A stretch of DNA of 64,000 nucleotides, taken from Flavobacteriaceae bacterium (GTDB lineage: Bacteria > Bacteroidota > Bacteroidia > Flavobacteriales > Flavobacteriaceae). The notes below the pieces were generated by a model. It was not told the origin of the DNA. It made no database searches and was given only the letters and a program-made list of their open reading frames with translations. The position numbers and the translations under genes were made by a program. The stretch's first letter is position 1. The number at the start of each line of letters is the position of its first letter. The DNA lies in assembly GCA_030148025.1 (NCBI GenBank), contig JASBUG010000009.1, positions 62,001 through 126,000 of the forward strand. Reading direction: 5' to 3'. Shown piece after piece: positions 1 to 64,000 of this stretch.

Positions 1-2
1 AT

Positions 3-1169
3 CATTCGTTGTTTGATGAGTTGAGAAACATCTATAAGAATTTCTCTGCTGAAAATGCTATGGCAATAAAAGACATTGAAAAAGTAACCAATCACGATGT
101 AAAAGCGGTTGAATATTTTATAAAAGAGCGCTTTGATGCTTTAGGCATTTCAGAATACAAAGAGTTTATCCATTTTGGATTAACGTCTCAAGACATTAAT
201 AACACAGCAGTTCCATTAAGCATTAAGGATGCCATGAACGATGTGTATGTTCCTGAATACTTCACAGTTTTAAACCGTTTAGAAGAACTTTCTGAAGAGT
301 GGAAAGATGTACCAATGCTTGCAAGAACACACGGGCAACCAGCGTCTCCTACACGCTTAGGAAAAGAGGTTCAAGTTTTTGTGGTACGTTTAAAAGAGCA
401 GTTCAATTTAATGAACGATATTCCGTCAGCAGCCAAATTTGGTGGAGCCACAGGAAATTTCAATGCACACCATGTAGCCTATCCATCGATCGATTGGAAA
501 GATTTTGGAACGCGTTTCGTTCAAGAAAAATTAGGTTTATATCATTCGTTCCCAACAACACAAATTGAGCATTACGACCATATGGCCGCTTTATTTGATT
601 GCTTAAAACGTATCAATACTATTTTAATAGATCTTGATAGAGATATCTGGACTTATGTGTCTATGGATTACTTTAAGCAAAAGATCAAAAAAGGAGAAGT
701 TGGTAGTAGCGCTATGCCACATAAAGTAAATCCTATTGATTTTGAAAATAGTGAGGGTAACTTAGGTATTGCCAATGCTGTATTTGAGCATTTATCTGCT
801 AAACTTCCTATTTCCAGATTACAACGTGACCTTACAGATAGTACGGTTTTACGTAATGTTGGCGTGCCATTTGGACATACTATTATTGGTTTTAAATCGA
901 CACTAAAAGGCTTAAACAAACTACTTTTAAACGAAAGTAAATTTGCCGAAGATCTAGAAAATAACTGGGCGGTTGCCGCTGAAGCAATTCAAACTATTTT
1001 ACGACGTGAAGGTTATCCAAACCCTTATGAAGCATTAAAGGGTTTAACTAGAACCAACGAAGCTATTACACAAACTTCTATTGCTAACTTTATAGATACT
1101 CTGGAAGTAAGCGATGCTATTAAAACAGAATTAAAAGCAATTACACCAGGTAACTATACTGGTATATAA
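3..1169 (+). CDS. purB: Adenylosuccinate lyase, 5' end cut off by window edge
   Basis: This enzyme catalyses two fumarate-releasing steps of purine synthesis: SAICAR to AICAR and adenylosuccinate to AMP. The reading frame is open from the first bases of the window, so the true start lies upstream. About 60 N-terminal residues are missing compared with the roughly 450-residue E. coli-type enzyme. Visible family motifs are TNHDVKAVEYF near the start, the active-site stretch ARTHGQPASPT, and the fumarate-lyase signature SSAMPHKVNPIDFENSEGN. The C-terminus ends soon after the TPGNYTG element, as in E. coli PurB. The ATG of the next small gene follows the stop codon directly. purL, another step of the pathway, lies elsewhere in this window and not in an operon with purB. 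Identification is secure; only the N-terminus is unknown. Confidence 0.96.
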   Translation, partial: HSLFDELRNIYKNFSAENAMAIKDIEKVTNHDVKAVEYFIKERFDALGISEYKEFIHFGLTSQDINNTAVPLSIKDAMNDVYVPEYFTVLNRLEELSEEWKDVPMLARTHGQPASPTRLGKEVQVFVVRLKEQFNLMNDIPSAAKFGGATGNFNAHHVAYPSIDWKDFGTRFVQEKLGLYHSFPTTQIEHYDHMAALFDCLKRINTILIDLDRDIWTYVSMDYFKQKIKKGEVGSSAMPHKVNPIDFENSEGNLGIANAVFEHLSAKLPISRLQRDLTDSTVLRNVGVPFGHTIIGFKSTLKGLNKLLLNESKFAEDLENNWAVAAEAIQTILRREGYPNPYEALKGLTRTNEAITQTSIANFIDTLEVSDAIKTELKAITPGNYTGI

Positions 1170-1358
1170 ATGAACAACAATAAACTTACATTATTAGCAA
1201 CAGGACTGCTGGTAGCCTTCTTTTTTATTGCAGGTCTATTAAAATTGTTAGACAATTTTATTGTCATGATGCTATTATTTTTAGGCTTTATTGCTATTGC
1301 TGTAAATATTGTTATTATAAAATCTAAAGAAGATGATAAAAAAAAACTGCCTAAATAG
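1170..1358 (+). CDS. Small two-helix membrane protein
   Basis: This is a 62-residue hydrophobic protein of unknown function. Residues about 7-27 and 30-52 form two likely membrane helices, followed by a short charged tail (KSKEDDKKKLPK). Its ATG abuts the purB stop with no gap, so it is almost certainly co-transcribed and probably translationally coupled. Its stop codon lies inside the stem of the hairpin terminator. I recognise no family. Being a real gene is supported by the exact packing against purB and the terminator immediately after it, but nothing in the sequence points to a role in purine synthesis. Confidence 0.7.
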   Translation: MNNNKLTLLATGLLVAFFFIAGLLKLLDNFIVMMLLFLGFIAIAVNIVIIKSKEDDKKKLPK

Positions 1359-1370
1359 GCAGGTTTTTTA
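1338..1370. terminator. Bidirectional hairpin terminator
   Basis: The arms CTGCCT and AGGCAG are flanked by an A-run on the left and a T-run on the right, so the hairpin can stop transcription from both directions. It sits between the convergent small membrane gene (plus) and the DUF4252 lipoprotein gene (minus), and it contains the TAG stop of the plus-strand gene. Confidence 0.85.
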
Positions 1371-1395
1371 CATTAACATTTTTTATTTTGATTGA

Positions 1396-1998
1396 TTAAT
1401 CTAGCACTTCAGAGGACAGATCATCTAAAACATCACTTGCTCCTCCTGAAGGTCTAAAAAACTTCATGAAATCTTCAACCGAATTTTCATCTGAAGACAT
1501 CTGATTCACAACGTCTCCTAATTTCATGATCTTTGCTGGTTCCATATCGTCACCAAGAACTCTTATTATTCCGAAACCTGATTCATTCATACTTCCAAAA
1601 ATAATAAGCTCATCTATAGTTGTATCGGTACCAATATATTTTACAATAATTCTACCATCACTTGAGTTACCTCCTCTAAATAGCTCTTGGTATTTCTCAT
1701 CTTTTAAAATGGTCTTTACTTTAGCTAATTCAGCTTTATATGCCTCTTCATTATCACCATCTTTTTGGTAACCTAACATATTAAGTTTATCTATAGACTC
1801 GTATGCTTCCTTTTGTACATCTGTAAGATCGATATTCTCAACATTCACAAAACTTACTGGAATATCTACTGATATAAAATTAGGAGCTTCTTGATTTAAA
1901 ACATAATAACCTTGCAAGGTCTCTCCTCCATAGCCACAGCTGGTTAAAACAGTGGCTATAAGGAGTGACATTACATATTTTTTGATTGATGTGTACAT
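1396..1998 (-). CDS. DUF4252 family lipoprotein
   Basis: This 200-residue protein has a signal peptide ending in the lipobox LTSC, with Cys21 as the predicted lipidated residue. It is probably anchored in a membrane and exposed to the periplasm. The rest resembles DUF4252, a Bacteroidota family of unknown function found next to ECF sigma factors; its neighbour at 2034-2603 is a diverged paralogue. It is the last gene of the minus-strand run sigma factor, anti-sigma-like protein, DUF4252, DUF4252, with a 35-bp gap upstream. An internal ATG at residue 10 could also serve as start and would leave a shorter signal peptide. The family call rests on pattern memory plus context; the function is unknown. 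Confidence 0.78.
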   Translation of the reverse strand: MYTSIKKYVMSLLIATVLTSCGYGGETLQGYYVLNQEAPNFISVDIPVSFVNVENIDLTDVQKEAYESIDKLNMLGYQKDGDNEEAYKAELAKVKTILKDEKYQELFRGGNSSDGRIIVKYIGTDTTIDELIIFGSMNESGFGIIRVLGDDMEPAKIMKLGDVVNQMSSDENSVEDFMKFFRPSGGASDVLDDLSSEVLD

Positions 1999-2033
1999 GA
2001 TTGATGTGATGATGGTTAGTTTATACGCTCTTC

Positions 2034-2603
2034 TTAATTCTTATCTCCTGCTTTCTTTAAGTGCTCTCCACCAGGAATATTCATTTTACTAGTGATCTTT
2101 GAGATTTGATTTAAATCGATATCTCCTAAAACTGATACTATAACAGTTTCTACATTACGTTTTTTACCATTTATAGTAATGTTCTGATCTTTTGTAATTT
2201 CTCCCAGTCCAGTTACATACATAAGTAACTCTTTTACATGATTTGCTTTAGAGCCTTCACGTACATAGAACTTTACATTTTGCTCTCCATCTCTAAAACG
2301 CATTAATTCTTCTAACTCTGAGCTTCCTACGTATTTCTTTACATCTGAAGCCATACTAGCCGAAATACTCTTTTTATCGGTAGTTAAAAACTTCACGCTT
2401 TTTATTTTCTTTACCATATCGAAAGCTGCTTGATCTTCTGGATCATCTAGATCTAGATCTATACTTGCTATCATTTGAAACATTTTACTGTTTACAACTC
2501 CAGACCCTACGCCTTCCATATCTTCATACTTATCAAATAATCCTTGTCCAAACGACACTAATGGTGATAAGATAACTGCTATTATTAATACTAACTTCTT
2601 CAT
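2034..2603 (-). CDS. DUF4252 domain-containing secreted protein
   Basis: The 189-residue product has a clear N-terminal signal peptide (MKKLVLIIAVILSPLVSFGQ, cleavage probably after FGQ) and no lipobox, so it is likely periplasmic. The mature part is mixed alpha/beta and rich in Lys, Asp and Glu, matching DUF4252. It is the third gene of a four-gene minus-strand operon that starts with an ECF sigma factor. Members of the family are typically targets or outputs of such sigma/anti-sigma pairs; this is inference from recurrent gene order, not from a known activity. A lipoprotein paralogue follows directly. Confidence 0.8.
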   Translation of the reverse strand: MKKLVLIIAVILSPLVSFGQGLFDKYEDMEGVGSGVVNSKMFQMIASIDLDLDDPEDQAAFDMVKKIKSVKFLTTDKKSISASMASDVKKYVGSSELEELMRFRDGEQNVKFYVREGSKANHVKELLMYVTGLGEITKDQNITINGKKRNVETVIVSVLGDIDLNQISKITSKMNIPGGEHLKKAGDKN

Positions 2604-2631
2604 GTTTACTTGTTTTAATATTGTTTTGTTT

Positions 2632-3117
2632 TTACTTTAAAATTTTACTTGTTGTTTTTGACACATCTCCTAAGTATGACATATTGTTGGCTCCTTTATC
2701 AAAATTTGAAGAGACCATTGCAATACTTTCAGTGCCTTGGTTAAGTTTGCTAGATAATAAACCTAACAATTCTTTAGTTTGAACATAAGCTTCTTTTTCT
2801 TCTGCTGTAAGGCTTGCAAATGTTCTTTGTTCAGGTGTTACATCAACCTGAGTATATATCCCAAACATAAGAACTGCTATTGCTGCAACCGAAATCCATT
2901 TGTACAAAGTGTATGTTTTTCTAGGTTTTAATGGAACGTCTTTAGTAAACTGTTCTTCCTGGGTGTGCAAAAAATACTGGAACATCGATTTGTATACCTC
3001 TAAATGCGGCGGTACAGTCTCTTGAGAAAAATAGTCTTTTAACTGTTGCTCTTCTTTTAAAGTAGTTTCTCCGTTGTCGTACTTTTCTATTAATTTTTCT
3101 ATGCTATTTAACACCAT
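2632..3117 (-). CDS. Anti-sigma-factor-like single-pass membrane protein
   Basis: This 161-residue protein starts with a soluble cytoplasmic part (about residues 1-70), has one membrane helix (about 74-90, WISVAAIAVLMFGIY) and ends in a 70-residue exterior part. Its start codon overlaps the end of the ECF sigma gene by 14 bp, so the two are translationally coupled. This topology and position are typical of a membrane anti-sigma factor that holds the sigma factor inactive until an envelope signal arrives. I see no ZAS zinc-binding HxxxCxxC motif, so it is not a classical zinc anti-sigma protein. The role is inferred from layout. Confidence 0.72.
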   Translation of the reverse strand: MVLNSIEKLIEKYDNGETTLKEEQQLKDYFSQETVPPHLEVYKSMFQYFLHTQEEQFTKDVPLKPRKTYTLYKWISVAAIAVLMFGIYTQVDVTPEQRTFASLTAEEKEAYVQTKELLGLLSSKLNQGTESIAMVSSNFDKGANNMSYLGDVSKTTSKILK

Positions 3118-3613
3118 AACTATGTGTTTTAGTTAATTTTTCTCTTAATGTTTTTCTCGCTCTTGATAAAGCAACTCTAATTGCTGTATGATTCATATCT
3201 AGCATTTTAGCTATCTCATCAAAATCGTATTGCTCTATATCTCTAAGCTGTAATATTATTTTTTGTTGCTCTGGCAACTCTTCCATTATTTTAGAAACCC
3301 AATCTACACTATCATTCAACTCTACTTGTTTCTGTAGTGACACATTATTATCTTGATAATTGCTATGCACTATCTTTAAATTTTGAGAGTGCTTAGATTT
3401 TAATTTGTCAAGACAAAAGTTCTTTGTCATTGTCATAGAAAATGCTTCAACATTCTTGTATTCGCTAATCTTTTGTTTATTGTTCCACAGCTTAAGCAAG
3501 ATCTCTTGTGTAGCATCTTCTGCTTCTTCCTGCGAAACTAATAATCGTTTTGCTAGTCTAAATACTTTATCCTTAAAAGGCATTACTATTTTTAAAAACT
3601 CAGCCTGTGTCAT
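3104..3613 (-). CDS. ECF RNA polymerase sigma factor
   Basis: This 169-residue protein has the two-domain ECF layout. Region 2 is near residues 10-75, with the core-binding motif EDATQEILLKLWNN and a promoter-melting segment AFSMTMTKNFCLDKLK. Region 4 is near residues 110-160, with the helix-turn-helix around DEIAKMLDMNHTAIRVALSRARK. It directs RNA polymerase to a small envelope-linked regulon that probably includes its own operon (see the promoter at 3654-3683). The downstream anti-sigma-like gene overlaps it by 14 bp and two DUF4252 genes follow. The ATG at 3613 is well placed, about 40 bp from the predicted transcription start. Confidence 0.93.
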   Translation of the reverse strand: MTQAEFLKIVMPFKDKVFRLAKRLLVSQEEAEDATQEILLKLWNNKQKISEYKNVEAFSMTMTKNFCLDKLKSKHSQNLKIVHSNYQDNNVSLQKQVELNDSVDWVSKIMEELPEQQKIILQLRDIEQYDFDEIAKMLDMNHTAIRVALSRARKTLREKLTKTHSYGVK

Positions 3614-3653
3614 TTTCTTTGGTTAGTGTACAGCGTTTTAGTGCTATTTGTAA

Positions 3654-3683
3654 TTACGACGAGGTACTTTCTATTTTGTTACA
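3654..3683 (-). promoter_or_regulatory. Likely ECF-type autoregulated promoter
   Basis: Read on the minus strand, TGTAAC is followed after exactly 16 bp by CGTCGTAA. This matches the general ECF layout (an AAC-containing -35 and a CGTC-containing -10, 16-17 bp apart). The predicted transcript starts about 35-40 bp before the sigma factor ATG. No TAnnTTTG housekeeping element is obvious in the same position. Confidence 0.6.
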
Positions 3684-3756
3684 CGAGAACTAAAATTATT
3701 TTTATTTTACAATAATGTAATTAACTTTAGAGTTTAAAAAGAAAATTAAATACGCT

Positions 3757-5220
3757 ATGAAAATTTACAAAAATCTCCTGATTTTACTAGTTCTTACAGG
3801 GTTTACCTTTAGTTGCTTTGATGATAATGATGATACTACTGTTTCTGCTAGTGAAATAAATGATTTTGTTTGGAAAGGAATGAATTTATTCTATTTGTAT
3901 AAAGATAATATTCCTGACTTAGCCAACGACAGGTTTTCTTCAGATCAGGCATATGCCGATTATTTAAATTCTTTTGCTTCGCCTGAAGCTCTATTTGAAA
4001 GCTTAATATATAACAGACCAACCGTAGATAGATTTAGCTGGATCGTTGATGATTATATTGCCTTAGAGCAATTATTTAGTGGTGTTACAAAACGAAGTGG
4101 TTTTGAATTTGACCTCTATTCGGTTCCAGGAAGTAGTTCTGAAGTATTTGGAATTGTCAGACTGGTTTTACCAAATAGCAATGCTAGTAATAATAATTTG
4201 GTAAGAGGTCAGGTGTTTACATCTGTAGATGGTGTTACCCTTACAACAGATAACTATAGCAGTGCTTTTAGTCCTGACTCATATACTCTAGGTTTTGCAG
4301 ATTATGATGATAACGGAACTCCGAGTAACCTAGATGACGATAGTATTACATCAAACGGAAATACGGTGACATTAACTAAAGAAGTTTATACTGAAAATCC
4401 GGTATTTAAAACTGAAACCATTGACCTTGGAGGTGGTGAAAACTTAGGCTATTTAATGTACAATGGCTTTACTGCAGATTTTAATAACCAATTAAATGCA
4501 GCGTTTGGAGAATTAAAAAATAACAATGTACAACACTTGGTATTAGATCTAAGGTATAATCCAGGAGGTTCTGTAAATACAGCGACACTTTTAGCAAGTA
4601 TGATCACTGGACAGTTTAATAATCAAGTATTCACTAAACTTAATTACAACAGTGGACTTCAAAGTAATAATACTACTTTCGATTTTACTAACACTTTCGA
4701 TGGAAACACTATTAACAGCTTAAATTTAGATAAAGTATATGTACTAACTACCAGTGGTTCAGCTTCTGCAAGTGAAGGTGTTATTAATGGTTTAAAAGCT
4801 TATATAGATGTTGTACAAATAGGCACAAATACCACTGGAAAATCGCAAGCATCAATTACTATTTACGATTCTCCAGATTTTTTACGTGATGGCGCAAATC
4901 CTAATCACACATACGCTATGCAACCATTGGTTGCTATAACGGTTAATAAAAATGATGACGTTGTTCCGTCTACTGGATTAACACCATCTATTGTTCTTGC
5001 CGAGTCTCCAAATAATTATGGTATTTTAGGAAATGTAAACGAACCTTTATTAGCTGCTGCAATTGCAGACATTCAAGGAACTGGACGATTTGATTTTTCT
5101 ACAAATAGTGAAGGTCCAATTGCTACTAGTAATAGTTTAATACCACACATTAATGAAATGTATATAGAGAACAAAACTCTTAGCGATATTCAAATTAATA
5201 AAGCAACCCAAGACCAATAA
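3757..5220 (+). CDS. S41 family C-terminal-processing peptidase, lipoprotein
   Basis: This 487-residue serine peptidase has a signal peptide ending in FSC, with Cys20 as the lipidation site, so it acts in the periplasm or at the outer membrane. An N-terminal helical domain is followed by a PDZ-like part (about residues 100-200) and the S41 catalytic core. LDLRYNPGG precedes the Ser motif TTSGSASASE (Ser337 by alignment with C-terminal processing proteases), and the catalytic Lys is in TTGKSQ (Lys362). It resembles the Bacteroidota C-terminal-processing/tricorn-type S41 lipoproteins. The gene stands alone, divergent from the ECF sigma operon, so control by that sigma factor is possible but not shown. 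Substrates are unknown. Confidence 0.88.
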   Translation: MKIYKNLLILLVLTGFTFSCFDDNDDTTVSASEINDFVWKGMNLFYLYKDNIPDLANDRFSSDQAYADYLNSFASPEALFESLIYNRPTVDRFSWIVDDYIALEQLFSGVTKRSGFEFDLYSVPGSSSEVFGIVRLVLPNSNASNNNLVRGQVFTSVDGVTLTTDNYSSAFSPDSYTLGFADYDDNGTPSNLDDDSITSNGNTVTLTKEVYTENPVFKTETIDLGGGENLGYLMYNGFTADFNNQLNAAFGELKNNNVQHLVLDLRYNPGGSVNTATLLASMITGQFNNQVFTKLNYNSGLQSNNTTFDFTNTFDGNTINSLNLDKVYVLTTSGSASASEGVINGLKAYIDVVQIGTNTTGKSQASITIYDSPDFLRDGANPNHTYAMQPLVAITVNKNDDVVPSTGLTPSIVLAESPNNYGILGNVNEPLLAAAIADIQGTGRFDFSTNSEGPIATSNSLIPHINEMYIENKTLSDIQINKATQDQ

Positions 5221-5253
5221 ATAGAGATAGGAAGGTTAATCATTATTATTTAA

Positions 5254-5955
5254 ATGCATAAAACCTATTTTAACTGGAGTACTGGAAAAGATTCAGCTTT
5301 AGCTCTATACTATTTACTTAACGACAAAAACTATCATGTTGACGAGTTAGTTACCACTGTTAATAGTCATTTTAATAGAGTGACCATGCATGGCCTAAGA
5401 AATGAGCTACTCCATGCCCAAACAAAATCTATAGGAATTAGTTCATCAATTATAGAACTTCCTGAACAACCTTCAATGGAAGTTTATGAGCAAAAAATGC
5501 TTGAAACGGTTTCAAGATTAAAGCGTCAAGGGTTTACGCACAGTGCCTTTGGTGATATATTCCTAGAAGATCTAAAAACTTACAGAGAAAATCAATTAAA
5601 CCAATTAAGCATAAAAGCTATTTTCCCTTTATGGAAACAAAACACTAAAGAGCTTGTAAATGAATTTTTAGATTTAGGTTTTAAAACCATAATCGTTTCA
5701 GCAAGTGCTAAGTATTTTGACAGAGATTTTGTTGGAACTATAATAGATGAAAATTTTATTGACAAATTGCCTGAAGGTGTAGACCCTTGTGGTGAAAATG
5801 GTGAGTTCCATACCTTTTGTTTTGATGGGCCTATCTTTTCAGAACCTATTCAATTTGTAATTGGAGAAAAAACATATAGAGAATATAAAAACCCTGATAA
5901 GGATGATGAAAATCCTCAATCAGGGTTTTGGTATTGTGATCTTATACCTAAATAA
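5254..5955 (+). CDS. Dph6-related ATP pyrophosphatase (adenine nucleotide alpha hydrolase family)
   Basis: This 233-residue protein belongs to the PP-loop ATP pyrophosphatase superfamily, DUF71/Dph6 branch. The P-loop-like motif WSTGKDSAL sits at the N-terminus (SGGxDS variant) and the family region GEFHTFCFDGP is near the C-terminus. Eukaryotic Dph6 amidates diphthine, but bacteria have no diphthamide, so the bacterial enzyme probably adenylates and amidates or thiolates another substrate; B12 salvage has been suggested for some DUF71 proteins. Its closeness to the B12 uptake locus that follows convergently is therefore notable. A strong hairpin lies inside its last 25 codons. The family call is firm and the substrate unknown. 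Confidence 0.82.
   Translation: MHKTYFNWSTGKDSALALYYLLNDKNYHVDELVTTVNSHFNRVTMHGLRNELLHAQTKSIGISSSIIELPEQPSMEVYEQKMLETVSRLKRQGFTHSAFGDIFLEDLKTYRENQLNQLSIKAIFPLWKQNTKELVNEFLDLGFKTIIVSASAKYFDRDFVGTIIDENFIDKLPEGVDPCGENGEFHTFCFDGPIFSEPIQFVIGEKTYREYKNPDKDDENPQSGFWYCDLIPK
5888..5929. terminator. Terminator-like hairpin inside coding sequence
   Basis: An 11-bp perfect stem (AAAACCCTGAT with ATCAGGGTTTT) encloses a second short stem (AGGAT with ATCCT). It lies within the last codons of the Dph6-like gene, just before the convergent btuB stop. The T-run is better on the minus strand, so it probably ends the btuB transcript. Confidence 0.6.
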
Positions 5956-5964
5956 GATTATTAA

Positions 5965-7833
5965 CTATAGAGTTAGGTTCATTCCTATAAGTACATTTCT
6001 ACCTCTTGTTGTGTAGCCTATAATCTCTTCATAATCTTCATTAAAAATGTTAGTAATATTAGCAAACAACTTTAGTTTATTCTTTAGTATTCTATGACTT
6101 ACATATACATCTAGTAAAGAATACGAATCAAGATCTACATTTTGGAATACTGAAAAATCAGTATCCACTCTTGTGCCGTTATACTGGTAATTTAGTGTTG
6201 CAACGGTTCTTTCATTAAAATTATAAGTAACTCCAGCATTAGCTTTATGCTTTGGTAACCTTAAACGAACGCCTTCTTTTAATTCTGTAAATGTATAATT
6301 AGCATTAATACTTAGCTTATCTATTAGTTTTGCTTCAGCCTCAACCTCAACACCTCGCACCTTAGCATCAGTTGTAGCATTTTCATAACCTGTAGTGTAT
6401 ATAATCGTATTTTCTTCATTTCTATTAAAGAATACTCCATTCAATCTAAACCCTTTTCCATTTGAATACTCCAATCCTCCTTCAATGGTTCTATTTTCTT
6501 CTGGTTCTAGGTCTGGGTTTGCACCAAACGGACCAAATAACTGTGATAAGTTAGGTGCTATAAAAGATGTTGCATACGATCCGAAAACTTTTGCATAACC
6601 TGATTTTACATCAATTTTATACGATGGATTTAAACTATAAACCAAGTGTGAACCATATTCACTATGATTATTAAATCGCGCTCCTGCATTAATATTTAAT
6701 CCGAAATCTGAAACATACACTACGTTTAAGTAAGGATCAACTGTATTATAAGATTCTTCGTCAGAGAACTCACTTTTATAATCACCGTAATTTAAACCAA
6801 CAATTGTGTAGAACTCGTTATTAAAAGTATACTTATTAAACGCATCAACAACAAAACTCTGCGCCTTATTCATTGATGAAAATGACGAAATAGTTTCTCT
6901 TTCAATATCTGTATAAGCTGCATTAACTTGAATGCTACCATTTGTATAATCGAATTTAGGAGCTACTCCTACTCTGGTTTGTTTAGATTTAAATTCATCG
7001 TTAGTATCCGCTAAAGTATAAGTTGGAGGCGGAAAACCGTCTATATCAGTTTTAAAATTGTCATAACTTCCAAATGCTGTTATAGAAATTCTGTCATTGA
7101 TCTCATAACCTAGCTTTAAATTTGTATTATATCTTGAAAACGGATCCTTTTCAGCATTAGTAGCATTAGCAGCAGACAAACCATCAACATATCTATTACC
7201 AAAACTTGCTACGTAATTAAGCTTATTCAAGCTACCACTTAGTGTCACATTGTTAGTAAAACTAGTTCCATCGTAATCTTGATCATCTTGTGATTGGTTT
7301 GTTCCTATAGAAGTTAAAAAACTTGCAGAAATAGCCTTTTTTGAAGCTTTTCTGGTGGTAATACTAATAACAGCTGTTGCTGCAGCATTACCATATAATG
7401 TACTTGCTCCTCCTTTAATAATTTCAACAGATTCTATAGTGTTTAAATCTAAAAGGCGAAGGTCAAATTCGTTTAATACTAATGATGGATCATTCACTTG
7501 AATTCCATCAATTAAAACCAAAACTTGTCTGTTGTTACCACCTCTAATATAATACCCTAAATTCTGTCCTTCAACACTTTTACTACCATTAATTTCAATA
7601 CCACTTTTAGTGTTTATTAATTCTACTAGCGTTCTACCTTGATTATTTTCGATCTCACTTCTTGAAATCTTAATAACCGTTTTTCCAGAGTTTTCACGTT
7701 TTAATTTAAATCGTGAATCTGTCACTACAACTTCGTTTAGTTCTTGTACAGCAAGAGAGTCTGTTTGTTGCTGCGCAAAACCAAACACAGATATACATGT
7801 AAAAAGTATACCAAAAACATTCGTTTTTTTCAT
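5965..7833 (-). CDS. btuB: TonB-dependent cobalamin receptor, BtuB-type
   Basis: This 622-residue outer-membrane receptor has a signal peptide ending at GFAQ, a TonB-box-like stretch ELNEVVVTDSR (residues about 31-41), a plug domain (about 45-165, with IEINGSKSVEGQ, YYIRGG and VLVLIDGIQVND) and a 22-strand barrel ending in the aromatic/hydrophobic strand RNVLIGMNLTL. It binds a large substrate outside the cell and imports it using TonB energy. The assignment to cobalamin rests mainly on the cobalamin riboswitch directly upstream and the adjacent btuFCD genes. It has no carboxypeptidase-like N-terminal domain as SusC proteins do, which fits BtuB. High B12 should shut its expression off. Confidence 0.93.
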   Translation of the reverse strand: MKKTNVFGILFTCISVFGFAQQQTDSLAVQELNEVVVTDSRFKLKRENSGKTVIKISRSEIENNQGRTLVELINTKSGIEINGSKSVEGQNLGYYIRGGNNRQVLVLIDGIQVNDPSLVLNEFDLRLLDLNTIESVEIIKGGASTLYGNAAATAVISITTRKASKKAISASFLTSIGTNQSQDDQDYDGTSFTNNVTLSGSLNKLNYVASFGNRYVDGLSAANATNAEKDPFSRYNTNLKLGYEINDRISITAFGSYDNFKTDIDGFPPPTYTLADTNDEFKSKQTRVGVAPKFDYTNGSIQVNAAYTDIERETISSFSSMNKAQSFVVDAFNKYTFNNEFYTIVGLNYGDYKSEFSDEESYNTVDPYLNVVYVSDFGLNINAGARFNNHSEYGSHLVYSLNPSYKIDVKSGYAKVFGSYATSFIAPNLSQLFGPFGANPDLEPEENRTIEGGLEYSNGKGFRLNGVFFNRNEENTIIYTTGYENATTDAKVRGVEVEAEAKLIDKLSINANYTFTELKEGVRLRLPKHKANAGVTYNFNERTVATLNYQYNGTRVDTDFSVFQNVDLDSYSLLDVYVSHRILKNKLKLFANITNIFNEDYEEIIGYTTRGRNVLIGMNLTL

Positions 7834-7905
7834 TTTACTTAATAATTACTCGGAATAGTATGTACTATCATACCAAAACTTTTATCCCGAAAGTTTGACT
7901 TATTT

Positions 7906-8106
7906 GTTTGAATTTGGCAGGTCTCCTGACTTGCGTCTTGTTACTCTCCTTCCCAAGAGTCTCATTGCGAATCACATTTGTGATGTGGCAATCTCTCAGT
8001 GGATTGTAGTTGTAACAACTCTTCTATAAAGAGATGCTCAATCAAGTTGAGCATAAAGCTTACAGTTGCGGGAACAGTTCTGGATTTGCACCAGATTCCC
8101 TTTTAA
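7906..8106 (-). promoter_or_regulatory. Cobalamin riboswitch controlling btuB
   Basis: On the minus strand the element begins with a stem around GGGAATCTGGTGCAAATCC, continues with the paired GAACTGTTCCCGCAACTG region and ends in the B12 box AGTCAGGAGACCTGCC (7916-7932). These are hallmark segments of the adenosylcobalamin aptamer in the right order. Between the box and the btuB ATG lie about 80 nt with a small hairpin (GTATG with CATAC, around 7858-7873) and no terminator with a T-run, which suggests control of translation rather than termination. Confidence 0.95.
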
Positions 8107-8148
8107 TCCTTTTAATGTTAATTTTTAAAAAAGAACCAAAATTCGCTG

Positions 8149-8156
8149 CGAAAGTA
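8149..8156 (-). promoter_or_regulatory. Candidate -7 element for the btuB transcript
   Basis: TACTTTCG on the minus strand lies about 45 bp before the riboswitch begins and is one base from the TAnnTTTG consensus. No clear TTG is found 19 bp upstream, so this is a weak call. Confidence 0.35.
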
Positions 8157-8188
8157 ATTATTATCTATTGATATTAAATAAGAATACC

Positions 8189-8296
8189 TTACTTTTTTTT
8201 AGTCATTTTATACATCAAATAAATAAAGCCAACCAAAAAATGAAGTATGATAATTCCAGCTACTATATATATGGTTAAATTTGAATCGCCTCTCAT
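8189..8296 (-). CDS. 35-residue single-pass membrane protein in B12 locus
   Basis: A short ATG-to-TAA frame encodes MRGDSNLT, then a hydrophobic helix of about 22 residues (IYIVAGIIILHFLVGFIYLM), then a basic tail (YKMTKKK). This is a good single-span membrane protein with the basic end predicted inside. A TAACTTTG element (8312-8319, minus strand) sits a few bases before the ATG, and the frame ends about 30 bp before the btuB promoter candidate. It lies between btuB and btuF, where about 620 bp would otherwise hold only the riboswitch. I recognise no family. Being a real gene is supported by the clean helix, the charged tail and the promoter-like element, but not by homology. Confidence 0.55.
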   Translation of the reverse strand: MRGDSNLTIYIVAGIIILHFLVGFIYLMYKMTKKK

Positions 8297-8311
8297 GAGT
8301 ATAATTTTAAT

Positions 8312-8319
8312 CAAAGTTA
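8312..8319 (-). promoter_or_regulatory. -7 element before the 35-residue gene
   Basis: TAACTTTG on the minus strand fits TAnnTTTG. The ATG would lie about 16 bp downstream, giving a very short leader. No TTG lies at the ideal distance. Confidence 0.35.
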
Positions 8320-8343
8320 CAATCCAAACTTGAGGTATTTAGT

Positions 8344-8351
8344 TACTTTTG
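8344..8351 (+). promoter_or_regulatory. -7 element for btuFCD, followed by a leader hairpin
   Basis: TACTTTTG fits TAnnTTTG and would start a leader of about 95 nt. Its first part can fold into a bulged hairpin (ACCCA with TGGGT inside TTACC with GGTAA, 8352-8385). No B12 box is present, so btuFCD does not carry its own recognisable cobalamin riboswitch. Confidence 0.4.
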
Positions 8352-8452
8352 TTACCTATGAAAACCCATAATGGGTATTTGGTAAGTAAAGACAGTTATC
8401 CATTGATAATAATTTAGTTATTCACCAACAGTAGTTATACAATTTTAAATAG

Positions 8453-9592
8453 ATGAGACCTATTATAATTTTCCTGCTAACCTTATGTCTTTTTTCTTGT
8501 AAAGATGACTCAAAAAAACAATCGAAAGTCACACAAGAAAAGGGTAACGCCATTACTTTAAAGTATGCAACAGGATTTTCAATAACAAAATATAGCGACC
8601 ATAAGAAAATTGAAATAAACAGTCCTTGGCCTAATGCTAAAAAAACATATAAGAGTATTCTAATTAATGGAGAACATGATGTTGAATGGAAAGATAAAAG
8701 TTTTTATAACAAAGCAAAGTATCCTATTCAAAAAATAGTTGTAACCTCAACCACACATCTACCAGCTTTAGAACTCCTTGGTGTTGAAAACACTTTAGTT
8801 GGCTTTCCTGGAACCAATTATATTTCTTCAGAAAAAATTAGAACTAATGTTGACAATAATACTATTAGAGAACTTGGCAAAAACGAAGGTATAAACACAG
8901 AAGTACTTTTAGAATTAAACCCAGACCTTGTGGTTGGTTTTGGAGTTAATGGCACCAATAAAACATTTGAAACCATCGAAAAAAGTGGTATTCCTGTTTT
9001 ATATAATGGTGATTGGGTAGAAACTTCTCCTCTAGCAAAAGCCGAATGGATCAAATTCTTTGGGGCATTATACAACAAAGAACGAGAAGCTGACTCTATC
9101 TTCAATGTGATAGAAAAAAATTATCTGGACGCTAAGGAACTGGCTAAAACAGTAAAAAATAAACCAACGGTATTAAGCGGTGCTATGCATAAAGATGTAT
9201 GGTACTTACCTAGTGGAACAAGCCCTGAAGCGCAAATACTAAACGATGCTAATGTTAATTATTTGTGGAGTGATACTACTGATAAAGGTAGCTTAGCCTT
9301 AAGCTTTGAAACAGTTTACAATAAAGCTCATGATGCTAATTTATGGCTCAGTCCTTCTTATTATAATAGTCTTGATGCCTTAGAAAAAGCTAGTCAACAT
9401 TACACAAAATTTGATGCTTTTAAACAGAAGCAAGTGTACTCGTTTGTTAATACCACTGGAGCAACAGGCGGTGTTTTATATTATGAATTAGGTACAGCAC
9501 GCCCAGATATCATTTTAAAAGATATTATTAAAGTTTGTCATCCAGACCTATTACCAGATTACCAACCCTACTTTTTTAAACCATTACAATAA
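8453..9592 (+). CDS. btuF: Cobalamin ABC transporter substrate-binding lipoprotein, BtuF-like
   Basis: This 379-residue periplasmic binding protein is of the FecB/BtuF class III type. The lipobox is LFSC (Cys16). The core shows the typical elements ALELLGVENTLVGF and LLELNPDLVVGFG, the latter marking the first lobe, and a long backbone helix before the second lobe. It would capture cobalamin delivered by the receptor and pass it to the permease. Substrate identity is inferred from the neighbouring cobalamin riboswitch and btuB-type receptor; a siderophore role is the main alternative. The permease start codon directly follows its stop, so the two are tightly coupled. Confidence 0.85.
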   Translation: MRPIIIFLLTLCLFSCKDDSKKQSKVTQEKGNAITLKYATGFSITKYSDHKKIEINSPWPNAKKTYKSILINGEHDVEWKDKSFYNKAKYPIQKIVVTSTTHLPALELLGVENTLVGFPGTNYISSEKIRTNVDNNTIRELGKNEGINTEVLLELNPDLVVGFGVNGTNKTFETIEKSGIPVLYNGDWVETSPLAKAEWIKFFGALYNKEREADSIFNVIEKNYLDAKELAKTVKNKPTVLSGAMHKDVWYLPSGTSPEAQILNDANVNYLWSDTTDKGSLALSFETVYNKAHDANLWLSPSYYNSLDALEKASQHYTKFDAFKQKQVYSFVNTTGATGGVLYYELGTARPDIILKDIIKVCHPDLLPDYQPYFFKPLQ

Positions 9593-10624
9593 TTGCCTAA
9601 TCAAAATACATATAAGTTTGCGTTTATTGGGCTAGGAATAGTTCTTATAATTTGTTTCTTGGTAAACTTAAGTTTAGGGTCTGTATCAATTCCTTTAAAA
9701 GATATTTTTAATGCTTTAACTGGAGGTGAAGTTGAAAAAGAACAGTGGATCAATATTATTCAAAACTATAGGTTGCCTAAAGCTTTAACAGCCATATTAG
9801 TTGGATCTGGTTTAGGCATTTCTGGATTACTCATGCAAACATTATTTAGAAATCCTTTAGCTGGCCCTTTTGTATTAGGTATAAGCTCTGGAGCAAGTTT
9901 AGGTGTTGCATTAGTAATCATGGGAGCCTCTGTTTTTGGTGGAGCAATAGCAACACTATTAGCTTCAAAATGGAGTTTGATAGTAGCTGCAAGTTTAGGT
10001 AGTTTTCTGGTACTTTTAGCAGTTATAGCAGTTTCATCAAAGGTAAGAGATACGATGGCTATTTTAATTATAGGATTGATGTTCGCTAGTATTACTGCAG
10101 CTGTAGTAAGTGTATTGGCTTATTTTGCTTCAGCAGAACAGTTACAACAGTACATATTTTGGGGATTTGGAAGCTTAGGTAACTTAAGCTGGGGAGAAGT
10201 ATTAGTATTATTTAGTATTTGTCTTATAGGAATCATGCTCAGCATCATTTCTATAAAAGCTTTAAACACTTTATTGCTAGGTGAGAATTATGCGAAAAGC
10301 TTAGGTTTAAATATTAATAGAAATCGTTTATTGATAATTGTTGCTACTAGTCTTTTGGCAGGAACTATTACAGCCTTTGCTGGTCCTATTGCATTTATTG
10401 GCTTAGCAATTCCTCATATGACCAGACAAATTTTTAATACTGCAAACCATAAAGTATTAATCCCTGCAGTATTTATGTTTGGAGCTATAGTATTGCTTAT
10501 TTGTGATAGCATTGCACAGTTACCAACTAGCGATTATACGCTACCAATTAATGCAATTACATCAATCATTGGTGCGCCTGTTGTAATTTGGTTATTAGTA
10601 CGAAAACGAAAAATGGTGTTTTAG
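9593..10624 (+). CDS. btuC: FecCD/BtuC-type ABC transporter permease
   Basis: This 343-residue inner-membrane permease has about nine or ten membrane helices. Family motifs include PLAGPFVLGISSGASLG and the cytoplasmic coupling region GPIAFIGLAIPHMTR. It forms the channel dimer of the B12 importer. The start is a TTG immediately after the TAA of btuF (zero gap); there is no in-frame ATG nearby that would keep the first helix, so TTG initiation with translational coupling is likely. btuD follows after a 154-bp interval occupied by a palindromic repeat, which is unusual inside such an operon. Confidence 0.9.
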   Translation: MPNQNTYKFAFIGLGIVLIICFLVNLSLGSVSIPLKDIFNALTGGEVEKEQWINIIQNYRLPKALTAILVGSGLGISGLLMQTLFRNPLAGPFVLGISSGASLGVALVIMGASVFGGAIATLLASKWSLIVAASLGSFLVLLAVIAVSSKVRDTMAILIIGLMFASITAAVVSVLAYFASAEQLQQYIFWGFGSLGNLSWGEVLVLFSICLIGIMLSIISIKALNTLLLGENYAKSLGLNINRNRLLIIVATSLLAGTITAFAGPIAFIGLAIPHMTRQIFNTANHKVLIPAVFMFGAIVLLICDSIAQLPTSDYTLPINAITSIIGAPVVIWLLVRKRKMVF

Positions 10625-10703
10625 AAAAGATGTTAGAAATAACTTTAAGAAACAATTTCAAAATCAGTGAAGTGTTAAAATTATATCGAAAAATTAAAAC
10701 GAC

Positions 10704-10762
10704 CTGTCATTCCGCACTTGATGCGGAATCCATTTGGATCCTGAATCAAGTTCAGGATGACA
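10704..10762. repeat. Palindromic intergenic repeat between btuC and btuD
   Basis: The element is bounded by GTCAT and ATGAC. It contains two 8-bp hairpins: ATTCCGCA with TGCGGAAT (5-nt loop) and ATCCTGAA with TTCAGGAT (5-nt loop). Its translation contains CHSALDAES and QVQDD, a string often seen in spurious predicted proteins in many bacteria, which marks it as a widespread repeat and not a gene. It interrupts an otherwise tight operon and may affect btuD expression. Confidence 0.8.
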
Positions 10763-10778
10763 AAACAGTTTTGTATTC

Positions 10779-11573
10779 ATGAAAGAGAAACAAAAACATA
10801 CAGTTCTAAATACTAAAAACCTTTCTATTGGTTATAAATCCAAGAAAGATACAACAGTTATTGCTTCTAATATTAATTTAGAATTACATTCTGGTGAACT
10901 CATCGGGCTTATTGGTGCTAATGGTATTGGTAAATCTACACTCTTACGTACCATTACAAAAGTTCAGCCAGAAATAAGTGGTGAAATTTTTATCAAAAAC
11001 AAACCTCTGAATAGTTATTCTAATCTTGAATTGGCTAAACAATTAAGTCTTGTTTTAACCGAAACTGTGGCTTCAAAAAATTTATCGGTGTTAGAATTGG
11101 TATCCTTAGGAAGACAACCTTACACCAATTGGGTTGGTAGTTTGTCTCAAAATGACATCAGTATTATTAACAATGCAATTGAGCAAACCAATATTTCAGA
11201 CATTAAACACAAAAAGTGCTACGAGCTAAGTGATGGGCAATTACAAAAGGTAATGATCGCTCGTGCATTAGCTCAGGATACTGCTTTAATTATTCTAGAT
11301 GAACCAACAACACACCTAGACATTTACCACAAAGCCTATATTTTAAAACTACTTCAAAAACTAGCTAAAGACAATAATAAAACCATCCTGTTTTCTTCTC
11401 ACGAAATTGATCTTTCTATTCAATTATGTGATAAGCTTATTATTATGACAGAAGATAATGTGGTAATAGATCAGCCTTGTAATTTAATAGAACGAGGCGC
11501 TTTTAATAACCTGTTTCCTGAAGATTTAATTGCTTTCGATAATTCTTCTGGAAGTTTTAAAGTGAAAAAATAA
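10779..11573 (+). CDS. btuD: ABC transporter ATP-binding protein, BtuD-like
   Basis: The 264-residue ATPase shows Walker A (GANGIGKST), Q-loop region, signature LSDGQLQKVMIARAL (a variant of LSGGQ), Walker B LIILDEPT and the switch His in FSSHEID. It belongs to the FecE/BtuD group that pairs with FecCD permeases and powers uptake by ATP hydrolysis at the inner membrane. It is separated from btuC by a palindromic repeat, but no terminator with a T-run or own promoter is visible, so read-through transcription is likely. Cobalamin as substrate is inferred from the locus. Confidence 0.88.
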   Translation: MKEKQKHTVLNTKNLSIGYKSKKDTTVIASNINLELHSGELIGLIGANGIGKSTLLRTITKVQPEISGEIFIKNKPLNSYSNLELAKQLSLVLTETVASKNLSVLELVSLGRQPYTNWVGSLSQNDISIINNAIEQTNISDIKHKKCYELSDGQLQKVMIARALAQDTALIILDEPTTHLDIYHKAYILKLLQKLAKDNNKTILFSSHEIDLSIQLCDKLIIMTEDNVVIDQPCNLIERGAFNNLFPEDLIAFDNSSGSFKVKK

Positions 11574-11610
11574 CTTAGACTACATACACTCTATTTACGT
11601 CTAAAAAAAT

Positions 11611-11618
11611 TATCTTTG
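11611..11618 (+). promoter_or_regulatory. -7 element for rmuC
   Basis: TATCTTTG fits TAnnTTTG and lies 19 bp before the rmuC ATG. No TTG at the ideal spacing was seen. Confidence 0.4.
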
Positions 11619-11636
11619 GTTAAACTTCAATTTTAA

Positions 11637-12956
11637 ATGAACGATAACCTTATTCTTATCATTTCTATATTAATAGCTGCCGCCATTGGAGCTTATGTTG
11701 GCATGCTTATAAATAAACTGAAAAGCAAAAGTGAACAAAGCGCTTCTATAGAACGCGAAAATCAATTAATAAGAAATTCTTCCGAATTAAAAGAAACCAT
11801 TACTAAAGTTGAAACCGAACGTGAAGAGATACGTCGTGAAAAAGAATTCTTGAATAACGAGCTTGTTAGAAAAAACACAGAGTTTGAAAATCTAAAAGTT
11901 CTAAACTCTGAACGTGATAAAGAACTACAAAAACAACAAGAACAACTACGAAAGGATTTCGAATTATTAGCTAACAAAATATTAGAAGAAAAATCAAGTA
12001 AATTCTCCGAACAAAATAAAGAGCAACTAAAATCTATTTTGAATCCGCTTCAGGAGAAAATTCAAACCTTCGAGAAAAAAGTAGAAGATTCTCAAAAGGA
12101 AAGTATTAGTATGCATTCGGCTTTAAAAGAGCAATTATCTGGTTTAAAAGATTTGAATTTACAGATGACCAAAGAAGCTACCAACCTTACTAAAGCTTTA
12201 AAAGGTGATAGTAAAATGCAAGGTAATTGGGGCGAATTGGTTTTAGAACGTGTCTTAGAAAAATCTGGATTGGAAAAAGATAGAGAGTATTTTGTACAGC
12301 AAAGTTTTACGCTTGAAGATGGTTCACGTGTTATGCCTGATGTGGTGATTCATTTACCTGATGGCAAAAAAATGATCATTGACTCGAAAGTATCATTGAC
12401 TGATTATGAACGATTGGTAAATGCTACTGAGGAAGACGAAAAAGAAGCCTTTTTAAAGACACATGTACAATCTATAAAAAAACATGTTGAACAGCTATCT
12501 GCAAAGAACTACCAAGATCTTTACGATATAGAATCACCTGATTTTATTTTAATGTTCGTACCTATAGAACCTGCTTTTGCAATGGCTGTAAATCAGGACA
12601 CTTCACTTTATAATGCTGCTTTTGATAAGAATATTGTTATTGTAACGCCTTCTACACTTTTAGCTACTTTACGTACTATAGATACTATGTGGAACAATGA
12701 AAAGCAACAACGCAATGCTATTGAAATTGCTACGCAAGCAGGGCGTTTGTATGATCAGTTTGTTAATTTAACAGATGATCTATTAAAAGTAGGCAATCAA
12801 CTAAACACCGTAAAAGGCAGTTATGATTCCACCATGAAAAAACTTACTGGAAAAGGCAACTTACTCACTAAAGTTGAAAAACTTAAAACCTTAGGTATTA
12901 AAGCCAATAAGCATATAAATGACAAGCTTTTAAAAAAAGCTGAAGAATTAGAATAA
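11637..12956 (+). CDS. rmuC: DNA recombination protein RmuC
   Basis: This 439-residue protein has an N-terminal membrane helix (residues about 4-24), a long charged coiled coil (about 30-190) and the RmuC nuclease-fold domain. The region GNWGELVLERVLEKSGL starts the conserved part, and VMPDVVIHLPDGKKMIIDSKVSL carries the predicted PD-(D/E)xK active-site acid and Lys. RmuC limits inversions and other rearrangements between repeats. It is a single gene with its own likely promoter and a shared terminator downstream. Length and domain order match the family. Confidence 0.94.
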   Translation: MNDNLILIISILIAAAIGAYVGMLINKLKSKSEQSASIERENQLIRNSSELKETITKVETEREEIRREKEFLNNELVRKNTEFENLKVLNSERDKELQKQQEQLRKDFELLANKILEEKSSKFSEQNKEQLKSILNPLQEKIQTFEKKVEDSQKESISMHSALKEQLSGLKDLNLQMTKEATNLTKALKGDSKMQGNWGELVLERVLEKSGLEKDREYFVQQSFTLEDGSRVMPDVVIHLPDGKKMIIDSKVSLTDYERLVNATEEDEKEAFLKTHVQSIKKHVEQLSAKNYQDLYDIESPDFILMFVPIEPAFAMAVNQDTSLYNAAFDKNIVIVTPSTLLATLRTIDTMWNNEKQQRNAIEIATQAGRLYDQFVNLTDDLLKVGNQLNTVKGSYDSTMKKLTGKGNLLTKVEKLKTLGIKANKHINDKLLKKAEELE

Positions 12957-12957
12957 A

Positions 12958-12986
12958 AAAAGCCACTATTTTCATAGTGGCTTTTC
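12958..12986. terminator. Bidirectional terminator after rmuC
   Basis: AGCCACTA pairs with TAGTGGCT across a 6-nt loop, with A-run and T-run on either side. It serves rmuC (plus) and the convergent DOMON/T9SS gene (minus). Confidence 0.88.
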
Positions 12987-13001
12987 ATTTTTATATAATA
13001 G

Positions 13002-13784
13002 CTATTGCTTTATAAATCGTTTTGTTTGTGAACCAGTATCAGACGATAACCTTACCAAATACACACCACTATTCCATTGTGATACATTTATTGGCTGCAC
13101 TAATCCATTTATATTATTAGCATACACCTGTTTTCCTAACACATCAAAAACTTCTAATCGTAAATTACTTTCAGGTTTAATAAGGTTGATGTTTAAGAAG
13201 TTTCTGCCTGGGTTTGGTGTTATTTCAAACTTATTTAGCTTTTGATCCTTAGCACTTAACACATGAAAAGAAGCTATAGTAATTCCTCTATTAGAACCAT
13301 GCCAGCCCAAAGTAAAAGTACCACTGTTTCCTCTTGCCCAAGTCAAGTCTACAGATGTATCTGAAGTTGTAAATACATAATCTTTAATATCGCCAGTATT
13401 AAGTGCTCTGGTAGCCACAACAGTTCTTACTTTATCAACAACTACATCAGAAATTACAGTCCAATCTTGAGTGGTATCTAAAGCTGGCTCTAACCCAAAA
13501 CCTACATAATTTCTATCGGTAAGGGTCACACCATCATAAATCACCACATCGCCATTTTCAGCAGTTTCAGTCATTGTTTGAACTCCAAGTCCAATACCTA
13601 ACCATCTATCATCTGGACCAACCATAGTTAATGTTACCAAAGTACTAGAAACCTCAATTTTTGCTGAGAATTCTAACCCTGCTGTTGTAGACAGGTCAAA
13701 ATCACCTGTAGTTATGGTTTGTCCAACAGCATTGAACAAGGTGAATAAAAAAGCACCAATTAAGGTGAAAGTAGTTTTTTTCAT
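13002..13784 (-). CDS. Secreted DOMON-like protein with type IX (type A) sorting domain
   Basis: This 260-residue protein has a signal peptide ending at AVGQ. Its central domain (about residues 24-165) carries DOMON-like features: DRWLGIGL, DVVIYDG, LTDRNYVG and ATRALNTGD in the expected order. DOMON domains bind heme or sugars. The last 75 residues form a type A T9SS C-terminal domain (FEITPNPGRNFLNI, LEVFDVLGKQVY, GVYLVRLSSD, KRFIKQ), so the protein is exported through the outer membrane and anchored or released. It follows the ankyrin gene after only 2 bp, forming a two-gene operon. The DOMON call is based on motif spacing and is moderately sure. Confidence 0.8.
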   Translation of the reverse strand: MKKTTFTLIGAFLFTLFNAVGQTITTGDFDLSTTAGLEFSAKIEVSSTLVTLTMVGPDDRWLGIGLGVQTMTETAENGDVVIYDGVTLTDRNYVGFGLEPALDTTQDWTVISDVVVDKVRTVVATRALNTGDIKDYVFTTSDTSVDLTWARGNSGTFTLGWHGSNRGITIASFHVLSAKDQKLNKFEITPNPGRNFLNINLIKPESNLRLEVFDVLGKQVYANNINGLVQPINVSQWNSGVYLVRLSSDTGSQTKRFIKQ

Positions 13785-13786
13785 AG

Positions 13787-14314
13787 TTACTTCTTTTTAC
13801 TAAACAATTTTATAATAGCTTCATTTTTTGTCATTAAAGCATAATCTTTTGCAGTTAACTCTCGGTTATCTTTAAGTGTTACATCTGCATTGGCTTTTAA
13901 CAACAACTCAATTATTTTTTCACTTCTTAATATTACCGCATAATGCAAAGGTGTTGTTCCATTTGCATCTGCCTTATTCGGGTTAGCATCTAATTTCAAT
14001 AACGTGCTTACAAGTTCTTCTCTCTTCTTATAAACAGCTGCCATTAAAGCTGTACCAAAACCTCCACTCTCATTAATATCATCAACATGATTGGCTAGAT
14101 ATTTTGCTACGTCATCGTTACCTCTATAACACGCAAGAATGAGTGGTGAATACCCTGTTTTCTTTTCAATAGAATTAATAGTATCTGCATTTATTTTCAT
14201 TAATTGCTTAACATCTGAAACTGTTCCACTACGCGCTATATCAAAGATATTGTCTTGCGAAAAGCAGAATGTCGAAAAGCAAAAAAAACAAACAATACTA
14301 AACGTTCTAATCAT
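13787..14314 (-). CDS. Exported ankyrin-repeat protein
   Basis: The 175-residue product has a signal peptide (ending near TFCFSQ) followed by about four ankyrin repeats. The clear ones are TGYSPLILACYRGNDDVAKYL, GFGTALMAAVYKKREELVSTLL and NGTTPLHYAVILRSEKIIELLL. Ankyrin stacks mediate protein binding. The protein is predicted to be periplasmic, where it could chaperone or inhibit the DOMON protein encoded 2 bp downstream, in the way periplasmic ankyrins assist neighbouring secreted enzymes. That partnership is inference from gene order. Confidence 0.87.
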   Translation of the reverse strand: MIRTFSIVCFFCFSTFCFSQDNIFDIARSGTVSDVKQLMKINADTINSIEKKTGYSPLILACYRGNDDVAKYLANHVDDINESGGFGTALMAAVYKKREELVSTLLKLDANPNKADANGTTPLHYAVILRSEKIIELLLKANADVTLKDNRELTAKDYALMTKNEAIIKLFSKKK

Positions 14315-14339
14315 ATGATTTTATGTTACACATAAAACA

Positions 14340-14388
14340 ACAAAGGACTAAATTACATATTTTAAATAATTTAGTCCTTTTTTTTTCG
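14340..14388. terminator. Long-stem terminator between carB and the ankyrin gene
   Basis: A 14-bp perfect stem (AAAGGACTAAATTA at 14342-14355 with its complement at 14367-14380) is followed by nine T on the plus strand. It lies just downstream of carB (minus strand), where the T-run is weaker (TTTGTTGTTTT). It probably ends carB. Confidence 0.75.
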
Positions 14389-14402
14389 GTAAAATGGTGT
14401 AT

Positions 14403-17255
14403 TTACTTACTCAAATACATTTTACGTCGTGAATATAGATCATAAAACTCATCTTCTTTAAGACTATCTATAAACAAGATGCTTTCGCCTGTACTCTTCA
14501 TTTCTGGTCCTAATTTTTTATTAACGTTAGGAAATTTATTAAATGAGAATACTGGTTGTTTAATTGCATAACCATCTAGATGTGGTTTAAAATCGAAGTC
14601 GGTTACCTTCTTCTCTCCTAGCATTACCTTAGTAGCATAATTTACATAAGGTTCTCCATATGCTTTTGCTATAAATGGCACTGTTCTAGAAGCTCTTGGA
14701 TTTGCTTCAATAATATATACTTTGTCATCTTTAATGGCAAATTGAATATTTATTAACCCAACAGTATTTAAAGCTAAAGCTATATTTCTTGTATGATCTT
14801 CAATTTGCTGCATTACTAAAGGTCCTAAATTAAATGGCGGCAAAGTAGCATTACTATCTCCCGAGTGAATTCCACAAGGTTCAATATGTTCCATAATACC
14901 AATGATGTACACATTTTCACCATCACAAATGGCATCGGCTTCTGCTTCTATAGCTCCGTCTAAATAATGATCTAACAATAATTTATTATTTGGAATCTTA
15001 CGAAGTAGATCTACTACATGTTCTTCTAGTTCTTCCTTATTAATTACAATTTTCATTCCCTGCCCTCCTAATACATATGAAGGTCTTACAAGTATTGGAA
15101 AATCTAACTTATCAGCAACTGCAAGAGCTTCGTCTGCAGTTTCAGCTGTGTCAAACTCTGGATATGGAATGTTATTATCTTTTAGTAATGTAGAGAACAG
15201 TCCTCTATCTTCAGCTAAATCTAATGATTGATAGCTTGTTCCAATAATCTTCACACCATATCTATCAAGTTTTTCTGCAAGTTTTAAAGCGGTTTGTCCA
15301 CCTAACTGCACAATAACGCCTTCAGGTTTTTCATGACGTATAATGTCATAAATATGCTCCCAGAATACTGGTTCAAAGTATAATTTATCGGCTGTATCAA
15401 AATCGGTAGAAACTGTTTCTGGATTACAGTTGATCATGATGGTTTCATAACCACACTCTTTAGCAGCATAAACACCGTGCACACAACAATAATCAAATTC
15501 AATGCCCTGTCCAATACGGTTAGGTCCTGAACCAAGTACAATTACTTTTTTCTTATCAGATACAACACTTTCATTAGCTGAAAAACGATTACCGTCAGCA
15601 GTTTCCATTTCACTTTCAAAAGTTGAATAGTAATATGGTGTTTGCGCTTTAAACTCAGCAGCACAAGTATCTACAAGTTTGTAAACTCTATTAATATTAA
15701 ACTCGTCGCGTTTATTGTAAACTTGACTTTCTAAACACCCAAGCATATGAGCAATTTGTCTATCTCCATAACCTTTTTGCTTAGCTTCCAGTAACAGATC
15801 ACGTTCAATAGTATCTATTGTGAATGTTGATATCTCTTTTTCTAAATGATACAGTTCTTCGTATTGCTTTAAGAACCACATGTCAATTTTAGTAATTGCA
15901 TGTATCTTACTTAATGGCATTCCTATTTGAATAGCATCATAAATAGCAAATACACGATCCCAAGAGGCGTATTTTAGTTTATCCTTTATTTGCTGATAAT
16001 CTTTATATCCTTTACCATCAGCACCAATACCATTACGCTTAATTTCTAACGACTGTGTGGCTTTGTGTAAAGCTTCCTGGAACGAGCGGCCAATTCCCAT
16101 AACTTCTCCAACAGCTTTCATTTGAAGCCCTAAAGTTCTATCAGACCCTTCAAACTTATCAAAGTTCCAGCGTGGAATCTTCACGATCACATAATCTAAA
16201 GTTGGCTCGAATAAAGCAGATGTTGATTTAGTAATTTGATTATCTAACTCATCTAGTGTATAACCAATGGCTAGTTTAGCCGCAATTTTCGCAATTGGAT
16301 ATCCTGTTGCTTTACTTGCTAGTGCAGATGAACGTGATACACGTGGATTAATTTCAATAGCAATAATATCTTCATTCTCATCTGGAGACACAGCAAACTG
16401 TACGTTACACCCTCCAGCAAACTCACCAATACTACGCATCATTTTAATAGCCATGTCACGCATTTTTTGATACGTTGTATCTGAAAGCGTCATCGCTGGT
16501 GCTACAGTAATGGAGTCTCCAGTATGAATTCCCATAGGATCCATATTTTCAATAGAACAGATAATTACTACATTATCGTTATCATCACGTAATAGTTCTA
16601 ACTCGAATTCTTTCCAGCCCATCATGGCCTTATCGATCATTACCTCATGAATTGGAGATACTTCCAGTCCTCTGGTCAATGACTTATCAAATTCATCTTC
16701 ATCATAAACAATAGAAGCTCCTGCTCCACCCAATGTGAACGATGCTCTAATACATAATGGGAATCCAAATTCTTGTGCTATTTCTTTTCCTTTTAAATAG
16801 GATGTGGCAGTCGCTTGAGGTGCCATAGGCACATCAATTTCATTCATTAACTCTCTAAACTTCTCTCTATCTTCAGTAATGTTAATGGCATCAATATCTA
16901 CTCCTATTATCTCTACTCCAAAATCTTCCCATATTCCTTTTTCATCGGCTTCAATACAAAGGTTCAAAGCTGTTTGTCCTCCCATTGTTGGCAAAACAGC
17001 ATCAATTTGCGGGTGCTCTTTAAGTATCTTAACAATAGACTTTGTATTCAATGGCAGTAAATACACATGATCTGCCATTGACGGATCTGTCATTATTGTT
17101 GCTGGATTAGAATTAATTAAAACAGTTTCAATTCCATCCTCACGTAACGAACGAAGTGCTTGTGATCCAGAGTAATCGAACTCACATGCTTGACCAATAA
17201 TAATTGGTCCAGATCCTATAATTAAAATGGAGTTAAGGTCTTTTCTTTTAGGCAT
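14403..17255 (-). CDS. carB: Carbamoyl-phosphate synthase large subunit, without the allosteric domain
   Basis: This 950-residue enzyme makes carbamoyl phosphate from ammonia (supplied by CarA), bicarbonate and two ATP, for arginine and pyrimidine synthesis. Two homologous halves are visible, each beginning with an IxxIGSGPxxIGQ-type nucleotide motif (SILIIGSGPIIIGQACEFDY near residue 9; KVIVLGSGPNRIGQGIEFDY near 570) and containing an ATP-grasp domain. The chain stops shortly after KLGPEMKSTGE. E. coli CarB (1073 residues) continues there with an MGS-like domain that binds ornithine, UMP and IMP. That regulatory domain is missing here without any sign of frameshift. carA is not in this window. 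Confidence 0.95.
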   Translation of the reverse strand: MPKRKDLNSILIIGSGPIIIGQACEFDYSGSQALRSLREDGIETVLINSNPATIMTDPSMADHVYLLPLNTKSIVKILKEHPQIDAVLPTMGGQTALNLCIEADEKGIWEDFGVEIIGVDIDAINITEDREKFRELMNEIDVPMAPQATATSYLKGKEIAQEFGFPLCIRASFTLGGAGASIVYDEDEFDKSLTRGLEVSPIHEVMIDKAMMGWKEFELELLRDDNDNVVIICSIENMDPMGIHTGDSITVAPAMTLSDTTYQKMRDMAIKMMRSIGEFAGGCNVQFAVSPDENEDIIAIEINPRVSRSSALASKATGYPIAKIAAKLAIGYTLDELDNQITKSTSALFEPTLDYVIVKIPRWNFDKFEGSDRTLGLQMKAVGEVMGIGRSFQEALHKATQSLEIKRNGIGADGKGYKDYQQIKDKLKYASWDRVFAIYDAIQIGMPLSKIHAITKIDMWFLKQYEELYHLEKEISTFTIDTIERDLLLEAKQKGYGDRQIAHMLGCLESQVYNKRDEFNINRVYKLVDTCAAEFKAQTPYYYSTFESEMETADGNRFSANESVVSDKKKVIVLGSGPNRIGQGIEFDYCCVHGVYAAKECGYETIMINCNPETVSTDFDTADKLYFEPVFWEHIYDIIRHEKPEGVIVQLGGQTALKLAEKLDRYGVKIIGTSYQSLDLAEDRGLFSTLLKDNNIPYPEFDTAETADEALAVADKLDFPILVRPSYVLGGQGMKIVINKEELEEHVVDLLRKIPNNKLLLDHYLDGAIEAEADAICDGENVYIIGIMEHIEPCGIHSGDSNATLPPFNLGPLVMQQIEDHTRNIALALNTVGLINIQFAIKDDKVYIIEANPRASRTVPFIAKAYGEPYVNYATKVMLGEKKVTDFDFKPHLDGYAIKQPVFSFNKFPNVNKKLGPEMKSTGESILFIDSLKEDEFYDLYSRRKMYLSK

Positions 17256-17304
17256 TAGTTGTTGTTGTTTTTAAAATTTTTCAAAAATAGTTATCAAACA
17301 GATA

Positions 17305-17337
17305 TAAAAAAAGGCGTTACGACCAGTAACACCTTTA
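17305..17337 (-). terminator. Terminator after rpmH
   Basis: On the minus strand GGTGTTAC pairs with GTAACGCC (one G-T pair) around the loop TGGTC, followed by seven T. It lies between rpmH and carB, so carB needs its own promoter, for which there is only about 50 bp. Confidence 0.82.
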
Positions 17338-17359
17338 ATATATTAACAATTGTTAATCA

Positions 17360-17518
17360 TTATTTTTTATGACGAGTTTCAGAAGATACAGACAACTTCT
17401 TTCTTCCCTTGGCTCTTCTACGAGCTAGAACCTTTCTACCATTAGCAGTAGCCATTCTTTCTCTAAAACCATGTTTGTTTCTTCTCTTTCTTTTTGATGG
17501 TTGAAACGTTCTTTTCAT
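17360..17518 (-). CDS. rpmH: 50S ribosomal protein bL34
   Basis: This 52-residue, very basic protein starts [18 protein letters not shown] and continues with [19 protein letters not shown], the invariant bL34 core. It belongs to the large ribosomal subunit. The short C-terminal extension ([11 protein letters not shown]) is typical of Bacteroidota versions. The gene has a near-ideal consensus promoter (17591-17621) and its own terminator, so it is a single-gene unit here. rnpA and dnaA, its neighbours in many bacteria, are absent. Confidence 0.97.
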
Positions 17519-17590
17519 TGTATTGTATCTTTAAAATCTTCTAAATATCTTTTTTCAAAATGCAACTTTTATGTCTCTAAAAGTGCGGCG

Positions 17591-17621
17591 CAAATATACA
17601 AAGAGTTTTTACTTTGACAAA
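17591..17621 (-). promoter_or_regulatory. Consensus Bacteroidota promoter of rpmH
   Basis: On the minus strand TTTG is followed after exactly 19 bp by TATATTTG, the full consensus of the Bacteroidota primary sigma factor. It lies about 73 bp before the rpmH ATG. Confidence 0.85.
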
Positions 17622-17654
17622 CCTAAAATTAAAAATATTTTTAATTGTTTTTAC

Positions 17655-17662
17655 TACCTTTG
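17655..17662 (+). promoter_or_regulatory. -7 element for the TPR membrane protein gene
   Basis: TACCTTTG fits TAnnTTTG and sits 25 bp before the ATG at 17687. No TTG at 19-21 bp upstream, only A/T-rich DNA. Confidence 0.5.
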
Positions 17663-17686
17663 CAATCTTAAATTTAATTCAAGAAA

Positions 17687-18265
17687 ATGTTCAACAAAAA
17701 TATAAAATTATTTATTGCCGTATTAATTATTGCTTATGCGGTTTATCAATTCTCTGAAGGCTTTATTGGTAACGGAATTATGTACATTTTACTCTCGTTA
17801 GTATTTATATTCCTTTACTTTAAAAACGAGTTTATTTTATTAGCATTTTTAAAGCTGAGGAAACAAGATTTTGATGGCGCTAAAAAATGGCTAGATAAAA
17901 TTAAGAATCCAAAATCAGCTTTAGTTACTAAACAACAAGGGTATTATAATTATTTAAACGGTATCATGGTATCTCAAACCAATATGAATGAAGCTGAAAA
18001 ATATTTTAAAAATGCTGTTGCTTTAGGTTTGTCTATGGATCATGATATGGCAATGGCAAAATTAAACTTGGCAGGAATTGCTTTTAGTAAACGAAGAAAA
18101 CAAGAAGCAAGTAAACTCTTATCTGAAGCACAAAAACTGGATAAACGTAATATGTTGGCAGATCAAATAAAAATGATGAAGCAACAAATGAAACGTGCAT
18201 CAATACCTAATCAACATTACGGAAGTCCTACCTCTTCCAGACAACATAGGAAAAGTAGACGATAG
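17687..18265 (+). CDS. Membrane protein with TPR-like repeats
   Basis: This 192-residue protein has two N-terminal membrane helices (about residues 5-24 and 29-53). They are followed by a cytoplasmic helical part with tetratricopeptide-like repeats: QGYYNYLNGIMVSQTNMNEAEKYFKNAVALG and a second repeat ending in EAQKLDKRN. The tail is basic and low in complexity. TPR stacks bind partner proteins, so it may be a membrane scaffold; no enzymatic motif is present. It is a single gene, divergent from rpmH, with a bidirectional terminator after it. The function is unknown. Confidence 0.8.
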   Translation: MFNKNIKLFIAVLIIAYAVYQFSEGFIGNGIMYILLSLVFIFLYFKNEFILLAFLKLRKQDFDGAKKWLDKIKNPKSALVTKQQGYYNYLNGIMVSQTNMNEAEKYFKNAVALGLSMDHDMAMAKLNLAGIAFSKRRKQEASKLLSEAQKLDKRNMLADQIKMMKQQMKRASIPNQHYGSPTSSRQHRKSRR

Positions 18266-18270
18266 TTAAC

Positions 18271-18302
18271 AAAAAAAGCACTGAAAATTCAGTGCTTTTT
18301 TT
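18271..18302. terminator. Bidirectional terminator
   Basis: GCACTGAA pairs with TTCAGTGC, flanked by seven A and seven T. It separates the TPR gene (plus) from the lytic transglycosylase gene (minus). Confidence 0.88.
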
Positions 18303-18312
18303 GTTTATTCTA

Positions 18313-19248
18313 TTAAGGTGTTGAATAATGTCCTTTTTCTGGAATTTCAATAAAGTATTGTTTACGCGATTTATTGTTTAAATGCTTTTCACGTAACCAA
18401 GGGTTATGAATCTTTAATATTTTATAGTTAATTCCAAAATGTTCTGAAAACTGCACAAAACTAGCTACAGCTGTATCTACTTCTACCTTATAAGTTGGAA
18501 TTGGCTGGTATAAATCTTTATATCTAAAATTAAAACCATACTTATCAGGATGGTTTAAAATTTCTTTTAATGCCACTATTCTAAACATATAACGTCCTGT
18601 TTCCTCTCCTAATAGTAAATCGTAATAATCTGTAACATTTTGTTGCTTTAAACGTTTTGCTACTCCTGCCATACCCGCGTTATAAGATGCCGCAGCTAAG
18701 GTCCAGGTTCCAAATCGTTCCTTTGCTTTTAATAAATATTTGCAAGCAACTTCTGTAGCTTTTTCTAAATTGTAGCGCTCGTCTACATTACTGTTTATTT
18801 CTAATCCGTTTTCGCGGCCTGTAGTTTTCATGATCTGCCAAACACCTCGCGCTCCAGCAGGAGATGTAACATTCAGCAATCCGCTTTCAATAACCGCCAA
18901 ATATTTAAAATCGTTTGGTATACCGTGCTTTTCTAAAATAGGCTCTATTATAGGAAAGTATTTATTGGCCCTTTTAAACATTAGCAATGCATTAGATTGC
19001 CAATAGGTATTTACCAATAGCTCTCTATCCATTCGCTCTAAAATATCAGGATCTTCTAATGGAACAGCTTCTCCAGAAAAGTCTAATTTTTCTGGAACAT
19101 TAAGAGCATAAACATTATACTCGTTAATAATTTTCTTTTCTAAATTTTCATCGCTTGGAGCATCCTGAACCGCAAAAATTAGCAATCCAGACAAACTTAA
19201 TAATCCAATGCAAGCCAAAATATTCTTAATTGTCTTCATCATTTGCAA
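18313..19248 (-). CDS. Lytic murein transglycosylase, MltD-like SLT domain
   Basis: This 311-residue exported enzyme cleaves peptidoglycan glycan strands with formation of 1,6-anhydromuramic ends. It has an N-terminal signal/anchor segment (about 8-27) and an SLT domain from about residue 105 to 230. The catalytic Glu is in YLAVIESG (Glu121), followed by SPAGARGVWQIM and AAASYNAG. There is no LysM repeat as in E. coli MltD; the C-terminal 80 residues are of unknown role. The start could be the ATG encoding Met3 or Met4. It lies about 47 bp after the alpha/beta hydrolase gene on the same strand, so the two may be co-transcribed. Confidence 0.9.
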   Translation of the reverse strand: MQMMKTIKNILACIGLLSLSGLLIFAVQDAPSDENLEKKIINEYNVYALNVPEKLDFSGEAVPLEDPDILERMDRELLVNTYWQSNALLMFKRANKYFPIIEPILEKHGIPNDFKYLAVIESGLLNVTSPAGARGVWQIMKTTGRENGLEINSNVDERYNLEKATEVACKYLLKAKERFGTWTLAAASYNAGMAGVAKRLKQQNVTDYYDLLLGEETGRYMFRIVALKEILNHPDKYGFNFRYKDLYQPIPTYKVEVDTAVASFVQFSEHFGINYKILKIHNPWLREKHLNNKSRKQYFIEIPEKGHYSTP

Positions 19249-19295
19249 AGTTTATTTGTCTAAATGTAAAAAAAAATACGATATATGTAGAAAAT

Positions 19296-19958
19296 TTAAC
19301 TTAAAATCAAATTTGGTAAATTCTCGTTAAACCACTTGTGTTTATTAATGATCATGATATGTGTACCATCTTTAACTGTAATACAATTATCGATGTTCTT
19401 TATAGGAAAAACCATATCCTTATCACCATGAATATGAATAATATTAGGCATTGCTTGCTCCTGTTTCCAGCAGACAACTTGCTCTAAAGCCCAGTCAAGA
19501 TAGGCTTTATCATCAACCGACAAGTATTTTTTATAAAGAGCTATTCGTTTTTTCACTGTTTTTCCAAACGAATATTTCGCTAATGCATTCACATTTTTTG
19601 CTAATCGTGTTGGCGCTAACTTATATAACCTTGTTGATTTTGCAACTTTCATCCGTCTTGGAAGTTCAAACCTGGTTTTTACACTTGAAACAATAATTAC
19701 TTTTCTAAAGGACTGTAATTTACTCATTTCCTGTACTAAAATACCGCCAAAAGACACTCCCAAAAGCACACTATTTTTGTGGGTTACTTTTTCGAGCATT
19801 CGTCTTGCATAACTTTCAATAGGTTCTTTAGGAATAGGCATTATCCATTCTAACCAATGAATTTTAAATGTATCTTCAGGCAACCTGATATATTCAAAAA
19901 TTGTTGGGTTTGCAGCCATCCCTGGCATCAAGTAAATATGTATTAAGTCTTGTTCCAT
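19296..19958 (-). CDS. Alpha/beta hydrolase
   Basis: This 220-residue protein has the alpha/beta-hydrolase fold with the nucleophile elbow LLGVSFGG (Ser69), an acidic residue in HIHGDKDMVFP and the likely catalytic His in KDGTHIMI near the C-terminus. It has no signal peptide, so it is cytoplasmic. It is not one of the well-known esterase subfamilies that I can name; substrate unknown. The gene precedes the lytic transglycosylase on the minus strand. Confidence 0.85.
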   Translation of the reverse strand: MEQDLIHIYLMPGMAANPTIFEYIRLPEDTFKIHWLEWIMPIPKEPIESYARRMLEKVTHKNSVLLGVSFGGILVQEMSKLQSFRKVIIVSSVKTRFELPRRMKVAKSTRLYKLAPTRLAKNVNALAKYSFGKTVKKRIALYKKYLSVDDKAYLDWALEQVVCWKQEQAMPNIIHIHGDKDMVFPIKNIDNCITVKDGTHIMIINKHKWFNENLPNLILS

Positions 19959-20003
19959 AAGTAATTAAGACACAGTCTAAATGGCTATTAACGTTTTTTT
20001 TTG

Positions 20004-20011
20004 TAAATTTG
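20004..20011 (+). promoter_or_regulatory. -7 element for the small GNAT gene
   Basis: TAAATTTG fits TAnnTTTG and lies about 52 bp before the ATG at 20064. No TTG at the ideal spacing. Confidence 0.45.
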
Positions 20012-20063
20012 CACCACAAAACTATAGAAAATAGTTCTTTCTCCATTGAATAAATAACTAATT

Positions 20064-20360
20064 ATGATTGATGCAGCTGAACTTACTGACAACACTTTTT
20101 TAAGACAATTTCAACTAGATGTTGACGGCCAATTAGCCAAAATAGAATACTCACTCCAAGATCGTAAGATTTTTTTAACCAAATTAATAGTTCCAGAAAC
20201 TGTTGCCGATGACACGTTTGTTGAGGACTTCTTAAAGTTGGTTATGGAAAATATTCAAGAGCGTAATATTAGCGTTGTTCCTACCAGCCCACCAATTGCA
20301 AAATTTATTCGTAAAAATAGACGATACAAAAGTATGCTTCCTGTAGGCGTAAGAATATAA
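20064..20360 (+). CDS. Small GNAT-like N-acetyltransferase domain protein
   Basis: The 98-residue protein resembles the short YjdJ-type GNAT family. It has an initial beta-hairpin (FQLDVDGQLAKIEYSL), a strand leading into a segment (IFLTKLIVPE) where larger GNATs bind acetyl-CoA, and a terminal PPIAKFIRKNRRYKSMLP element typical of this group. Such proteins are about half the size of normal GNAT enzymes. The acceptor is unknown. It is a single gene with its own likely promoter and a terminator shared with mtaB. Confidence 0.8.
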   Translation: MIDAAELTDNTFLRQFQLDVDGQLAKIEYSLQDRKIFLTKLIVPETVADDTFVEDFLKLVMENIQERNISVVPTSPPIAKFIRKNRRYKSMLPVGVRI

Positions 20361-20365
20361 TAAAT

Positions 20366-20398
20366 AAAAAAGGTGCTTTAAATAAAGCACCTTTTTTA
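20366..20398. terminator. Bidirectional terminator
   Basis: AGGTGCTTTA pairs with TAAAGCACCT, flanked by A-run and T-run. It separates the GNAT gene (plus) and mtaB (minus). Confidence 0.9.
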
Positions 20399-20418
20399 TT
20401 TCTATCTTTTTTAAAACA

Positions 20419-21753
20419 CTATATAAAATTCGGTTCTTCAATAAAATTAAAACGAACTAAACCGTCTTCATCAATTTCTGTAAGTTGTACTTTATTTAAA
20501 GTATTTACTAGCTCTGGGTTCCACGGTGCTTTTACTTTTACATAATTCTCGGTAAAACCATGTATGTACCCTTCTTTATTCTCGCTTTCAAATAATACTG
20601 TTCGTTCTGTACCTAATTGACTTTCGTAAAATGCGCGACGTTTTTTAACCGATAAACCTCTTAACATCTTACTACGTTTTGATCTAACATTTTTAGCCAC
20701 TTCACCTTCCATACTAGATGCTAAGGTATTATCTCTTTCAGAATAGGTAAAAACATGTAAATACGAAATATCTAGTTCAGCCAAAAAGTTATATGTTTCT
20801 AAAAAACGCTCCTCGGTTTCACCAGGGAAACCAACAATAACATCTACCCCAATACATGCATGCGGCATCACTTCTTTAATTTTGCTAACGCGATCTACAT
20901 ACAATTCTTTTAAATAACGACGTCGCATTAACTTAAGCAAGTCATTACTTCCACTTTGTAACGGAATATGAAAATGTGGTACAAAAGTTCTACTATTAGA
21001 AACAAAGTCTATTGTTTCATTTTTTAAAAGGTTAGGCTCAATTGAAGAAATTCTAAGGCGCTCTATACCTTCAACCTCATCAAGTGCCTGCACTAATTCA
21101 AAAAACGTATGCTCATGCTTCTTATTTCCAAACTCTCCTTTACCATAGTCGCCTATATTAACACCTGTTAATACAATTTCTTTAATGTTTTGCTGAGATA
21201 TTTCTTTGGCATTTTTCAATACATTTTCTAAAGTATCACTTCTTGAAATGCCTCTTGCCAATGGAATGGTACAATAGGTACATTTATAATCACAACCATC
21301 CTGAACTTTTAAAAAAGCTCTGGTTCTATCACCAATAGAATAACTACCTACATAAAAATCAGCCTCTTCTATTTCACAGGAATGCACTTCTCCCAGATCA
21401 TTTTTAGTAAGGTCGTTAAGATAATCTGTGATCTTAAATTTTTCGGTTGCTCCTAGTACTAAGTCAACACCATTAACGTCGGCCAAAGCCTCTGGTTTTA
21501 ACTGAGCATAACAACCAATTGCAGCAACAAAGGCTTCAGGATTTGTTTTTTGTGCCTGCTTAACAATAGTTTTAAAGCGTTTATCTGCGTTTTCGGTAAC
21601 AGAACAAGTATTAATTACATAAATATCTGCTTTATCGGCAAAGTCAACACGATCGAATCCTTCAGCACTAAAATTTCTAGCAATTGTTGAAGTTTCAGAA
21701 AAGTTAAGTTTACAACCTAATGTATAAAATGCGACTTTTTTTCTAGCGTTCAT
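20419..21753 (-). CDS. mtaB: tRNA t6A37 methylthiotransferase MtaB
   Basis: This 444-residue radical SAM enzyme converts t6A37 of certain tRNAs to ms2t6A. The N-terminal UPF0004 domain has the three iron-sulfur Cys residues (Cys14, Cys50, Cys81). The radical SAM cluster motif is in DGCDYKCTYC (Cys154, Cys158, Cys161), and a C-terminal TRAM-like region follows. The pattern YTLGCKLNFSE and the length separate it from MiaB and RimO. It is divergent from the OppA-like gene with only about 45 bp between the start codons; a TAAATTTG element lies on the minus strand at 21776-21783. Confidence 0.93.
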   Translation of the reverse strand: MNARKKVAFYTLGCKLNFSETSTIARNFSAEGFDRVDFADKADIYVINTCSVTENADKRFKTIVKQAQKTNPEAFVAAIGCYAQLKPEALADVNGVDLVLGATEKFKITDYLNDLTKNDLGEVHSCEIEEADFYVGSYSIGDRTRAFLKVQDGCDYKCTYCTIPLARGISRSDTLENVLKNAKEISQQNIKEIVLTGVNIGDYGKGEFGNKKHEHTFFELVQALDEVEGIERLRISSIEPNLLKNETIDFVSNSRTFVPHFHIPLQSGSNDLLKLMRRRYLKELYVDRVSKIKEVMPHACIGVDVIVGFPGETEERFLETYNFLAELDISYLHVFTYSERDNTLASSMEGEVAKNVRSKRSKMLRGLSVKKRRAFYESQLGTERTVLFESENKEGYIHGFTENYVKVKAPWNPELVNTLNKVQLTEIDEDGLVRFNFIEEPNFI

Positions 21754-21775
21754 TCTTGTATTTTTACCAAGCGTG

Positions 21776-21783
21776 CAAATTTA
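21776..21783 (-). promoter_or_regulatory. -7 element for mtaB
   Basis: TAAATTTG on the minus strand, 23 bp before the mtaB ATG. The divergent gene begins at 21799, so the promoter overlaps that gene's start region. Confidence 0.45.
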
Positions 21784-21798
21784 CAACTAAATTATAAA

Positions 21799-23427
21799 AT
21801 GATAAAACCTCTTCATCACCCGTTATTTATAATAAAACCTTTGTTATTTTTTAGTTGTATAAGTATGTTTCTTTTGGCTTGTAATAACAATGTTAAGCTT
21901 CAAAAAGAAACACAAGTATTCAGATATAACGAACATGCAAACATAAATACGTTAGATCCAGCCTTTGCAAGAACTTTACAGGATAATAAAGTAGCAAACC
22001 AGTTATTTAATGGCCTCGTTCAACTTGACACCGATTTAAACATTGTACCTTGTATTGCAAAAAATTGGACTATTTCTGAAGATGGCTTAAACTATTCCTT
22101 TGTTTTAAGAGACGATGTCTATTTTCATAAGCACGAATTGTTTGGTGAAGATTCTACCAGGACTGTAATAGCTAAAGATTTTGAATACAGTTTTAATAGA
22201 CTAAGAGACCCAAAAGTAGCAGCTCCAGGAAGCTGGGTTTTAAATAAGGTTGATCATTTTAAGGCTATAAACGACTCTACTTTCAACATCACGTTAAAAC
22301 AACCTTTTCCTGCCTTTATTGGTCTTATGTCTATGAAATATTGCTCTGTGGTTCCTCAAGAAATTGTTGAGCACTATGGTAGTGAATTCAGATCGCAACC
22401 CATTGGTACCGGACCTTTTAAATTTAAAAGATGGGAGGAAAATATCAAACTGGTATTTAGAAAGAATAATTTATATTTTGAAAAAGATAGTTTAGGTAAT
22501 GCATTGCCTTATCTAGAAGCAATTGCCATTACTTTTCTACCAGATAAGCAAAGCGAGTTCTTACAGTTTGTACAAGGTAATTTAGATCTTCTAAATAGTT
22601 TAGATGCCTCATATAAAGATGAACTTTTAACAGCAAAAGGACATTTAAGAGATCGGTATTCTAAAAGTATAAACATGATTCGCGGACCCTTTTTAAACAC
22701 TGAATATCTAGGATTTTACCTAGACTCTAAAACCCCAGAAATACAGTCTAGTCTTATACGAAAAGCCATAAATTATGGATTCGACCGAAAGAAAATGATG
22801 ATCTACCTAAGAAACGGTATAGGTAATCCTGCAAATGGTGGATTTATTCCTATTGGACTTCCTGGATATAATGAATCTATTGGCTTTTCCTACCAACCAG
22901 AAAAAGCAAGACAATTAATAGAACAATTTAAAAAAGAAAGCGGCATTTCTAACCCTGAAATTACACTAAACACTACGAGTAATTATTTAAGTTTTTGTGA
23001 GTTTATTCAACGTGAATTAGAAAAAGTTGGTTTAAAGATAAATGTTGATGTTATGCCAGAGGCCACTTTAAGAACAGCTAGATCGAATGGAAAAGTTGAC
23101 ATGTTTAGAAGTTCTTGGGTAGCCGACTACCTTGATGCCGAAAATTACCTATCAATATTTTACAGTAAAAATTTTGCTCCAAATGGCTCTAATTATTTTC
23201 ATTATAAAAGTACTATGTTCGATAGCTTGTACGACAGAGCCTTTAATATTGTAGATATTGAAGACCGAAAGCATTTGTATACAACCATGGATTCTTTAGC
23301 TATGGATACAAGTTTGATGGTACCCTTATATTATGATGAAGTTATTCGTTTTACAAGAAAAAACATTAAAGGTTTAGGTATTAATCCTATAGATTTTTTG
23401 GACTTAAGAAGCGTCAAAAAGGACTAA
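21799..23427 (+). CDS. Peptide-type ABC transporter substrate-binding lipoprotein (SBP family 5)
   Basis: This 542-residue lipoprotein (lipobox LLAC, Cys28) belongs to the OppA/DppA family 5. The opening EHANINTLDPAFARTLQDNKVANQLFNGLVQLD and the later AKDFEYSFNRLRDPK and GTGPFKFKRW are family hallmarks. It binds oligopeptides or related ligands at the outer face of the inner membrane. No permease or ATPase gene is adjacent, so the partners must be elsewhere or the protein works alone. It ends 3 bp from the convergent membrane protein gene, with no terminator between. Confidence 0.9.
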   Translation: MIKPLHHPLFIIKPLLFFSCISMFLLACNNNVKLQKETQVFRYNEHANINTLDPAFARTLQDNKVANQLFNGLVQLDTDLNIVPCIAKNWTISEDGLNYSFVLRDDVYFHKHELFGEDSTRTVIAKDFEYSFNRLRDPKVAAPGSWVLNKVDHFKAINDSTFNITLKQPFPAFIGLMSMKYCSVVPQEIVEHYGSEFRSQPIGTGPFKFKRWEENIKLVFRKNNLYFEKDSLGNALPYLEAIAITFLPDKQSEFLQFVQGNLDLLNSLDASYKDELLTAKGHLRDRYSKSINMIRGPFLNTEYLGFYLDSKTPEIQSSLIRKAINYGFDRKKMMIYLRNGIGNPANGGFIPIGLPGYNESIGFSYQPEKARQLIEQFKKESGISNPEITLNTTSNYLSFCEFIQRELEKVGLKINVDVMPEATLRTARSNGKVDMFRSSWVADYLDAENYLSIFYSKNFAPNGSNYFHYKSTMFDSLYDRAFNIVDIEDRKHLYTTMDSLAMDTSLMVPLYYDEVIRFTRKNIKGLGINPIDFLDLRSVKKD

Positions 23428-23430
23428 TTG

Positions 23431-23754
23431 TTATTTTTCGTTACCAATATTTTCTATTTCATCTTCAACAACAACAAAAGATTGTTTCCAATCTTTTTTA
23501 AGCAAATAGTAAAATAAATAAGCCGCTCCTATTCCAAAAGGAAGCGCGATAGCAGTTAATAGTAAGGTATCTTCCCAATCTATTCCAAGTTCAAAAAAAC
23601 CATCTGCAAAGCCAAGAAGGACGCCTCCAACCATGGTACCAGAATAATAAACTATGACGCCAAGAATTGCATACACCCATTTATTCTTATTAAACTCTTC
23701 AGCAAGTTTATAAAAGTATTTTCCAATAAAATATATAAGTATTATTCCTAACAT
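23431..23754 (-). CDS. Three-helix membrane protein of unknown function
   Basis: This 107-residue hydrophobic protein has about three membrane helices (residues about 1-18, 27-50 and 62-85) and an acidic tail. No known domain was recognised. Its ATG directly abuts the stop of the GlmU-like gene upstream, so it is co-transcribed with it and probably translationally coupled. Nothing else indicates its function. Confidence 0.72.
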   Translation of the reverse strand: MLGIILIYFIGKYFYKLAEEFNKNKWVYAILGVIVYYSGTMVGGVLLGFADGFFELGIDWEDTLLLTAIALPFGIGAAYLFYYLLKKDWKQSFVVVEDEIENIGNEK

Positions 23755-24930
23755 CTATTCTCTACGGTATTTTTTTGTAGCCTCAAAAACCTGTTCTAAA
23801 ATAGCGGCGTCTTGATCGGTAAATTCAATATTTCGTCTAGCCATAACTACTTTTGCAACCTCAAATGCTTTTTTAGTTAAATAGGTAGTAAAACCACTAT
23901 TACCACCCCAACTAAAGCTTGGCACAAAATTTCTAGGGAAACCACTACCAAAAATATTAGCGCTCACACCTACAACCGTTCCTGTATTAAACATCGTGTT
24001 GATTCCACATTTACTATGATCTCCCATCATTAAACCACAAAACTGCAAACCAGTTTTTGCAAACCCTTCGGTTTGATAATCCCAGAGTCTAACCTCGGCA
24101 TAATTATTCTTTAAGTTTGAGTTATTAGAATCGGCTCCAATATTGCACCATTCACCTAAAACCGAATTTCCTAAAAATCCGTCGTGGCCTTTATTAGAAT
24201 AACCAAACAACACACTATTATTAATTTCGCCACCAACTTTACTAAAAGGACCAACAGTCGTAGGCCCATAAATTTTAGCACTCAATTTTACAGTAGCACC
24301 TTCACACAATGCAAAAGGACCTCGTATAACCGAACCTTCCATAATTTCGGCTTCTTTACCAATATAGATTGGTCCAGAGCTAGCATTTAATGTGGTAAAC
24401 TGAAGCTTAGCACCTTCTTCTATGAATATATTTTCAGGAGCAATCACATTATTGGTTTTTGGAATCTCTTGAGATGTTCTACCTTCACTTAACAGGTTAA
24501 AATCTTCCTGAATGGCAATACCATTTTTAGAAAAGATATCCCATGTATTTTCAACACAAATTATATCGCCTTCAAAATCTATAGCGTCATACTCCTCAAA
24601 ATTCACCTCTTCCTGATCGTCTGTAGTATAGAACGCAATAACATCTTCACCTTTAAAAATGGCCTGTTTCTCTTTTAAAGTTTTAATTGCATCAACAATG
24701 TTTTGATTTGGACAAAATGACGCATTTATCATAATATTATCTTCCAGTTCAACCATTGGGTACTTATCGGTTAAGTAATCTTCAGTTACTGTAGAAGTTG
24801 TATATCCTAAATATTTCTCCCATTTTTCCCGAATGGTTAATATTCCTATACGAATATCTGCTACAGGTCGTGTATAAGTAAACGGTAATAAGTTATTTCT
24901 TGAAGGTCCGTCAAAAAGAATATAGTTCAT
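23755..24930 (-). CDS. GlmU-like sugar-nucleotidyltransferase family protein
   Basis: This protein of about 391 residues resembles the Bacteroidota GlmU-like family. The N-terminal part begins MNYILFDGPSRNNLLPFTYT, a diverged nucleotidyltransferase-like domain (about 1-200), and is followed by a left-handed beta-helix (about 200-330) of hexapeptide repeats such as IGKEAEIMEGSVIRGPFAL. The usual pyrophosphorylase signature GxGTRM is absent, so activity as a nucleotidyltransferase is uncertain. The start at 24930 was chosen because the family begins at MNYILFDG; the longer frame to 24957 adds nine unrelated residues. It probably acts in cell-envelope sugar metabolism. Confidence 0.82.
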   Translation of the reverse strand: MNYILFDGPSRNNLLPFTYTRPVADIRIGILTIREKWEKYLGYTTSTVTEDYLTDKYPMVELEDNIMINASFCPNQNIVDAIKTLKEKQAIFKGEDVIAFYTTDDQEEVNFEEYDAIDFEGDIICVENTWDIFSKNGIAIQEDFNLLSEGRTSQEIPKTNNVIAPENIFIEEGAKLQFTTLNASSGPIYIGKEAEIMEGSVIRGPFALCEGATVKLSAKIYGPTTVGPFSKVGGEINNSVLFGYSNKGHDGFLGNSVLGEWCNIGADSNNSNLKNNYAEVRLWDYQTEGFAKTGLQFCGLMMGDHSKCGINTMFNTGTVVGVSANIFGSGFPRNFVPSFSWGGNSGFTTYLTKKAFEVAKVVMARRNIEFTDQDAAILEQVFEATKKYRRE

Positions 24931-24985
24931 GCGTCTATGTTGAGAATTCCAAGTCAAAGTTACATTAATAATAGCTTACAAAAAA

Positions 24986-25016
24986 TAAAAAAGCCTTTCA
25001 TTAACTGAAAGGCTTT
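24986..25016 (-). terminator. Terminator after bL31
   Basis: On the minus strand AGCCTTTCA pairs with TGAAAGGCT around a 5-nt loop, followed by TTTTTT. It isolates the bL31 gene from the GlmU-like gene. Confidence 0.85.
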
Positions 25017-25038
25017 CCCTAAATATATTTTGTTGAAA

Positions 25039-25290
25039 TTACTTTTTGAATTTCGCGTATTTGTTCTTGAACTTATCAATACGTCCAGCAGTATCTACCA
25101 ATTTAGACTTACCTGTGTAGTAAGGGTGAGATGTTCTAGAAATTTCCATTTTTACAAGTGGATACTCAACACCATCAACTTCGATAGTTTCACTAGTATT
25201 TGCAGTAGACTTAGTTAAAAACACATCGTTATTAGACATATCTTTAAATGCTACTAATCTATAATTTTCTGGATGTATACCTTTTTTCAT
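25039..25290 (-). CDS. rpmE2: 50S ribosomal protein bL31, type B (zinc-independent)
   Basis: The 83-residue protein starts [20 protein letters not shown], as type B bL31 proteins do, and ends in the [20 protein letters not shown] block. It lacks the CxxC zinc ligands of type A bL31, and its 83-residue length matches type B. Bacteroidota normally carry only this form. The gene is a single transcription unit with an excellent consensus promoter (25327-25356) and a terminator. Confidence 0.96.
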
Positions 25291-25326
25291 CGCTTAAACT
25301 TTATAATCGTTTCTTTTTTCGAGCTG

Positions 25327-25356
25327 CAAATTTAAGCATTTTTCATAAAATACCAA
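25327..25356 (-). promoter_or_regulatory. Consensus Bacteroidota promoter of bL31
   Basis: On the minus strand TTG is followed after exactly 19 bp by TAAATTTG. The ATG lies about 37 bp downstream. Confidence 0.82.
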
Positions 25357-25446
25357 TACTTTATTTATTTTTTTATTACTCTATATTTAGTGTAACATTT
25401 TTTAACAATACACTACTAACACAATATTAACCAAAAAAAACATTTC

Positions 25447-25974
25447 ATGGAAAATTCAATTAAATCAAGTGCTATCAATTATGGCTTATATTTAGGAGGT
25501 CTTTTGGCTTTAATAACTGTAGCCATTTATGCTATAAGTTTAAACCTTATGGTAAATATGTGGCTTGGAATTGGACTATTATTAGTAATTATAGTATTCG
25601 GGATAGTTTCTACAGCTAAATCAAAAAGTATTATGGAAGGCTTTTTATCTTTTAAGCAAGCATTCTCATCTTATTTTATTACAGTAGCTGTTGGAATTAT
25701 AATCAGTACTGTAGTAAGCATCATTTTATTTAATTTCATTGATCCTGAAGCAGCTGAGGAAGTAAAAAAACTAACTATTGAATCTACAATTAGTTTTATG
25801 GAAGGATTAGGTGCTCCAGCTGAATCTATAGCAGAAGCTGTTGAAAATCTGGAAAACCAAAATCAATTTAGTATTGGCAGTTCTTTTAAATCTTTGGCTT
25901 GGGGATTGTTATTTCAAGCAATAATAGGACTAATAGTTGCTGCAATAATGAAAAAAACTAATCCTGATGCTTAA
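25447..25974 (+). CDS. DUF4199 family membrane protein
   Basis: This 175-residue protein has four predicted membrane helices: residues about 12-32, 36-54, 68-92 and 148-168, with a soluble helical loop between the third and fourth. The layout with the start SAINYGLYLGGLLALI, the central SFKQAFSSYFITV and a final helix is typical of DUF4199, a Bacteroidota family of unknown function often encoded beside a glycosyltransferase, as here (42 bp gap). The function is unknown; a role in envelope glycolipid handling is only suggested by this pairing. Confidence 0.83.
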   Translation: MENSIKSSAINYGLYLGGLLALITVAIYAISLNLMVNMWLGIGLLLVIIVFGIVSTAKSKSIMEGFLSFKQAFSSYFITVAVGIIISTVVSIILFNFIDPEAAEEVKKLTIESTISFMEGLGAPAESIAEAVENLENQNQFSIGSSFKSLAWGLLFQAIIGLIVAAIMKKTNPDA

Positions 25975-25984
25975 ATAATTTCTG

Positions 25985-25992
25985 TATTTTTG
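25985..25992 (+). promoter_or_regulatory. Possible -7 element for the glycosyltransferase
   Basis: TATTTTTG fits TAnnTTTG in the 41-bp gap before the glycosyltransferase ATG. Read-through from the DUF4199 gene is equally possible. Confidence 0.3.
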
Positions 25993-26015
25993 ACTAGAAT
26001 ATAGAAATTACACAC

Positions 26016-26963
26016 ATGAATATATCAGTAGTAATACCACTACTTAACGAACAAGAATCTTTAAACGAACTATATGATTGGATTGCAAAAGTTATGCAGT
26101 CCAATCATTTTTCTTATGAGATTATTTTTATTGACGATGGCAGTACTGATGATTCATGGTCTACTATAGAATCCCTATCTCAATCTGATTCGAACGTTAA
26201 AGGCATTCGTTTTTTTAAAAACTACGGGAAATCTCAAGCATTGCATGCAGGTTTTAAAGAAACTCTAGGAGATGTGGTAATTACTATGGATGCTGATCTA
26301 CAGGACAATCCAGAAGAAATACCAGAGCTTTATAACATGATTACCAAAGAAGGGTTTCAACTAGTTTCTGGATGGAAAAAGAAGAGATACGACTCTGTTA
26401 TTTCAAAAAACTTGCCTTCAAAATTATTTAATTGGGCTGCCAGAAGAACCTCAGGTGTAAAACTAAACGATTTTAACTGTGGGCTTAAAGCCTACCATAA
26501 AAGTGTTGTAAAAAACATAAATGTTTATGGCGAAATGCATCGCTACATACCTGTGCTTGCAAAAAATGCAGGCTTTGACAAAATTGGTGAAAAAGTGGTA
26601 TTGCATCAAGCAAGAAAGTATGGTAAAACTAAATTTGGCATGGAGCGATTTATCAATGGTTTTTTAGATCTTATTTCTATTTGGTTCTTATCGCGTTTTG
26701 GAAAACGCCCAATGCACTTCTTTGGAGCACTCGGAGCTTTAATGGTATTTATAGGTTTTTGTTTTGCTGCATACCTAGGCATTGATAAACTCTTTATTAA
26801 TCCTGCAGGACGATTAATTACACAACGACCACAATTCTACATTTCACTTACCACAATGATTATTGGTTCACAATTCTTTATTGCAGGCTTTTTAGGTGAG
26901 ATCATCCTAAAATCGAAAGAGGATAAAAATAGATACACTATTAAAGAGAAGAGTAATCTTTAA
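26016..26963 (+). CDS. Family 2 glycosyltransferase, membrane-anchored (GtrB/ArnC-like)
   Basis: The 315-residue enzyme opens with the GT2 domain: ISVVIPLLNEQESLNELY, the nucleotide-binding IFIDDGSTDDS and the metal-binding MDADLQDNPEEIPEL. Two C-terminal membrane helices (about 232-255 and 270-293) follow. This is the architecture of dolichol/undecaprenyl-phosphate sugar transferases, so it probably moves a sugar from a nucleotide to a polyprenyl phosphate carrier at the inner membrane. The specific sugar is not identifiable. It is likely co-expressed with the DUF4199 gene. Its last codon overlaps the end of the convergent T9SS gene by 4 bp. Confidence 0.9.
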   Translation: MNISVVIPLLNEQESLNELYDWIAKVMQSNHFSYEIIFIDDGSTDDSWSTIESLSQSDSNVKGIRFFKNYGKSQALHAGFKETLGDVVITMDADLQDNPEEIPELYNMITKEGFQLVSGWKKKRYDSVISKNLPSKLFNWAARRTSGVKLNDFNCGLKAYHKSVVKNINVYGEMHRYIPVLAKNAGFDKIGEKVVLHQARKYGKTKFGMERFINGFLDLISIWFLSRFGKRPMHFFGALGALMVFIGFCFAAYLGIDKLFINPAGRLITQRPQFYISLTTMIIGSQFFIAGFLGEIILKSKEDKNRYTIKEKSNL

Positions 26964-29596
26964 ATTTTTAATGAAAAATGGCCATACACCGTTTTTTCAT
27001 CTAATTGAATAGAAAACCAGTAATCTGTTGGTGCAACAAGCACTCCATTTAAAGTACCATCCCAACTTTCAAAAGCATTCATTGCTTTAATAAATTTACC
27101 ATAGCGATCGTATATATTAATCTTTGCATCTAGAAAGTATTCTGGTTTTTTAATTTGCCAAGTGTCATTCACCCCATCTCCATTTGGAGTAAAATAATTA
27201 GGAAAACCACCTACCAATATACTTTTTCTAACAGAATTACAATCATTTCTAGTTATCACCAGATTATAAATTCCTGGAGAAACACCTTTAAATGTGTTTT
27301 CTGACCTAAAAGTTTCACCTCCATCAAGTGAAAATTGTAAATCGCCTTCAAAATCTTCTAAAACTATCGATACCGAATTATTACTTCTAAAATCTTTAAT
27401 TACAACCTCTTTTATTTCAATATCTCTAGATAATACAGCATCAACATTGATGCGCTTTTTACAATCTGAACCATTAGATACTTCTACCCAATAAGAACCT
27501 TCCTGCTGGATTTCAATTTTTTGTTTTGTTTCACCTGTAGACCACAAATATGTTTCAAAACCATTTCCTGCATCTAAAACATTCATTTTATTAGCACAAA
27601 ACACAGTACTAAAATCGCTAACTTCTGGCATTGACACCAATTCGGTTTCCAATCTTCCTATGGATGTACAAGCGTTTGCCTGTTCTACCCTAAAGTATAA
27701 TACTTTAGAATCTGCACCTTCGATTGCAATATCCTCAATTTCTTCATTCTCTTCTAATAATGCATCTTCTTCGGTGGCATAAAGGGTAATATTAGAACCA
27801 GGAAAATCCAAACGTAATTGTTCTTTAATATCTTCTATTTGTAAAGCTAATGTTCCCTCTTCTTCTCTATCGCAAATAAACGTTTTTGAATATAATCCTA
27901 AATTTGAGCTAGAAACAACATTTAAAGTTACTTCTGTAACTGAATAACAGTCTACATTTTCAAACACTTTAGCATAAACTACTTGATTGTTAAATTCATT
28001 TATATACCCAACATTATCAAGAGGGTTTTCATCATTTTGAAGATCTAGCAATGTTTTATAAAATGTAACGGCCAAATTTGGGTCGCTTAGATTCATTTCA
28101 GGAATTACTTGGTTCAAGTTAAAAACTGTAACACCATCATCATTCTCATCAATATCACACTGAGTTAGTGTAACAGCATCTATAGCAGTAGGCAACTCAT
28201 TGATCTCAATAAAATCGATATAGGTTTGTGACTCTCTATCGAAATAATTAACCGTAACAATAACTTCAAAAATCCCAATCTCTGTAAATTGATGGATGGG
28301 ATTTAGCAGGTTTGAAGTATTATCTAAACCAGATCCAGGATCGCCAAAATTCCATGTAGCAGACTGAATAGCATAGTCTGAATTCAAAGAAAACTGTGTA
28401 GCGTTATTGAAACAAAGATTTTCAACGTCTACTACACCTTCAAAATGCGATTGTATATATAAAGGCAATCCAAAACGAGCAACCCCATTTCCAATACCTA
28501 CATTATATTCACGATAATTACTGCTTCCTCGAGATAAGTTAGGGTTATTTATAACAGACAGAAAATTGCTTGAAATAGCATGATATAACTTTTTATCAAA
28601 ACCTAATTGTAATGTCCCAGATAGATCTCCAGAAATATCTTCATCATAAGAATGCAATAAAAATTCGGATCGATCAATACTGGCTGCTTCAAGATCATAT
28701 TGAAACAATTGTATATTTGCCGATGTTGGTATTCCATTATCTTCCTTAATAAGCCTAGCACTTGCATATAGTTTTTTAGAATTTGGAGAAAACTCTACTC
28801 CATAAAATACTCTTTCAGTAGAAACAACAATTTCATTACTAAGTCTTCCTGTCGATAAATTAAAATCGTATAGATTAAGAGATCCATCTAGTTCAAAATT
28901 TAAAAAAGCATGAGCAACCGCTACTTTTTTACCATTGGGAGATATTTTCATACAGCCTCTGGTATCGTTAAAATGGGAAATATTCGGACCAATATTTGAT
29001 ATTACAGGATTTTCATTTACGCCACCAGCATCAACCTTATATGCATAAAAACTAGTTTTACTTTGAGTTAAAACCCAAAAACCACTCCCATCTAAAGCAC
29101 TAACTGCTGTAAGCTTTTCAGAGGCATTTAACAACAAATTCTTGTTCTTTAACGTGACTAAGCCTAGTCCTCCATTTGCTGATATGTCAATGATTGAATA
29201 ATTAAATCCATTTCCTGTACCTTCATGAAAATAGGACTGTGCTACATCTGCTGTAAAAACGTAATATATATTTGGATTATCAATTTTAGGAATAACAACT
29301 ACCGACTGTGAACTAGAATCATGACCTTTCAAATCTTCCCCATTAGGCATTATTTGGTGATCCTTATTCCAGACAGTCACTCCATTTGTATAAAAAAGTA
29401 AATTTCCGGATTCGTCAGATATTGTTGTACAACCTTCAGTTGTTCTTAACTCACCATCATCTAAAGGTATAGGGAATCCTTGTGCAAAATTTAACCCTGC
29501 ATTATCCCCAAAATACCAATTAGTGGTTTCTCTTTGCGCAAAAAGGCTAATTGATATAAGAGAAAATAGAAGTCCTATTTTCAAGTTAGTATTCAT
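26960..29596 (-). CDS. Large secreted protein with PKD domain and type IX (type B) sorting domain
   Basis: This 878-residue protein has a signal peptide (cleavage near SLFAQ). The N-terminal half (about 20-390) has repeated SPNGKKVAVAH- and SPNSKKLYAS-type strands that suggest a beta-propeller, starting with TNWYFGDNAGLNF. A PKD-like domain follows (about 400-470, SATWNFGDPGSGLDN). The rest contains immunoglobulin-like repeats, ending in the type B C-terminal domain (FPNYFTPNGDGVNDTWQI, INIYDRYGKFI, WDGTLNG). Such proteins are exported by the type IX system and sit on the cell surface, where they are linked to gliding or adhesion. No enzymatic motif was seen. It is a single gene. Confidence 0.88.
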   Translation of the reverse strand: MNTNLKIGLLFSLISISLFAQRETTNWYFGDNAGLNFAQGFPIPLDDGELRTTEGCTTISDESGNLLFYTNGVTVWNKDHQIMPNGEDLKGHDSSSQSVVVIPKIDNPNIYYVFTADVAQSYFHEGTGNGFNYSIIDISANGGLGLVTLKNKNLLLNASEKLTAVSALDGSGFWVLTQSKTSFYAYKVDAGGVNENPVISNIGPNISHFNDTRGCMKISPNGKKVAVAHAFLNFELDGSLNLYDFNLSTGRLSNEIVVSTERVFYGVEFSPNSKKLYASARLIKEDNGIPTSANIQLFQYDLEAASIDRSEFLLHSYDEDISGDLSGTLQLGFDKKLYHAISSNFLSVINNPNLSRGSSNYREYNVGIGNGVARFGLPLYIQSHFEGVVDVENLCFNNATQFSLNSDYAIQSATWNFGDPGSGLDNTSNLLNPIHQFTEIGIFEVIVTVNYFDRESQTYIDFIEINELPTAIDAVTLTQCDIDENDDGVTVFNLNQVIPEMNLSDPNLAVTFYKTLLDLQNDENPLDNVGYINEFNNQVVYAKVFENVDCYSVTEVTLNVVSSSNLGLYSKTFICDREEEGTLALQIEDIKEQLRLDFPGSNITLYATEEDALLEENEEIEDIAIEGADSKVLYFRVEQANACTSIGRLETELVSMPEVSDFSTVFCANKMNVLDAGNGFETYLWSTGETKQKIEIQQEGSYWVEVSNGSDCKKRINVDAVLSRDIEIKEVVIKDFRSNNSVSIVLEDFEGDLQFSLDGGETFRSENTFKGVSPGIYNLVITRNDCNSVRKSILVGGFPNYFTPNGDGVNDTWQIKKPEYFLDAKINIYDRYGKFIKAMNAFESWDGTLNGVLVAPTDYWFSIQLDEKTVYGHFSLKI

Positions 29597-29740
29597 TTTT
29601 CTTAATCAGCAATTACCAATTTACTAATTATTAATAGTAATCTTGGACATATTTGATAAAAAACTAATCTTTTGTTGTAAAAACAACATTTTTAGTTTTA
29701 AAATATATCAATATTTAAGTCAGCTCTTTTATCAAATAAT

Positions 29741-29748
29741 TACATTTG
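29741..29748 (+). promoter_or_regulatory. -7 element for the phosphohexomutase
   Basis: TACATTTG fits TAnnTTTG. It overlaps the upstream TTG of the longer frame, so transcription would begin after that codon and the ATG at 29770 must be the start. Confidence 0.5.
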
Positions 29749-29769
29749 TATTTTAAATGTAAAAAATTG

Positions 29770-31500
29770 ATGATAGATACTGACCCACAAATCCTTGAAA
29801 AGGCAAATTCTTGGTTAAACTCAACCTTTGATGACACTACTCAAAACTTAATTAAAGATCTTATTGCTACAAACCCTGAAGAATTAAAAGATAGTTTTTA
29901 TAAAAATCTGGAGTTCGGTACAGGCGGTATGCGAGGTGTTATGGGTGTAGGCACTAATAGAATTAATAAATATACATTAGGCAAAAACACTCAAGGTTTA
30001 AGCAACTACCTTCATTCTACATTTAAGAATGAACAAATTAAAGTAGCAATAGCCTATGACTGTAGACATAATAGTAAATTATTTGCAAAAATTGTAGCTG
30101 ATGTATTTTCGGCAAATGATATTAAGGTCTTTTTGTTTGAAGATCTTCGACCAACCCCAGAGTTATCGTTTGCACTTAAACATCTAAATTGCCATTGCGG
30201 CATTGTATTAACAGCATCTCATAACCCTCCAGAATATAACGGGTATAAAGTATACTGGCAAGATGGCGGGCAACTAGTACCTCCGCAAGATGCCGAAATA
30301 ATCTCAGAAATTAATACGCTAGATTATTCGGAAGTAAAATTTTCGAGCAACGAAGACTTAATTACTTATATAGGCAAAGACATAGATGATGCTTTTATAA
30401 ATGCTTCTATAAAAAATGGAAGTTTTAAAACACCTACTGAAGCAAAAGAAAATTTAAATATTGTGTTTACCTCTTTACATGGAACCTCTATCACAACTAT
30501 TCCTGAAACTTTAAAAAGAGCAGGATATACTAATGTACATGTCGTTAAAGAGCAAGAAATTCCAAATGGCGATTTTCCAACAGTAGCATCTCCAAACCCT
30601 GAAGAACCAGAAGCTTTAAAAATGGCTTTAGAGCTTGCTGAAAAGGTAAGCGGTGATATTGTAATAGGAACAGATCCAGATAGTGATCGTCTAGGTGTAG
30701 CCGTTAGAAATACAGATAATGAACTTGTGTTATTAAACGGAAATCAAACCATGGTAATGATGACCAATTTCTTATTAAATTATTATCAGCAAGAAGGTTG
30801 TTTAACTCCTACCGATTTTATTGGAAGCACTATTGTTTCAACACCTATGATGCTTACGCTTGCAAACGCATACAATGTAGAATGTAAAGTTGGACTTACT
30901 GGTTTTAAATGGATCGCAAAAATGATCAAAGATTTTCCAGAGCAATATTTTGTTGGAGGTGGTGAAGAAAGTTTTGGTTTTATGGTTGGCGACTTTGTTA
31001 GAGATAAAGATGCAGTAACCTCTACCCTATTAGCTTGTGAAATTGCAGCGCAAGCTAAGGCTAAAGGAAGTTCATTTTATGACGAACTTGTACAATTATA
31101 TGTAGATCACGGGTTCTACAAAGAACGCTTAATATCTATGACGAAAAAAGGTATTGAAGGCGCTGAGGAAATAAAGCAAATGATGGTTGATGCCAGAGAG
31201 AACCCAATAAAAGAGATTTTAGGATCTCCAATTGTTACAATTGAAGATTATCAATCATCTATTTCTAAAGACCTCTCAACTAATACTGAAACCTCTATTG
31301 ATATCCCTAAGTCTAACGTACTAATCTATTATACAGCAGATGGTACTAAAATTGCGCTGAGGCCTAGCGGAACAGAACCCAAAATTAAGTTCTATATTAG
31401 TGTTAATACAACATTAGACAATGTGACAGATTTTAAGAAAACGGAACAAGAATTGGAATTGAAATTAGACAGTATAATAAAAGAACTGAAACTAGATTAA
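29770..31500 (+). CDS. Phospho-sugar mutase (phosphoglucomutase/phosphomannomutase family)
   Basis: This protein of about 576 residues interconverts sugar 1- and 6-phosphates through a phosphoserine. Domain 1 carries the phosphoserine loop [13 protein letters not shown], domain 2 the metal-binding DPDSDRLG, domain 3 the sugar-binding GGGEESFGF, and domain 4 the phosphate-binding [14 protein letters not shown]. The length and these motifs match the large Bacteroidota/Firmicutes PgcA-type enzymes. The start at 29770 is preferred over the TTG at 29746 because the promoter element covers the latter. The next gene's ATG overlaps its stop by one base, so they form a unit. Confidence 0.94.
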
Positions 31501-33326
31501 TGGATTATTTAAAAAAACTGTCTCGGTTTATTGTTCCGTATAAAAAATACGGAATACTAAACATTATATGTAATGTGTTTTATGCACTCTTTAGTACATT
31601 GGCCATGGTCTCACTTATGCCTATGATCAATGTCCTTTTTGGCGAAAGCGAAAAAGTGTATAAAAAACCCGTGTATGAAGGATTTAAAAAATTAAAACCT
31701 TATGCAGAAGACAGTTTAAATTATTTTATTACTACAACAACTGACAATGACGGTCCTCAGCAAGCTTTACTCTACATGATCGTTTTAATTATCAGTTTGT
31801 TTTTACTAAAAAACATCTTTAACTATTTAGCACTATACTTCATTACATTTTTAAGAAATGGTGTCTTGAAGGATGTTCGAAACGACGTATATAATAAAGT
31901 ACTAAATCTCCCTATATCTTATTATACAGAAAAAAAGAAAGGAGATATTATCGCTCGAATTTCTGGTGATGTGAATGAAGTTAAAAATTCGCTTTTAGCC
32001 GTATTAGAATTAATCGTAAAAGAGCCATTAACTATTGCCTTTGCGATTATAGCAATGTTTTCAATATCTGTAAAACTCACAATATTCGTATTTCTTTTCA
32101 TTCCGGTTTCAGGGTTCATTATCTCTAGAATTGGAAAAAGTTTAAAACGAAAGTCTGATAAGGTTCAAAAAGAACAAGGTGTTTTTCTTTCAACTCTTGA
32201 AGAAACCTTAGGAGGTCTAAAAGTTATTAAAGGCTTTAATGCAGAAGAAAGGTTCAATAAAAAATTTCAAGACTCTACTACTAAGTTTTACAATTTTTCA
32301 AATACACTTTTAAACAGACAAAATCTGGCATCTCCAACAAGTGAGTTTTTAGGTATTGTTACTATTGCAGCGCTTTTATGGTATGGAGGATCGATGGTAT
32401 TAATTGAAAAAACATTATCTGGAGGTGCATTCATAACTTATATGGCATTGGCTTATCAAATTTTAACACCTGCAAAGGCCATTAGTAAAGCTAGTTATAA
32501 AGTAAAAGCCGGAAATGCTGCAGCTGATAGAATTTTAGAAGTAATAGAATCTAAATCTCCCTTAGAAGATAGCACTAATGCAAAATCAAAATTAGATTTT
32601 AATACTTCAATTGCTTTAGAGAATGTTTCATTTAAATATGAAGAAGATCTTGTTCTAAAAGATTTTTCAATAACTGTTGAAAAAGGAAAAACACTAGCCT
32701 TAGTAGGACAATCTGGAAGTGGCAAGTCTACTATAGCCAATCTTGTAACACGCTTTTATGATGTTACTTCAGGGAAAATTACTATTGATGGTGAAAATAT
32801 AAAAGACCTCACTAAACATTCGTTAAGAAATTTAATGGGGCTAGTTATACAAGATTCCATTCTGTTTAATGACACGGTTAAAAATAATATCTTACTAGGT
32901 AAACAGGATGCAACCGATGCCGAAGTAGAAGAAGCGCTTAAAATTGCAAATGCCTGGGAGTTTGTAAAAGATCTTCCTCAAGGGATGCACACTAATATTG
33001 GAGATTCTGGAAACAAACTTTCTGGCGGACAAAAACAACGCCTTAGCATTGCCAGAGCGGTTTTAAAAAACCCTCCAATAATGATCCTTGATGAAGCTAC
33101 ATCAGCCTTAGACACAGAAAGCGAACGTGCTGTACAGGTTGCTTTAGAAAACATGATGAAAAACAGAACATCTATTGTGATTGCGCATAGATTATCTACA
33201 ATTCAAAATGCAGATACTATTGTTGTAATGCAAAAAGGAGAAATAGTCGAACAAGGTAAACACAATGAGTTATTAAATAATAAAGGTGTTTATAGTACTC
33301 TTGTTAAAATGCAATCTATTCAGTAG
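31500..33326 (+). CDS. ABC exporter with fused membrane and ATPase domains (MsbA-like)
   Basis: This 608-residue half-transporter has six membrane helices (about residues 15-320) and a C-terminal ATPase with Walker A GQSGSGKST, signature LSGGQKQR, Walker B IMILDEATSALD and the switch His in IAHRLST. As a homodimer it would export lipids or other hydrophobic compounds across the inner membrane; MsbA-type lipid A transport is the best guess but cannot be proved from sequence. A long insert between the first two helices (around residues 50-95) is visible. ATG and the preceding stop overlap (TAATG), which couples it to the mutase. Confidence 0.9.
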   Translation: MDYLKKLSRFIVPYKKYGILNIICNVFYALFSTLAMVSLMPMINVLFGESEKVYKKPVYEGFKKLKPYAEDSLNYFITTTTDNDGPQQALLYMIVLIISLFLLKNIFNYLALYFITFLRNGVLKDVRNDVYNKVLNLPISYYTEKKKGDIIARISGDVNEVKNSLLAVLELIVKEPLTIAFAIIAMFSISVKLTIFVFLFIPVSGFIISRIGKSLKRKSDKVQKEQGVFLSTLEETLGGLKVIKGFNAEERFNKKFQDSTTKFYNFSNTLLNRQNLASPTSEFLGIVTIAALLWYGGSMVLIEKTLSGGAFITYMALAYQILTPAKAISKASYKVKAGNAAADRILEVIESKSPLEDSTNAKSKLDFNTSIALENVSFKYEEDLVLKDFSITVEKGKTLALVGQSGSGKSTIANLVTRFYDVTSGKITIDGENIKDLTKHSLRNLMGLVIQDSILFNDTVKNNILLGKQDATDAEVEEALKIANAWEFVKDLPQGMHTNIGDSGNKLSGGQKQRLSIARAVLKNPPIMILDEATSALDTESERAVQVALENMMKNRTSIVIAHRLSTIQNADTIVVMQKGEIVEQGKHNELLNNKGVYSTLVKMQSIQ

Positions 33327-33348
33327 TCCATACATTTTTATAAAATAA

Positions 33349-33380
33349 GAAAAGGATGAAGTTTGAACTTCATCCTTTTC
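33349..33380 (+). terminator. Terminator after the ABC exporter
   Basis: AAAAGGATGAAG pairs with its mirrored complement ending in CATCCTTTT around a short loop. The T-run is brief (TTTT). Confidence 0.8.
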
Positions 33381-33606
33381 TGTTATTACCAATCTTGGGG
33401 AAAACGGTAATTATTAGTAGGTTAAGACAGTGTAAACTTATATCAAATTTTTCTATTAAACAAGAAAAAAAAGCTTTTTATCGATAATTTTATACACTTC
33501 ATCGATGTTTTTGATTGTAAACAACTAAAAATCAAACACTTAAAATAATTGATAATTGAAAAAGAAATTTTAAAAAAAATTTTATCATCATTAAACTTTT
33601 AATAAC
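33381..33606. other. Gene-free leader before the second ECF sigma gene
   Basis: About 226 bp hold no frame worth calling. The left part (33388-33432) reads like a structured leader: ATTACC and GGTAAT surround TTGGGGAAAAC, followed by TTAGTAGGTTAAGACAGTG. The right part is A/T-rich with short inverted repeats. No TAnnTTTG and no TGTAAC/CGTC ECF pair was found. Confidence 0.45.
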
Positions 33607-34179
33607 TTGATTGGTCTAAAGAAGAAATTGTTTTTAGTGGATAAGGAAAAACGTCTTTTATCTCAACTTCAATCGACCTCAACTCGTGAAACAGCCTTTA
33701 GGGAATTAATTACTCTCTATAAGGAGCGTTTATATTGGCATATTAGAAAAATTGTGATTTCTCATGACGATGCTGATGATGTGTTACAAAACACCTTTAT
33801 AAAAGTTTTCAAAAACATAGAAAATTTTAAAGGTGACAGTAAACTTTATTCATGGATGTATCGTATAGCTACTAACGAATCTATAACACATCTTAATAAA
33901 AATGCCAAACGGTTACAAATAACAAGTGAAGAAGTTCAGAGGCAGTCTATAAGCAATTTAAAAGCAGATGTTTATTTTGAAGGATCAGAAATACAATTAA
34001 AATTGCAAGAGGCAATTTCAAAATTACCTCAGAAGCAACAGCTGGTATTTAATATGAAATACTTTGATGATATGAAATATAAAGATATTTCGGAAGTTTT
34101 AGAGACAAGTGAAGGAGCCTTAAAAGCATCATACCATATTGCAGTAAAAAAAATTGAAGAGTATTTAACTAGTAATTAA
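33607..34179 (+). CDS. Second ECF-type RNA polymerase sigma factor
   Basis: This protein of about 190 residues has sigma region 2 (DDADDVLQNTFIKVFKNIENF, then LYSWMYRIATNESITHLNK) and region 4 (LPQKQQLVFNMKYFDDMKYKDISEVL, then SEGALKASYHIAVKKIEE). The start is unsure: the frame opens with TTG at 33607, with a second TTG at 33628 and a GTG at 33637, and no ATG before region 2. It heads an operon with a membrane anti-sigma-like protein (34-bp gap) and a periplasmic LTxxQ-like protein. It is unrelated in detail to the ECF factor at 3104-3613. No ECF promoter pair was found upstream. Confidence 0.9.
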   Translation: MIGLKKKLFLVDKEKRLLSQLQSTSTRETAFRELITLYKERLYWHIRKIVISHDDADDVLQNTFIKVFKNIENFKGDSKLYSWMYRIATNESITHLNKNAKRLQITSEEVQRQSISNLKADVYFEGSEIQLKLQEAISKLPQKQQLVFNMKYFDDMKYKDISEVLETSEGALKASYHIAVKKIEEYLTSN

Positions 34180-34213
34180 ACCTTTTAAAGTAAATTGAGT
34201 CTAATAAAGTAAC

Positions 34214-34726
34214 ATGAAAAAAGAGTTAAACAACATAAAGCACACTGGGTTTGAAGTTCCTAAAGATTATTTTAGTGACTTAGACGATAGAATATTGCAA
34301 AATGTTAAGCTCGATAAAGCTGTAGAAAAAGTTGACGTTACTGGTTTTAATACTCCAGATAACTATTTTGAAAATTTAGAGGATACTATTCTATCTAAAG
34401 TCAATAATGAAAACAACACTAAAGTAGTTTCATTATTCTCGAAAAGAAATTTGGTATATATTTCTGGAGTCGCAGCAGCTATATTAATTATGTTTGGTAT
34501 TTTTAATAAAACTAGCAACATTGTAGATATAAATAATTTAGACGCAGAATTAGTAGAGAATTATATTTTAGAAGAAAATATAGATACTTATGAATTGGCT
34601 GCACTTTTAACAGAAGAAGAAATTACAACTATAGATAATGAAGTCTTTGACGAGACCTTTATTGATGAAACCGTTGAAGATTATTTAATTGAAAATACTG
34701 ATATAGAAGTTTACATTAACCAATAA
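34214..34726 (+). CDS. Acidic anti-sigma-like membrane protein with duplicated N-terminal motif
   Basis: This 170-residue protein has two near-identical 17-residue motifs in the cytoplasmic part, GFEVPKDYFSDLDDRIL (12-28) and GFNTPDNYFENLEDTIL (44-60). One membrane helix follows (about 80-97) and then a very acidic exterior tail. Position directly after an ECF sigma gene and the single-helix topology indicate an anti-sigma factor, with the duplicated motif as candidate sigma-binding part. No zinc-binding motif is present. The role is inferred from order and topology. Confidence 0.75.
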   Translation: MKKELNNIKHTGFEVPKDYFSDLDDRILQNVKLDKAVEKVDVTGFNTPDNYFENLEDTILSKVNNENNTKVVSLFSKRNLVYISGVAAAILIMFGIFNKTSNIVDINNLDAELVENYILEENIDTYELAALLTEEEITTIDNEVFDETFIDETVEDYLIENTDIEVYINQ

Positions 34727-34742
34727 CATTAAGCGTTAACAA

Positions 34743-35204
34743 ATGAAACAACTATTTACATTTTTATTTCTCATATCGTTTTGTTTTGTTGGATACTCGC
34801 AACAAAATAAGGGTTATCATGAAAAAATAAAAGCACAAAAAGTAGCCCATATAACCGAAAAACTTCAGCTTACTTCTAATGAAGCAGAAAAGTTTTGGCC
34901 AATATATAATGCTTACGATAAGACAATGCATGATCTTAGATGGGAAGATATGCAAACATTAAGACGAAAAATTAAAAATAGAGATCTCTCTGAGACTGAA
35001 GCAAAGAAAGCTCTGGACAGTTTTTTAGATATTGAAGAAAAGATGTTTTTAGCTAAAAAGAAACTAGCTACAGATCTTGAAAAAGTGATTTCAGCAAAAA
35101 AAATAATACGATTAAAAGCTGCCGAAGACAGTTTTAACAGATTGCTCATGAAAAAATTAAGAGAAAGACGAGGTGATAATCGTAATAAAAAAAATCATCC
35201 ATAA
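34743..35204 (+). CDS. Periplasmic Spy/CpxP-like helical protein
   Basis: This 153-residue exported protein has a signal peptide (ending at VGYSQ) and an all-helical, highly charged mature part with an LTxxQ-like element (LQLTSNEAEKFWPIY). This resembles Spy/CpxP chaperone-like sensors of envelope stress in Proteobacteria and the Bacteroidota proteins of similar build. It is the third gene of the ECF operon (17-bp gap), where it could sense misfolded protein or metal and act on the anti-sigma factor. The family link is by short motif and composition. Confidence 0.76.
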   Translation: MKQLFTFLFLISFCFVGYSQQNKGYHEKIKAQKVAHITEKLQLTSNEAEKFWPIYNAYDKTMHDLRWEDMQTLRRKIKNRDLSETEAKKALDSFLDIEEKMFLAKKKLATDLEKVISAKKIIRLKAAEDSFNRLLMKKLRERRGDNRNKKNHP

Positions 35205-35234
35205 AAAAGAGCTTCATTTGAAGCTCTTTTTTTA
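35203..35234. terminator. Bidirectional terminator, overlapping gene ends
   Basis: AGAGCTTCA pairs with TGAAGCTCT with A-run and T-run. It ends the ECF operon (plus) and the propeller lipoprotein gene (minus), whose stop lies in the T-run. Confidence 0.9.
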
Positions 35235-36278
35235 TTCTTTAAATGTTAATTTACAAATACGTCCGCGTCCAGCAGCATAGGCTGTGCTCTCATCTATAAA
35301 ACGTATGGTATAAAAACCTTCGTCACTTAAATGCTTCCAGGTTGCACCTCCATCATTACTATAATCTATTCCATTAAACCCTAATACAACTAACTCCTTC
35401 CCTTCTCTATTAGGTATATATTGTACACAACTCTTATAACTAGGTATTTCTCCCTCAGCTACTAATTCCCAGGTTTTACCTCCATCTTCAGTTCTAATTT
35501 TGTTTGCTTGGTTCTTTTCGGGATCAGTATAATCTCCTCCAATTGCAAAGCCATTAAGCTCATCATAAAAATCAATACTATACATTCCTGTTGTAGACGT
35601 TCCTTGTACAATAGGAGTCTCAAACACTTTCCATGTATGTCCTTTGTCTGGCGAGTATAACACCCTACTAGCCATTCCACCTGTAGCTATCCAGGCATGA
35701 TCTCCAATAATAGATATATTGGTGTCACTTGCAGCAAAAGCCGCTTCTCCTTCTATGGCTGACGGCAATTCACTACATGGAATTTTATTCCATGTATTAC
35801 CTCCATCTCTGGTAATAATAATACTAATACAACCATTAGTTGGGTCTCCCATGGCTATACCTTCGCTATCATTCCAAAAATCCATCGAATCATAAAACAC
35901 ATTTTCGTGTACTTCTTTATAAACCAGTTCCATGCCTCTTTCAGTTGTTTTAAATAAAAGTGCTGGATTTGCTATAGTAAGCATAAAAAAATCTGACGAT
36001 GTATGAGAAACTGCTCTAAAGCTAAAATTAAGAGTATCATATCTATGCCTAGAAACTTGCCATTCTTGAGTTGTAACATCCAGCATACCAAACGAATTAT
36101 TATTTGCTGCGAAGGCCAAACTTCCCTCATCTAAAATATCCATAGATCGAATACTTAATAATGAATCTTCTAAAACTGTGGTTATCTCAACCGATTTAAA
36201 ATCTCTTGGAATAAACTTCTCCTCTGTTTTGCAAGAAAAAAAAGATATCAAAAGTAAAAGTCCAAACAAATGTTTCAT
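35232..36278 (-). CDS. Ycf48/Hcf136-like beta-propeller lipoprotein
   Basis: This 348-residue lipoprotein (lipobox FFSC, Cys16) folds as a beta-propeller. Repeated blade motifs include RDGGNTWNKI, SPDKGHTWKVFETP, EDGGKTWELV and SNDGGATWKHLS, the Asp-box-like pattern found in Ycf48/Hcf136, sialidases and BNR-repeat proteins. In plants and cyanobacteria Ycf48 helps assemble photosystem II; non-photosynthetic Bacteroidota homologues are of unknown function and often mis-annotated as oxidoreductases. No sialidase catalytic residues are apparent. It is a single gene at the cell envelope. Confidence 0.82.
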   Translation of the reverse strand: MKHLFGLLLLISFFSCKTEEKFIPRDFKSVEITTVLEDSLLSIRSMDILDEGSLAFAANNNSFGMLDVTTQEWQVSRHRYDTLNFSFRAVSHTSSDFFMLTIANPALLFKTTERGMELVYKEVHENVFYDSMDFWNDSEGIAMGDPTNGCISIIITRDGGNTWNKIPCSELPSAIEGEAAFAASDTNISIIGDHAWIATGGMASRVLYSPDKGHTWKVFETPIVQGTSTTGMYSIDFYDELNGFAIGGDYTDPEKNQANKIRTEDGGKTWELVAEGEIPSYKSCVQYIPNREGKELVVLGFNGIDYSNDGGATWKHLSDEGFYTIRFIDESTAYAAGRGRICKLTFKE

Positions 36279-36344
36279 AATAATAAAGCTGAATATTCTT
36301 TAACAAATAAACTGATAAACTTACCAACATACAAACAATTAGCT

Positions 36345-36352
36345 TACCTTTG
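36345..36352 (+). promoter_or_regulatory. -7 element for the rRNA methyltransferase
   Basis: TACCTTTG fits TAnnTTTG, 19 bp before the ATG at 36372. No TTG at the ideal spacing. Confidence 0.45.
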
Positions 36353-36371
36353 CATGCTTATTTTTATTTAA

Positions 36372-37586
36372 ATGCGTTTACACAGAAATTTATGCTTTGC
36401 AGTTATTGATGGCTTAATTCAAATTTTTAATGATGGAGACTATGCCGACAAAGTAGTTCAACAATTATTAAAGCGAGATAAACGCTGGGGAAGTCGTGAT
36501 CGTGCTTTTGTAGCTGAAACTACATACGACATTGTTAGATGGAAACGTTTATATGCCGAAATAGCTAATGTAAAAGAACCTTTTAGTCGTGATGATGCAT
36601 GGCGTCTGTTTGCTGTTTGGGCAACATTAAAAGGTATTAGATTGCCTGATTGGAAATATTTTGAAAACACACCTACTCGAAAAATAAAAGGCCGATTTGA
36701 TGAACTTTCTAAAGAAAGAAAGTTTCGTGAATCTGTTCCAGACTGGATCGATGCTCTATGCATTAAAGAACTAGGTGAAAAAGTATGGACAGCAGAACTT
36801 GTTGCACTAAACAAACAAGCTGACGTAATTTTAAGGGTTAATACCTTAAAGACCAATTTAAAAGACCTTCAACTAAAATTACAATCAGAGGACATCGAAA
36901 CTGAAACGATTCCTAATTATCCATCTGCATTAAAACTAACCAAAAGAGCTAATGTATTTAAAACCGAAGCTTTTAAATTAGGTTGGTTTGAAGTTCAAGA
37001 TGCATCATCGCAATTAGTAGCAGCATATCTAGATGTTGCGCCTGGAATGAAAGTAATTGATACTTGTGCTGGCGCTGGTGGTAAAACTTTACACTTAGCC
37101 TCTTTAATGGAAAATAAAGGGCAAATCGTTGCAATGGATATTTATGAAAGTAAACTTAAAAAACTTAAAGTTAGAGCTCGAAGAAATGGCGTTCATAATA
37201 TCGATTTAAAAGTTATTGATTCAACAAAACCTATTAAAAAATTGCACAACAAAGCCGATCGTGTTTTAATTGATGCACCATGTTCTGGATTAGGTGTTTT
37301 ACGTAGAAATCCAGATTCTAAATGGAAGCTTCAAGCTGAGTTTGTCGATAGAATTAAAGAAACGCAGCAACAAGTATTACAACAATACTCAAAAATGGTA
37401 AAACCTGGAGGTAAAATGGTATATGCTACCTGCTCGGTATTACCTTCAGAAAACCAAGAACAAGTTGATAAATTCTTAACATCTGAATTTGGAAAAGAAT
37501 TTACATTTGTAAAAGACAATAAAGTACTCGCTCATAAATCTGGTTATGATGGATTTTACATGGCTTTATTAGAAAGAAAAAAATAA
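36372..37586 (+). CDS. RsmB/NOL1-NOP2-Sun family RNA (cytosine-5) methyltransferase
   Basis: This 404-residue SAM-dependent enzyme has a NusB-like N-terminal domain (about 1-130) and a Rossmann methyltransferase domain with DTCAGAGGKTLHLAS, APCSGLGVLRRNPD (first catalytic Cys) and YATCSVLPSENQEQV (second Cys). Such enzymes methylate C5 of cytosine, in E. coli C967 of 16S rRNA (RsmB). The NusB-like domain supports RsmB, but the exact target is not proved. It has its own likely promoter and is followed 18 bp later by the secreted endonuclease gene. Confidence 0.92.
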   Translation: MRLHRNLCFAVIDGLIQIFNDGDYADKVVQQLLKRDKRWGSRDRAFVAETTYDIVRWKRLYAEIANVKEPFSRDDAWRLFAVWATLKGIRLPDWKYFENTPTRKIKGRFDELSKERKFRESVPDWIDALCIKELGEKVWTAELVALNKQADVILRVNTLKTNLKDLQLKLQSEDIETETIPNYPSALKLTKRANVFKTEAFKLGWFEVQDASSQLVAAYLDVAPGMKVIDTCAGAGGKTLHLASLMENKGQIVAMDIYESKLKKLKVRARRNGVHNIDLKVIDSTKPIKKLHNKADRVLIDAPCSGLGVLRRNPDSKWKLQAEFVDRIKETQQQVLQQYSKMVKPGGKMVYATCSVLPSENQEQVDKFLTSEFGKEFTFVKDNKVLAHKSGYDGFYMALLERKK

Positions 37587-37604
37587 CTCTACTAAATAAA
37601 TTAA

Positions 37605-39452
37605 ATGAAACAACTTTACTTATTTTTTTTATTAATTACTGTAACTGCTTCAGCACAAATTCCGGCAAATTATTATGATTCGGCTAATGGATTAACTGGG
37701 TTTGCGCTTAAAACAGAATTACGAAATATTACTGCTAATGGTCATACAACGAGAACCTATGATCAATTATATGATGGTGCAGGAATTAGTGGTTCACAAG
37801 GTTATGTTGATACGCATTCTGATGTAAATGTTTCCGGAGGCACAAATTATGAAGGTGATGGTACAATATTAGATTTCTATTCAGAAAACCCTACTGGTGC
37901 AGATCCATACAATTATACTCACGGAAATAATCAATGTGGAAACCAAAGTGCTGAAGGTGACTGTTATAATAGAGAGCATTTAGTTCCTCAATCTTCTTTT
38001 AGTAGTGCGTTTCCAATGCAGAGCGACATTCATCATGTTGTCCCTTCAGATGGTAGAGTAAACAATTTTAGAGGCTCGTTACCTTTTGGAAATGTAGCTA
38101 CAGCTAATTGGACTTCATTAAATGGATCTAAAAGAGGTTCCAGCGCTATGGTAGGTTATTCTGGTACAGTGTTTGAGCCAATAGATGAATTTAAAGGTGA
38201 CATCGCAAGAGCTTTACTTTATTTTGCTACTCGTTATGAAAATACGGTAGATGGTTATACTAGTTTCGATATGTTTAATGGTACCGAAGATCAGGTGTTT
38301 TTTACCTGGGCTATCGATGTGCTTTTAGATTGGCATTATAATGTTGATCCTGTTGATCAAAGAGAACGTGATAGAAACAATGCTGCGTATAACTTTCAAG
38401 GAAATGCAAATCCGTTTGTAGATCATCCTGAATATGCTAACATGATCTGGAATCCTTCGCCAGATAATCAAGCTCCTACTGACCCAACTAACTTGGTAGC
38501 TTCTAATCCAACAGATAATTCAATAGATTTGACTTGGACAGCTTCAACAGATAATGTAGGTGTAGCTTCGTACGACATTTATATTGGAGGTGTAAATTCA
38601 CATAATACAACAGGCACTTCTTTTACCGTTCCTGGATTAACAGCCAATACCAACTACTGTTTTACTATTAAAGCTAAAGATGCTACAGGAAACGAATCTG
38701 GATTTAGTAATCAAGACTGTGAAATGACTACCAACAATGGCTCTAGCGGTGGATCAGAATGTGCTAATGAAGATTTTGAAAATATTCCAACTACTAGCTC
38801 TAGTACCTATTTACCAAGAAATTGGAATGACCCTGAAGGTAAAACATGGACAGCCACAGAAGCCAGAACAGACCTTACTATTACAAATAAATCAATTACA
38901 ATTGATGGTAGAGGAAGTGCTGATGGCACACTGACCTCTCCTTCTTTTCCAAATGGAATTGCTAGCTTAACAGCTACACTTCAAAAAAGATATGGTGGAA
39001 CTTCTGGTAATTTAAATGTATATGTGAATGATGTTTTAAAAGGAGTACTTCCATACTCAAGTGACGAAAACATAACTACAACTACAACTATTGAAAACAT
39101 TGATGTTTTAGGTGATGTTGTTATTAAAATTACTGATGCCGCTAGTGATGGTGAACGTGTCTCAATTGATGATTTATCATGGACATGCTATACTACTCTA
39201 AGTAACGACAAATACGATTTTAAGGAAATTAAGCTAACTCCTAACCCTGTTAAGCATAACAAAGTTTACATTAATACTAATCAAGAATTAAACATTCAAG
39301 TTTATGATATACTAGGCAAGTTAGTTACAAAAACGAATATTTATTCCAATAAGAATTATATTGATGTTACATCATTAAACAAAGGCGTTTATCTGTTACG
39401 AATTTCAAACAATAAAGGACAACAGGTTACTAAAAAACTAATCCGTCAGTAA
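37605..39452 (+). CDS. Secreted endonuclease I with fibronectin III and type IX (type A) sorting domains
   Basis: This 615-residue extracellular nuclease has a signal peptide (cleavage near TASAQ). The endonuclease I domain (about 25-275) contains NREHLVPQSSF (His125 as candidate catalytic residue) and SDIHHVVPSDGRVNN. A fibronectin type III domain (about 290-375, TDPTNLVASNPTDNS onward), a beta-sandwich (about 385-525) and a type A T9SS C-terminal domain (LTPNPVKHNK, IQVYDILGKLV, GVYLLRISNN) follow. It degrades nucleic acids outside the cell, probably for nutrient use. It may be co-transcribed with the methyltransferase gene (18-bp gap). Confidence 0.93.
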   Translation: MKQLYLFFLLITVTASAQIPANYYDSANGLTGFALKTELRNITANGHTTRTYDQLYDGAGISGSQGYVDTHSDVNVSGGTNYEGDGTILDFYSENPTGADPYNYTHGNNQCGNQSAEGDCYNREHLVPQSSFSSAFPMQSDIHHVVPSDGRVNNFRGSLPFGNVATANWTSLNGSKRGSSAMVGYSGTVFEPIDEFKGDIARALLYFATRYENTVDGYTSFDMFNGTEDQVFFTWAIDVLLDWHYNVDPVDQRERDRNNAAYNFQGNANPFVDHPEYANMIWNPSPDNQAPTDPTNLVASNPTDNSIDLTWTASTDNVGVASYDIYIGGVNSHNTTGTSFTVPGLTANTNYCFTIKAKDATGNESGFSNQDCEMTTNNGSSGGSECANEDFENIPTTSSSTYLPRNWNDPEGKTWTATEARTDLTITNKSITIDGRGSADGTLTSPSFPNGIASLTATLQKRYGGTSGNLNVYVNDVLKGVLPYSSDENITTTTTIENIDVLGDVVIKITDAASDGERVSIDDLSWTCYTTLSNDKYDFKEIKLTPNPVKHNKVYINTNQELNIQVYDILGKLVTKTNIYSNKNYIDVTSLNKGVYLLRISNNKGQQVTKKLIRQ

Positions 39453-39472
39453 TCACTAAAAATAGATTAAAT

Positions 39473-39503
39473 AAAAAAGGCCATTTTTAAATGGTCTTTT
39501 TTA
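39473..39503 (+). terminator. Terminator after endonuclease gene
   Basis: GGCCATTT pairs with AAATGGTC (one G-T pair) with a 2-nt centre, followed by six T. Confidence 0.82.
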
Positions 39504-39513
39504 TTTTTAATAC

Positions 39514-40386
39514 ATGCTAGATTCAAATCTGATTAAACATCTAGAGGACATTATCAGTCTCAAAATAACAAACTCACAACCTGTTTCGGGAGGAGACATT
39601 TCTAGTGCTTTTTTATTATACACAGAAAACAATACATCGTTCTTCTTAAAAGTAAATCATAATTCTAATGCTTTAGATATGTTCAAATCTGAAGTATTTG
39701 GATTAAACACTATTGCTTCAACTAACACCATTGCTACTCCAAAGGTTTATGCTTGTGACTTACTAAGTAATAAAGCTTATTTACTTCTTGAATATATAGA
39801 GTCAAAAACTCCAAACGAAGAAGATTTTAAAACTTTTGGAAAACAACTAGCAGAATTACATAGTTGTTATAACGACAAATTTGGCTTAGAGCAAAACAAC
39901 TTTATTGGTAGTTTACCACAGAGTAATAGCCATCATAATGGCTGGTTAGATTTTTATACAGAAGAACGCTTAAAACCACAACTAGAACTTGCACTCTCAA
40001 AAGGCTTATTACATAAATCAGAAGTTCCAAATGCCTCAACAATAAAAGCAAATACTTTGGCATATTTTCAAAACATAAAACCTACTCTTCTACATGGCGA
40101 TTTGTGGAGTGGTAATTATTTGATTTCAAAAAGTGGTGAACCTCATCTTATAGATCCTGCTGTTTATTACGGCCATAATGAAGTCGATATTGCTATGACA
40201 AAACTCTTTGGTGGATTCGGTTCAAGTTTTTATAATGCTTACCATGAAATAATTCCTCCAGATAAGCATACAAGTAACAGAATTGAACTCTATCAGCTAT
40301 ACTATTTACTAGTACATCTCAACCTGTTTGGAAGTTCTTACTATTCAAGTGTAAAGCGGATTCTTCAAAAGTATTTTATTGATTAA
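39514..40386 (+). CDS. Fructosamine kinase family protein
   Basis: This 290-residue kinase-like enzyme belongs to the fructosamine-3-kinase family (aminoglycoside phosphotransferase fold). Visible are the ATP-binding start SGGDISSAFLL, the Lys in FFLKVN, the catalytic loop LLHGDLWSGNYL and the metal-binding LIDPAVYYGHNEVDIAM. Bacterial members repair early glycation products (ribulosamines) on proteins by phosphorylating the sugar. It lacks a visible promoter; it begins 11 bp after the terminator's T-run, so it may depend on read-through. A MITE-like repeat follows. Confidence 0.9.
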   Translation: MLDSNLIKHLEDIISLKITNSQPVSGGDISSAFLLYTENNTSFFLKVNHNSNALDMFKSEVFGLNTIASTNTIATPKVYACDLLSNKAYLLLEYIESKTPNEEDFKTFGKQLAELHSCYNDKFGLEQNNFIGSLPQSNSHHNGWLDFYTEERLKPQLELALSKGLLHKSEVPNASTIKANTLAYFQNIKPTLLHGDLWSGNYLISKSGEPHLIDPAVYYGHNEVDIAMTKLFGGFGSSFYNAYHEIIPPDKHTSNRIELYQLYYLLVHLNLFGSSYYSSVKRILQKYFID

Positions 40387-40406
40387 AACATAGATAAAAA
40401 CTCTTT

Positions 40407-40525
40407 GTCATTTCGATAGAGCGAAGAATGAGCAACGAGAAATCTCATCTTAATCCTCTACACATAAAAATAATAAGATTCCTTCACGAGTTCATACTGA
40501 GCGTAATCGAAGTATTCGGAATGAC
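40407..40525. repeat. MITE-like palindromic intergenic repeat
   Basis: The element of about 119 bp starts GTCATTTCGA and ends CGGAATGAC, with imperfect inverted halves (GAGAAATCT near the left, AGATTCCTTCACGAG near the right). Its termini resemble the repeat at 10704-10762. It carries no coding frame and lies between the fructosamine kinase gene and the purL promoter. It is a non-autonomous repeat, but no second copy is in the window to define its exact edges. Confidence 0.7.
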
Positions 40526-40633
40526 AATTCAACTTCAATTTCAATTTCTTTGTCATTTTCACATTGTGAATTACTCCGTGAATAACTATCAAATTAAGAC
40601 TTATTTTTAAGTATATTTTCCAACTAAAAGGAG

Positions 40634-40641
40634 TAAATTTG
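40634..40641 (+). promoter_or_regulatory. -7 element for purL
   Basis: TAAATTTG fits TAnnTTTG, 34 bp before the purL ATG. No TTG at the ideal spacing. The repeat ends about 110 bp upstream. Confidence 0.5.
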
Positions 40642-40674
40642 CACTTTAAAAAACACAACACAAACTAACATATA

Positions 40675-43600
40675 ATGATTCATTTCTTTGGAAACGTAAA
40701 CAGCAAAGTTTTTGCTGTACAAACAGCAGAAGAATTATCAACTGAGACTATCTCAAAATTAACGTGGCTTTTTGGTAACCAGCCAAAAATAGAACAAGCA
40801 TCTCTAGATGCTTTTTTTGTTGGTCCTAGAGCAGCTATGATTACACCTTGGAGTACCAATGCTGTAGAAATCACCCAAAACATGGGAATTTCTGGGATTA
40901 TTAGAATAGAAGAATTTCAAGCTGTAGATGAAGATTTTTCAGATTTCGACCCAATGATTTCTCAAAAATTTAATGGTCTTAATCAAGACACTTTTACAAT
41001 TGATATTGAGCCAGAAGCTATTTTAGATATTACTGATATTGCTGCTTATAACGAGCAAGAAGGTTTAGCTCTAAGTGACGAAGAAATAGAATACCTAGAA
41101 GGTGTAAGTAAAAAAATTGGTCGCCCATTAACAGATTCTGAAGTGTTTGGATTCTCTCAAGTGAACTCAGAGCACTGTCGTCACAAAATTTTCAACGGAA
41201 CTTTTATTATCGATGGTGAAGAGAAACCAACATCACTTTTCAAATTAATCAAAGAAACATCGAAACAAAATCATAACGATATTGTTTCTGCATATAAAGA
41301 CAATGTTGCTTTTATAAAAGGTCCTAAAGTGGAACAATTTGCACCAAAACGCGCTGATATTCCAGATTATTACACGACTGAAGATTACGAATCGGTAATT
41401 TCATTAAAAGCTGAAACGCATAACTTCCCTACAACAGTTGAGCCATTTAATGGTGCTGCAACAGGTTCGGGAGGAGAAATTAGAGATCGTCTTGCAGGAG
41501 GAAAAGGTGCTTTACCATTAGCTGGAACTGCAGTTTACATGACCTCTTATTCACGTTTAGAAGCCAACAGACCATGGGAAAAAGCGGTTGAAGAACGCGA
41601 TTGGTTATACCAAACACCAATGGATATCTTAATCAAAGCTTCTAATGGTGCTTCAGATTTTGGAAATAAATTTGGGCAACCATTAATCGTAGGATCTGTT
41701 TTAACCTTTGAACATGAAGAAGATGCACGTAAACTAGGTTTTGACAAAGTGATTATGCAAGCTGGTGGAATTGGATATGGTAAAGCAGAACAAGCTTTAA
41801 AAGACACACCAAGCGAAGGTGATAAAATTGTTATCCTTGGTGGAGAAAATTACCGCATTGGAATGGGAGGTGCTGCTGTATCATCGGCAGATACTGGAGA
41901 ATTCTCAACTGGTATCGAATTAAATGCAGTTCAACGTTCTAATCCAGAAATGCAAAAACGTGCTGCCAATGCCATTCGTGGTATGGTAGAAAGTGAAGAA
42001 AACTTCATCGTTTCTATTCACGATCATGGTGCAGGTGGACATCTTAACTGTTTGTCAGAATTAGTTGAAGATACTGGTGGAAACATCGATTTAGATAAAT
42101 TACCTGTTGGAGATCCAACATTATCAGATAAAGAAATAATAGGTAACGAATCTCAAGAGCGTATGGGATTGGTTATTTCTGAAAAACATATAGACACACT
42201 AAACAAAATTGCTGAGCGTGAACGTTCGCCAATGTATACTGTTGGTGATGTTACTGGAGACGATCGTTTTACATTCCAATCTAAAACCAAAGGTAACAAG
42301 CCAATGGATTTAGCATTAGAGGATATGTTTGGAAGCTCTCCAAAAACCATCATGAATGATATTACTGTAGATAGAAATTACAGTGGTATTTCTTATGACA
42401 CAGACAACTTCTATGACTATTTAGATCAAGTTTTACAATTAGAAGCAGTCGCTTGTAAAGATTGGTTAACCAACAAAGTAGACCGTTGTGTTGGTGGAAA
42501 AGTTGCCAAGCAACAATGTACTGGACCATTACAATTACCATTAAACAATGTTGGTGTGATGGCTTTAGATTATAAAGGTAAAGAAGGTATTGCGACCTCA
42601 ATTGGGCACTCTCCTATTTCTGGATTAATTGATCCTGTTGCTGGAAGTAGAAATAGTATTACTGAAGCCTTAACAAATATCATTTGGGCACCACTTAAAG
42701 ACGGATTGACTAATGTAAGTTTATCTGCCAACTGGATGTGGCCTTGTAAAAATGAAGGTGAAGATGCACGTTTATATCAAGCAGTTGAAGCGATTTCTGA
42801 ATTTGCTATCGACCTAGGAATTAACGTTCCAACAGGAAAGGATTCATTGTCTATGAAGCAAAAATATCCTAACGAAGAAGTGATTGCTCCAGGAACAGTT
42901 ATTATTTCAGCTGCTGCAAACTGTAATGATATTACCAAAGTTGTTGAGCCTGTATTCCAAAAGAATGCTGGTGATATTTACTATATCAACATCTCTCAAG
43001 ATGACTTTAAATTAGGTGGAAGTTCCTTTGCTCAAATTTGTAACAAAATTGGAAACAATACACCTTCAGTGAAAAGTGCTGACTATGTAAAGACAGTATT
43101 CAATACGATTCAGCAATTAATTGCTGATGAGCAAATTGTTGCTGGACATGATGTGGCTTCTGGTGGATTGATTACAACCCTATTAGAATTATGTTTTGCG
43201 GATACTAATCTCGGTGCAGAATTAGACATTACTGCTTTAAACCAAAAAGATTCCTTTAAAGTGTTATTTGCAGAAAATGCTGGAATTGTAATTCAAGCGA
43301 AAGATAATTCAATTGAAAGTGTATTAGCTGATGCAAATATTGAATTCCATAATATCGGAAAAGTTACAGAATCTGACGTACTAAGTGTGATTAACAATAG
43401 TGATGTATTTACCATGACAGTTTCTCGCCTAAGAGATATGTGGTACAAAACATCATACTTATTAGATCAAAAACAAACTGCTAATGGTTTAGCAGATGAC
43501 AGATACAACAATTACAAAAATCAACCTTTACAATATACATTCCCAAGTCATTTTTCAGGAAAACTTCCTGAAATTGATGCAACAAAACCAAGACCAAAAG

Positions 43601-44337
43601 CAGCCATTCTTCGTGAAAAAGGGTCTAACTCAGAGCGTGAAATGGCAAACGCTATGTACTTAGCTGGTTTTGATGTTAAGGATGTACATATGACCGATTT
43701 AATTTCTGGTCGTGAAACTTTAGAAGATATTCAGTTCTTAGGTGCTGTTGGTGGGTTCTCTAATTCTGATGTATTAGGATCTGCTAAAGGCTGGGCTGGA
43801 GCTATCAAATACAACGAAAAAGCAAATAAAGTCATCAACGATTTCTTTAAACGTGAAGATACTTTATCGGTTGGTATTTGTAATGGTTGTCAGTTATGGA
43901 TGGAATTAGACCTTATCAACCCAGAACATGAAATTCATGGTAAAATGGTTCATAACGATTCTCAAAAACACGAAAGTGCGTTTACCTCTGTAGAAGTACA
44001 GGAAAATAACTCCGTAATGTTATCAACATTGGCTGGAAGTACTTTAGGTGTTTGGATTTCGCATGGAGAAGGTAAATTTGATTTACCATACACTGAAGAT
44101 CAATACAATATTGTTGCTAAATATGGGTATGAAGCTTATCCTCATAATCCAAATGGTTCTGACTTTAACACCGCTATGATGTGTGATACAACTGGAAGAC
44201 ATTTAGTAATGATGCCACATATTGAGCGTTCTACATTCCAATGGAATTGGGCAAATTACCCTCAAGGGCGTAAAGACGAAGTATCTCCTTGGTTAGAAGC
44301 TTTTGTTAACGCTAAAAATTGGTGTGATAAGCATTAA
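40675..44337 (+). CDS. purL: Phosphoribosylformylglycinamidine synthase, single-chain
   Basis: This 1220-residue enzyme converts FGAR, glutamine and ATP to FGAM in purine synthesis. It is the large single-chain type (E. coli 1295 residues), not the PurLQS complex. Visible parts are an N-terminal substrate domain, a linker, two PurM-like halves (the first with GFSQVNSEHCRHKIFNG and TVEPFNGAATGSGGEIRD) and a C-terminal glutaminase with the catalytic Cys in VGICNGCQLW and His/Glu in MMPHIERS. It stands alone behind a likely promoter. purB at the left edge belongs to the same pathway. Confidence 0.96.
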   Translation: MIHFFGNVNSKVFAVQTAEELSTETISKLTWLFGNQPKIEQASLDAFFVGPRAAMITPWSTNAVEITQNMGISGIIRIEEFQAVDEDFSDFDPMISQKFNGLNQDTFTIDIEPEAILDITDIAAYNEQEGLALSDEEIEYLEGVSKKIGRPLTDSEVFGFSQVNSEHCRHKIFNGTFIIDGEEKPTSLFKLIKETSKQNHNDIVSAYKDNVAFIKGPKVEQFAPKRADIPDYYTTEDYESVISLKAETHNFPTTVEPFNGAATGSGGEIRDRLAGGKGALPLAGTAVYMTSYSRLEANRPWEKAVEERDWLYQTPMDILIKASNGASDFGNKFGQPLIVGSVLTFEHEEDARKLGFDKVIMQAGGIGYGKAEQALKDTPSEGDKIVILGGENYRIGMGGAAVSSADTGEFSTGIELNAVQRSNPEMQKRAANAIRGMVESEENFIVSIHDHGAGGHLNCLSELVEDTGGNIDLDKLPVGDPTLSDKEIIGNESQERMGLVISEKHIDTLNKIAERERSPMYTVGDVTGDDRFTFQSKTKGNKPMDLALEDMFGSSPKTIMNDITVDRNYSGISYDTDNFYDYLDQVLQLEAVACKDWLTNKVDRCVGGKVAKQQCTGPLQLPLNNVGVMALDYKGKEGIATSIGHSPISGLIDPVAGSRNSITEALTNIIWAPLKDGLTNVSLSANWMWPCKNEGEDARLYQAVEAISEFAIDLGINVPTGKDSLSMKQKYPNEEVIAPGTVIISAAANCNDITKVVEPVFQKNAGDIYYINISQDDFKLGGSSFAQICNKIGNNTPSVKSADYVKTVFNTIQQLIADEQIVAGHDVASGGLITTLLELCFADTNLGAELDITALNQKDSFKVLFAENAGIVIQAKDNSIESVLADANIEFHNIGKVTESDVLSVINNSDVFTMTVSRLRDMWYKTSYLLDQKQTANGLADDRYNNYKNQPLQYTFPSHFSGKLPEIDATKPRPKAAILREKGSNSEREMANAMYLAGFDVKDVHMTDLISGRETLEDIQFLGAVGGFSNSDVLGSAKGWAGAIKYNEKANKVINDFFKREDTLSVGICNGCQLWMELDLINPEHEIHGKMVHNDSQKHESAFTSVEVQENNSVMLSTLAGSTLGVWISHGEGKFDLPYTEDQYNIVAKYGYEAYPHNPNGSDFNTAMMCDTTGRHLVMMPHIERSTFQWNWANYPQGRKDEVSPWLEAFVNAKNWCDKH

Positions 44338-44451
44338 TTAGGAATCTCAGTTTTTAGCAATAAAAACGATTACCTACCAGTTATTTAAGCCTATCTACAT
44401 TTTGTGTTGTGATTTTACTTACATTTATATAAATAAAATCACAACACTAAA
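44338..44451. other. Gene-free spacer with a 14-bp inverted repeat
   Basis: The 114-bp gap holds arms GTGTTGTGATTTTA (44404-44417) and its exact complement (44434-44447) around a 16-nt centre, ending 4 bp before the next ATG. There is no T-run, so it does not look like a terminator; it could be an operator or a translation-blocking hairpin. Confidence 0.6.
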
Positions 44452-45447
44452 ATGAAAAAACTATTACTTCTTTTATTTTTATCTTCTTTCACAATATCGA
44501 TAGCTCAAACTACATTGAGTGCAGGAGATATCATGTTTATTGGACTTAATGCTGATGCAACTGGTTCACCTGCTGCCGATGAAGTTGCAGTATTATTTTT
44601 AGAACCTGTAACAGCAGGTACTGAAATTTATTTCACCGATATGGGATATACAGGTAATTCTGCTCCATACTTTCAACAAAATGCAAATAATGGCTGCCCT
44701 TCAACTTCTGGATCTAATGGTGCCGTTAGCGATGGTATGGTAAAATGGACAGCTACAAGCCCTATTACTGCTGGTACACAGTTGGTAATTAGAGTAAGAA
44801 TTACTGGTGTTGCTGGAGCCACAAGCAACATAGGTACAGTATCTGTTATAGTTAATCCTCAAAATGAAAATTATGCTATGAGTTTTGCCAGTGGTGGCGA
44901 AGCTGTACATGCTTTTCAAGGCACAATTAACGGCAGTAATCAGGTTACATCTGCTACTATGTTAGCCTCAATACATTACGACGATGGAGCTTGGGATGCT
45001 ACTGTAACTACATGCCAATTTTCTTCTTCGGCTTCTGAAGATCCTGCTACTGGTTATGAAGTTGAATATGGAGCAACTCATTTTGATAATGGCTATTATT
45101 CAGGTATTATGTCTGGGAGTAAATCTGAATTACAAGCTGCAATTTTAGACATATCTAATTGGACTCGAAATGATGGCCCTGGTTATACCCTTCCAATTCC
45201 TGGTTCATTTACTTTAGGTAATAAAAAATTCACAATAGCTGAATTGAAAATGTATCCGAATCCTACATCAGACATCGTATATTTTAATAAAAACATTAAA
45301 AAAGTATCTGTTTACAATTCATTGGGGAAAAGAGTACTAGAAACAACTAAAGACAATTTTAATACTAAATTATATCCTTCTGGTGTATATATCGTTAAAA
45401 TTGAATCTGACAGAGGAACTAGTATAAAAAAGTTGATTAAGAACTAA
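44452..45447 (+). CDS. Secreted protein of unknown function with type IX (type A) sorting domain
   Basis: This 331-residue protein has a signal peptide ending at SIAQ. The domain of about residues 20-250 (LSAGDIMFIGLNADATGSPAADEVAVLFLEPVTAGTEIYFTDMG onward) resembles a recurring surface-protein domain in Bacteroidota, with no catalytic motif that I recognise. The last 75 residues are a type A T9SS C-terminal domain (LKMYPNPTSDIVYF, VSVYNSLGKRVLE, GVYIVKIESD, KKLIKN). It is therefore exported to the surface or medium. A 14-bp inverted repeat ends 4 bp before its ATG. Confidence 0.83.
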   Translation: MKKLLLLLFLSSFTISIAQTTLSAGDIMFIGLNADATGSPAADEVAVLFLEPVTAGTEIYFTDMGYTGNSAPYFQQNANNGCPSTSGSNGAVSDGMVKWTATSPITAGTQLVIRVRITGVAGATSNIGTVSVIVNPQNENYAMSFASGGEAVHAFQGTINGSNQVTSATMLASIHYDDGAWDATVTTCQFSSSASEDPATGYEVEYGATHFDNGYYSGIMSGSKSELQAAILDISNWTRNDGPGYTLPIPGSFTLGNKKFTIAELKMYPNPTSDIVYFNKNIKKVSVYNSLGKRVLETTKDNFNTKLYPSGVYIVKIESDRGTSIKKLIKN

Positions 45448-45526
45448 CCACTTTAAGATATAAATAGATAAAAACAACTACAAATCTTTTGTTCTTTTTT
45501 ATAAAACTGTAACATTCATATAAAAT

Positions 45527-45555
45527 AAAGGTCTATAGAAATATAGACCTTTTTA
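45527..45555 (+). terminator. Terminator before the pentapeptide-like gene
   Basis: AAAGGTCTATA pairs with TATAGACCTTT around a 4-nt loop, followed by TTTT. It lies only 12 bp before the next ATG, so it might also act as a leader hairpin. Confidence 0.7.
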
Positions 45556-45566
45556 AATTTTACAAT

Positions 45567-46304
45567 ATGAAGACTAATCAATCGATCAAAAAATTAACAG
45601 CTATTAGTACATTCTTTTTTGCTTTACTAATAAGCACATCTGCAATAGCTCAAAAAACAGTTAATGCAAGTAACATCATGAAAGACATCAAATCTGGTAA
45701 AGATGTTGTTTATGAGAACGTGACTATCGTAGGAGATTTGGATATGACCTTTATGGATGAAAAACTACCTGATCTTCCTAAAAAAAGAAGATGGTGGAAA
45801 AATGGAGGTAGTAATACCGTTGAGCAACAAGTAGAAGGAAAAGTATCTTTCAAGAACTGTACATTTGAAGACAATGTATACGCTTATATTCATGATGAAG
45901 ATACTGAATATACCTTCATTGCAAATTTTGAACACGATGTAATTTTTAGTAATTGTACGTTTAAAGAAGATGCTTTATTTAAGTATTCAGACTTTGAAAG
46001 AGGCGCAGATTTCAGCAATTCAAAGTTTCATCAAAAAACAACGTTTAAGTATGCCGAATTTGAAAACAACGCTGATTTTTCAAGTACAGTTTTTGAAAAA
46101 GATGGTATCTTTAAATATTCTCAATTCAAAGAAGGTGTATCATTTAACAATGCTACTTTTGAAGATGACCTAGATATTAAATATACCAAAGTAAGAGGTG
46201 ATTTTGATATTAAAAACTTGACTGTATCTGATGATATAGATTCAAAATATACAAGTATAAACGGTAAAAGTTTTTCAAAGCATTTATTAAACAGAAAGAA
46301 CTAA
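45567..46304 (+). CDS. Exported pentapeptide-repeat-like protein
   Basis: This 245-residue protein has a signal peptide (ending near SAIAQ). A charged segment (about 65-95, PKKRRWWKNGG) is followed by a regular solenoid from about residue 90 to 230. Its repeat is 11 residues long with aromatic positions 5 and 6 apart (ADFSSTVFEKD, GIFKYSQFKEG), matching the phenylalanine-rich Pentapeptide_3 type rather than the classical ALxx(D/N) five-residue type. Two units make 22 residues, enough for one coil of a right-handed beta-helix. The function is unknown; it probably sits in the periplasm. It is a single gene. Confidence 0.78.
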   Translation: MKTNQSIKKLTAISTFFFALLISTSAIAQKTVNASNIMKDIKSGKDVVYENVTIVGDLDMTFMDEKLPDLPKKRRWWKNGGSNTVEQQVEGKVSFKNCTFEDNVYAYIHDEDTEYTFIANFEHDVIFSNCTFKEDALFKYSDFERGADFSNSKFHQKTTFKYAEFENNADFSSTVFEKDGIFKYSQFKEGVSFNNATFEDDLDIKYTKVRGDFDIKNLTVSDDIDSKYTSINGKSFSKHLLNRKN

Positions 46305-46319
46305 TTAATATTTTTCAAT

Positions 46320-46355
46320 TAAAAAAGCCTTAACTTAAAAGTTAAGGCTTTTTTG
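46320..46355. terminator. Bidirectional terminator
   Basis: AGCCTTAAC pairs with GTTAAGGCT with six A before and six T after. It ends the pentapeptide-like gene (plus) and the ABC efflux operon (minus). Confidence 0.9.
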
Positions 46356-46357
46356 TT

Positions 46358-48760
46358 CTATTCAAATTTTAAATATTTTATCAAGTCTACTTTAGTAGCA
46401 TTAAACGCTTTAAAACCGACTACCAAAAATACTAATGCAGATAGTATTATAGGTGTAATTATATAAGGGATTAATGGCATATCAATTCTATACACAAAAT
46501 TATCCAACCAACTTTGCATAAAGTAATAGGCTATTGGCACTAAAATAACCGAAGCAATTAATGTAATTTTCACAAAGCCTTTAATAAGTTGTTGCATTAT
46601 TTCTTTTACCGAAGCTCCTAAGGTCTTTCTAATAGCAACTTCTTTTAATCGTTGTTGAATGGTTAAGGTTGCTAAAGCGAAAAGCCCTAAAAGTGACATT
46701 AAAACAACAACAACTGTTAATATAAAGAATAGGGTTTTCTGTCGTTCATATTCCCTATAAGTTCTAGCAAAACGCTTATTAACAAAGTCTGGGTTAAAAG
46801 GGTATCCTTGCTCAACATTCTTGCTCCAATAGTCTTCAATAAAACTTAGGGTTTCCGAGATATTATCATTCTCAACCTTCACTTGCATCATCCAGAAATT
46901 CTGTTTCATCCAGTCTATAGCATTCCAATGAAAAAATATCATCGGTGGTATTTTCGCATCTAATCCACCAATATGATAGTCTTTTACCACACCAACAACT
47001 TCAAATGATTCATCGCCACTTCCTCCTGTTGTTATTTTCTTTCCTATAGGGTCATTATAAATATTAAAGGCCTTAGCCAAAGTTTCATTAATAAGGACAT
47101 TAGTAGTAGAATCTGATGCGAGTTCTTCCCTTAAGTTTCTTCCTTGAGCAATTTCTATGTTCATCATATCTATATACTCATAGTCTAATGCATTCAACTC
47201 AGTCTGAACTGAAACATCTTTATACATAACATTAGTTGACGTAGAACTACCTCCTCCAATTATAGCAGAATTACTTGTAGTGACCTTTATTTTTGGGTGC
47301 TTTATTAGTTCTTTTTTAGCTAATAAATACTTTTGATATCTATTTTCATATTCATTCATAGGAAGAATAACTACTTGGTCTCCTTCAAATCCAAGATCTT
47401 TATTCATCATATAGTTAACCTGTTGGTAAATTATAAGAGATCCTACTAAGAAAAAACCTGAAATTAAAAACTGAAGCCCTAACATTATATTTCTAGCAAA
47501 AATTCCTTTTTTGCTTCTAGAAATGTTTCCTTTTAATACTTCAACTGTTTTAAATTTTGACAAATATAAAGCTGGTATAATTCCTATAACTAATGACACT
47601 AACACAACTACTCCAAAAACTTTAGATAACAACACAGGAACCAAAATTGTTATTTCTTTTTTTATGAACTCATTAAAAGAAGGTAATAAAAGTTCTACCA
47701 TTACTAATGCCAAAATGTAGGCTATTAGTCCTTGAAACATAATCTCTAACGTATACTGCTTTATTAAAGAAAACTTTGAAAGCCCCAGCGTTTTCTTAAC
47801 ACCTACTTCTTTAGCACGTTGCGTAGCCGAAGCTATAGAGAGATTTATAAAGTTTACACATGAAATTATAATTAATAACACAGACAAAGACAACATTATA
47901 AGTATTAGTTGATAACTCCCTTTCCCTTCTGGACCAGCTTCCTCTGCTATAGTATGTAATCTAATATCAGATAGAGATTCTAAAACCACTTCTGTTCCAT
48001 ATTTTTCATTATACTCATCTGCCGGAATTCCTTCTCTTTTAGCTCCAGGTTCAATAGCATTTCTAAACCATACATCGTTTACTTTTTTATATACGGATTC
48101 TAAGTCTGCTTCATCTGTTAATTTCACAAACAAGTTTCTTGAAAAACTTCCCCAGTTACCAGTAGGCTCCTTTTTATTTTGATATACTGCACTAGGCATA
48201 AAAAAGTGTTTACCTTCCAGTTTATAAACTGTTGTCACAATATAGCTTTGACCTTGAATTGATATGGTTTTTCCAATAGGCGATTCATTTTCAAAATATA
48301 TTTTCGCTTGCTTTTCTGAAATGGCTATATGGTTTCTAGATTGCTCGAATGTTTTCACACTCCCTTCAATGATTTCGAAAGGAAAAAATTCAAAAAAGCT
48401 TGGTTCTCCTCGTAACATATCACGAGTGTAAATTTGTTTTTCATCAACTTTCACAACCCAATCCATATACCAACCATCGCTTAAGTACATAGTAGTAATC
48501 TCTGGAACCTCTTCAACATATTTTTGTCCTTCAACACTTGTACTTGTGTCCCAAATTTCGCCATCAGACATTCTATGGATTACTCTATATGATGTATCTT
48601 TAAAAGGGTTTGATTTATTATAATCTTGCTCATCATTTAGATATAATAGCACTATTAATAATCCTGCAAAACCTAAGGTTAACCCAAGTACATTTATAAT
48701 AAGATGCAGCCAGTTTTTCTTACTGTTTCTATAAAATATTTTAAACCACGTTTGTATCAT
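46358..48760 (-). CDS. MacB/FtsX-type ABC transporter permease
   Basis: This 800-residue permease has an initial membrane helix (about 18-40), a periplasmic MacB-like domain, an FtsX core with three helices (about 285-420), a second periplasmic part and a second FtsX core near the C-terminus with TLTIQQRLKEVAIRKTLGAS. This double-FtsX build is typical of Bacteroidota. Such permeases do not pump through the membrane but transmit force to a periplasmic adaptor (mechanotransmission), expelling antibiotics, peptides or lipids. It is the last gene of the operon adaptor-ATPase-permease, 39 bp after the ATPase gene. Confidence 0.92.
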   Translation of the reverse strand: MIQTWFKIFYRNSKKNWLHLIINVLGLTLGFAGLLIVLLYLNDEQDYNKSNPFKDTSYRVIHRMSDGEIWDTSTSVEGQKYVEEVPEITTMYLSDGWYMDWVVKVDEKQIYTRDMLRGEPSFFEFFPFEIIEGSVKTFEQSRNHIAISEKQAKIYFENESPIGKTISIQGQSYIVTTVYKLEGKHFFMPSAVYQNKKEPTGNWGSFSRNLFVKLTDEADLESVYKKVNDVWFRNAIEPGAKREGIPADEYNEKYGTEVVLESLSDIRLHTIAEEAGPEGKGSYQLILIMLSLSVLLIIISCVNFINLSIASATQRAKEVGVKKTLGLSKFSLIKQYTLEIMFQGLIAYILALVMVELLLPSFNEFIKKEITILVPVLLSKVFGVVVLVSLVIGIIPALYLSKFKTVEVLKGNISRSKKGIFARNIMLGLQFLISGFFLVGSLIIYQQVNYMMNKDLGFEGDQVVILPMNEYENRYQKYLLAKKELIKHPKIKVTTSNSAIIGGGSSTSTNVMYKDVSVQTELNALDYEYIDMMNIEIAQGRNLREELASDSTTNVLINETLAKAFNIYNDPIGKKITTGGSGDESFEVVGVVKDYHIGGLDAKIPPMIFFHWNAIDWMKQNFWMMQVKVENDNISETLSFIEDYWSKNVEQGYPFNPDFVNKRFARTYREYERQKTLFFILTVVVVLMSLLGLFALATLTIQQRLKEVAIRKTLGASVKEIMQQLIKGFVKITLIASVILVPIAYYFMQSWLDNFVYRIDMPLIPYIITPIILSALVFLVVGFKAFNATKVDLIKYLKFE

Positions 48761-48799
48761 CTTTCTAATATTTGTTCGTTTTTGATTGATTTAAAAAAT

Positions 48800-49501
48800 T
48801 TAATTTACAAGCACGTCCATTTTATATTCGTTTTCTTTTTCAGAAACAACAATTCCATCCTTAAGTGTTATGATCCTGCTAGAAAACTGTGCATCGTACG
48901 ATGAGTGCGTTACCATTACTATAGTTGCTCCAGAGGAATGCAACTCGGTTAACAACTCCATAACCTCATTACCATTTTTACTATCAAGATTTCCTGTTGG
49001 CTCATCGGCTAAAATTAATTTAGGATTAGTAACCAAAGCTCTAGCTACAGCCACACGCTGTTGTTGACCACCTGATAGTTGTAAAGGATAGTGTTTAGCC
49101 CTATGAGCTATCCCAACACGTTCTAAAATCTCTAAAACTCTTTTTTTACGTTCGGAAGATTTTACATTATTATAAATAAGTGGTAGTTCTACATTTTCAT
49201 AAACTGTAAGCTCATCAATCAGGTTAAAGTTTTGAAATACAAATCCAATATTGGCTTTACGAAGTCCTGAACGTTCTTTTTCTGCATAATTAGATACTTC
49301 TTCACCATCAAAACTATAGCTTCCTGAATTTGGAGAATCAAGCAATCCTATAATGTTAAGCAAAGTAGATTTACCACAACCCGAAGCTCCCATAATAGAG
49401 ACAAACTCGCCTTGTTTAACTTCAAGGTTTAACTTGTTGAGTGCCGTAGTTTCTACTTCTTCGGTGCGATATATTTTTGTTAAGTCTTTTATTGTTATCA
49501 T
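48800..49501 (-). CDS. MacB/LolD-type ABC transporter ATPase
   Basis: The 233-residue ATPase has Walker A GASGCGKST, signature LSGGQQQRVAVARAL, Walker B LILADEPTGNLDSKNG and the switch His in VTHSSYDA. The wording ADEPTGNLD and the partner FtsX-type permease place it with MacB/LolD. It energises the permease encoded next. A 74-bp gap separates it from the adaptor gene upstream, with no terminator, so it is read from the sigma-54-type promoter at 50847-50863. Confidence 0.93.
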   Translation of the reverse strand: MITIKDLTKIYRTEEVETTALNKLNLEVKQGEFVSIMGASGCGKSTLLNIIGLLDSPNSGSYSFDGEEVSNYAEKERSGLRKANIGFVFQNFNLIDELTVYENVELPLIYNNVKSSERKKRVLEILERVGIAHRAKHYPLQLSGGQQQRVAVARALVTNPKLILADEPTGNLDSKNGNEVMELLTELHSSGATIVMVTHSSYDAQFSSRIITLKDGIVVSEKENEYKMDVLVN

Positions 49502-49575
49502 AACTGTTCGTTTAGTTTAAAATTAATGTTACTATTTCTAATACTGCATAAATGATTAATGTTATCATATTATTT

Positions 49576-50820
49576 TTAATTGATGTTTATTTCTTCAACG
49601 TTTTCAAAATCGTCATAACTAGAGGTAATGACTCTATCTCCTTCTTTTAATCCCTCAAGTATTTCATAATAATAAGGATTCTCTCTTCCTATTTTTATAG
49701 AACGCTTTACAGCTTTGTTATTCGAGTCAAGTACAAATACCCACTTTCCATTTGTAGCGTTATAAAATTGTCCTTTATTAACTAATAGCGCTTTGCTGTT
49801 ACCAGACATAAATACTTTTGTATTTAATGACATGCCTCGTTTTACATTACTTGGTAAAGAGTCCTTTTTAAATTGTAATTCGATCATAAACTGTCCTTGC
49901 ACCACTTCAGGATGAATTTTTTTCAATTCAACTTGATAAGAATCAGATTCAAGAGTCGTTATCCCTTGGATGCCTTCTCTTAATTTTGATATATAATATT
50001 CATCAACATTGGCTACAAGTTTAAATCCGTCAAGCACATCAATTTTCCCAATAGGTTGCCCTTGATTATAGTTCTTCCCTAATACTGGATTAAAAGACGA
50101 TAATAATCCATCAACAGGTGCTTTTACTATAAAGTTCTCTTTGTTCTTTTTAAGTAACTCCAAACTCTTTTGCATATTTTTTAAGGATTCATTGATACGT
50201 GCCAGTTGTACACTTCTGCTTTTATTTTCTTCAGAAGCTTTCTTTTTAATAACCTCATTACGCTCCTTTTGAAATTGGTATTCCTGAACCGTTTTTTCGT
50301 AGTCTAACCTGGCAATAATCCCCTTTTGATATAAAGTAGTATCTGTTGCATATTGTCTATTAGCATTTACATAATCATTGCTAATACTTAACAGCTGCTG
50401 ATCCAGATTTAGTTGCTGATTTTTTATACTAACTCTAATATTCCTCAGGTTATTAATTTGTTCTATCATAGCTGTTTCCTGAGTTAAATAATTTAACTCT
50501 GCTGTTGGATTGTATACTCTTAAAAGTGGCATTCCTTCAATTACTCTCTGCCCACTTTCTGCATAAACCTCAGCTACAGACCCTCCTTGAATTACATTGA
50601 TTAAAACAGACGTTTTAGGTTCTACCACACTATTAAATAAAATAACATCTTCAAAATCATCGCTTTTTACCTTACTAATTTTTAAATCATCTATACTTAC
50701 ATTTACTTGCTTTTTGCGAGTTGCACTAACAACTACAAAGCCACTTAAAGTAATTATTGCTATAGCTAAAAGCAGCATTTTCTTTGGTTTATTGTTTTTC
50801 GACTTTATCTGTCTGTCCAT
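49576..50820 (-). CDS. Periplasmic adaptor (HlyD/MacA-type) of the efflux system
   Basis: This 414-residue membrane-fusion protein has an N-terminal helix (LLLAIAIITLSGFVVVSA), a lipoyl-like half-domain (VINVIQGGSVAEVYAESGQRV), a long alpha-helical hairpin (about 100-220), a second lipoyl half (FIVKAPVDGLLSSFNPVLGK) and a beta-barrel to the C-terminus. It bridges the inner-membrane permease and an outer-membrane channel, which is not in this window. The start at 50820 was chosen over the longer frame (to 50874) because the predicted promoter covers the extra codons, so they could not be transcribed from it. Confidence 0.88.
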   Translation of the reverse strand: MDRQIKSKNNKPKKMLLLAIAIITLSGFVVVSATRKKQVNVSIDDLKISKVKSDDFEDVILFNSVVEPKTSVLINVIQGGSVAEVYAESGQRVIEGMPLLRVYNPTAELNYLTQETAMIEQINNLRNIRVSIKNQQLNLDQQLLSISNDYVNANRQYATDTTLYQKGIIARLDYEKTVQEYQFQKERNEVIKKKASEENKSRSVQLARINESLKNMQKSLELLKKNKENFIVKAPVDGLLSSFNPVLGKNYNQGQPIGKIDVLDGFKLVANVDEYYISKLREGIQGITTLESDSYQVELKKIHPEVVQGQFMIELQFKKDSLPSNVKRGMSLNTKVFMSGNSKALLVNKGQFYNATNGKWVFVLDSNNKAVKRSIKIGRENPYYYEILEGLKEGDRVITSSYDDFENVEEININ

Positions 50821-50846
50821 TTCTTTTAAAATATTTACAAAACATA

Positions 50847-50863
50847 ATTCCAGAAGTGTGCCA
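50847..50863 (-). promoter_or_regulatory. Sigma-54-like promoter of the efflux operon
   Basis: On the minus strand TGGCAC is followed after 5 bp by TGGAAT, close to TGGCACG-N4-TTGCA; the conserved GG of -24 and G of -12 are in the proper register, but the -12 C is an A. The transcript would start about 18 bp before the adaptor ATG. The divergent sigma-54-type activator gene supports the call. Confidence 0.65.
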
Positions 50864-50926
50864 TGAAAAAACAATTAATTAATTATTTGATTTTCAGTTA
50901 ATTAAAATATTTACCCATATTTAAAG

Positions 50927-50964
50927 TGTTCATTTTCGAACATTTATTTGTTCATTTTCAAACA
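50927..50964. promoter_or_regulatory. Tandem enhancer sites for the NtrC-type regulator
   Basis: Two 16-bp copies with TGTTC-N6-GAACA symmetry, at 50927-50942 (perfect) and 50949-50964 (right arm AAACA), share the same N6 (ATTTTC). Their centres are exactly 22 bp apart, about two helical turns. They lie about 65-115 bp upstream of the sigma-54-like promoter and just before the regulator's own ATG. Confidence 0.68.
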
Positions 50965-50975
50965 ACTATGTAATT

Positions 50976-52352
50976 ATGCATATGCGTAAAAAGGAAGCCA
51001 CTATATTAATTGTTGATGATGATGAGGATATTGTTTTTTCAGCTAGGATTAGTTTAAAAAAACACTTCAGTAATATTTTAACTACCAGCAATCCAAAACA
51101 AATAAGTAAGCAATTAACAACTGAAACCGTTGATGTTGTTCTACTCGACATGAACTATCGCATAGGCTTTGAAGATGGTAAAGAAGGTATTTATTGGTTA
51201 AAACACATAAAAGAGCATAGCCCTGAAACGACAGTTATTTTAATGACTGCTTTTGGAAGCGTTAATCTTGCTGTTGAGGCTATCAAGCAAGGTGCTACAG
51301 ACTTTATCTTAAAACCTTGGAATGCTGAGAAATTGTATAGCATTGTAAATGCAGGCGTAGAATTAGCGCGTTCTAAAAGAAAAAACAAACAGTTAGAGAC
51401 AATTCAAAGTCAAAATGATAAGGATTTCCATCAGAAAACCGAACATATCATAGGAGATTCTAATGCCATGAGAGCGTCTATTAACCTTGTTCAAAAAGTG
51501 GCTCCTACAGATGCTAATATTTTAATTCTTGGTGAAAATGGTACAGGTAAATACGTATTTGCTAAAGAAATACATTTACGCTCAAATAGACAGAATCACC
51601 CATTCATTCATGTAGATCTTGGTGCTTTAAATGAGAATTTATTCGAAAGTGAGCTATTTGGCTATGCAAAAGGCGCTTTTACAGATGCTCATAAAGATAC
51701 TATTGGACGTTTTGAACTCGCTAATGGTGGAACTATTTTTTTGGATGAAATAGGTAATTTACCCTTGCATCTTCAATCAAAGCTCCTGACTGTAATTCAG
51801 AATAGAAAAATTACGCGTTTGGGGGAAAGTAAGGAACGTGACATTGATGCGCGTATTATTTGTGCAACAAACGCACCAATACATAAAATGATGGAAGAGG
51901 AAACTTTCAGGCAAGACCTTTTATACAGAATCAATACTATTGAGTTAAATTTACCTTCACTAAGAGAGCGCAAAGAAGATATATCTCTATTATCTGATTA
52001 CTTTTTAAAACAACTTAATCAGCGATACAGAAAACAAATCACAGGTTTTTCACCTGACGCAATTTCTGCATTAAAAAATTATAATTGGCCAGGGAATATC
52101 AGAGAACTAGAACATATCATTGAACGTGCAGTAATTATCACAGATAACAAAGAAATACAAACTGATGATTTACATTTTTCGTCTAAAAAAAGTACTGCAG
52201 CTTTAAATGATAATTTAAATCTAGAAGATGCAGAAAAATTACTAATTCAGCAGGCTATGAAAAAACATCATGGAAATATTTCTAAAGCAGCAAAAGAATT
52301 AGGTTTAACACGTGCTGCTCTATACAGACGTCTTGAAAAGCACAAATTATAA
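50976..52352 (+). CDS. NtrC-family sigma-54-dependent response regulator
   Basis: This 458-residue protein has an N-terminal receiver domain (acidic pocket DDD 14-16, phosphorylation site Asp58 in VVLLDMNY), an AAA+ sigma-54 activation domain and a C-terminal Fis-type helix-turn-helix (NISKAAKELGLTRAALYRRLEKH). The AAA+ domain has Walker A GENGTGK near 186, the sigma-54-contacting loop GAFTDA and the Walker B region FLDEIG. The loop is GAFTDA rather than GAFTGA, a variant I associate with Bacteroidota. When phosphorylated it should bind the enhancer pair upstream and open the efflux promoter. ATG may be at 50976 or 50982. The kinase gene overlaps its stop by one base. Confidence 0.95.
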   Translation: MHMRKKEATILIVDDDEDIVFSARISLKKHFSNILTTSNPKQISKQLTTETVDVVLLDMNYRIGFEDGKEGIYWLKHIKEHSPETTVILMTAFGSVNLAVEAIKQGATDFILKPWNAEKLYSIVNAGVELARSKRKNKQLETIQSQNDKDFHQKTEHIIGDSNAMRASINLVQKVAPTDANILILGENGTGKYVFAKEIHLRSNRQNHPFIHVDLGALNENLFESELFGYAKGAFTDAHKDTIGRFELANGGTIFLDEIGNLPLHLQSKLLTVIQNRKITRLGESKERDIDARIICATNAPIHKMMEEETFRQDLLYRINTIELNLPSLRERKEDISLLSDYFLKQLNQRYRKQITGFSPDAISALKNYNWPGNIRELEHIIERAVIITDNKEIQTDDLHFSSKKSTAALNDNLNLEDAEKLLIQQAMKKHHGNISKAAKELGLTRAALYRRLEKHKL

Positions 52353-53668
52353 TGGGTAGATCGCAATACATACACGTATTTTTACGACTACTGCTGCTAA
52401 TAGTAAATGGAATTGTAATCTATAATTTCATACAAAGTAATTATGTTGTTACAACTATAGGCTTTGCTTTAGTATTTATTCTTCAATTATTCCTTTTTAT
52501 AGATTACTTAAACAAGCAATTTACTGATGCAGAAAAAGCTATAGATTGTTTATTACACGATGATTTTTCGAACTCTATTTCAAAAAAAAATCAATCTAAT
52601 CTTAACAATAAAACTTCAAAACTCTTAAAGAAACGACGAGAAGAAAGTTTAAAACGAGCTTCTGAAACACTTATTTTCTCTAACATTATTGAGAGTTTAA
52701 GTATTGGAATACTGATTTTAAGAAAAGATACCGAGAATACTATTGAAATATTTCAGATCAATAAAGCTTTCACCGATTTTCTTAAAATTCCTAAGTATAA
52801 CAACTGGCACTTATTAGAAGACAAAATCCAGTCACTTTCAAAACTTATTTCAGAATGGAAACAAATGCGTCATGTAGTGTCATTGGTAATCAACGAAGAA
52901 ACTGAGAACTTTTTTTTAAAAACTTCGGTAACACAAACTAATGATTATCAATATCTAATTGTTTCTTTAGAGACCATTCAACAGCTAATTGATAAAAAGG
53001 AAAAAGAAGCTTGGTATAAACTTATGAATGTTATGTCTCATGAAATCATTAATACCATAACACCTATAAGTAGTTTGGCAGAGAGTTTAGAATCCTTATT
53101 GCATGAAGACACCTTAGACAATGAAAATCTGGATGAAGTTACTACTGGACTACAAATAATAAAAAGACGTTCACATCACTTAACATCCTTTGTTGATACC
53201 TACAGGCAATTAGCAGAACTCCCTTTACCTCAAAAGGAAACAACAAATTTAACTTCTTTAATCTCTAATACACTCGATCTGTTTGAACAAGAATTTAAAA
53301 CAAAGAACATTCAGGTTGATTTCAATTCAGACACTATAATTGAAGTTAATATAGACAGAAAACAAATTGAGCAAGTAATTATCAATTTAATATCAAATTG
53401 TTTATACGCTTTAGAAGGTATCGAAACACCTAGAATTACCATTTCTATTCAAGAAATTAATACCAAAACTCAAATGCTCATAACAGATAACGGAATTGGT
53501 ATTCCTGAAGAGATAAAAAGCAATATTTTTATTCCATACTTTACGACAAGAAAAAATGGTTCAGGTATTGGTTTAACATTAGCTAAAAGTATCATGGAGG
53601 CTCATAATGGTAATATTCATTTTAAATCAAATAACCAAAACACAACATTTCATCTTACTTTCAACTAA
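52352..53668 (+). CDS. Sensor histidine kinase paired with the sigma-54 regulator
   Basis: This 438-residue kinase has two membrane helices (about 8-26 and 31-50) with almost no periplasmic loop. A PAS-like cytoplasmic part (about 105-215), the His-acceptor site MNVMSHEIINTITP (His230) and the ATPase domain with N-box ISNCLYALEG, G1 DNGIGIPEE and G2 GSGIGLTLAKS follow. The lack of an outer sensor domain suggests that it senses a signal in the membrane or the cytoplasm. It overlaps the regulator gene (TAATG) and presumably phosphorylates it. This group lacks the classical DHP dimer motif and reads HE-x-x-N. Confidence 0.93.
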   Translation: MGRSQYIHVFLRLLLLIVNGIVIYNFIQSNYVVTTIGFALVFILQLFLFIDYLNKQFTDAEKAIDCLLHDDFSNSISKKNQSNLNNKTSKLLKKRREESLKRASETLIFSNIIESLSIGILILRKDTENTIEIFQINKAFTDFLKIPKYNNWHLLEDKIQSLSKLISEWKQMRHVVSLVINEETENFFLKTSVTQTNDYQYLIVSLETIQQLIDKKEKEAWYKLMNVMSHEIINTITPISSLAESLESLLHEDTLDNENLDEVTTGLQIIKRRSHHLTSFVDTYRQLAELPLPQKETTNLTSLISNTLDLFEQEFKTKNIQVDFNSDTIIEVNIDRKQIEQVIINLISNCLYALEGIETPRITISIQEINTKTQMLITDNGIGIPEEIKSNIFIPYFTTRKNGSGIGLTLAKSIMEAHNGNIHFKSNNQNTTFHLTFN

Positions 53669-53749
53669 TAATTAGTTGCCCATTATCATTTGATGTTTGA
53701 AATCTTGTTTAATTTTTATACTTTTCAGTTCTTCAAATAGAACAAATTA

Positions 53750-55522
53750 ATGACAGAGGTTACAAGACTTTTTGATTTCCCTTATTATCAGCTAGAAAAA
53801 TTCAATTTAGATGCAGCGCTAGTTACAAAGTATAATGGGGAATGGATAAAAACATCCACGAAAGATTATTTAGATAAGGCGAATGCAGTAAGTAGAGCAC
53901 TTTTAAAACTAGGTGTTCAAAAAAACGATAAAATAGCTGTTATTTCATCTACTAACAGAACAGAATGGAACATCATGGATATTGGTGTACTACAAGTAGG
54001 TGCGCAAAATATTCCTATATATCCAACTATTTCTTCAGACGATTATGAATATGTATTAAACCATAGTGAATCTATTTATTGCTTTGTATCTGATGAAGAA
54101 GTTCTTGAAAAGGTCAATAAGGTAATAGGTAACACTAAAGTTAAAGAGGTATATTCTTTCGATCATATTGATGGTTGCAAACATTATTCCGAATTATTTG
54201 AAATTGGTAAAGATGATGCTAATCAACCTGAAGTTGAAGCAAGAAAAGATGCTGTGAAACCTTCAGATCTTGCGACCATTATTTATACTTCTGGAACAAC
54301 GGGAAAACCAAAGGGAGTCATGTTATCGCATTGGAACATTACAAGTAATGCGCTTGATAGTTCCCTACGACTACCTTTAAGAACGGGAGAAACTCGCGTT
54401 TTAAGTTTTTTACCAATCTGTCATATTTTTGAACGTGTGCTTATATACATCTATCAATATGCTGGTGCTACCATATACTTTGCTGAAGCAATAGACAAGA
54501 TTGGTGAGAATGCTAAAGAGATAAAACCAAATTTAATGAGTGTCGTTCCTAGGCTACTTGAAAAAGTCTTTGATAAGATTTATGCTAAAGGTGATGACCT
54601 AACTGGAATAAAAAGAGCATTGTTTTTCTGGGCTATTAAACTTGGAGAAAAGTATGAACCATATAAAGCTAATGGATGGTGGTATGAGTTTAGGTTAAAA
54701 ATTGCTAGAAAATTAATCTTCAGTAAATGGCAAGAAGCCTTAGGAGGTGAATTGTCTACTATGGTCTCAGGTAGTGCTGCTTTGCACCCAAGACTATCAC
54801 GCATTTTTTGTGCCTCAGGTATGATGGTTATGGAAGGTTACGGATTAACCGAAACATCACCCGTTGTGTCTGTAGGTATGGTAAGAGATAATCATTTTAA
54901 AATTGGTACTGTTGGAAAACCTATAAAAGATGTTGAAGTAAAAATTGCTGAGGATGGCGAGATATTAGTAAAAGGGCCAAATGTAATGATGGGCTACTAC
55001 AAAGATCCTGAAAAAACTGCCGAAGTAATGACAGATAATTACTTCCATACAGGAGATAAAGGAGAGGTAGATCCTGATGGCTTCCTGAAAATTACTGGTC
55101 GTAAAAAAGAAATGTTCAAAACATCAGGTGGTAAATATGTTATCCCTACACTTCTTGAAAACGAATTAAAAGAATCGCCATTTATAGAACAAGCAATGGT
55201 TGTTGGTGAAGGTGAAAAAATGCCAGCAGTTTTAATTCAATTAAACTTTGAATTTGTTAAAGATTGGATCGATAGAAAAGAACATAACATTGAAAAAACT
55301 GAAAAAGAAATAATAGCTTCAGATATAATTATTAATCGTCTTCAAAAAGAAATAGACAAGTGTAATAAGGGCTTTGGAAAATGGGAGCAGATCAAAAAAT
55401 TTGAACTCACTCCAGATGTTTGGTCTATTGATGGTGGGCATCTAACCCCTACTATGAAAATGAAACGTAGTGTTATAAAAGACAAGTACACCGATCTATA
55501 CAATAAAATTTATGCATCGTAA
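53750..55522 (+). CDS. Long-chain fatty-acid-CoA ligase
   Basis: This 590-residue adenylate-forming enzyme activates fatty acids to acyl-CoA with ATP. Visible are the P-loop-like motif TIIYTSGTTGKPKGVMLSH, the A5 motif EGYGLTETSPVVS, the hinge TGDKGEVDPDGFLKITGRKKE and the C-terminal Lys in LTPTMKMKRS. The length (about 590) and sequence match the long-chain branch of AMP-binding enzymes. It probably feeds beta-oxidation, for which a FadN-type enzyme is encoded at the right edge. It is a single gene; no convincing promoter was found in the 81-bp gap. Confidence 0.92.
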   Translation: MTEVTRLFDFPYYQLEKFNLDAALVTKYNGEWIKTSTKDYLDKANAVSRALLKLGVQKNDKIAVISSTNRTEWNIMDIGVLQVGAQNIPIYPTISSDDYEYVLNHSESIYCFVSDEEVLEKVNKVIGNTKVKEVYSFDHIDGCKHYSELFEIGKDDANQPEVEARKDAVKPSDLATIIYTSGTTGKPKGVMLSHWNITSNALDSSLRLPLRTGETRVLSFLPICHIFERVLIYIYQYAGATIYFAEAIDKIGENAKEIKPNLMSVVPRLLEKVFDKIYAKGDDLTGIKRALFFWAIKLGEKYEPYKANGWWYEFRLKIARKLIFSKWQEALGGELSTMVSGSAALHPRLSRIFCASGMMVMEGYGLTETSPVVSVGMVRDNHFKIGTVGKPIKDVEVKIAEDGEILVKGPNVMMGYYKDPEKTAEVMTDNYFHTGDKGEVDPDGFLKITGRKKEMFKTSGGKYVIPTLLENELKESPFIEQAMVVGEGEKMPAVLIQLNFEFVKDWIDRKEHNIEKTEKEIIASDIIINRLQKEIDKCNKGFGKWEQIKKFELTPDVWSIDGGHLTPTMKMKRSVIKDKYTDLYNKIYAS

Positions 55523-55602
55523 CCGCATACTTTTATTTAATCTTTTGAAAATGCAGCACTTAGTTACATAACTATTTATTTTTAATTTTTATGTAACATA
55601 AG

Positions 55603-55614
55603 TGACATTTGTCA
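55603..55614 (+). promoter_or_regulatory. Crp/Fnr-like site upstream of the nrf operon
   Basis: TGACATTTGTCA, symmetric as TGACA-TT-TGTCA, lies centred about 41.5 bp before a predicted start near 55650. A -7-like GAATTTTG at 55638-55645 (one mismatch to TAnnTTTG) gives that start, so the site is in the class II activator position. Confidence 0.55.
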
Positions 55615-55676
55615 TAAAACAAGAAGTCTGTTTTTGAGAATTTTGTATTGCAAAACGCAATTAAAACTCAGAAATT

Positions 55677-56945
55677 ATGACTTCAAAAAAAATCACTCTA
55701 TTAGTTTTTAGCTTTTTATCATTCTTTAGTTATGCACAATTAACTATAGATGCTGAATTGAGGCCTCGTACAGAATACAGAAATGGCTTTGGCAACTTAA
55801 TCTCAGAAGATGCTGATGCTGGATTTGGCATTTCTACAAGAGCAAGATTAAATACTAAGTATACTACAGAAAACTACACTGTTTACTTAAGCCTACAAGA
55901 TGTAATGGTTTGGGGTGAAAACAGACAAATTTTACCTTACGACCAAAACAATTCTTTTGCAATATTTCAAGCTTGGGCTGAAATTAAATTAGGAGAAGGA
56001 TTCACTACAAAAATAGGTCGTCAAATATTATCATACGATGATCAAAGAATCTTAGGAGGTCTGGATTGGGCACAACAAGGTCGTAACCACGACGCAGCAA
56101 TGCTAAAATACAGAAAAGACAAGTTTGCTCTAGATGTTGCATTAGCATTTAACCAAGATTATTCTCATCCAACAGGATTTGTATCAGAAGGCACAGCTTA
56201 TAATACATCTGGTTTCTTTTCATACAAAACAATGCAAATGGCTCACTTAAGTCAAAAATGGGAAAATTTCTCTGGAAGTCTATTATTAATGAATAACGGT
56301 TTCCAAAATTTTGACACAGATGATAATGCTGATGGTGTAAGCAACCTTCAAACACTTGGTACGCATCTTAAATATAATAAGAACAAATTTGGTATCGCAG
56401 CCAATGCATTTTTACAAACAGGTGAACGTCAAGGTGAACTTGATGTTAAAGGTGCTTACCTTTTAGGATTAGATCTTACATATAAAGCTTCAGACAAAGT
56501 AAAATTAGGAGCTGGTTTAGAAATTATAAGTGGAAATGATGGAGACGCTGGAGAAACTGGTGCATTCTTCCCACTTTATGGAACTAACCACAAATTCAAT
56601 GGATTTATGGATTATTTCTATGTTGGAAATCATGCAAACTCTATTGGTTTATTTGATATTCATGCAAGCGCAAACTTTAAATTTAATGACACTTCTAACT
56701 TAACGGTTAAAGTTTTAAACTTTAGTGGAGAACAAGAATTACCTAGTGGTGAAAAATCTTTAGGTACTGAAGTAGATTTAGTATTCTCTAAATCATTCAA
56801 AGGTTACAAGTTTGTTCTAGGGTATTCACACCTATTCCCTAGTGATGGTATGTATGAATTAAAAGGTGTAGCAGAAAATGTTGCAGCAGACTCACAAAAT
56901 TGGGCTTGGGCAATGTTAGTATTTAAACCTAAATTTTTAAACTAA
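55677..56945 (+). CDS. Outer-membrane porin, alginate-export family-like
   Basis: This 422-residue beta-barrel has a signal peptide ending at SYAQ and alternating strands with aromatic girdle residues, such as LTIDAELRPRTEYRNGFG, ARLNTKYTTENYTVYLSLQDV and IFQAWAEIKLGEGFTTKIGRQILSYDDQ. It resembles the alginate-export/porin family. Its stop is one base before the nrfH ATG, so it is firmly part of the nitrite operon and might be the outer-membrane entry for nitrite or a partner substrate. That specific role is inference. The Fnr-like site is about 60 bp before its ATG. Confidence 0.8.
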   Translation: MTSKKITLLVFSFLSFFSYAQLTIDAELRPRTEYRNGFGNLISEDADAGFGISTRARLNTKYTTENYTVYLSLQDVMVWGENRQILPYDQNNSFAIFQAWAEIKLGEGFTTKIGRQILSYDDQRILGGLDWAQQGRNHDAAMLKYRKDKFALDVALAFNQDYSHPTGFVSEGTAYNTSGFFSYKTMQMAHLSQKWENFSGSLLLMNNGFQNFDTDDNADGVSNLQTLGTHLKYNKNKFGIAANAFLQTGERQGELDVKGAYLLGLDLTYKASDKVKLGAGLEIISGNDGDAGETGAFFPLYGTNHKFNGFMDYFYVGNHANSIGLFDIHASANFKFNDTSNLTVKVLNFSGEQELPSGEKSLGTEVDLVFSKSFKGYKFVLGYSHLFPSDGMYELKGVAENVAADSQNWAWAMLVFKPKFLN

Positions 56946-56946
56946 A

Positions 56947-57561
56947 ATGAAATTTAAGCAAAAAAGAATTTTAGTTGACGGATGGCGACTACCACTAATT
57001 GCATTAATTGGTGCTATTTTAGGGCTTTCTTTTTATGCTGCAATTGAATCTAAGGCTATATCATATCTATCAGATAAACCAGAAACTTGTGCAAACTGTC
57101 ATGTAATGACACCTCAATACACAACATGGAGAAATAGTTCTCATAGAGAGGTTGCAAGCTGTAATGATTGTCACGTTCCACATGATAACGTATTCAAAAA
57201 ATATGCTTTTAAAGCTAAAGACGGATTATATCATGCCTCAGTATTTACATCACGAAATGAGCCTGAAGTAATTAAAATGAAAGAAGCAGGAGTTGAAGTA
57301 GTTCAACAAAACTGTATTCGATGTCATCAGGATCAAGTAACCGATGTAAAACTATCATCACAAGTGCAAGATCATGTTAAAAACAGAACTCAACGTAATT
57401 GTTGGGAATGCCATCAAGAAGTACCACATGGGTCAGTACATAGTTTATCATCAACAAAATATTATGGTAAAATACCTGCTGAACACCAAGAATCAATTCC
57501 AGAATGGATACAAAAAACATTAAGTAACGATACTATTCAAAACAACAACAATGAACAATAA
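56947..57561 (+). CDS. nrfH: Cytochrome c nitrite reductase small subunit, quinol oxidase
   Basis: This 204-residue NapC/NirT-type tetraheme cytochrome has one N-terminal membrane helix (about 14-34) and four CxxCH motifs: CANCH (48-52), CNDCH (72-76), CIRCH and CWECH. The first motif is followed by VM (CANCHVM), matching the CxxCHxM heme-1 signature of NrfH. It takes electrons from menaquinol at the inner membrane and passes them to NrfA. Its end overlaps the nrfA start by 11 bp. Confidence 0.95.
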   Translation: MKFKQKRILVDGWRLPLIALIGAILGLSFYAAIESKAISYLSDKPETCANCHVMTPQYTTWRNSSHREVASCNDCHVPHDNVFKKYAFKAKDGLYHASVFTSRNEPEVIKMKEAGVEVVQQNCIRCHQDQVTDVKLSSQVQDHVKNRTQRNCWECHQEVPHGSVHSLSSTKYYGKIPAEHQESIPEWIQKTLSNDTIQNNNNEQ

Positions 57562-59041
57562 ACAAAAACTTTGGAGAAACTGGTCTGTATTTTTCACAGC
57601 TATGGTAATCGTTTTTTTACTAGGTATATTAGTATCATCGATTACTGAGCGTAAAATGGAAGCTAAGTATTCATACACACCACAAACAGAGATAAAAAAT
57701 TTAGATCCTCGTAACGAAGAATGGGGTAAAAATTTCCCTAGAGAATTTCAATCATACTATAAAACTGCCGACACTACTTTTAGATCAAAATATAATGGTG
57801 GAGCAATGATCGATATGCTAGAAGTAGACCCAAGACTAGTTGTACTTTGGGCTGGTTATGGTTTTGCTAAAGATTATAACCAAGGTAGAGGTCACGTTTA
57901 CGCTATAGAAGATTTAAGAAATTCTTTAAGAACTGGAGCACCTACAGGACCAGACGATGGACCAATGCCATCTACTTGTTGGACCTGTAAGTCACCTGAT
58001 GTACCACGATATATAAATGAAAATGGAGTCATAGATTATTACAGCGGAAAATGGGCAGGTAAAGGTGACGAGATGGTAAATCCAATTGGATGTGCCAACT
58101 GTCACGATGCAGAAACTATGAACCTTACTATTACGCAACCTGCGCTTGTTGAAGCTTTTGAAAGACAAGGAAAAGACATTACAAAAGCATCTCATAACGA
58201 AATGCGTTCGTTAACCTGTGCGCAATGTCACTCTGAGTATTATTTCAATAAGAATTTACCTGGTAAAGAAGGCGTTCCTTACTTGGTATTCCCTTGGGAT
58301 GAAGGTATGACTATGGAAGATATGGAAGCATATTACGACAATGTTGAACACGTTGATTGGGTTCACAAATTAAGTAAAGCACCGATGCTTAAAGCACAAC
58401 ACCCTGGTTACGAAGTACACCAACAAGGTATTCACGGTAAACGTGGTGTATCATGTGCCGACTGTCATATGCCATATAAAACTGAAGGTGGCCAAAAATT
58501 TACCGATCACCATATTCAATCGCCTTTAAACAATGTTGCCAATTCTTGTCAGGTTTGTCATAGAGAGGAAACCGAAGAATTAGTTAGAAATGTTTACGAT
58601 AATCAAGATAAAATTATTCATAATAGAGATAAACTTGAAGAATTGTTAGTACGTGCTCACGTAGAAGCTAAAAAATGTTGGGATCTAGGTGCTACTGAAG
58701 AACAAATGAAAGAAATACTTCATGGTATTCGCTTAGGACAATGGCGTTGGGATTATGCCGCAGCTTCTCACGGTGGTTCTTTCCACGCTCCTGTTGAAAC
58801 TGGTAGAGTAATTGCTAAAGGTATTGATATTACACAAGAAACAAGAATTAAACTTGCTAAGCTTCTTATGACTTTAGGTTTTGAAGGTGAAGTAGCTTAT
58901 CCAGATATCTCTACAAAAGCAAAAGCTCAAGAATTTATTGGCTTACCTGTTGAAAAACTTAAAGCAGAAAAACAACGATTCTTAAAAGAGCTTGCTCCAA
59001 AATGGGACGAGGAAGCTAAAAAAAGAGAAAGTACTTATTAA
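57551..59041 (+). CDS. nrfA: Pentaheme cytochrome c nitrite reductase, ammonia-forming
   Basis: This 496-residue periplasmic enzyme reduces nitrite to ammonium with six electrons. It has an uncleaved or cleavable N-terminal helix and five heme sites: CWTCK (143, the Lys-ligated catalytic heme), CANCH (181), CAQCH (223), CADCH (302) and CQVCH (333). The catalytic helper residues are in the expected regions. It receives electrons from NrfH. This marks the organism as capable of respiratory nitrite ammonification under low oxygen. The ccs1 gene follows after 20 bp. Confidence 0.97.
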   Translation: MNNKQKLWRNWSVFFTAMVIVFLLGILVSSITERKMEAKYSYTPQTEIKNLDPRNEEWGKNFPREFQSYYKTADTTFRSKYNGGAMIDMLEVDPRLVVLWAGYGFAKDYNQGRGHVYAIEDLRNSLRTGAPTGPDDGPMPSTCWTCKSPDVPRYINENGVIDYYSGKWAGKGDEMVNPIGCANCHDAETMNLTITQPALVEAFERQGKDITKASHNEMRSLTCAQCHSEYYFNKNLPGKEGVPYLVFPWDEGMTMEDMEAYYDNVEHVDWVHKLSKAPMLKAQHPGYEVHQQGIHGKRGVSCADCHMPYKTEGGQKFTDHHIQSPLNNVANSCQVCHREETEELVRNVYDNQDKIIHNRDKLEELLVRAHVEAKKCWDLGATEEQMKEILHGIRLGQWRWDYAAASHGGSFHAPVETGRVIAKGIDITQETRIKLAKLLMTLGFEGEVAYPDISTKAKAQEFIGLPVEKLKAEKQRFLKELAPKWDEEAKKRESTY

Positions 59042-59061
59042 TAATTAGACACTAAATTATT

Positions 59062-60312
59062 ATGACTAAGCAAAAACAACATAACCTCTGGGAAACTCCT
59101 TGGGGTTATGTTGAATCTTTTATCATCGGAATTGGCTTAATGATCGCTGGTTTTGCTATAGAAATATCAGCTTCTAGTATATCAGCACTTACTATAAAGT
59201 TTCCTTATAATTTAATTATTTTATTAAGCTATTGTGCATTACTATTTGTTGCTTACAAATGGTTTAGTAATGTTCAATTAATTAGATGGCTCTCTAAAGT
59301 TCCTGCAGCAATTTCCAGCATAACTTTGGTAACCATTATGGTGCTAATTATGGGTATAATCCCTCAAGCTCCTTCTGATAATAATTTTGTTAATTTATTA
59401 GGTCTAAACCATATTACAACCAATTGGGCATTCCTATTAATATTATTGGTTTTTCTAACCAATTTGGGCTTAGTCACAATAAAACGTTTATTACAATTTA
59501 AAGCTTCAAACTTAGGGTTCATTCTAAATCATTTAGGCCTATTTATTGCGCTTACAGCTGGTTTACTAGGTAGTGGCGATTTGCAACGTTTAACTATTGA
59601 AACAAGAGAAAGCCAACCAAGTTGGATTGCTCTTGATGAACACAATCATCAAGTTGAATTACCTTTTGCATTTTATTTAAATGACTTCGAAATTGAAAAT
59701 TATGCACCTAAACTTGCTTTGGTAGATAATGAAACTGGCAAACTTCATTTTAATGAAGGCAAGAATTTATATCTCATTGAAAAAGGTAACTCGTATGAAT
59801 TTGGAGATTTTCAAATAGAAGTAAAAGACTATTTAGAATCATCAGGAAGAATTGGAGATAAATATGCTGCTGTAAACGAAATAGGCTCTCCTCCTGCTGC
59901 TTTAGTAGTTGTATCTCAACAAAACAAAACCCTAGTCGAAGGTTGGATTTCTTGCGGTAGCTTTAGAGCGCAACCACAATCATTAAAAATAAATGACCAG
60001 ATTTCTTTAGTAATGACGATACCTGAAGCTAAAAAATTCAGCTCTGATGTATCAATATTAACTAAAGAAGGAGAAAAAATAAATACCCTATTAGAAGTTA
60101 ATAAACCATACAAGCATGAAGGATGGAAAATATATCAGTTTAGCTACGATGATACCTTAGGGAAATGGTCTAACATTAGTATTTTAGAATTAGTAAAAGA
60201 TCCATGGCTACCATATATCTATATAGGAATATTTATGATGATTGGTGGCGCTATATATATGTTTTGGATAGGCAATAAAAAATTAAAACCTGATAACGAT
60301 GAACTGGATTAA
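59062..60312 (+). CDS. Cytochrome c biogenesis protein ResB/Ccs1-like
   Basis: This 416-residue membrane protein has several N-terminal helices (about 17-36, 45-66, 75-95, 120-140 and 150-170), a long periplasmic domain and a C-terminal helix near 385-405. It resembles ResB/Ccs1 of system II cytochrome c maturation, which together with CcsA brings heme to CxxCH motifs. The position between nrfA and ccsA supports this strongly. ccsA overlaps its end by 14 bp. Confidence 0.87.
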   Translation: MTKQKQHNLWETPWGYVESFIIGIGLMIAGFAIEISASSISALTIKFPYNLIILLSYCALLFVAYKWFSNVQLIRWLSKVPAAISSITLVTIMVLIMGIIPQAPSDNNFVNLLGLNHITTNWAFLLILLVFLTNLGLVTIKRLLQFKASNLGFILNHLGLFIALTAGLLGSGDLQRLTIETRESQPSWIALDEHNHQVELPFAFYLNDFEIENYAPKLALVDNETGKLHFNEGKNLYLIEKGNSYEFGDFQIEVKDYLESSGRIGDKYAAVNEIGSPPAALVVVSQQNKTLVEGWISCGSFRAQPQSLKINDQISLVMTIPEAKKFSSDVSILTKEGEKINTLLEVNKPYKHEGWKIYQFSYDDTLGKWSNISILELVKDPWLPYIYIGIFMMIGGAIYMFWIGNKKLKPDNDELD

Positions 60313-61099
60313 CTTTGAATATTACTTTGGGTTTGTATTACTATTTTGGCTATTAGGCATTATAGCTTTAATAATATCTTACAAAAAGAATTCTGCAATA
60401 CATATTGCTAATATTCTATTTTTTATTGGCTGGGGAATTTTAATAAGTTTTGTTGTTAAGCTTTGGATTCAACTTGACAGACCTCCAATGCGAACTTTAG
60501 GAGAAACACGCTTATGGTACTCTGCTTTTATCCCATTAATAGGTTTTATTACTTTTTTTAGATGGCGATACAAATGGTTTTTAGCTTATAGTATTTGTAT
60601 GTCTGCTCTATTTTTAGTTATTAACTATTTAAACCCAGAAGCACAATCTAAAACACTTATGCCAGCACTTCAAAGTGTTTGGTTTATTCCTCATGTTCTT
60701 GTGTATTTATTTGCTTATGCTGTATTATCTGCTTCATGCATAGTCGCTATGAAAGGTGTATACGATTTAAGGAAAAAACTTCTTAAAACTTCTACAATTG
60801 CTTTGGCAGATAATCTGGTATATATAGGTTTTAGCTTCCTTACTTTAGGTTTACTATTCGGAGCTTTATGGGCTAAAGAAGCTTGGGGACATTACTGGAC
60901 TTGGGATCCGAAAGAAGTTTGGGCTTTCCTAACTTGGATGGGATATCTTATATATATTCACTATCGTTATTTTCATCCAAATAAATCAAAGCAAGCACTA
61001 TATATTTTATCTGTAGCATTTATTATACTACTAGTCTGCTGGTTTGGAGTAAACTATCTTCCTGTAGCCAATAATAGTGTTCACACTTACACACAATAA
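60299..61099 (+). CDS. ccsA: Cytochrome c synthase subunit CcsA/ResC
   Basis: This 266-residue membrane protein has about eight helices and the heme-handling WWD-type motif WGHYWTWDPKE (196-206), with flanking His residues (His132 in IPHVLVYLF, another near 216). It attaches heme to apocytochromes at the outer face of the inner membrane, working with Ccs1. Being the last gene of the nrf operon, it supplies maturation of the nine hemes of NrfHA. The dedicated copy suggests co-regulation with nitrite respiration. Confidence 0.93.
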   Translation: MNWINFEYYFGFVLLFWLLGIIALIISYKKNSAIHIANILFFIGWGILISFVVKLWIQLDRPPMRTLGETRLWYSAFIPLIGFITFFRWRYKWFLAYSICMSALFLVINYLNPEAQSKTLMPALQSVWFIPHVLVYLFAYAVLSASCIVAMKGVYDLRKKLLKTSTIALADNLVYIGFSFLTLGLLFGALWAKEAWGHYWTWDPKEVWAFLTWMGYLIYIHYRYFHPNKSKQALYILSVAFIILLVCWFGVNYLPVANNSVHTYTQ

Positions 61100-61109
61100 A
61101 ATTTTGTTT

Positions 61110-61142
61110 TAATAAAGCTCTCAAATTTGAGAGCTTTATTAT
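61110..61142 (+). terminator. Terminator after the nrf operon
   Basis: A perfect palindrome with arms ATAAAGCTCTCAAA and its complement (61112-61139) ends in a short T-rich stretch. Confidence 0.8.
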
Positions 61143-61164
61143 TTTATCTGATCAATTCAATAAA

Positions 61165-61217
61165 TTTACTATGCACGCATAATTTTTTCATAATTTACTA
61201 TGCGTGCATAGTAAATT
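61165..61217 (+). promoter_or_regulatory. MarR operator pair over the MarR promoter
   Basis: At 61192-61217 the arm AATTTACTATGC and its exact complement are separated by GT. A second, partial copy (61165-61185) has the same TTTACTATGC left arm and the core ATGC-AC-GCAT. The right site abuts the TATATTTG -7 element (61222-61229), so a bound repressor would block RNA polymerase. Confidence 0.82.
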
Positions 61218-61221
61218 TTAG

Positions 61222-61229
61222 TATATTTG
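61222..61229 (+). promoter_or_regulatory. -7 element of the marR-fadN operon
   Basis: TATATTTG fits TAnnTTTG and lies 15 bp before the ATG at 61245, directly after the perfect operator. Confidence 0.7.
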
Positions 61230-61244
61230 AACTTCAAGAAAATT

Positions 61245-61694
61245 ATGAAAGATAAAACTATAGATTACGTACTGAGAACCACATGGTTAGCAGTAAATAA
61301 AATGTATAACGAAGAAGCAGCAAAATACGATAGTACAATGGCTATTGGTTTTACATTATTAAGTATTGATCCCGAAGAAGGCACACCTTCAACATCTCTT
61401 GGTCCAAAAATGGGAATGGAAGCAACTAGCCTTTCACGAATTTTAAAACGTATGGAAGAATTAAAATTGATTGAAAGAAAACCTAATCCTAATGATGGAC
61501 GTGGTGTACTAATTCATTTAACAGATTTTGGGAGAGAAAAAAGAGAATACTCGAAAGACAGAGTTATAAAATTTAATGAAGCGATACGAAGCAATGTTTC
61601 AAATGAAAAATTAAACAATTTCTATGAAGTCGCCGAAATTATAAACGAGTTGATCTCAAATAAAAAAATATACAATCAAAAAGACAATATATAG
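61245..61694 (+). CDS. MarR-family transcriptional regulator
   Basis: The 149-residue protein has the winged helix-turn-helix core of MarR: ATSLSRILKRMEELKLIERKPNPNDGRGVLIHLTDFG, with recognition helix and wing DGRGVLIHLT. The flanking helices make the dimer interface. The start ATG at 61245 was chosen over the TTG at 61227, which lies inside the -7 element. The operator pair upstream indicates autorepression. The beta-oxidation gene begins 7 bp downstream, so the regulator likely responds to a fatty acyl compound. Confidence 0.9.
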   Translation: MKDKTIDYVLRTTWLAVNKMYNEEAAKYDSTMAIGFTLLSIDPEEGTPSTSLGPKMGMEATSLSRILKRMEELKLIERKPNPNDGRGVLIHLTDFGREKREYSKDRVIKFNEAIRSNVSNEKLNNFYEVAEIINELISNKKIYNQKDNI

Positions 61695-61701
61695 TAATAG
61701 C

Positions 61702-64000
61702 ATGAATAAACGTAGAATTAATAAAGTAGCAGTTATTGGTTCAGGGATTATGGGAAGCGGTATCGCTTGTCATTTTGCCAATATTGGTGTAGAAGTTTTA
61801 CTTCTAGACATTGTACCAAGAGAACTAAATGATGCTGAAAAAGCTAAAGGACTAACACTAGAAGATAAAGTTGTTAGAAATCGTTTGGTAAACGATTCTT
61901 TAAAAAATGCATTAAAATCTAAACCTTCTCCTATTTATCATCAAAAATTTGCAAGTAGAATTACTACTGGGAATTTAGATGATGATATTGCAAAGGTTAA
62001 AGATGTAGATTGGATAATTGAAGTAGTTGTAGAGCGCTTAGATATTAAGAAAATTGTATTTGAAACGCTTGATAAACATAGAACTCCAGGAACTTTAATT
62101 ACGTCTAACACATCTGGAATTCCTATCAAGTTTATGAGTGAAGGACGTAGCGAAGACTTCCAAAAGCACTTCTGCGGAACACACTTCTTTAACCCTGCAC
62201 GTTACTTAAAATTATTCGAGATTATTCCAGGACCTAAAACATCTCAAGATGTGTTAGATTTCCTTAATGGATATGGTGAGCAATTCCTTGGAAAAACATC
62301 AGTTGTTGCAAAAGATACACCTGCATTTATTGGAAATAGAATTGGAATCTTCGGAATTCAATCCTTATTCCATCAAGTAAAAGAATTAGGTTTAACTATT
62401 GAAGAGGTAGATAAACTAACAGGTCCAGTAATAGGAAGACCAAAATCTGCAACCTTCAGAACTGTTGATGTCGTTGGTTTGGACACATTAGTACATGTAG
62501 CTAACGGAATTTATGAAAACTGTCCAGATGATGAAGCTCATGAACTTTTCAAATTACCAGATTTCATCAATACTATGATGGAGAATAACTGGCTGGGAAG
62601 TAAAACTGGTCAAGGGTTCTACAAGAAAACAGTGAATGAAGCTGGTAAAAAAGAAATTTTATCACTCGATCTAAACACTTTAGAATACCGTTCAAAGAAG
62701 CGCGCTTCTTTTGCGACTTTAGAGCTTACAAAGTCAGTTGACAAAGTAATTGATCGTTTTAAAATTTTAGCTGACGGGAAAGATAAAGCAGGTGAATTCT
62801 ACAGAAAGAATTTCGCCGCAATGTTTACATATGTATCAAACAGAATCCCTGAAATTACTGATGAATTATATAAAATAGATGATGCGATGAAAGCAGGATT
62901 TGGTTGGGAGCATGGTCCTTTCCAAATCTGGGATGCTATTGGAGTTGAAAAAGGTATTGAAATTATGAAAGCTGAAGGATTAGAACCTGCAGCATGGGTA
63001 AATGAGATGCTAGCGTCAGGAAGTGCTTCTTTCTATACAGTTGAAAACGGAGCTACATTCTATTACGATATTCCTTCAAAACAACAAACTAAAAAACCAG
63101 GGCAAGATGCTTTCATTATTCTAGATAATATCAGAAAATCTAATGAAGTATTTAAAAATTCTGGAGTTGTTATTGAAGATCTTGGTGACGGAATCCTTAA
63201 CTGTGAATTCCAGTCTAAAATGAATACTATTGGTGGTGACGTTTTAGCTGGATTAAATAAAGCAGTAGACTTAGCAGAAAAAGATTTTGACGGTTTAGTT
63301 ATAGGAAATCAAGGAGCTAATTTCTCAGTTGGTGCCAATATTGGAATGATCTTTATGATGGCTGTAGAGCAAGAATATGATGAGTTGAATATGGCTATCA
63401 AATATTTCCAAGACACCATGATGCGCATGCGCTACTCGTCTATTCCAACTATTGCTGCTCCACATGGAATGGCACTTGGTGGTGGTTGTGAACTATCAAT
63501 GCATGCTGATAAAGTTGTAGCTGCTGCTGAGACTTATATTGGTTTAGTTGAATTTGGAGTTGGTGTAATCCCAGGTGGTGGAGGTTCTAAAGAAATGACT
63601 TTAAGGGCTTCAGATTTATTTAGGAAAGGTGACGTTGAGTTGAATGTACTTCAAGAATACTTCTTAACCATTGGTATGGCAAAAGTAGCTACCTCTGCTT
63701 ATGAGGCTTTCGATATGGGAGTACTTCAAAAAGGAAAAGATGTCGTCGTTGTAAATAAAGATCGTCAAATCGCTACTGCTAAAGCTCATGCAAGATTACT
63801 GGCAGATCAAGGTTATACAAAACCTCAACAACGCAAGGACATTAAAGTACTTGGTAAACAAGCTTTAGGTATGTTCTTAGTTGGTACAGATTCGATGCAA
63901 GCTGGAAACTATATAAGTGAACATGACAGAAAAATTGCCAACAAACTTGCTTATGTAATGGCTGGTGGTGATCTATCTGAAGCTACGCTAGTTAGTGAAC
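61702..64000 (+). CDS. fadN: 3-hydroxyacyl-CoA dehydrogenase / enoyl-CoA hydratase fusion, FadN-type, cut by window end
   Basis: An uninterrupted frame of 766 codons runs from the ATG at 61702 to the end. It carries an N-terminal NAD-binding dehydrogenase (VAVIGSGIMGSGIA, residues 9-22; THFFNPARYLKLFEI near 160-174), dehydrogenase C-terminal domains (about 190-450), and a C-terminal crotonase domain (about 470-766) with HGMALGGGCELS near 587-598 and GVIPGGGG. This domain order, dehydrogenase first, is the reverse of E. coli FadB and matches FadN of Bacillus. It catalyses two steps of beta-oxidation. The MarR gene precedes it by 7 bp. Other fad genes probably follow outside the window. Confidence 0.93.
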   Translation, partial: MNKRRINKVAVIGSGIMGSGIACHFANIGVEVLLLDIVPRELNDAEKAKGLTLEDKVVRNRLVNDSLKNALKSKPSPIYHQKFASRITTGNLDDDIAKVKDVDWIIEVVVERLDIKKIVFETLDKHRTPGTLITSNTSGIPIKFMSEGRSEDFQKHFCGTHFFNPARYLKLFEIIPGPKTSQDVLDFLNGYGEQFLGKTSVVAKDTPAFIGNRIGIFGIQSLFHQVKELGLTIEEVDKLTGPVIGRPKSATFRTVDVVGLDTLVHVANGIYENCPDDEAHELFKLPDFINTMMENNWLGSKTGQGFYKKTVNEAGKKEILSLDLNTLEYRSKKRASFATLELTKSVDKVIDRFKILADGKDKAGEFYRKNFAAMFTYVSNRIPEITDELYKIDDAMKAGFGWEHGPFQIWDAIGVEKGIEIMKAEGLEPAAWVNEMLASGSASFYTVENGATFYYDIPSKQQTKKPGQDAFIILDNIRKSNEVFKNSGVVIEDLGDGILNCEFQSKMNTIGGDVLAGLNKAVDLAEKDFDGLVIGNQGANFSVGANIGMIFMMAVEQEYDELNMAIKYFQDTMMRMRYSSIPTIAAPHGMALGGGCELSMHADKVVAAAETYIGLVEFGVGVIPGGGGSKEMTLRASDLFRKGDVELNVLQEYFLTIGMAKVATSAYEAFDMGVLQKGKDVVVVNKDRQIATAKAHARLLADQGYTKPQQRKDIKVLGKQALGMFLVGTDSMQAGNYISEHDRKIANKLAYVMAGGDLSEATLVSE

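What the first reader, a model, noticed from the sequence alone, without database searches (positions are those of the whole stretch)
50821..50975. Readable sigma-54 circuit between an efflux operon and its NtrC-type regulator
In 155 bp two 16-bp TGTTC-N6-GAACA sites are seen, centres 22 bp apart, plus a TGGCAC-N5-TGGAAT promoter on the minus strand with proper -24/-12 register, ending about 18 bp before the MacA-like adaptor start. Known biology: NtrC-type activators bind paired enhancers 80-150 bp upstream of sigma-54 promoters. Inference: the response regulator-kinase pair (50976-53668) activates the MacB-like exporter operon and, since one site abuts its own start, may control itself. Membrane-embedded kinase without outer sensor suggests response to membrane-disturbing compounds.
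Basis: partly seen in the sequence, partly recalled or inferred. Interest (0 to 1): 0.72.

Follow-up and report, generated by a model that had tools for sequence, protein, structure and literature searches.

The report
Conserved sigma-54 switch for export pump
The 155-base gap between an export-pump operon and a two-gene signalling pair holds a double binding-site motif and a sigma-54-type promoter motif that recur in all 35 close relatives compared; the signalling pair is predicted to use them to switch the pump on and likely to hold down its own genes, a known kind of circuit that is unusually well preserved here.

Summary
Alone, one site or box is no more than chance. Conservation decides. 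All 36 close loci (window plus 35) keep both sites and a divergent box with GG at -25/-24 and G at -13, 61-64 bp from site 1. In 199 genomes of the family the paired site occurs in 14, once each; all 14 are among the 16 with this regulator.

Best reading: a dedicated NtrC-type, RpoN-dependent switch for the adaptor-ATPase-permease operon. Added here: site 2 lies in the spacer of a conserved TTG-N20-TAnnTATG element, read as the regulator's own primary-sigma promoter, predicting a near-leaderless message and negative autoregulation. Elsewhere in the phylum the operator can sit between two divergent sigma-54 boxes, or beside one facing the regulator. Promoter distances suggest helical phasing; replication was weak.

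The membrane-stress signal is untested; the kinase also has a predicted cytosolic PAS-like domain. Sigma-54 control of FtsX-like ABC permeases was already predicted (PMC12316311). There are no binding or transcription data.

The parts
50927..50942 (.). Enhancer/operator site 1, TGTTC-N6-GAACA (exact palindrome); centre about -98 from the predicted sigma-54 start
   Evidence: present in 36 of 36 close loci with 7-10 of 10 fixed bases; 1.57 bits per column vs 0.74 in the stretch between sites and promoter
50949..50964 (.). Enhancer/operator site 2, TGTTC-N6-AAACA; centre about -120; lies inside the -33/-7 spacer of the regulator's predicted own promoter
   Evidence: (1.69 bits per column)
50848..50863 (-). 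Sigma-54 (-24/-12) promoter TGGCAC-N5-TGGAA for the exporter operon; predicted start near 50837
   Evidence: GG at -25/-24 (required by the scan) and G at -13 (not required) in 36 of 36 close loci, 61-64 bp from site 1; 1.34 bits per column
50947..50950 (+). Predicted -33 element TTTG of the regulator's own primary-sigma promoter
   Evidence: [TC]TTG-N20-TAnnTATG in 36 of 38 loci of the window's clade
50971..50978 (+). Predicted -7 element TAATTATG (Bacteroidota consensus TAnnTTTG, one mismatch); T50971, A50972, T50977 and G50978 invariant in the alignment of 36
   Evidence: consensus and position from PMC9723704
50982..52352 (+). NtrC-type response regulator (receiver, AAA+ sigma-54 activator with GAFTDA loop, Fis-type HTH). 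Start codon predicted at 50982, not the 50976 ATG of the ORF call, which lies inside the -7 box
52352..53668 (+). Sensor histidine kinase: two predicted membrane helices joined by a 3-residue turn, no periplasmic domain, predicted PAS-like fold at residues 119-208, H-box MNVMSHEIINTITPI
49576..50820 (-). HlyD/MacA-like periplasmic adaptor; ATG at 50820 (MDRQI..., start conserved in relatives) rather than the upstream TTG
48800..49501 (-). MacB/LolD-type ABC ATPase
46358..48760 (-). FtsX-type permease with two MacB periplasmic core domains (ADOP-like duplicated permease)

Best explanation
The gap 50821-50981 is predicted to be a dedicated two-way switch in which the phosphorylated NtrC-type regulator likely binds the two 16-bp sites, would activate RpoN-polymerase at the -24/-12 box to express the adaptor-ATPase-permease operon, and would block its own primary-sigma promoter. 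Shown by sequence comparison: the paired operator, its 22-bp spacing, the divergent GG-N10-G box 61-64 bp away, the TTG-N20-TAnnTATG element straddling site 2, their conservation, and the linkage of operator and regulator. Inferred: that the regulator itself binds (operator found only beside its gene; recognition helix near LTRAALYRR where the operator is found, different in L035 where it is not), that RpoN reads the box (RpoN present with the C-terminal box ARRTVAKYRE), that dimers on the two sites lie about two helical turns apart and assemble into the active ring, that the regulator-kinase message starts at or next to its AUG and is repressed through site 2. Not known: the signal and the exported compound.
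For: Conservation: both sites and box in 36 of 36 close loci; the site 1 to -24 gap has SD 0.8 bp while the -12 to adaptor-start distance runs from 24 to 98 bp. Linkage: paired operator in 14 of 199 family genomes, one place each, all among the 16 genomes with the regulator at E <= 1e-150, 0 of the other 183, reversed-pattern control 0 (Fisher 1e-19); the two without a match carry degenerate copies (L080, L081). Depth: pair in 110 of 137 loci, lowest regulator identity 47%. Exporter-side TGGYAY box at 53 or 61-64 bp in 66 of 66 same-family loci with a pair, 49 of them with G at -13. Divergent adaptor in 35 of 35 close loci and in all 15 of L069-L083. RpoN in the own genome (box read). Regulator domains PF00072, PF00158, PF02954. 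Primary-sigma element in 36 of 38 clade loci.
Against: No binding, transcript or expression data. The -12 base is A in the window and C in only 26 of 57 boxes at 58-68 bp; 7 of those 57 have A at -13. The activator loop is GAFTDA, not GAFTGA; GAFTDA is counted as functional in D. vulgaris (passages of PMC4641369) but was not tested here. The -7 box has one mismatch to TAnnTTTG; leaderless messages were only 5.5% in F. psychrophilum; [quoted passage not shown] johnsoniae RNA-seq (passage of PMC7366714). 27 of 137 loci, and 31 of 50 in the later sets, lack a recognisable pair, among them loci with a very similar recognition helix (for example L211, L212, L215). RpoN in every family genome gives no co-occurrence information. 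The negative sign of autoregulation is inference from position.
Confidence: 0.8

Rival explanations
1. The two sites serve only the regulator's own promoter (auto-repression), and the sigma-54 box is fired by one of the other two strong sigma-54 activators of the genome.
For: Two other strong PF00158 proteins exist in the genome; site 2 overlaps the regulator's own promoter element.
Against: The site 1 to -24 distance is held at 61-64 bp in 36 of 36 close loci although the stretch between carries few bits per column. In L084, L103 and L109 the operator pair lies 493-518 bp from the regulator start yet keeps its distance of 63, 53 and 53 bp to the exporter-side box.
Confidence: 0.08
2. The -24/-12 box is not an RpoN promoter; the exporter is driven by another sigma factor and the GG/G pattern is part of some other conserved element.
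For: The -12 C is often absent; 7 of 57 boxes have A at -13, and 17 of 66 same-family loci have no box with G at -13.
Against: GG-N10-G holds in 36 of 36 close loci; many more distant loci show TTGA or TTGC at -12; the box lies beside a sigma-54 activator gene; F. psychrophilum has mapped promoters with -24/-12 elements (PMC9723704 section 15).
Confidence: 0.06
3. The circuit is positively, not negatively, autoregulated: the activated regulator raises its own expression, and the TAnnTATG element is a weak or non-functional promoter.
For: In other families a second sigma-54 box faces the regulator 52-54 bp from the operator (8 of 110 loci; 3 more of 19 with a pair in the later sets).
Against: Of 66 same-family loci with a pair, 3 have any regulator-side TGGYAY box, at 14, 72 and 85 bp and none with G at -13; the window has none; TTG-N20-TAnnTATG is kept in 36 of 38 clade loci.
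Confidence: 0.2

Closest known systems
E. coli glnAp1/glnAp2-glnLG (NtrBC) circuit (recalled, not from a call)
   Same: Paired NtrC sites that serve as enhancers for a sigma-54 promoter and overlap a primary-sigma promoter, giving activation plus repression
   Different: Here the two promoters diverge, the target is an ABC exporter, the operator was found once per genome beside its regulator, and the second promoter motif is of the Bacteroidota -33/-7 type
ZraSR / AtoSC-type two-component systems with NtrC-type regulators
   Same: Same regulator architecture; kinase catalytic half resembles AtoS/ZraS (NCBIfam hits; ZraS among Foldseek hits)
   Different: Below the equivalog cut-offs of both; kinase has no periplasmic sensor domain; different target
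PEP-CTERM-type PrsR regulator (TIGR02915), the best NCBIfam hit of the regulator
   Same: NtrC-type response regulator, 412.5 bits
   Different: Below its cut-off of 502.6; the PrsK partner model scores 70 of 300 bits on the kinase
Bce-type modules of Firmicutes (BceRS-BceAB; abstract and outline of PMC3023708)
   Same: Kinase of the intramembrane-sensing kind, gene-linked to an ABC transporter
   Different: Regulator is of sigma-54 type, the exporter has a separate adaptor and a duplicated permease; whether the transporter takes part in sensing is unknown here
Predicted sigma-54 control of FtsX-like ABC permeases (COG0577) in Bacteroidia, gamma-Proteobacteria and Opitutia (PMC12316311, passages)
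   Same: Same target class and sigma factor, predicted by promoter matrix
   Different: The passages seen name no regulator, enhancer site or kinase and do not list Flavobacteriia for this COG; the activator pipeline kept only proteins with exact GAFTGA, which most rows of this family (GAFTDA) would fail
F. psychrophilum SM4 (sigma-54) promoters (PMC9723704, section 15 part 1 and passages)
   Same: Mapped -24/-12 promoters in a flavobacterium with three PF00158 activators
   Different: The selection in Table 2 lists chaperones, gliding and envelope genes, no such exporter; the full list was not read

Membership tests
NtrC-type sigma-54 activators (bEBP) | Receiver + Sigma54_activat AAA+ + Fis-type HTH | tested here: met
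   Pfam PF00072, PF00158, PF02954 all above cut-off
NtrC-type sigma-54 activators (bEBP) | GAFTGA sigma-54 contact loop | tested here: inconclusive
   GAFTDA in the window; among 41 rows above 70% identity GAFTDA 32, GAFTGA 6, GAFTNA 3 (three own-genome copies and two duplicates included); GAFTDA counted as functional in D. vulgaris
Sigma-54-dependent promoter | GG at -25/-24 and GC at -13/-12, N10 apart | tested here: inconclusive
   GG-N10-G in 36 of 36 close loci; -12 C not met in the window (A), C in 26 of 57 boxes
Sigma-54-dependent promoter | Transcription lost without rpoN | not testable with these tools
   needs experiment
Bce-type module | Kinase with two membrane helices and short loop | tested here: met
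   (3-residue turn in the model)
Bce-type module | OmpR-type response regulator (recalled) | tested here: not met
   NtrC-type regulator
Bce-type module | Permease with one large extracellular loop, no adaptor (loop from abstract of PMC3023708; no adaptor recalled) | tested here: not met
   two MacB core domains and a separate adaptor
Bce-type module | Transporter required for signalling | not testable with these tools
   needs deletion of the transporter with a reporter
ZraSR / AtoSC equivalogs | NCBIfam curated score | tested here: not met
   AtoC 363 of 714, ZraR 333 of 760, AtoS 112 of 646, ZraS 104 of 479 bits
PrsR/PrsK (PEP-CTERM) equivalogs | NCBIfam curated score | tested here: not met
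   TIGR02915 412.5 of 502.6, TIGR02916 70.3 of 300 bits
Darobactin-type exporter (DarBCD) equivalogs | NCBIfam curated score | tested here: not met
   DarC 182 of 450, DarD 292 of 375, DarB 86 of 700 bits

The most novel reading that the evidence does not exclude
This is one instance of an export-control module spread through Bacteroidota whose operator pair and recognition helix have been held across classes while the promoters around it were swapped: exporter-facing sigma-54 plus a repressed primary-sigma promoter (window type), two sigma-54 promoters facing away from one central operator, or a single sigma-54 promoter facing the regulator, with promoter distances stepping by about one helical turn. 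The kinase has no outer sensor, so the exporter itself would be the sensor: a Gram-negative counterpart of Bce flux-sensing modules.
Probability: 0.22. Interest if true: 0.68.

Novelty: new variant of a known kind. Interest (0 to 1): 0.45.

Why it matters
It assigns a specific regulator, operator and promoter to a class of Bacteroidota ABC exporters whose control is otherwise, as far as the searches here went, only predicted in bulk, and shows that the operator can be read from sequence comparison. It makes two questions directly testable: what a kinase with no outer sensor domain responds to, and whether enhancer-promoter geometry in these short sigma-54 control regions is set by helical phase.

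Tried and rejected
Single-site statistics: rejected as evidence, both motifs occur at chance rate alone. RpoN co-occurrence: uninformative, 199 of 199 genomes have it. A wider regulon in the own genome: five places match the exact operator; the four outside the window have no partner site better than 6 of 10 bases and no away-facing TGGYAY-N7-G box within 110 bp (L057 has TGGYAY boxes at 75 and 80 bp without G at -13). Of 24 sigma-54-like boxes (reversed pattern: 9) one search printed 21 (no row for L125, L127, L132): 17 lie inside mechanical ORFs, 4 between them, and only the window's has an operator nearby.

Helical phasing: noticed after seeing the data. Discovery: 92 away-facing TGGYAY-N7-G boxes within 110 bp fall at 42-43, 52-54, 61-64, 72 and 74 bp, with one at 60 and one at 69 outside; boxes without G at -13 were left out of this count; collapsed to 15 family/side entries, Monte Carlo p 0.0014. 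I then fixed the classes and took further loci: 27 (8 with a pair) and 23 (11 with a pair). Strict boxes in class: 12 of 18, but 10 of the 18 come from families f23 and f29 already seen (7 of 10 in class; 51, 51 and 32 bp outside); in families not used before 5 of 8 (binomial 0.019), outside at 67, 76 and 82 bp. A Rayleigh test on those 8 at period 10.5 gives 0.077, a period scan 0.42; all entries together 0.0004. I treat phasing as suggestive.

Row handling: L069 and L071 were dropped as duplicates of L022 and L027 (same sequence by eye). L035-L037 and L039-L054 (33-47% identity) were left out of motif counts. Searches fetched 60 of the rows that had no locus, by rank; lower rows were not fetched. 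Of the new rows, G682:C355 (contig end) and G418:C12 were not used; all new rows were. One search imposed the 22-bp spacing; one search left it free between 20 and 23 (ties to 22) and again gave 22 for the 36 close loci; over its 77 loci it gave 22 in 56, 21 in 17, 20 in 4. In one search L023 was mis-cut (26 bp) and is a bad row; the 6-bp linker between the sites is also conserved (1.34 bits). Family labels come; L001-L034 and L038 were put in f1 from their record titles, not by a call. One search looked only 600 bp upstream, so farther pairs (L086, L195) count as misses.

Kinase fold: one model, mean pLDDT 79.5, pTM 0.44. Foldseek rank 1 is a WalK model, ranks 2-8 LOV-kinase or photoreceptor constructs (long alignments, rmsd 12.7-20.4), ZraS rank 12 (rmsd 5.3 over 237 columns). 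PAS-like is my reading of the fold order; Pfam calls no PAS domain.

Literature: searches (0 papers) showed no title or abstract start that describes this regulator or operator; only open-access papers are held and no supplements were read.

Full report
WHAT IS THERE. The gap runs from the adaptor ATG (50820, minus strand) to the regulator. It holds TGTTCATTTTCGAACA (50927-50942), TGTTCATTTTCAAACA (50949-50964) and, on the minus strand, TGGCACACTTCTGGAA (50863-50848). Site 2 is one base off the palindrome, and the promoter box ends 27 bp before the adaptor start; the predicted start (GG at -25/-24) is 50837, 17 bp before it. The adaptor start at 50820 is conserved in relatives. Either motif alone is at chance level in 64 kb.

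GENES. Regulator: receiver, sigma-54 activator, Fis-type HTH. Kinase: HATPase. Exporter: HlyD/MacA-like adaptor, MacB/LolD-type ATPase, FtsX permease with two MacB core domains. The genome has RpoN (its box ARRTVAKYRE is visible) and two other strong sigma-54 activator proteins, besides four weak matches.

CONSERVATION, CLOSE. The search for related loci gave 54 loci; 35 are close orthologues at 73-82% identity, by title Tenacibaculum, Polaribacter, Kordia, Lutibacter and other Flavobacteriaceae. In all 35 the adaptor diverges from the regulator and the kinase follows it. All 36 rows (window included) have both sites, 7 to 10 of 10 fixed bases each (L023 lowest), and a GG-N10-G box (GG was required by the scan, G was not). 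With spacing left free, site spacing is 22 bp in every one of them and the gap from site 1 to the box 61-64 bp, SD 0.8 against 16 for the -12 to ATG distance. Mean information per column: sites 1.57 and 1.69, linker between them 1.34, promoter box 1.34, site 2 to regulator 1.16, stretch between site 1 and promoter 0.74, 5' leader 0.71.

LINKAGE. In 199 genomes of the window's family, 16 have the regulator at E <= 1e-150. The paired pattern with up to one mismatch occurs in 14 genomes, one place each, just upstream of the regulator; all 14 are among the 16; none among the 183 others; the reversed control gives none. Fisher 1e-19. The two without a match have degenerate pairs (L080, L081). So the operator behaves as private to its regulator, and no second target was found in the own genome.

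WHO BINDS. The recognition helix is LTRAALYRR or a near variant (INRTALYRR, LTRGALYRR, LSRAALYRR, LTRASLYRR) in the rows with TGTYC-N6-GRACA operators; L035 at 45% has ITRQTLYNK and no such pair in its gap. Against: several distant rows with a near-identical helix have no recognisable pair. This is correlation, not binding data. The sigma-54 contact loop is GAFTDA in most rows.

OWN PROMOTER. [TC]TTG-N20-TAnnTATG brackets site 2 in 36 of 38 clade loci; the other two (L022, L027) read TAnnATTG. In F. psychrophilum the primary-sigma box TAnnTTTG lies at -12 to -5 (PMC9723704, passages and section 15 part 1). The -33 element TTTG comes from B. fragilis; the same passage says it could not be identified in F. 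johnsoniae (PMC7366714), so that half is less sure. Four nt separate the box from the ATG in 28 of 36 close loci, which places +1 on its A; 3 nt in 5 (the window among them, +1 at 50983, one base into the ATG at 50982) and 7 nt in 3. I therefore predict a leaderless or near-leaderless regulator-kinase message, a start codon at 50982 rather than 50976, and repression when site 2 is occupied. One operator serving as enhancer and repressor resembles glnAp1/glnAp2 (recalled).

DEEPER RELATIVES. 137 loci were scanned: window, L001-L034, L038, L070, L072-L111, L150-L209. A pair scoring >=16 occurs in 110, against 0.29% of shuffled upstreams, in 13 families, 66 loci being f1, lowest regulator identity 47%. 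In two later sets it occurs in 19 of 50, so the operator is widespread but not universal. Three arrangements appear. Window type: exporter-side box only. Bidirectional: boxes on both sides, the regulator-side one at 52-54 bp with G at -13, in L192, L095, L096, L109, L152, L155, L159, L204 (L204's exporter-side box lacks G at -13), and in L244, L251, L257 of the later set; L164 has 52 and 60. Regulator-facing only: L107, L110 (42 bp), L179 (50 bp) and, with a second box of doubtful meaning, L092 (41 bp), all without G at -13. L091, L097, L101, L102 look similar but fall below the threshold.

DISTANCE CLASSES. Away-facing boxes with G at -13 sit at 42-43, 52-54, 61-64, 72 and 74 bp, with one each at 60 and 69. 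The pattern was noticed after the fact; a fixed-class test on unused families gave 5 of 8 in class, 1.8 expected, but the Rayleigh test on these was 0.077. Suggestive only.

KINASE. Hydropathy gives two N-terminal membrane windows in the window's kinase and in many full-length relatives; a few rows (L033, L083, L101) show only one above the cut-off (no count made). The model has helices 3-28 and 32-68 joined by three residues, then a PAS-like alpha/beta unit at 119-208 and the catalytic core; Foldseek ranks a WalK model first, then LOV-kinase constructs, with ZraS at rank 12. So 'no outer sensor' holds as a prediction, but a cytosolic sensor is possible, and the membrane-stress inference is open.

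PRIOR WORK. PMC12316311 (passages) predicts sigma-54 control of COG0577 permeases in gamma-Proteobacteria, Opitutia and Bacteroidia and calls this first evidence; its activator list required exact GAFTGA. PMC3162934 passages treat GAFTGA filtering; PMC4641369 passages count GAFTDA as functional. PMC3023708 abstract describes Bce modules. Searches showed no description of this operator or regulator.

VERDICT. Interest is moderate.

Noticed in passing
G000:C2:17813-17828 (L055), outside the window: TGTTCCACGTGGAACA, an exact match to the operator pattern that looks like a parS centromere site (label recalled), so that hit is likely not a regulator site.
   Followed up: no
G000:C9:139136-139151 (L118): Intergenic sigma-54-like box TGGCATAACAATTGAA 142 bp before an ORF whose N-terminus looks like Lon protease (by eye); F. 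psychrophilum has a mapped sigma-54-type promoter before lon.
   Followed up: partly
window 46358-48760 vs L001-L034: The window operon has one permease gene; many relatives carry two or more permease-like genes in tandem behind the adaptor and ATPase.
   Followed up: no
L002, L003, L004, L006, L012, L021, L029, L030, L034, L038, L070: The -12 element is itself TGGCA or TGGTA, giving a second -24-like box 11 bp downstream of the first; unexplained.
   Followed up: no
L091, L092, L097, L101, L107, L110: Operator-like sites precede a regulator-facing TGGCAY box whose -13 base is not G in any of the six; possibly a different -12 preference or not a sigma-54 promoter.
   Followed up: partly
L083, L087-L090, L093, L105, L156, L160, L167, L172, L174-L178, L188: 17 same-family loci keep the exporter-side TGGYAY box at 53 or 61-64 bp but without G at -13; in L167, L172 and L188 a TTG sits one base nearer, as if the -24/-12 spacer were one base shorter.
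   Followed up: partly
L031 (Polaribacter sp. MSW5): Regulator and kinase each match in two pieces, as if frameshifted or misassembled, while the operator and promoter box are intact.
   Followed up: no
L035, gap before 6995: A 45% relative with a changed recognition helix has a GTGTAAAAATATTTTACAC palindrome instead of the TGTTC pair, and its divergent operon starts with a 449-aa ORF that looks like an outer-membrane efflux (TolC-type) protein by eye; no family search was made.
   Followed up: no
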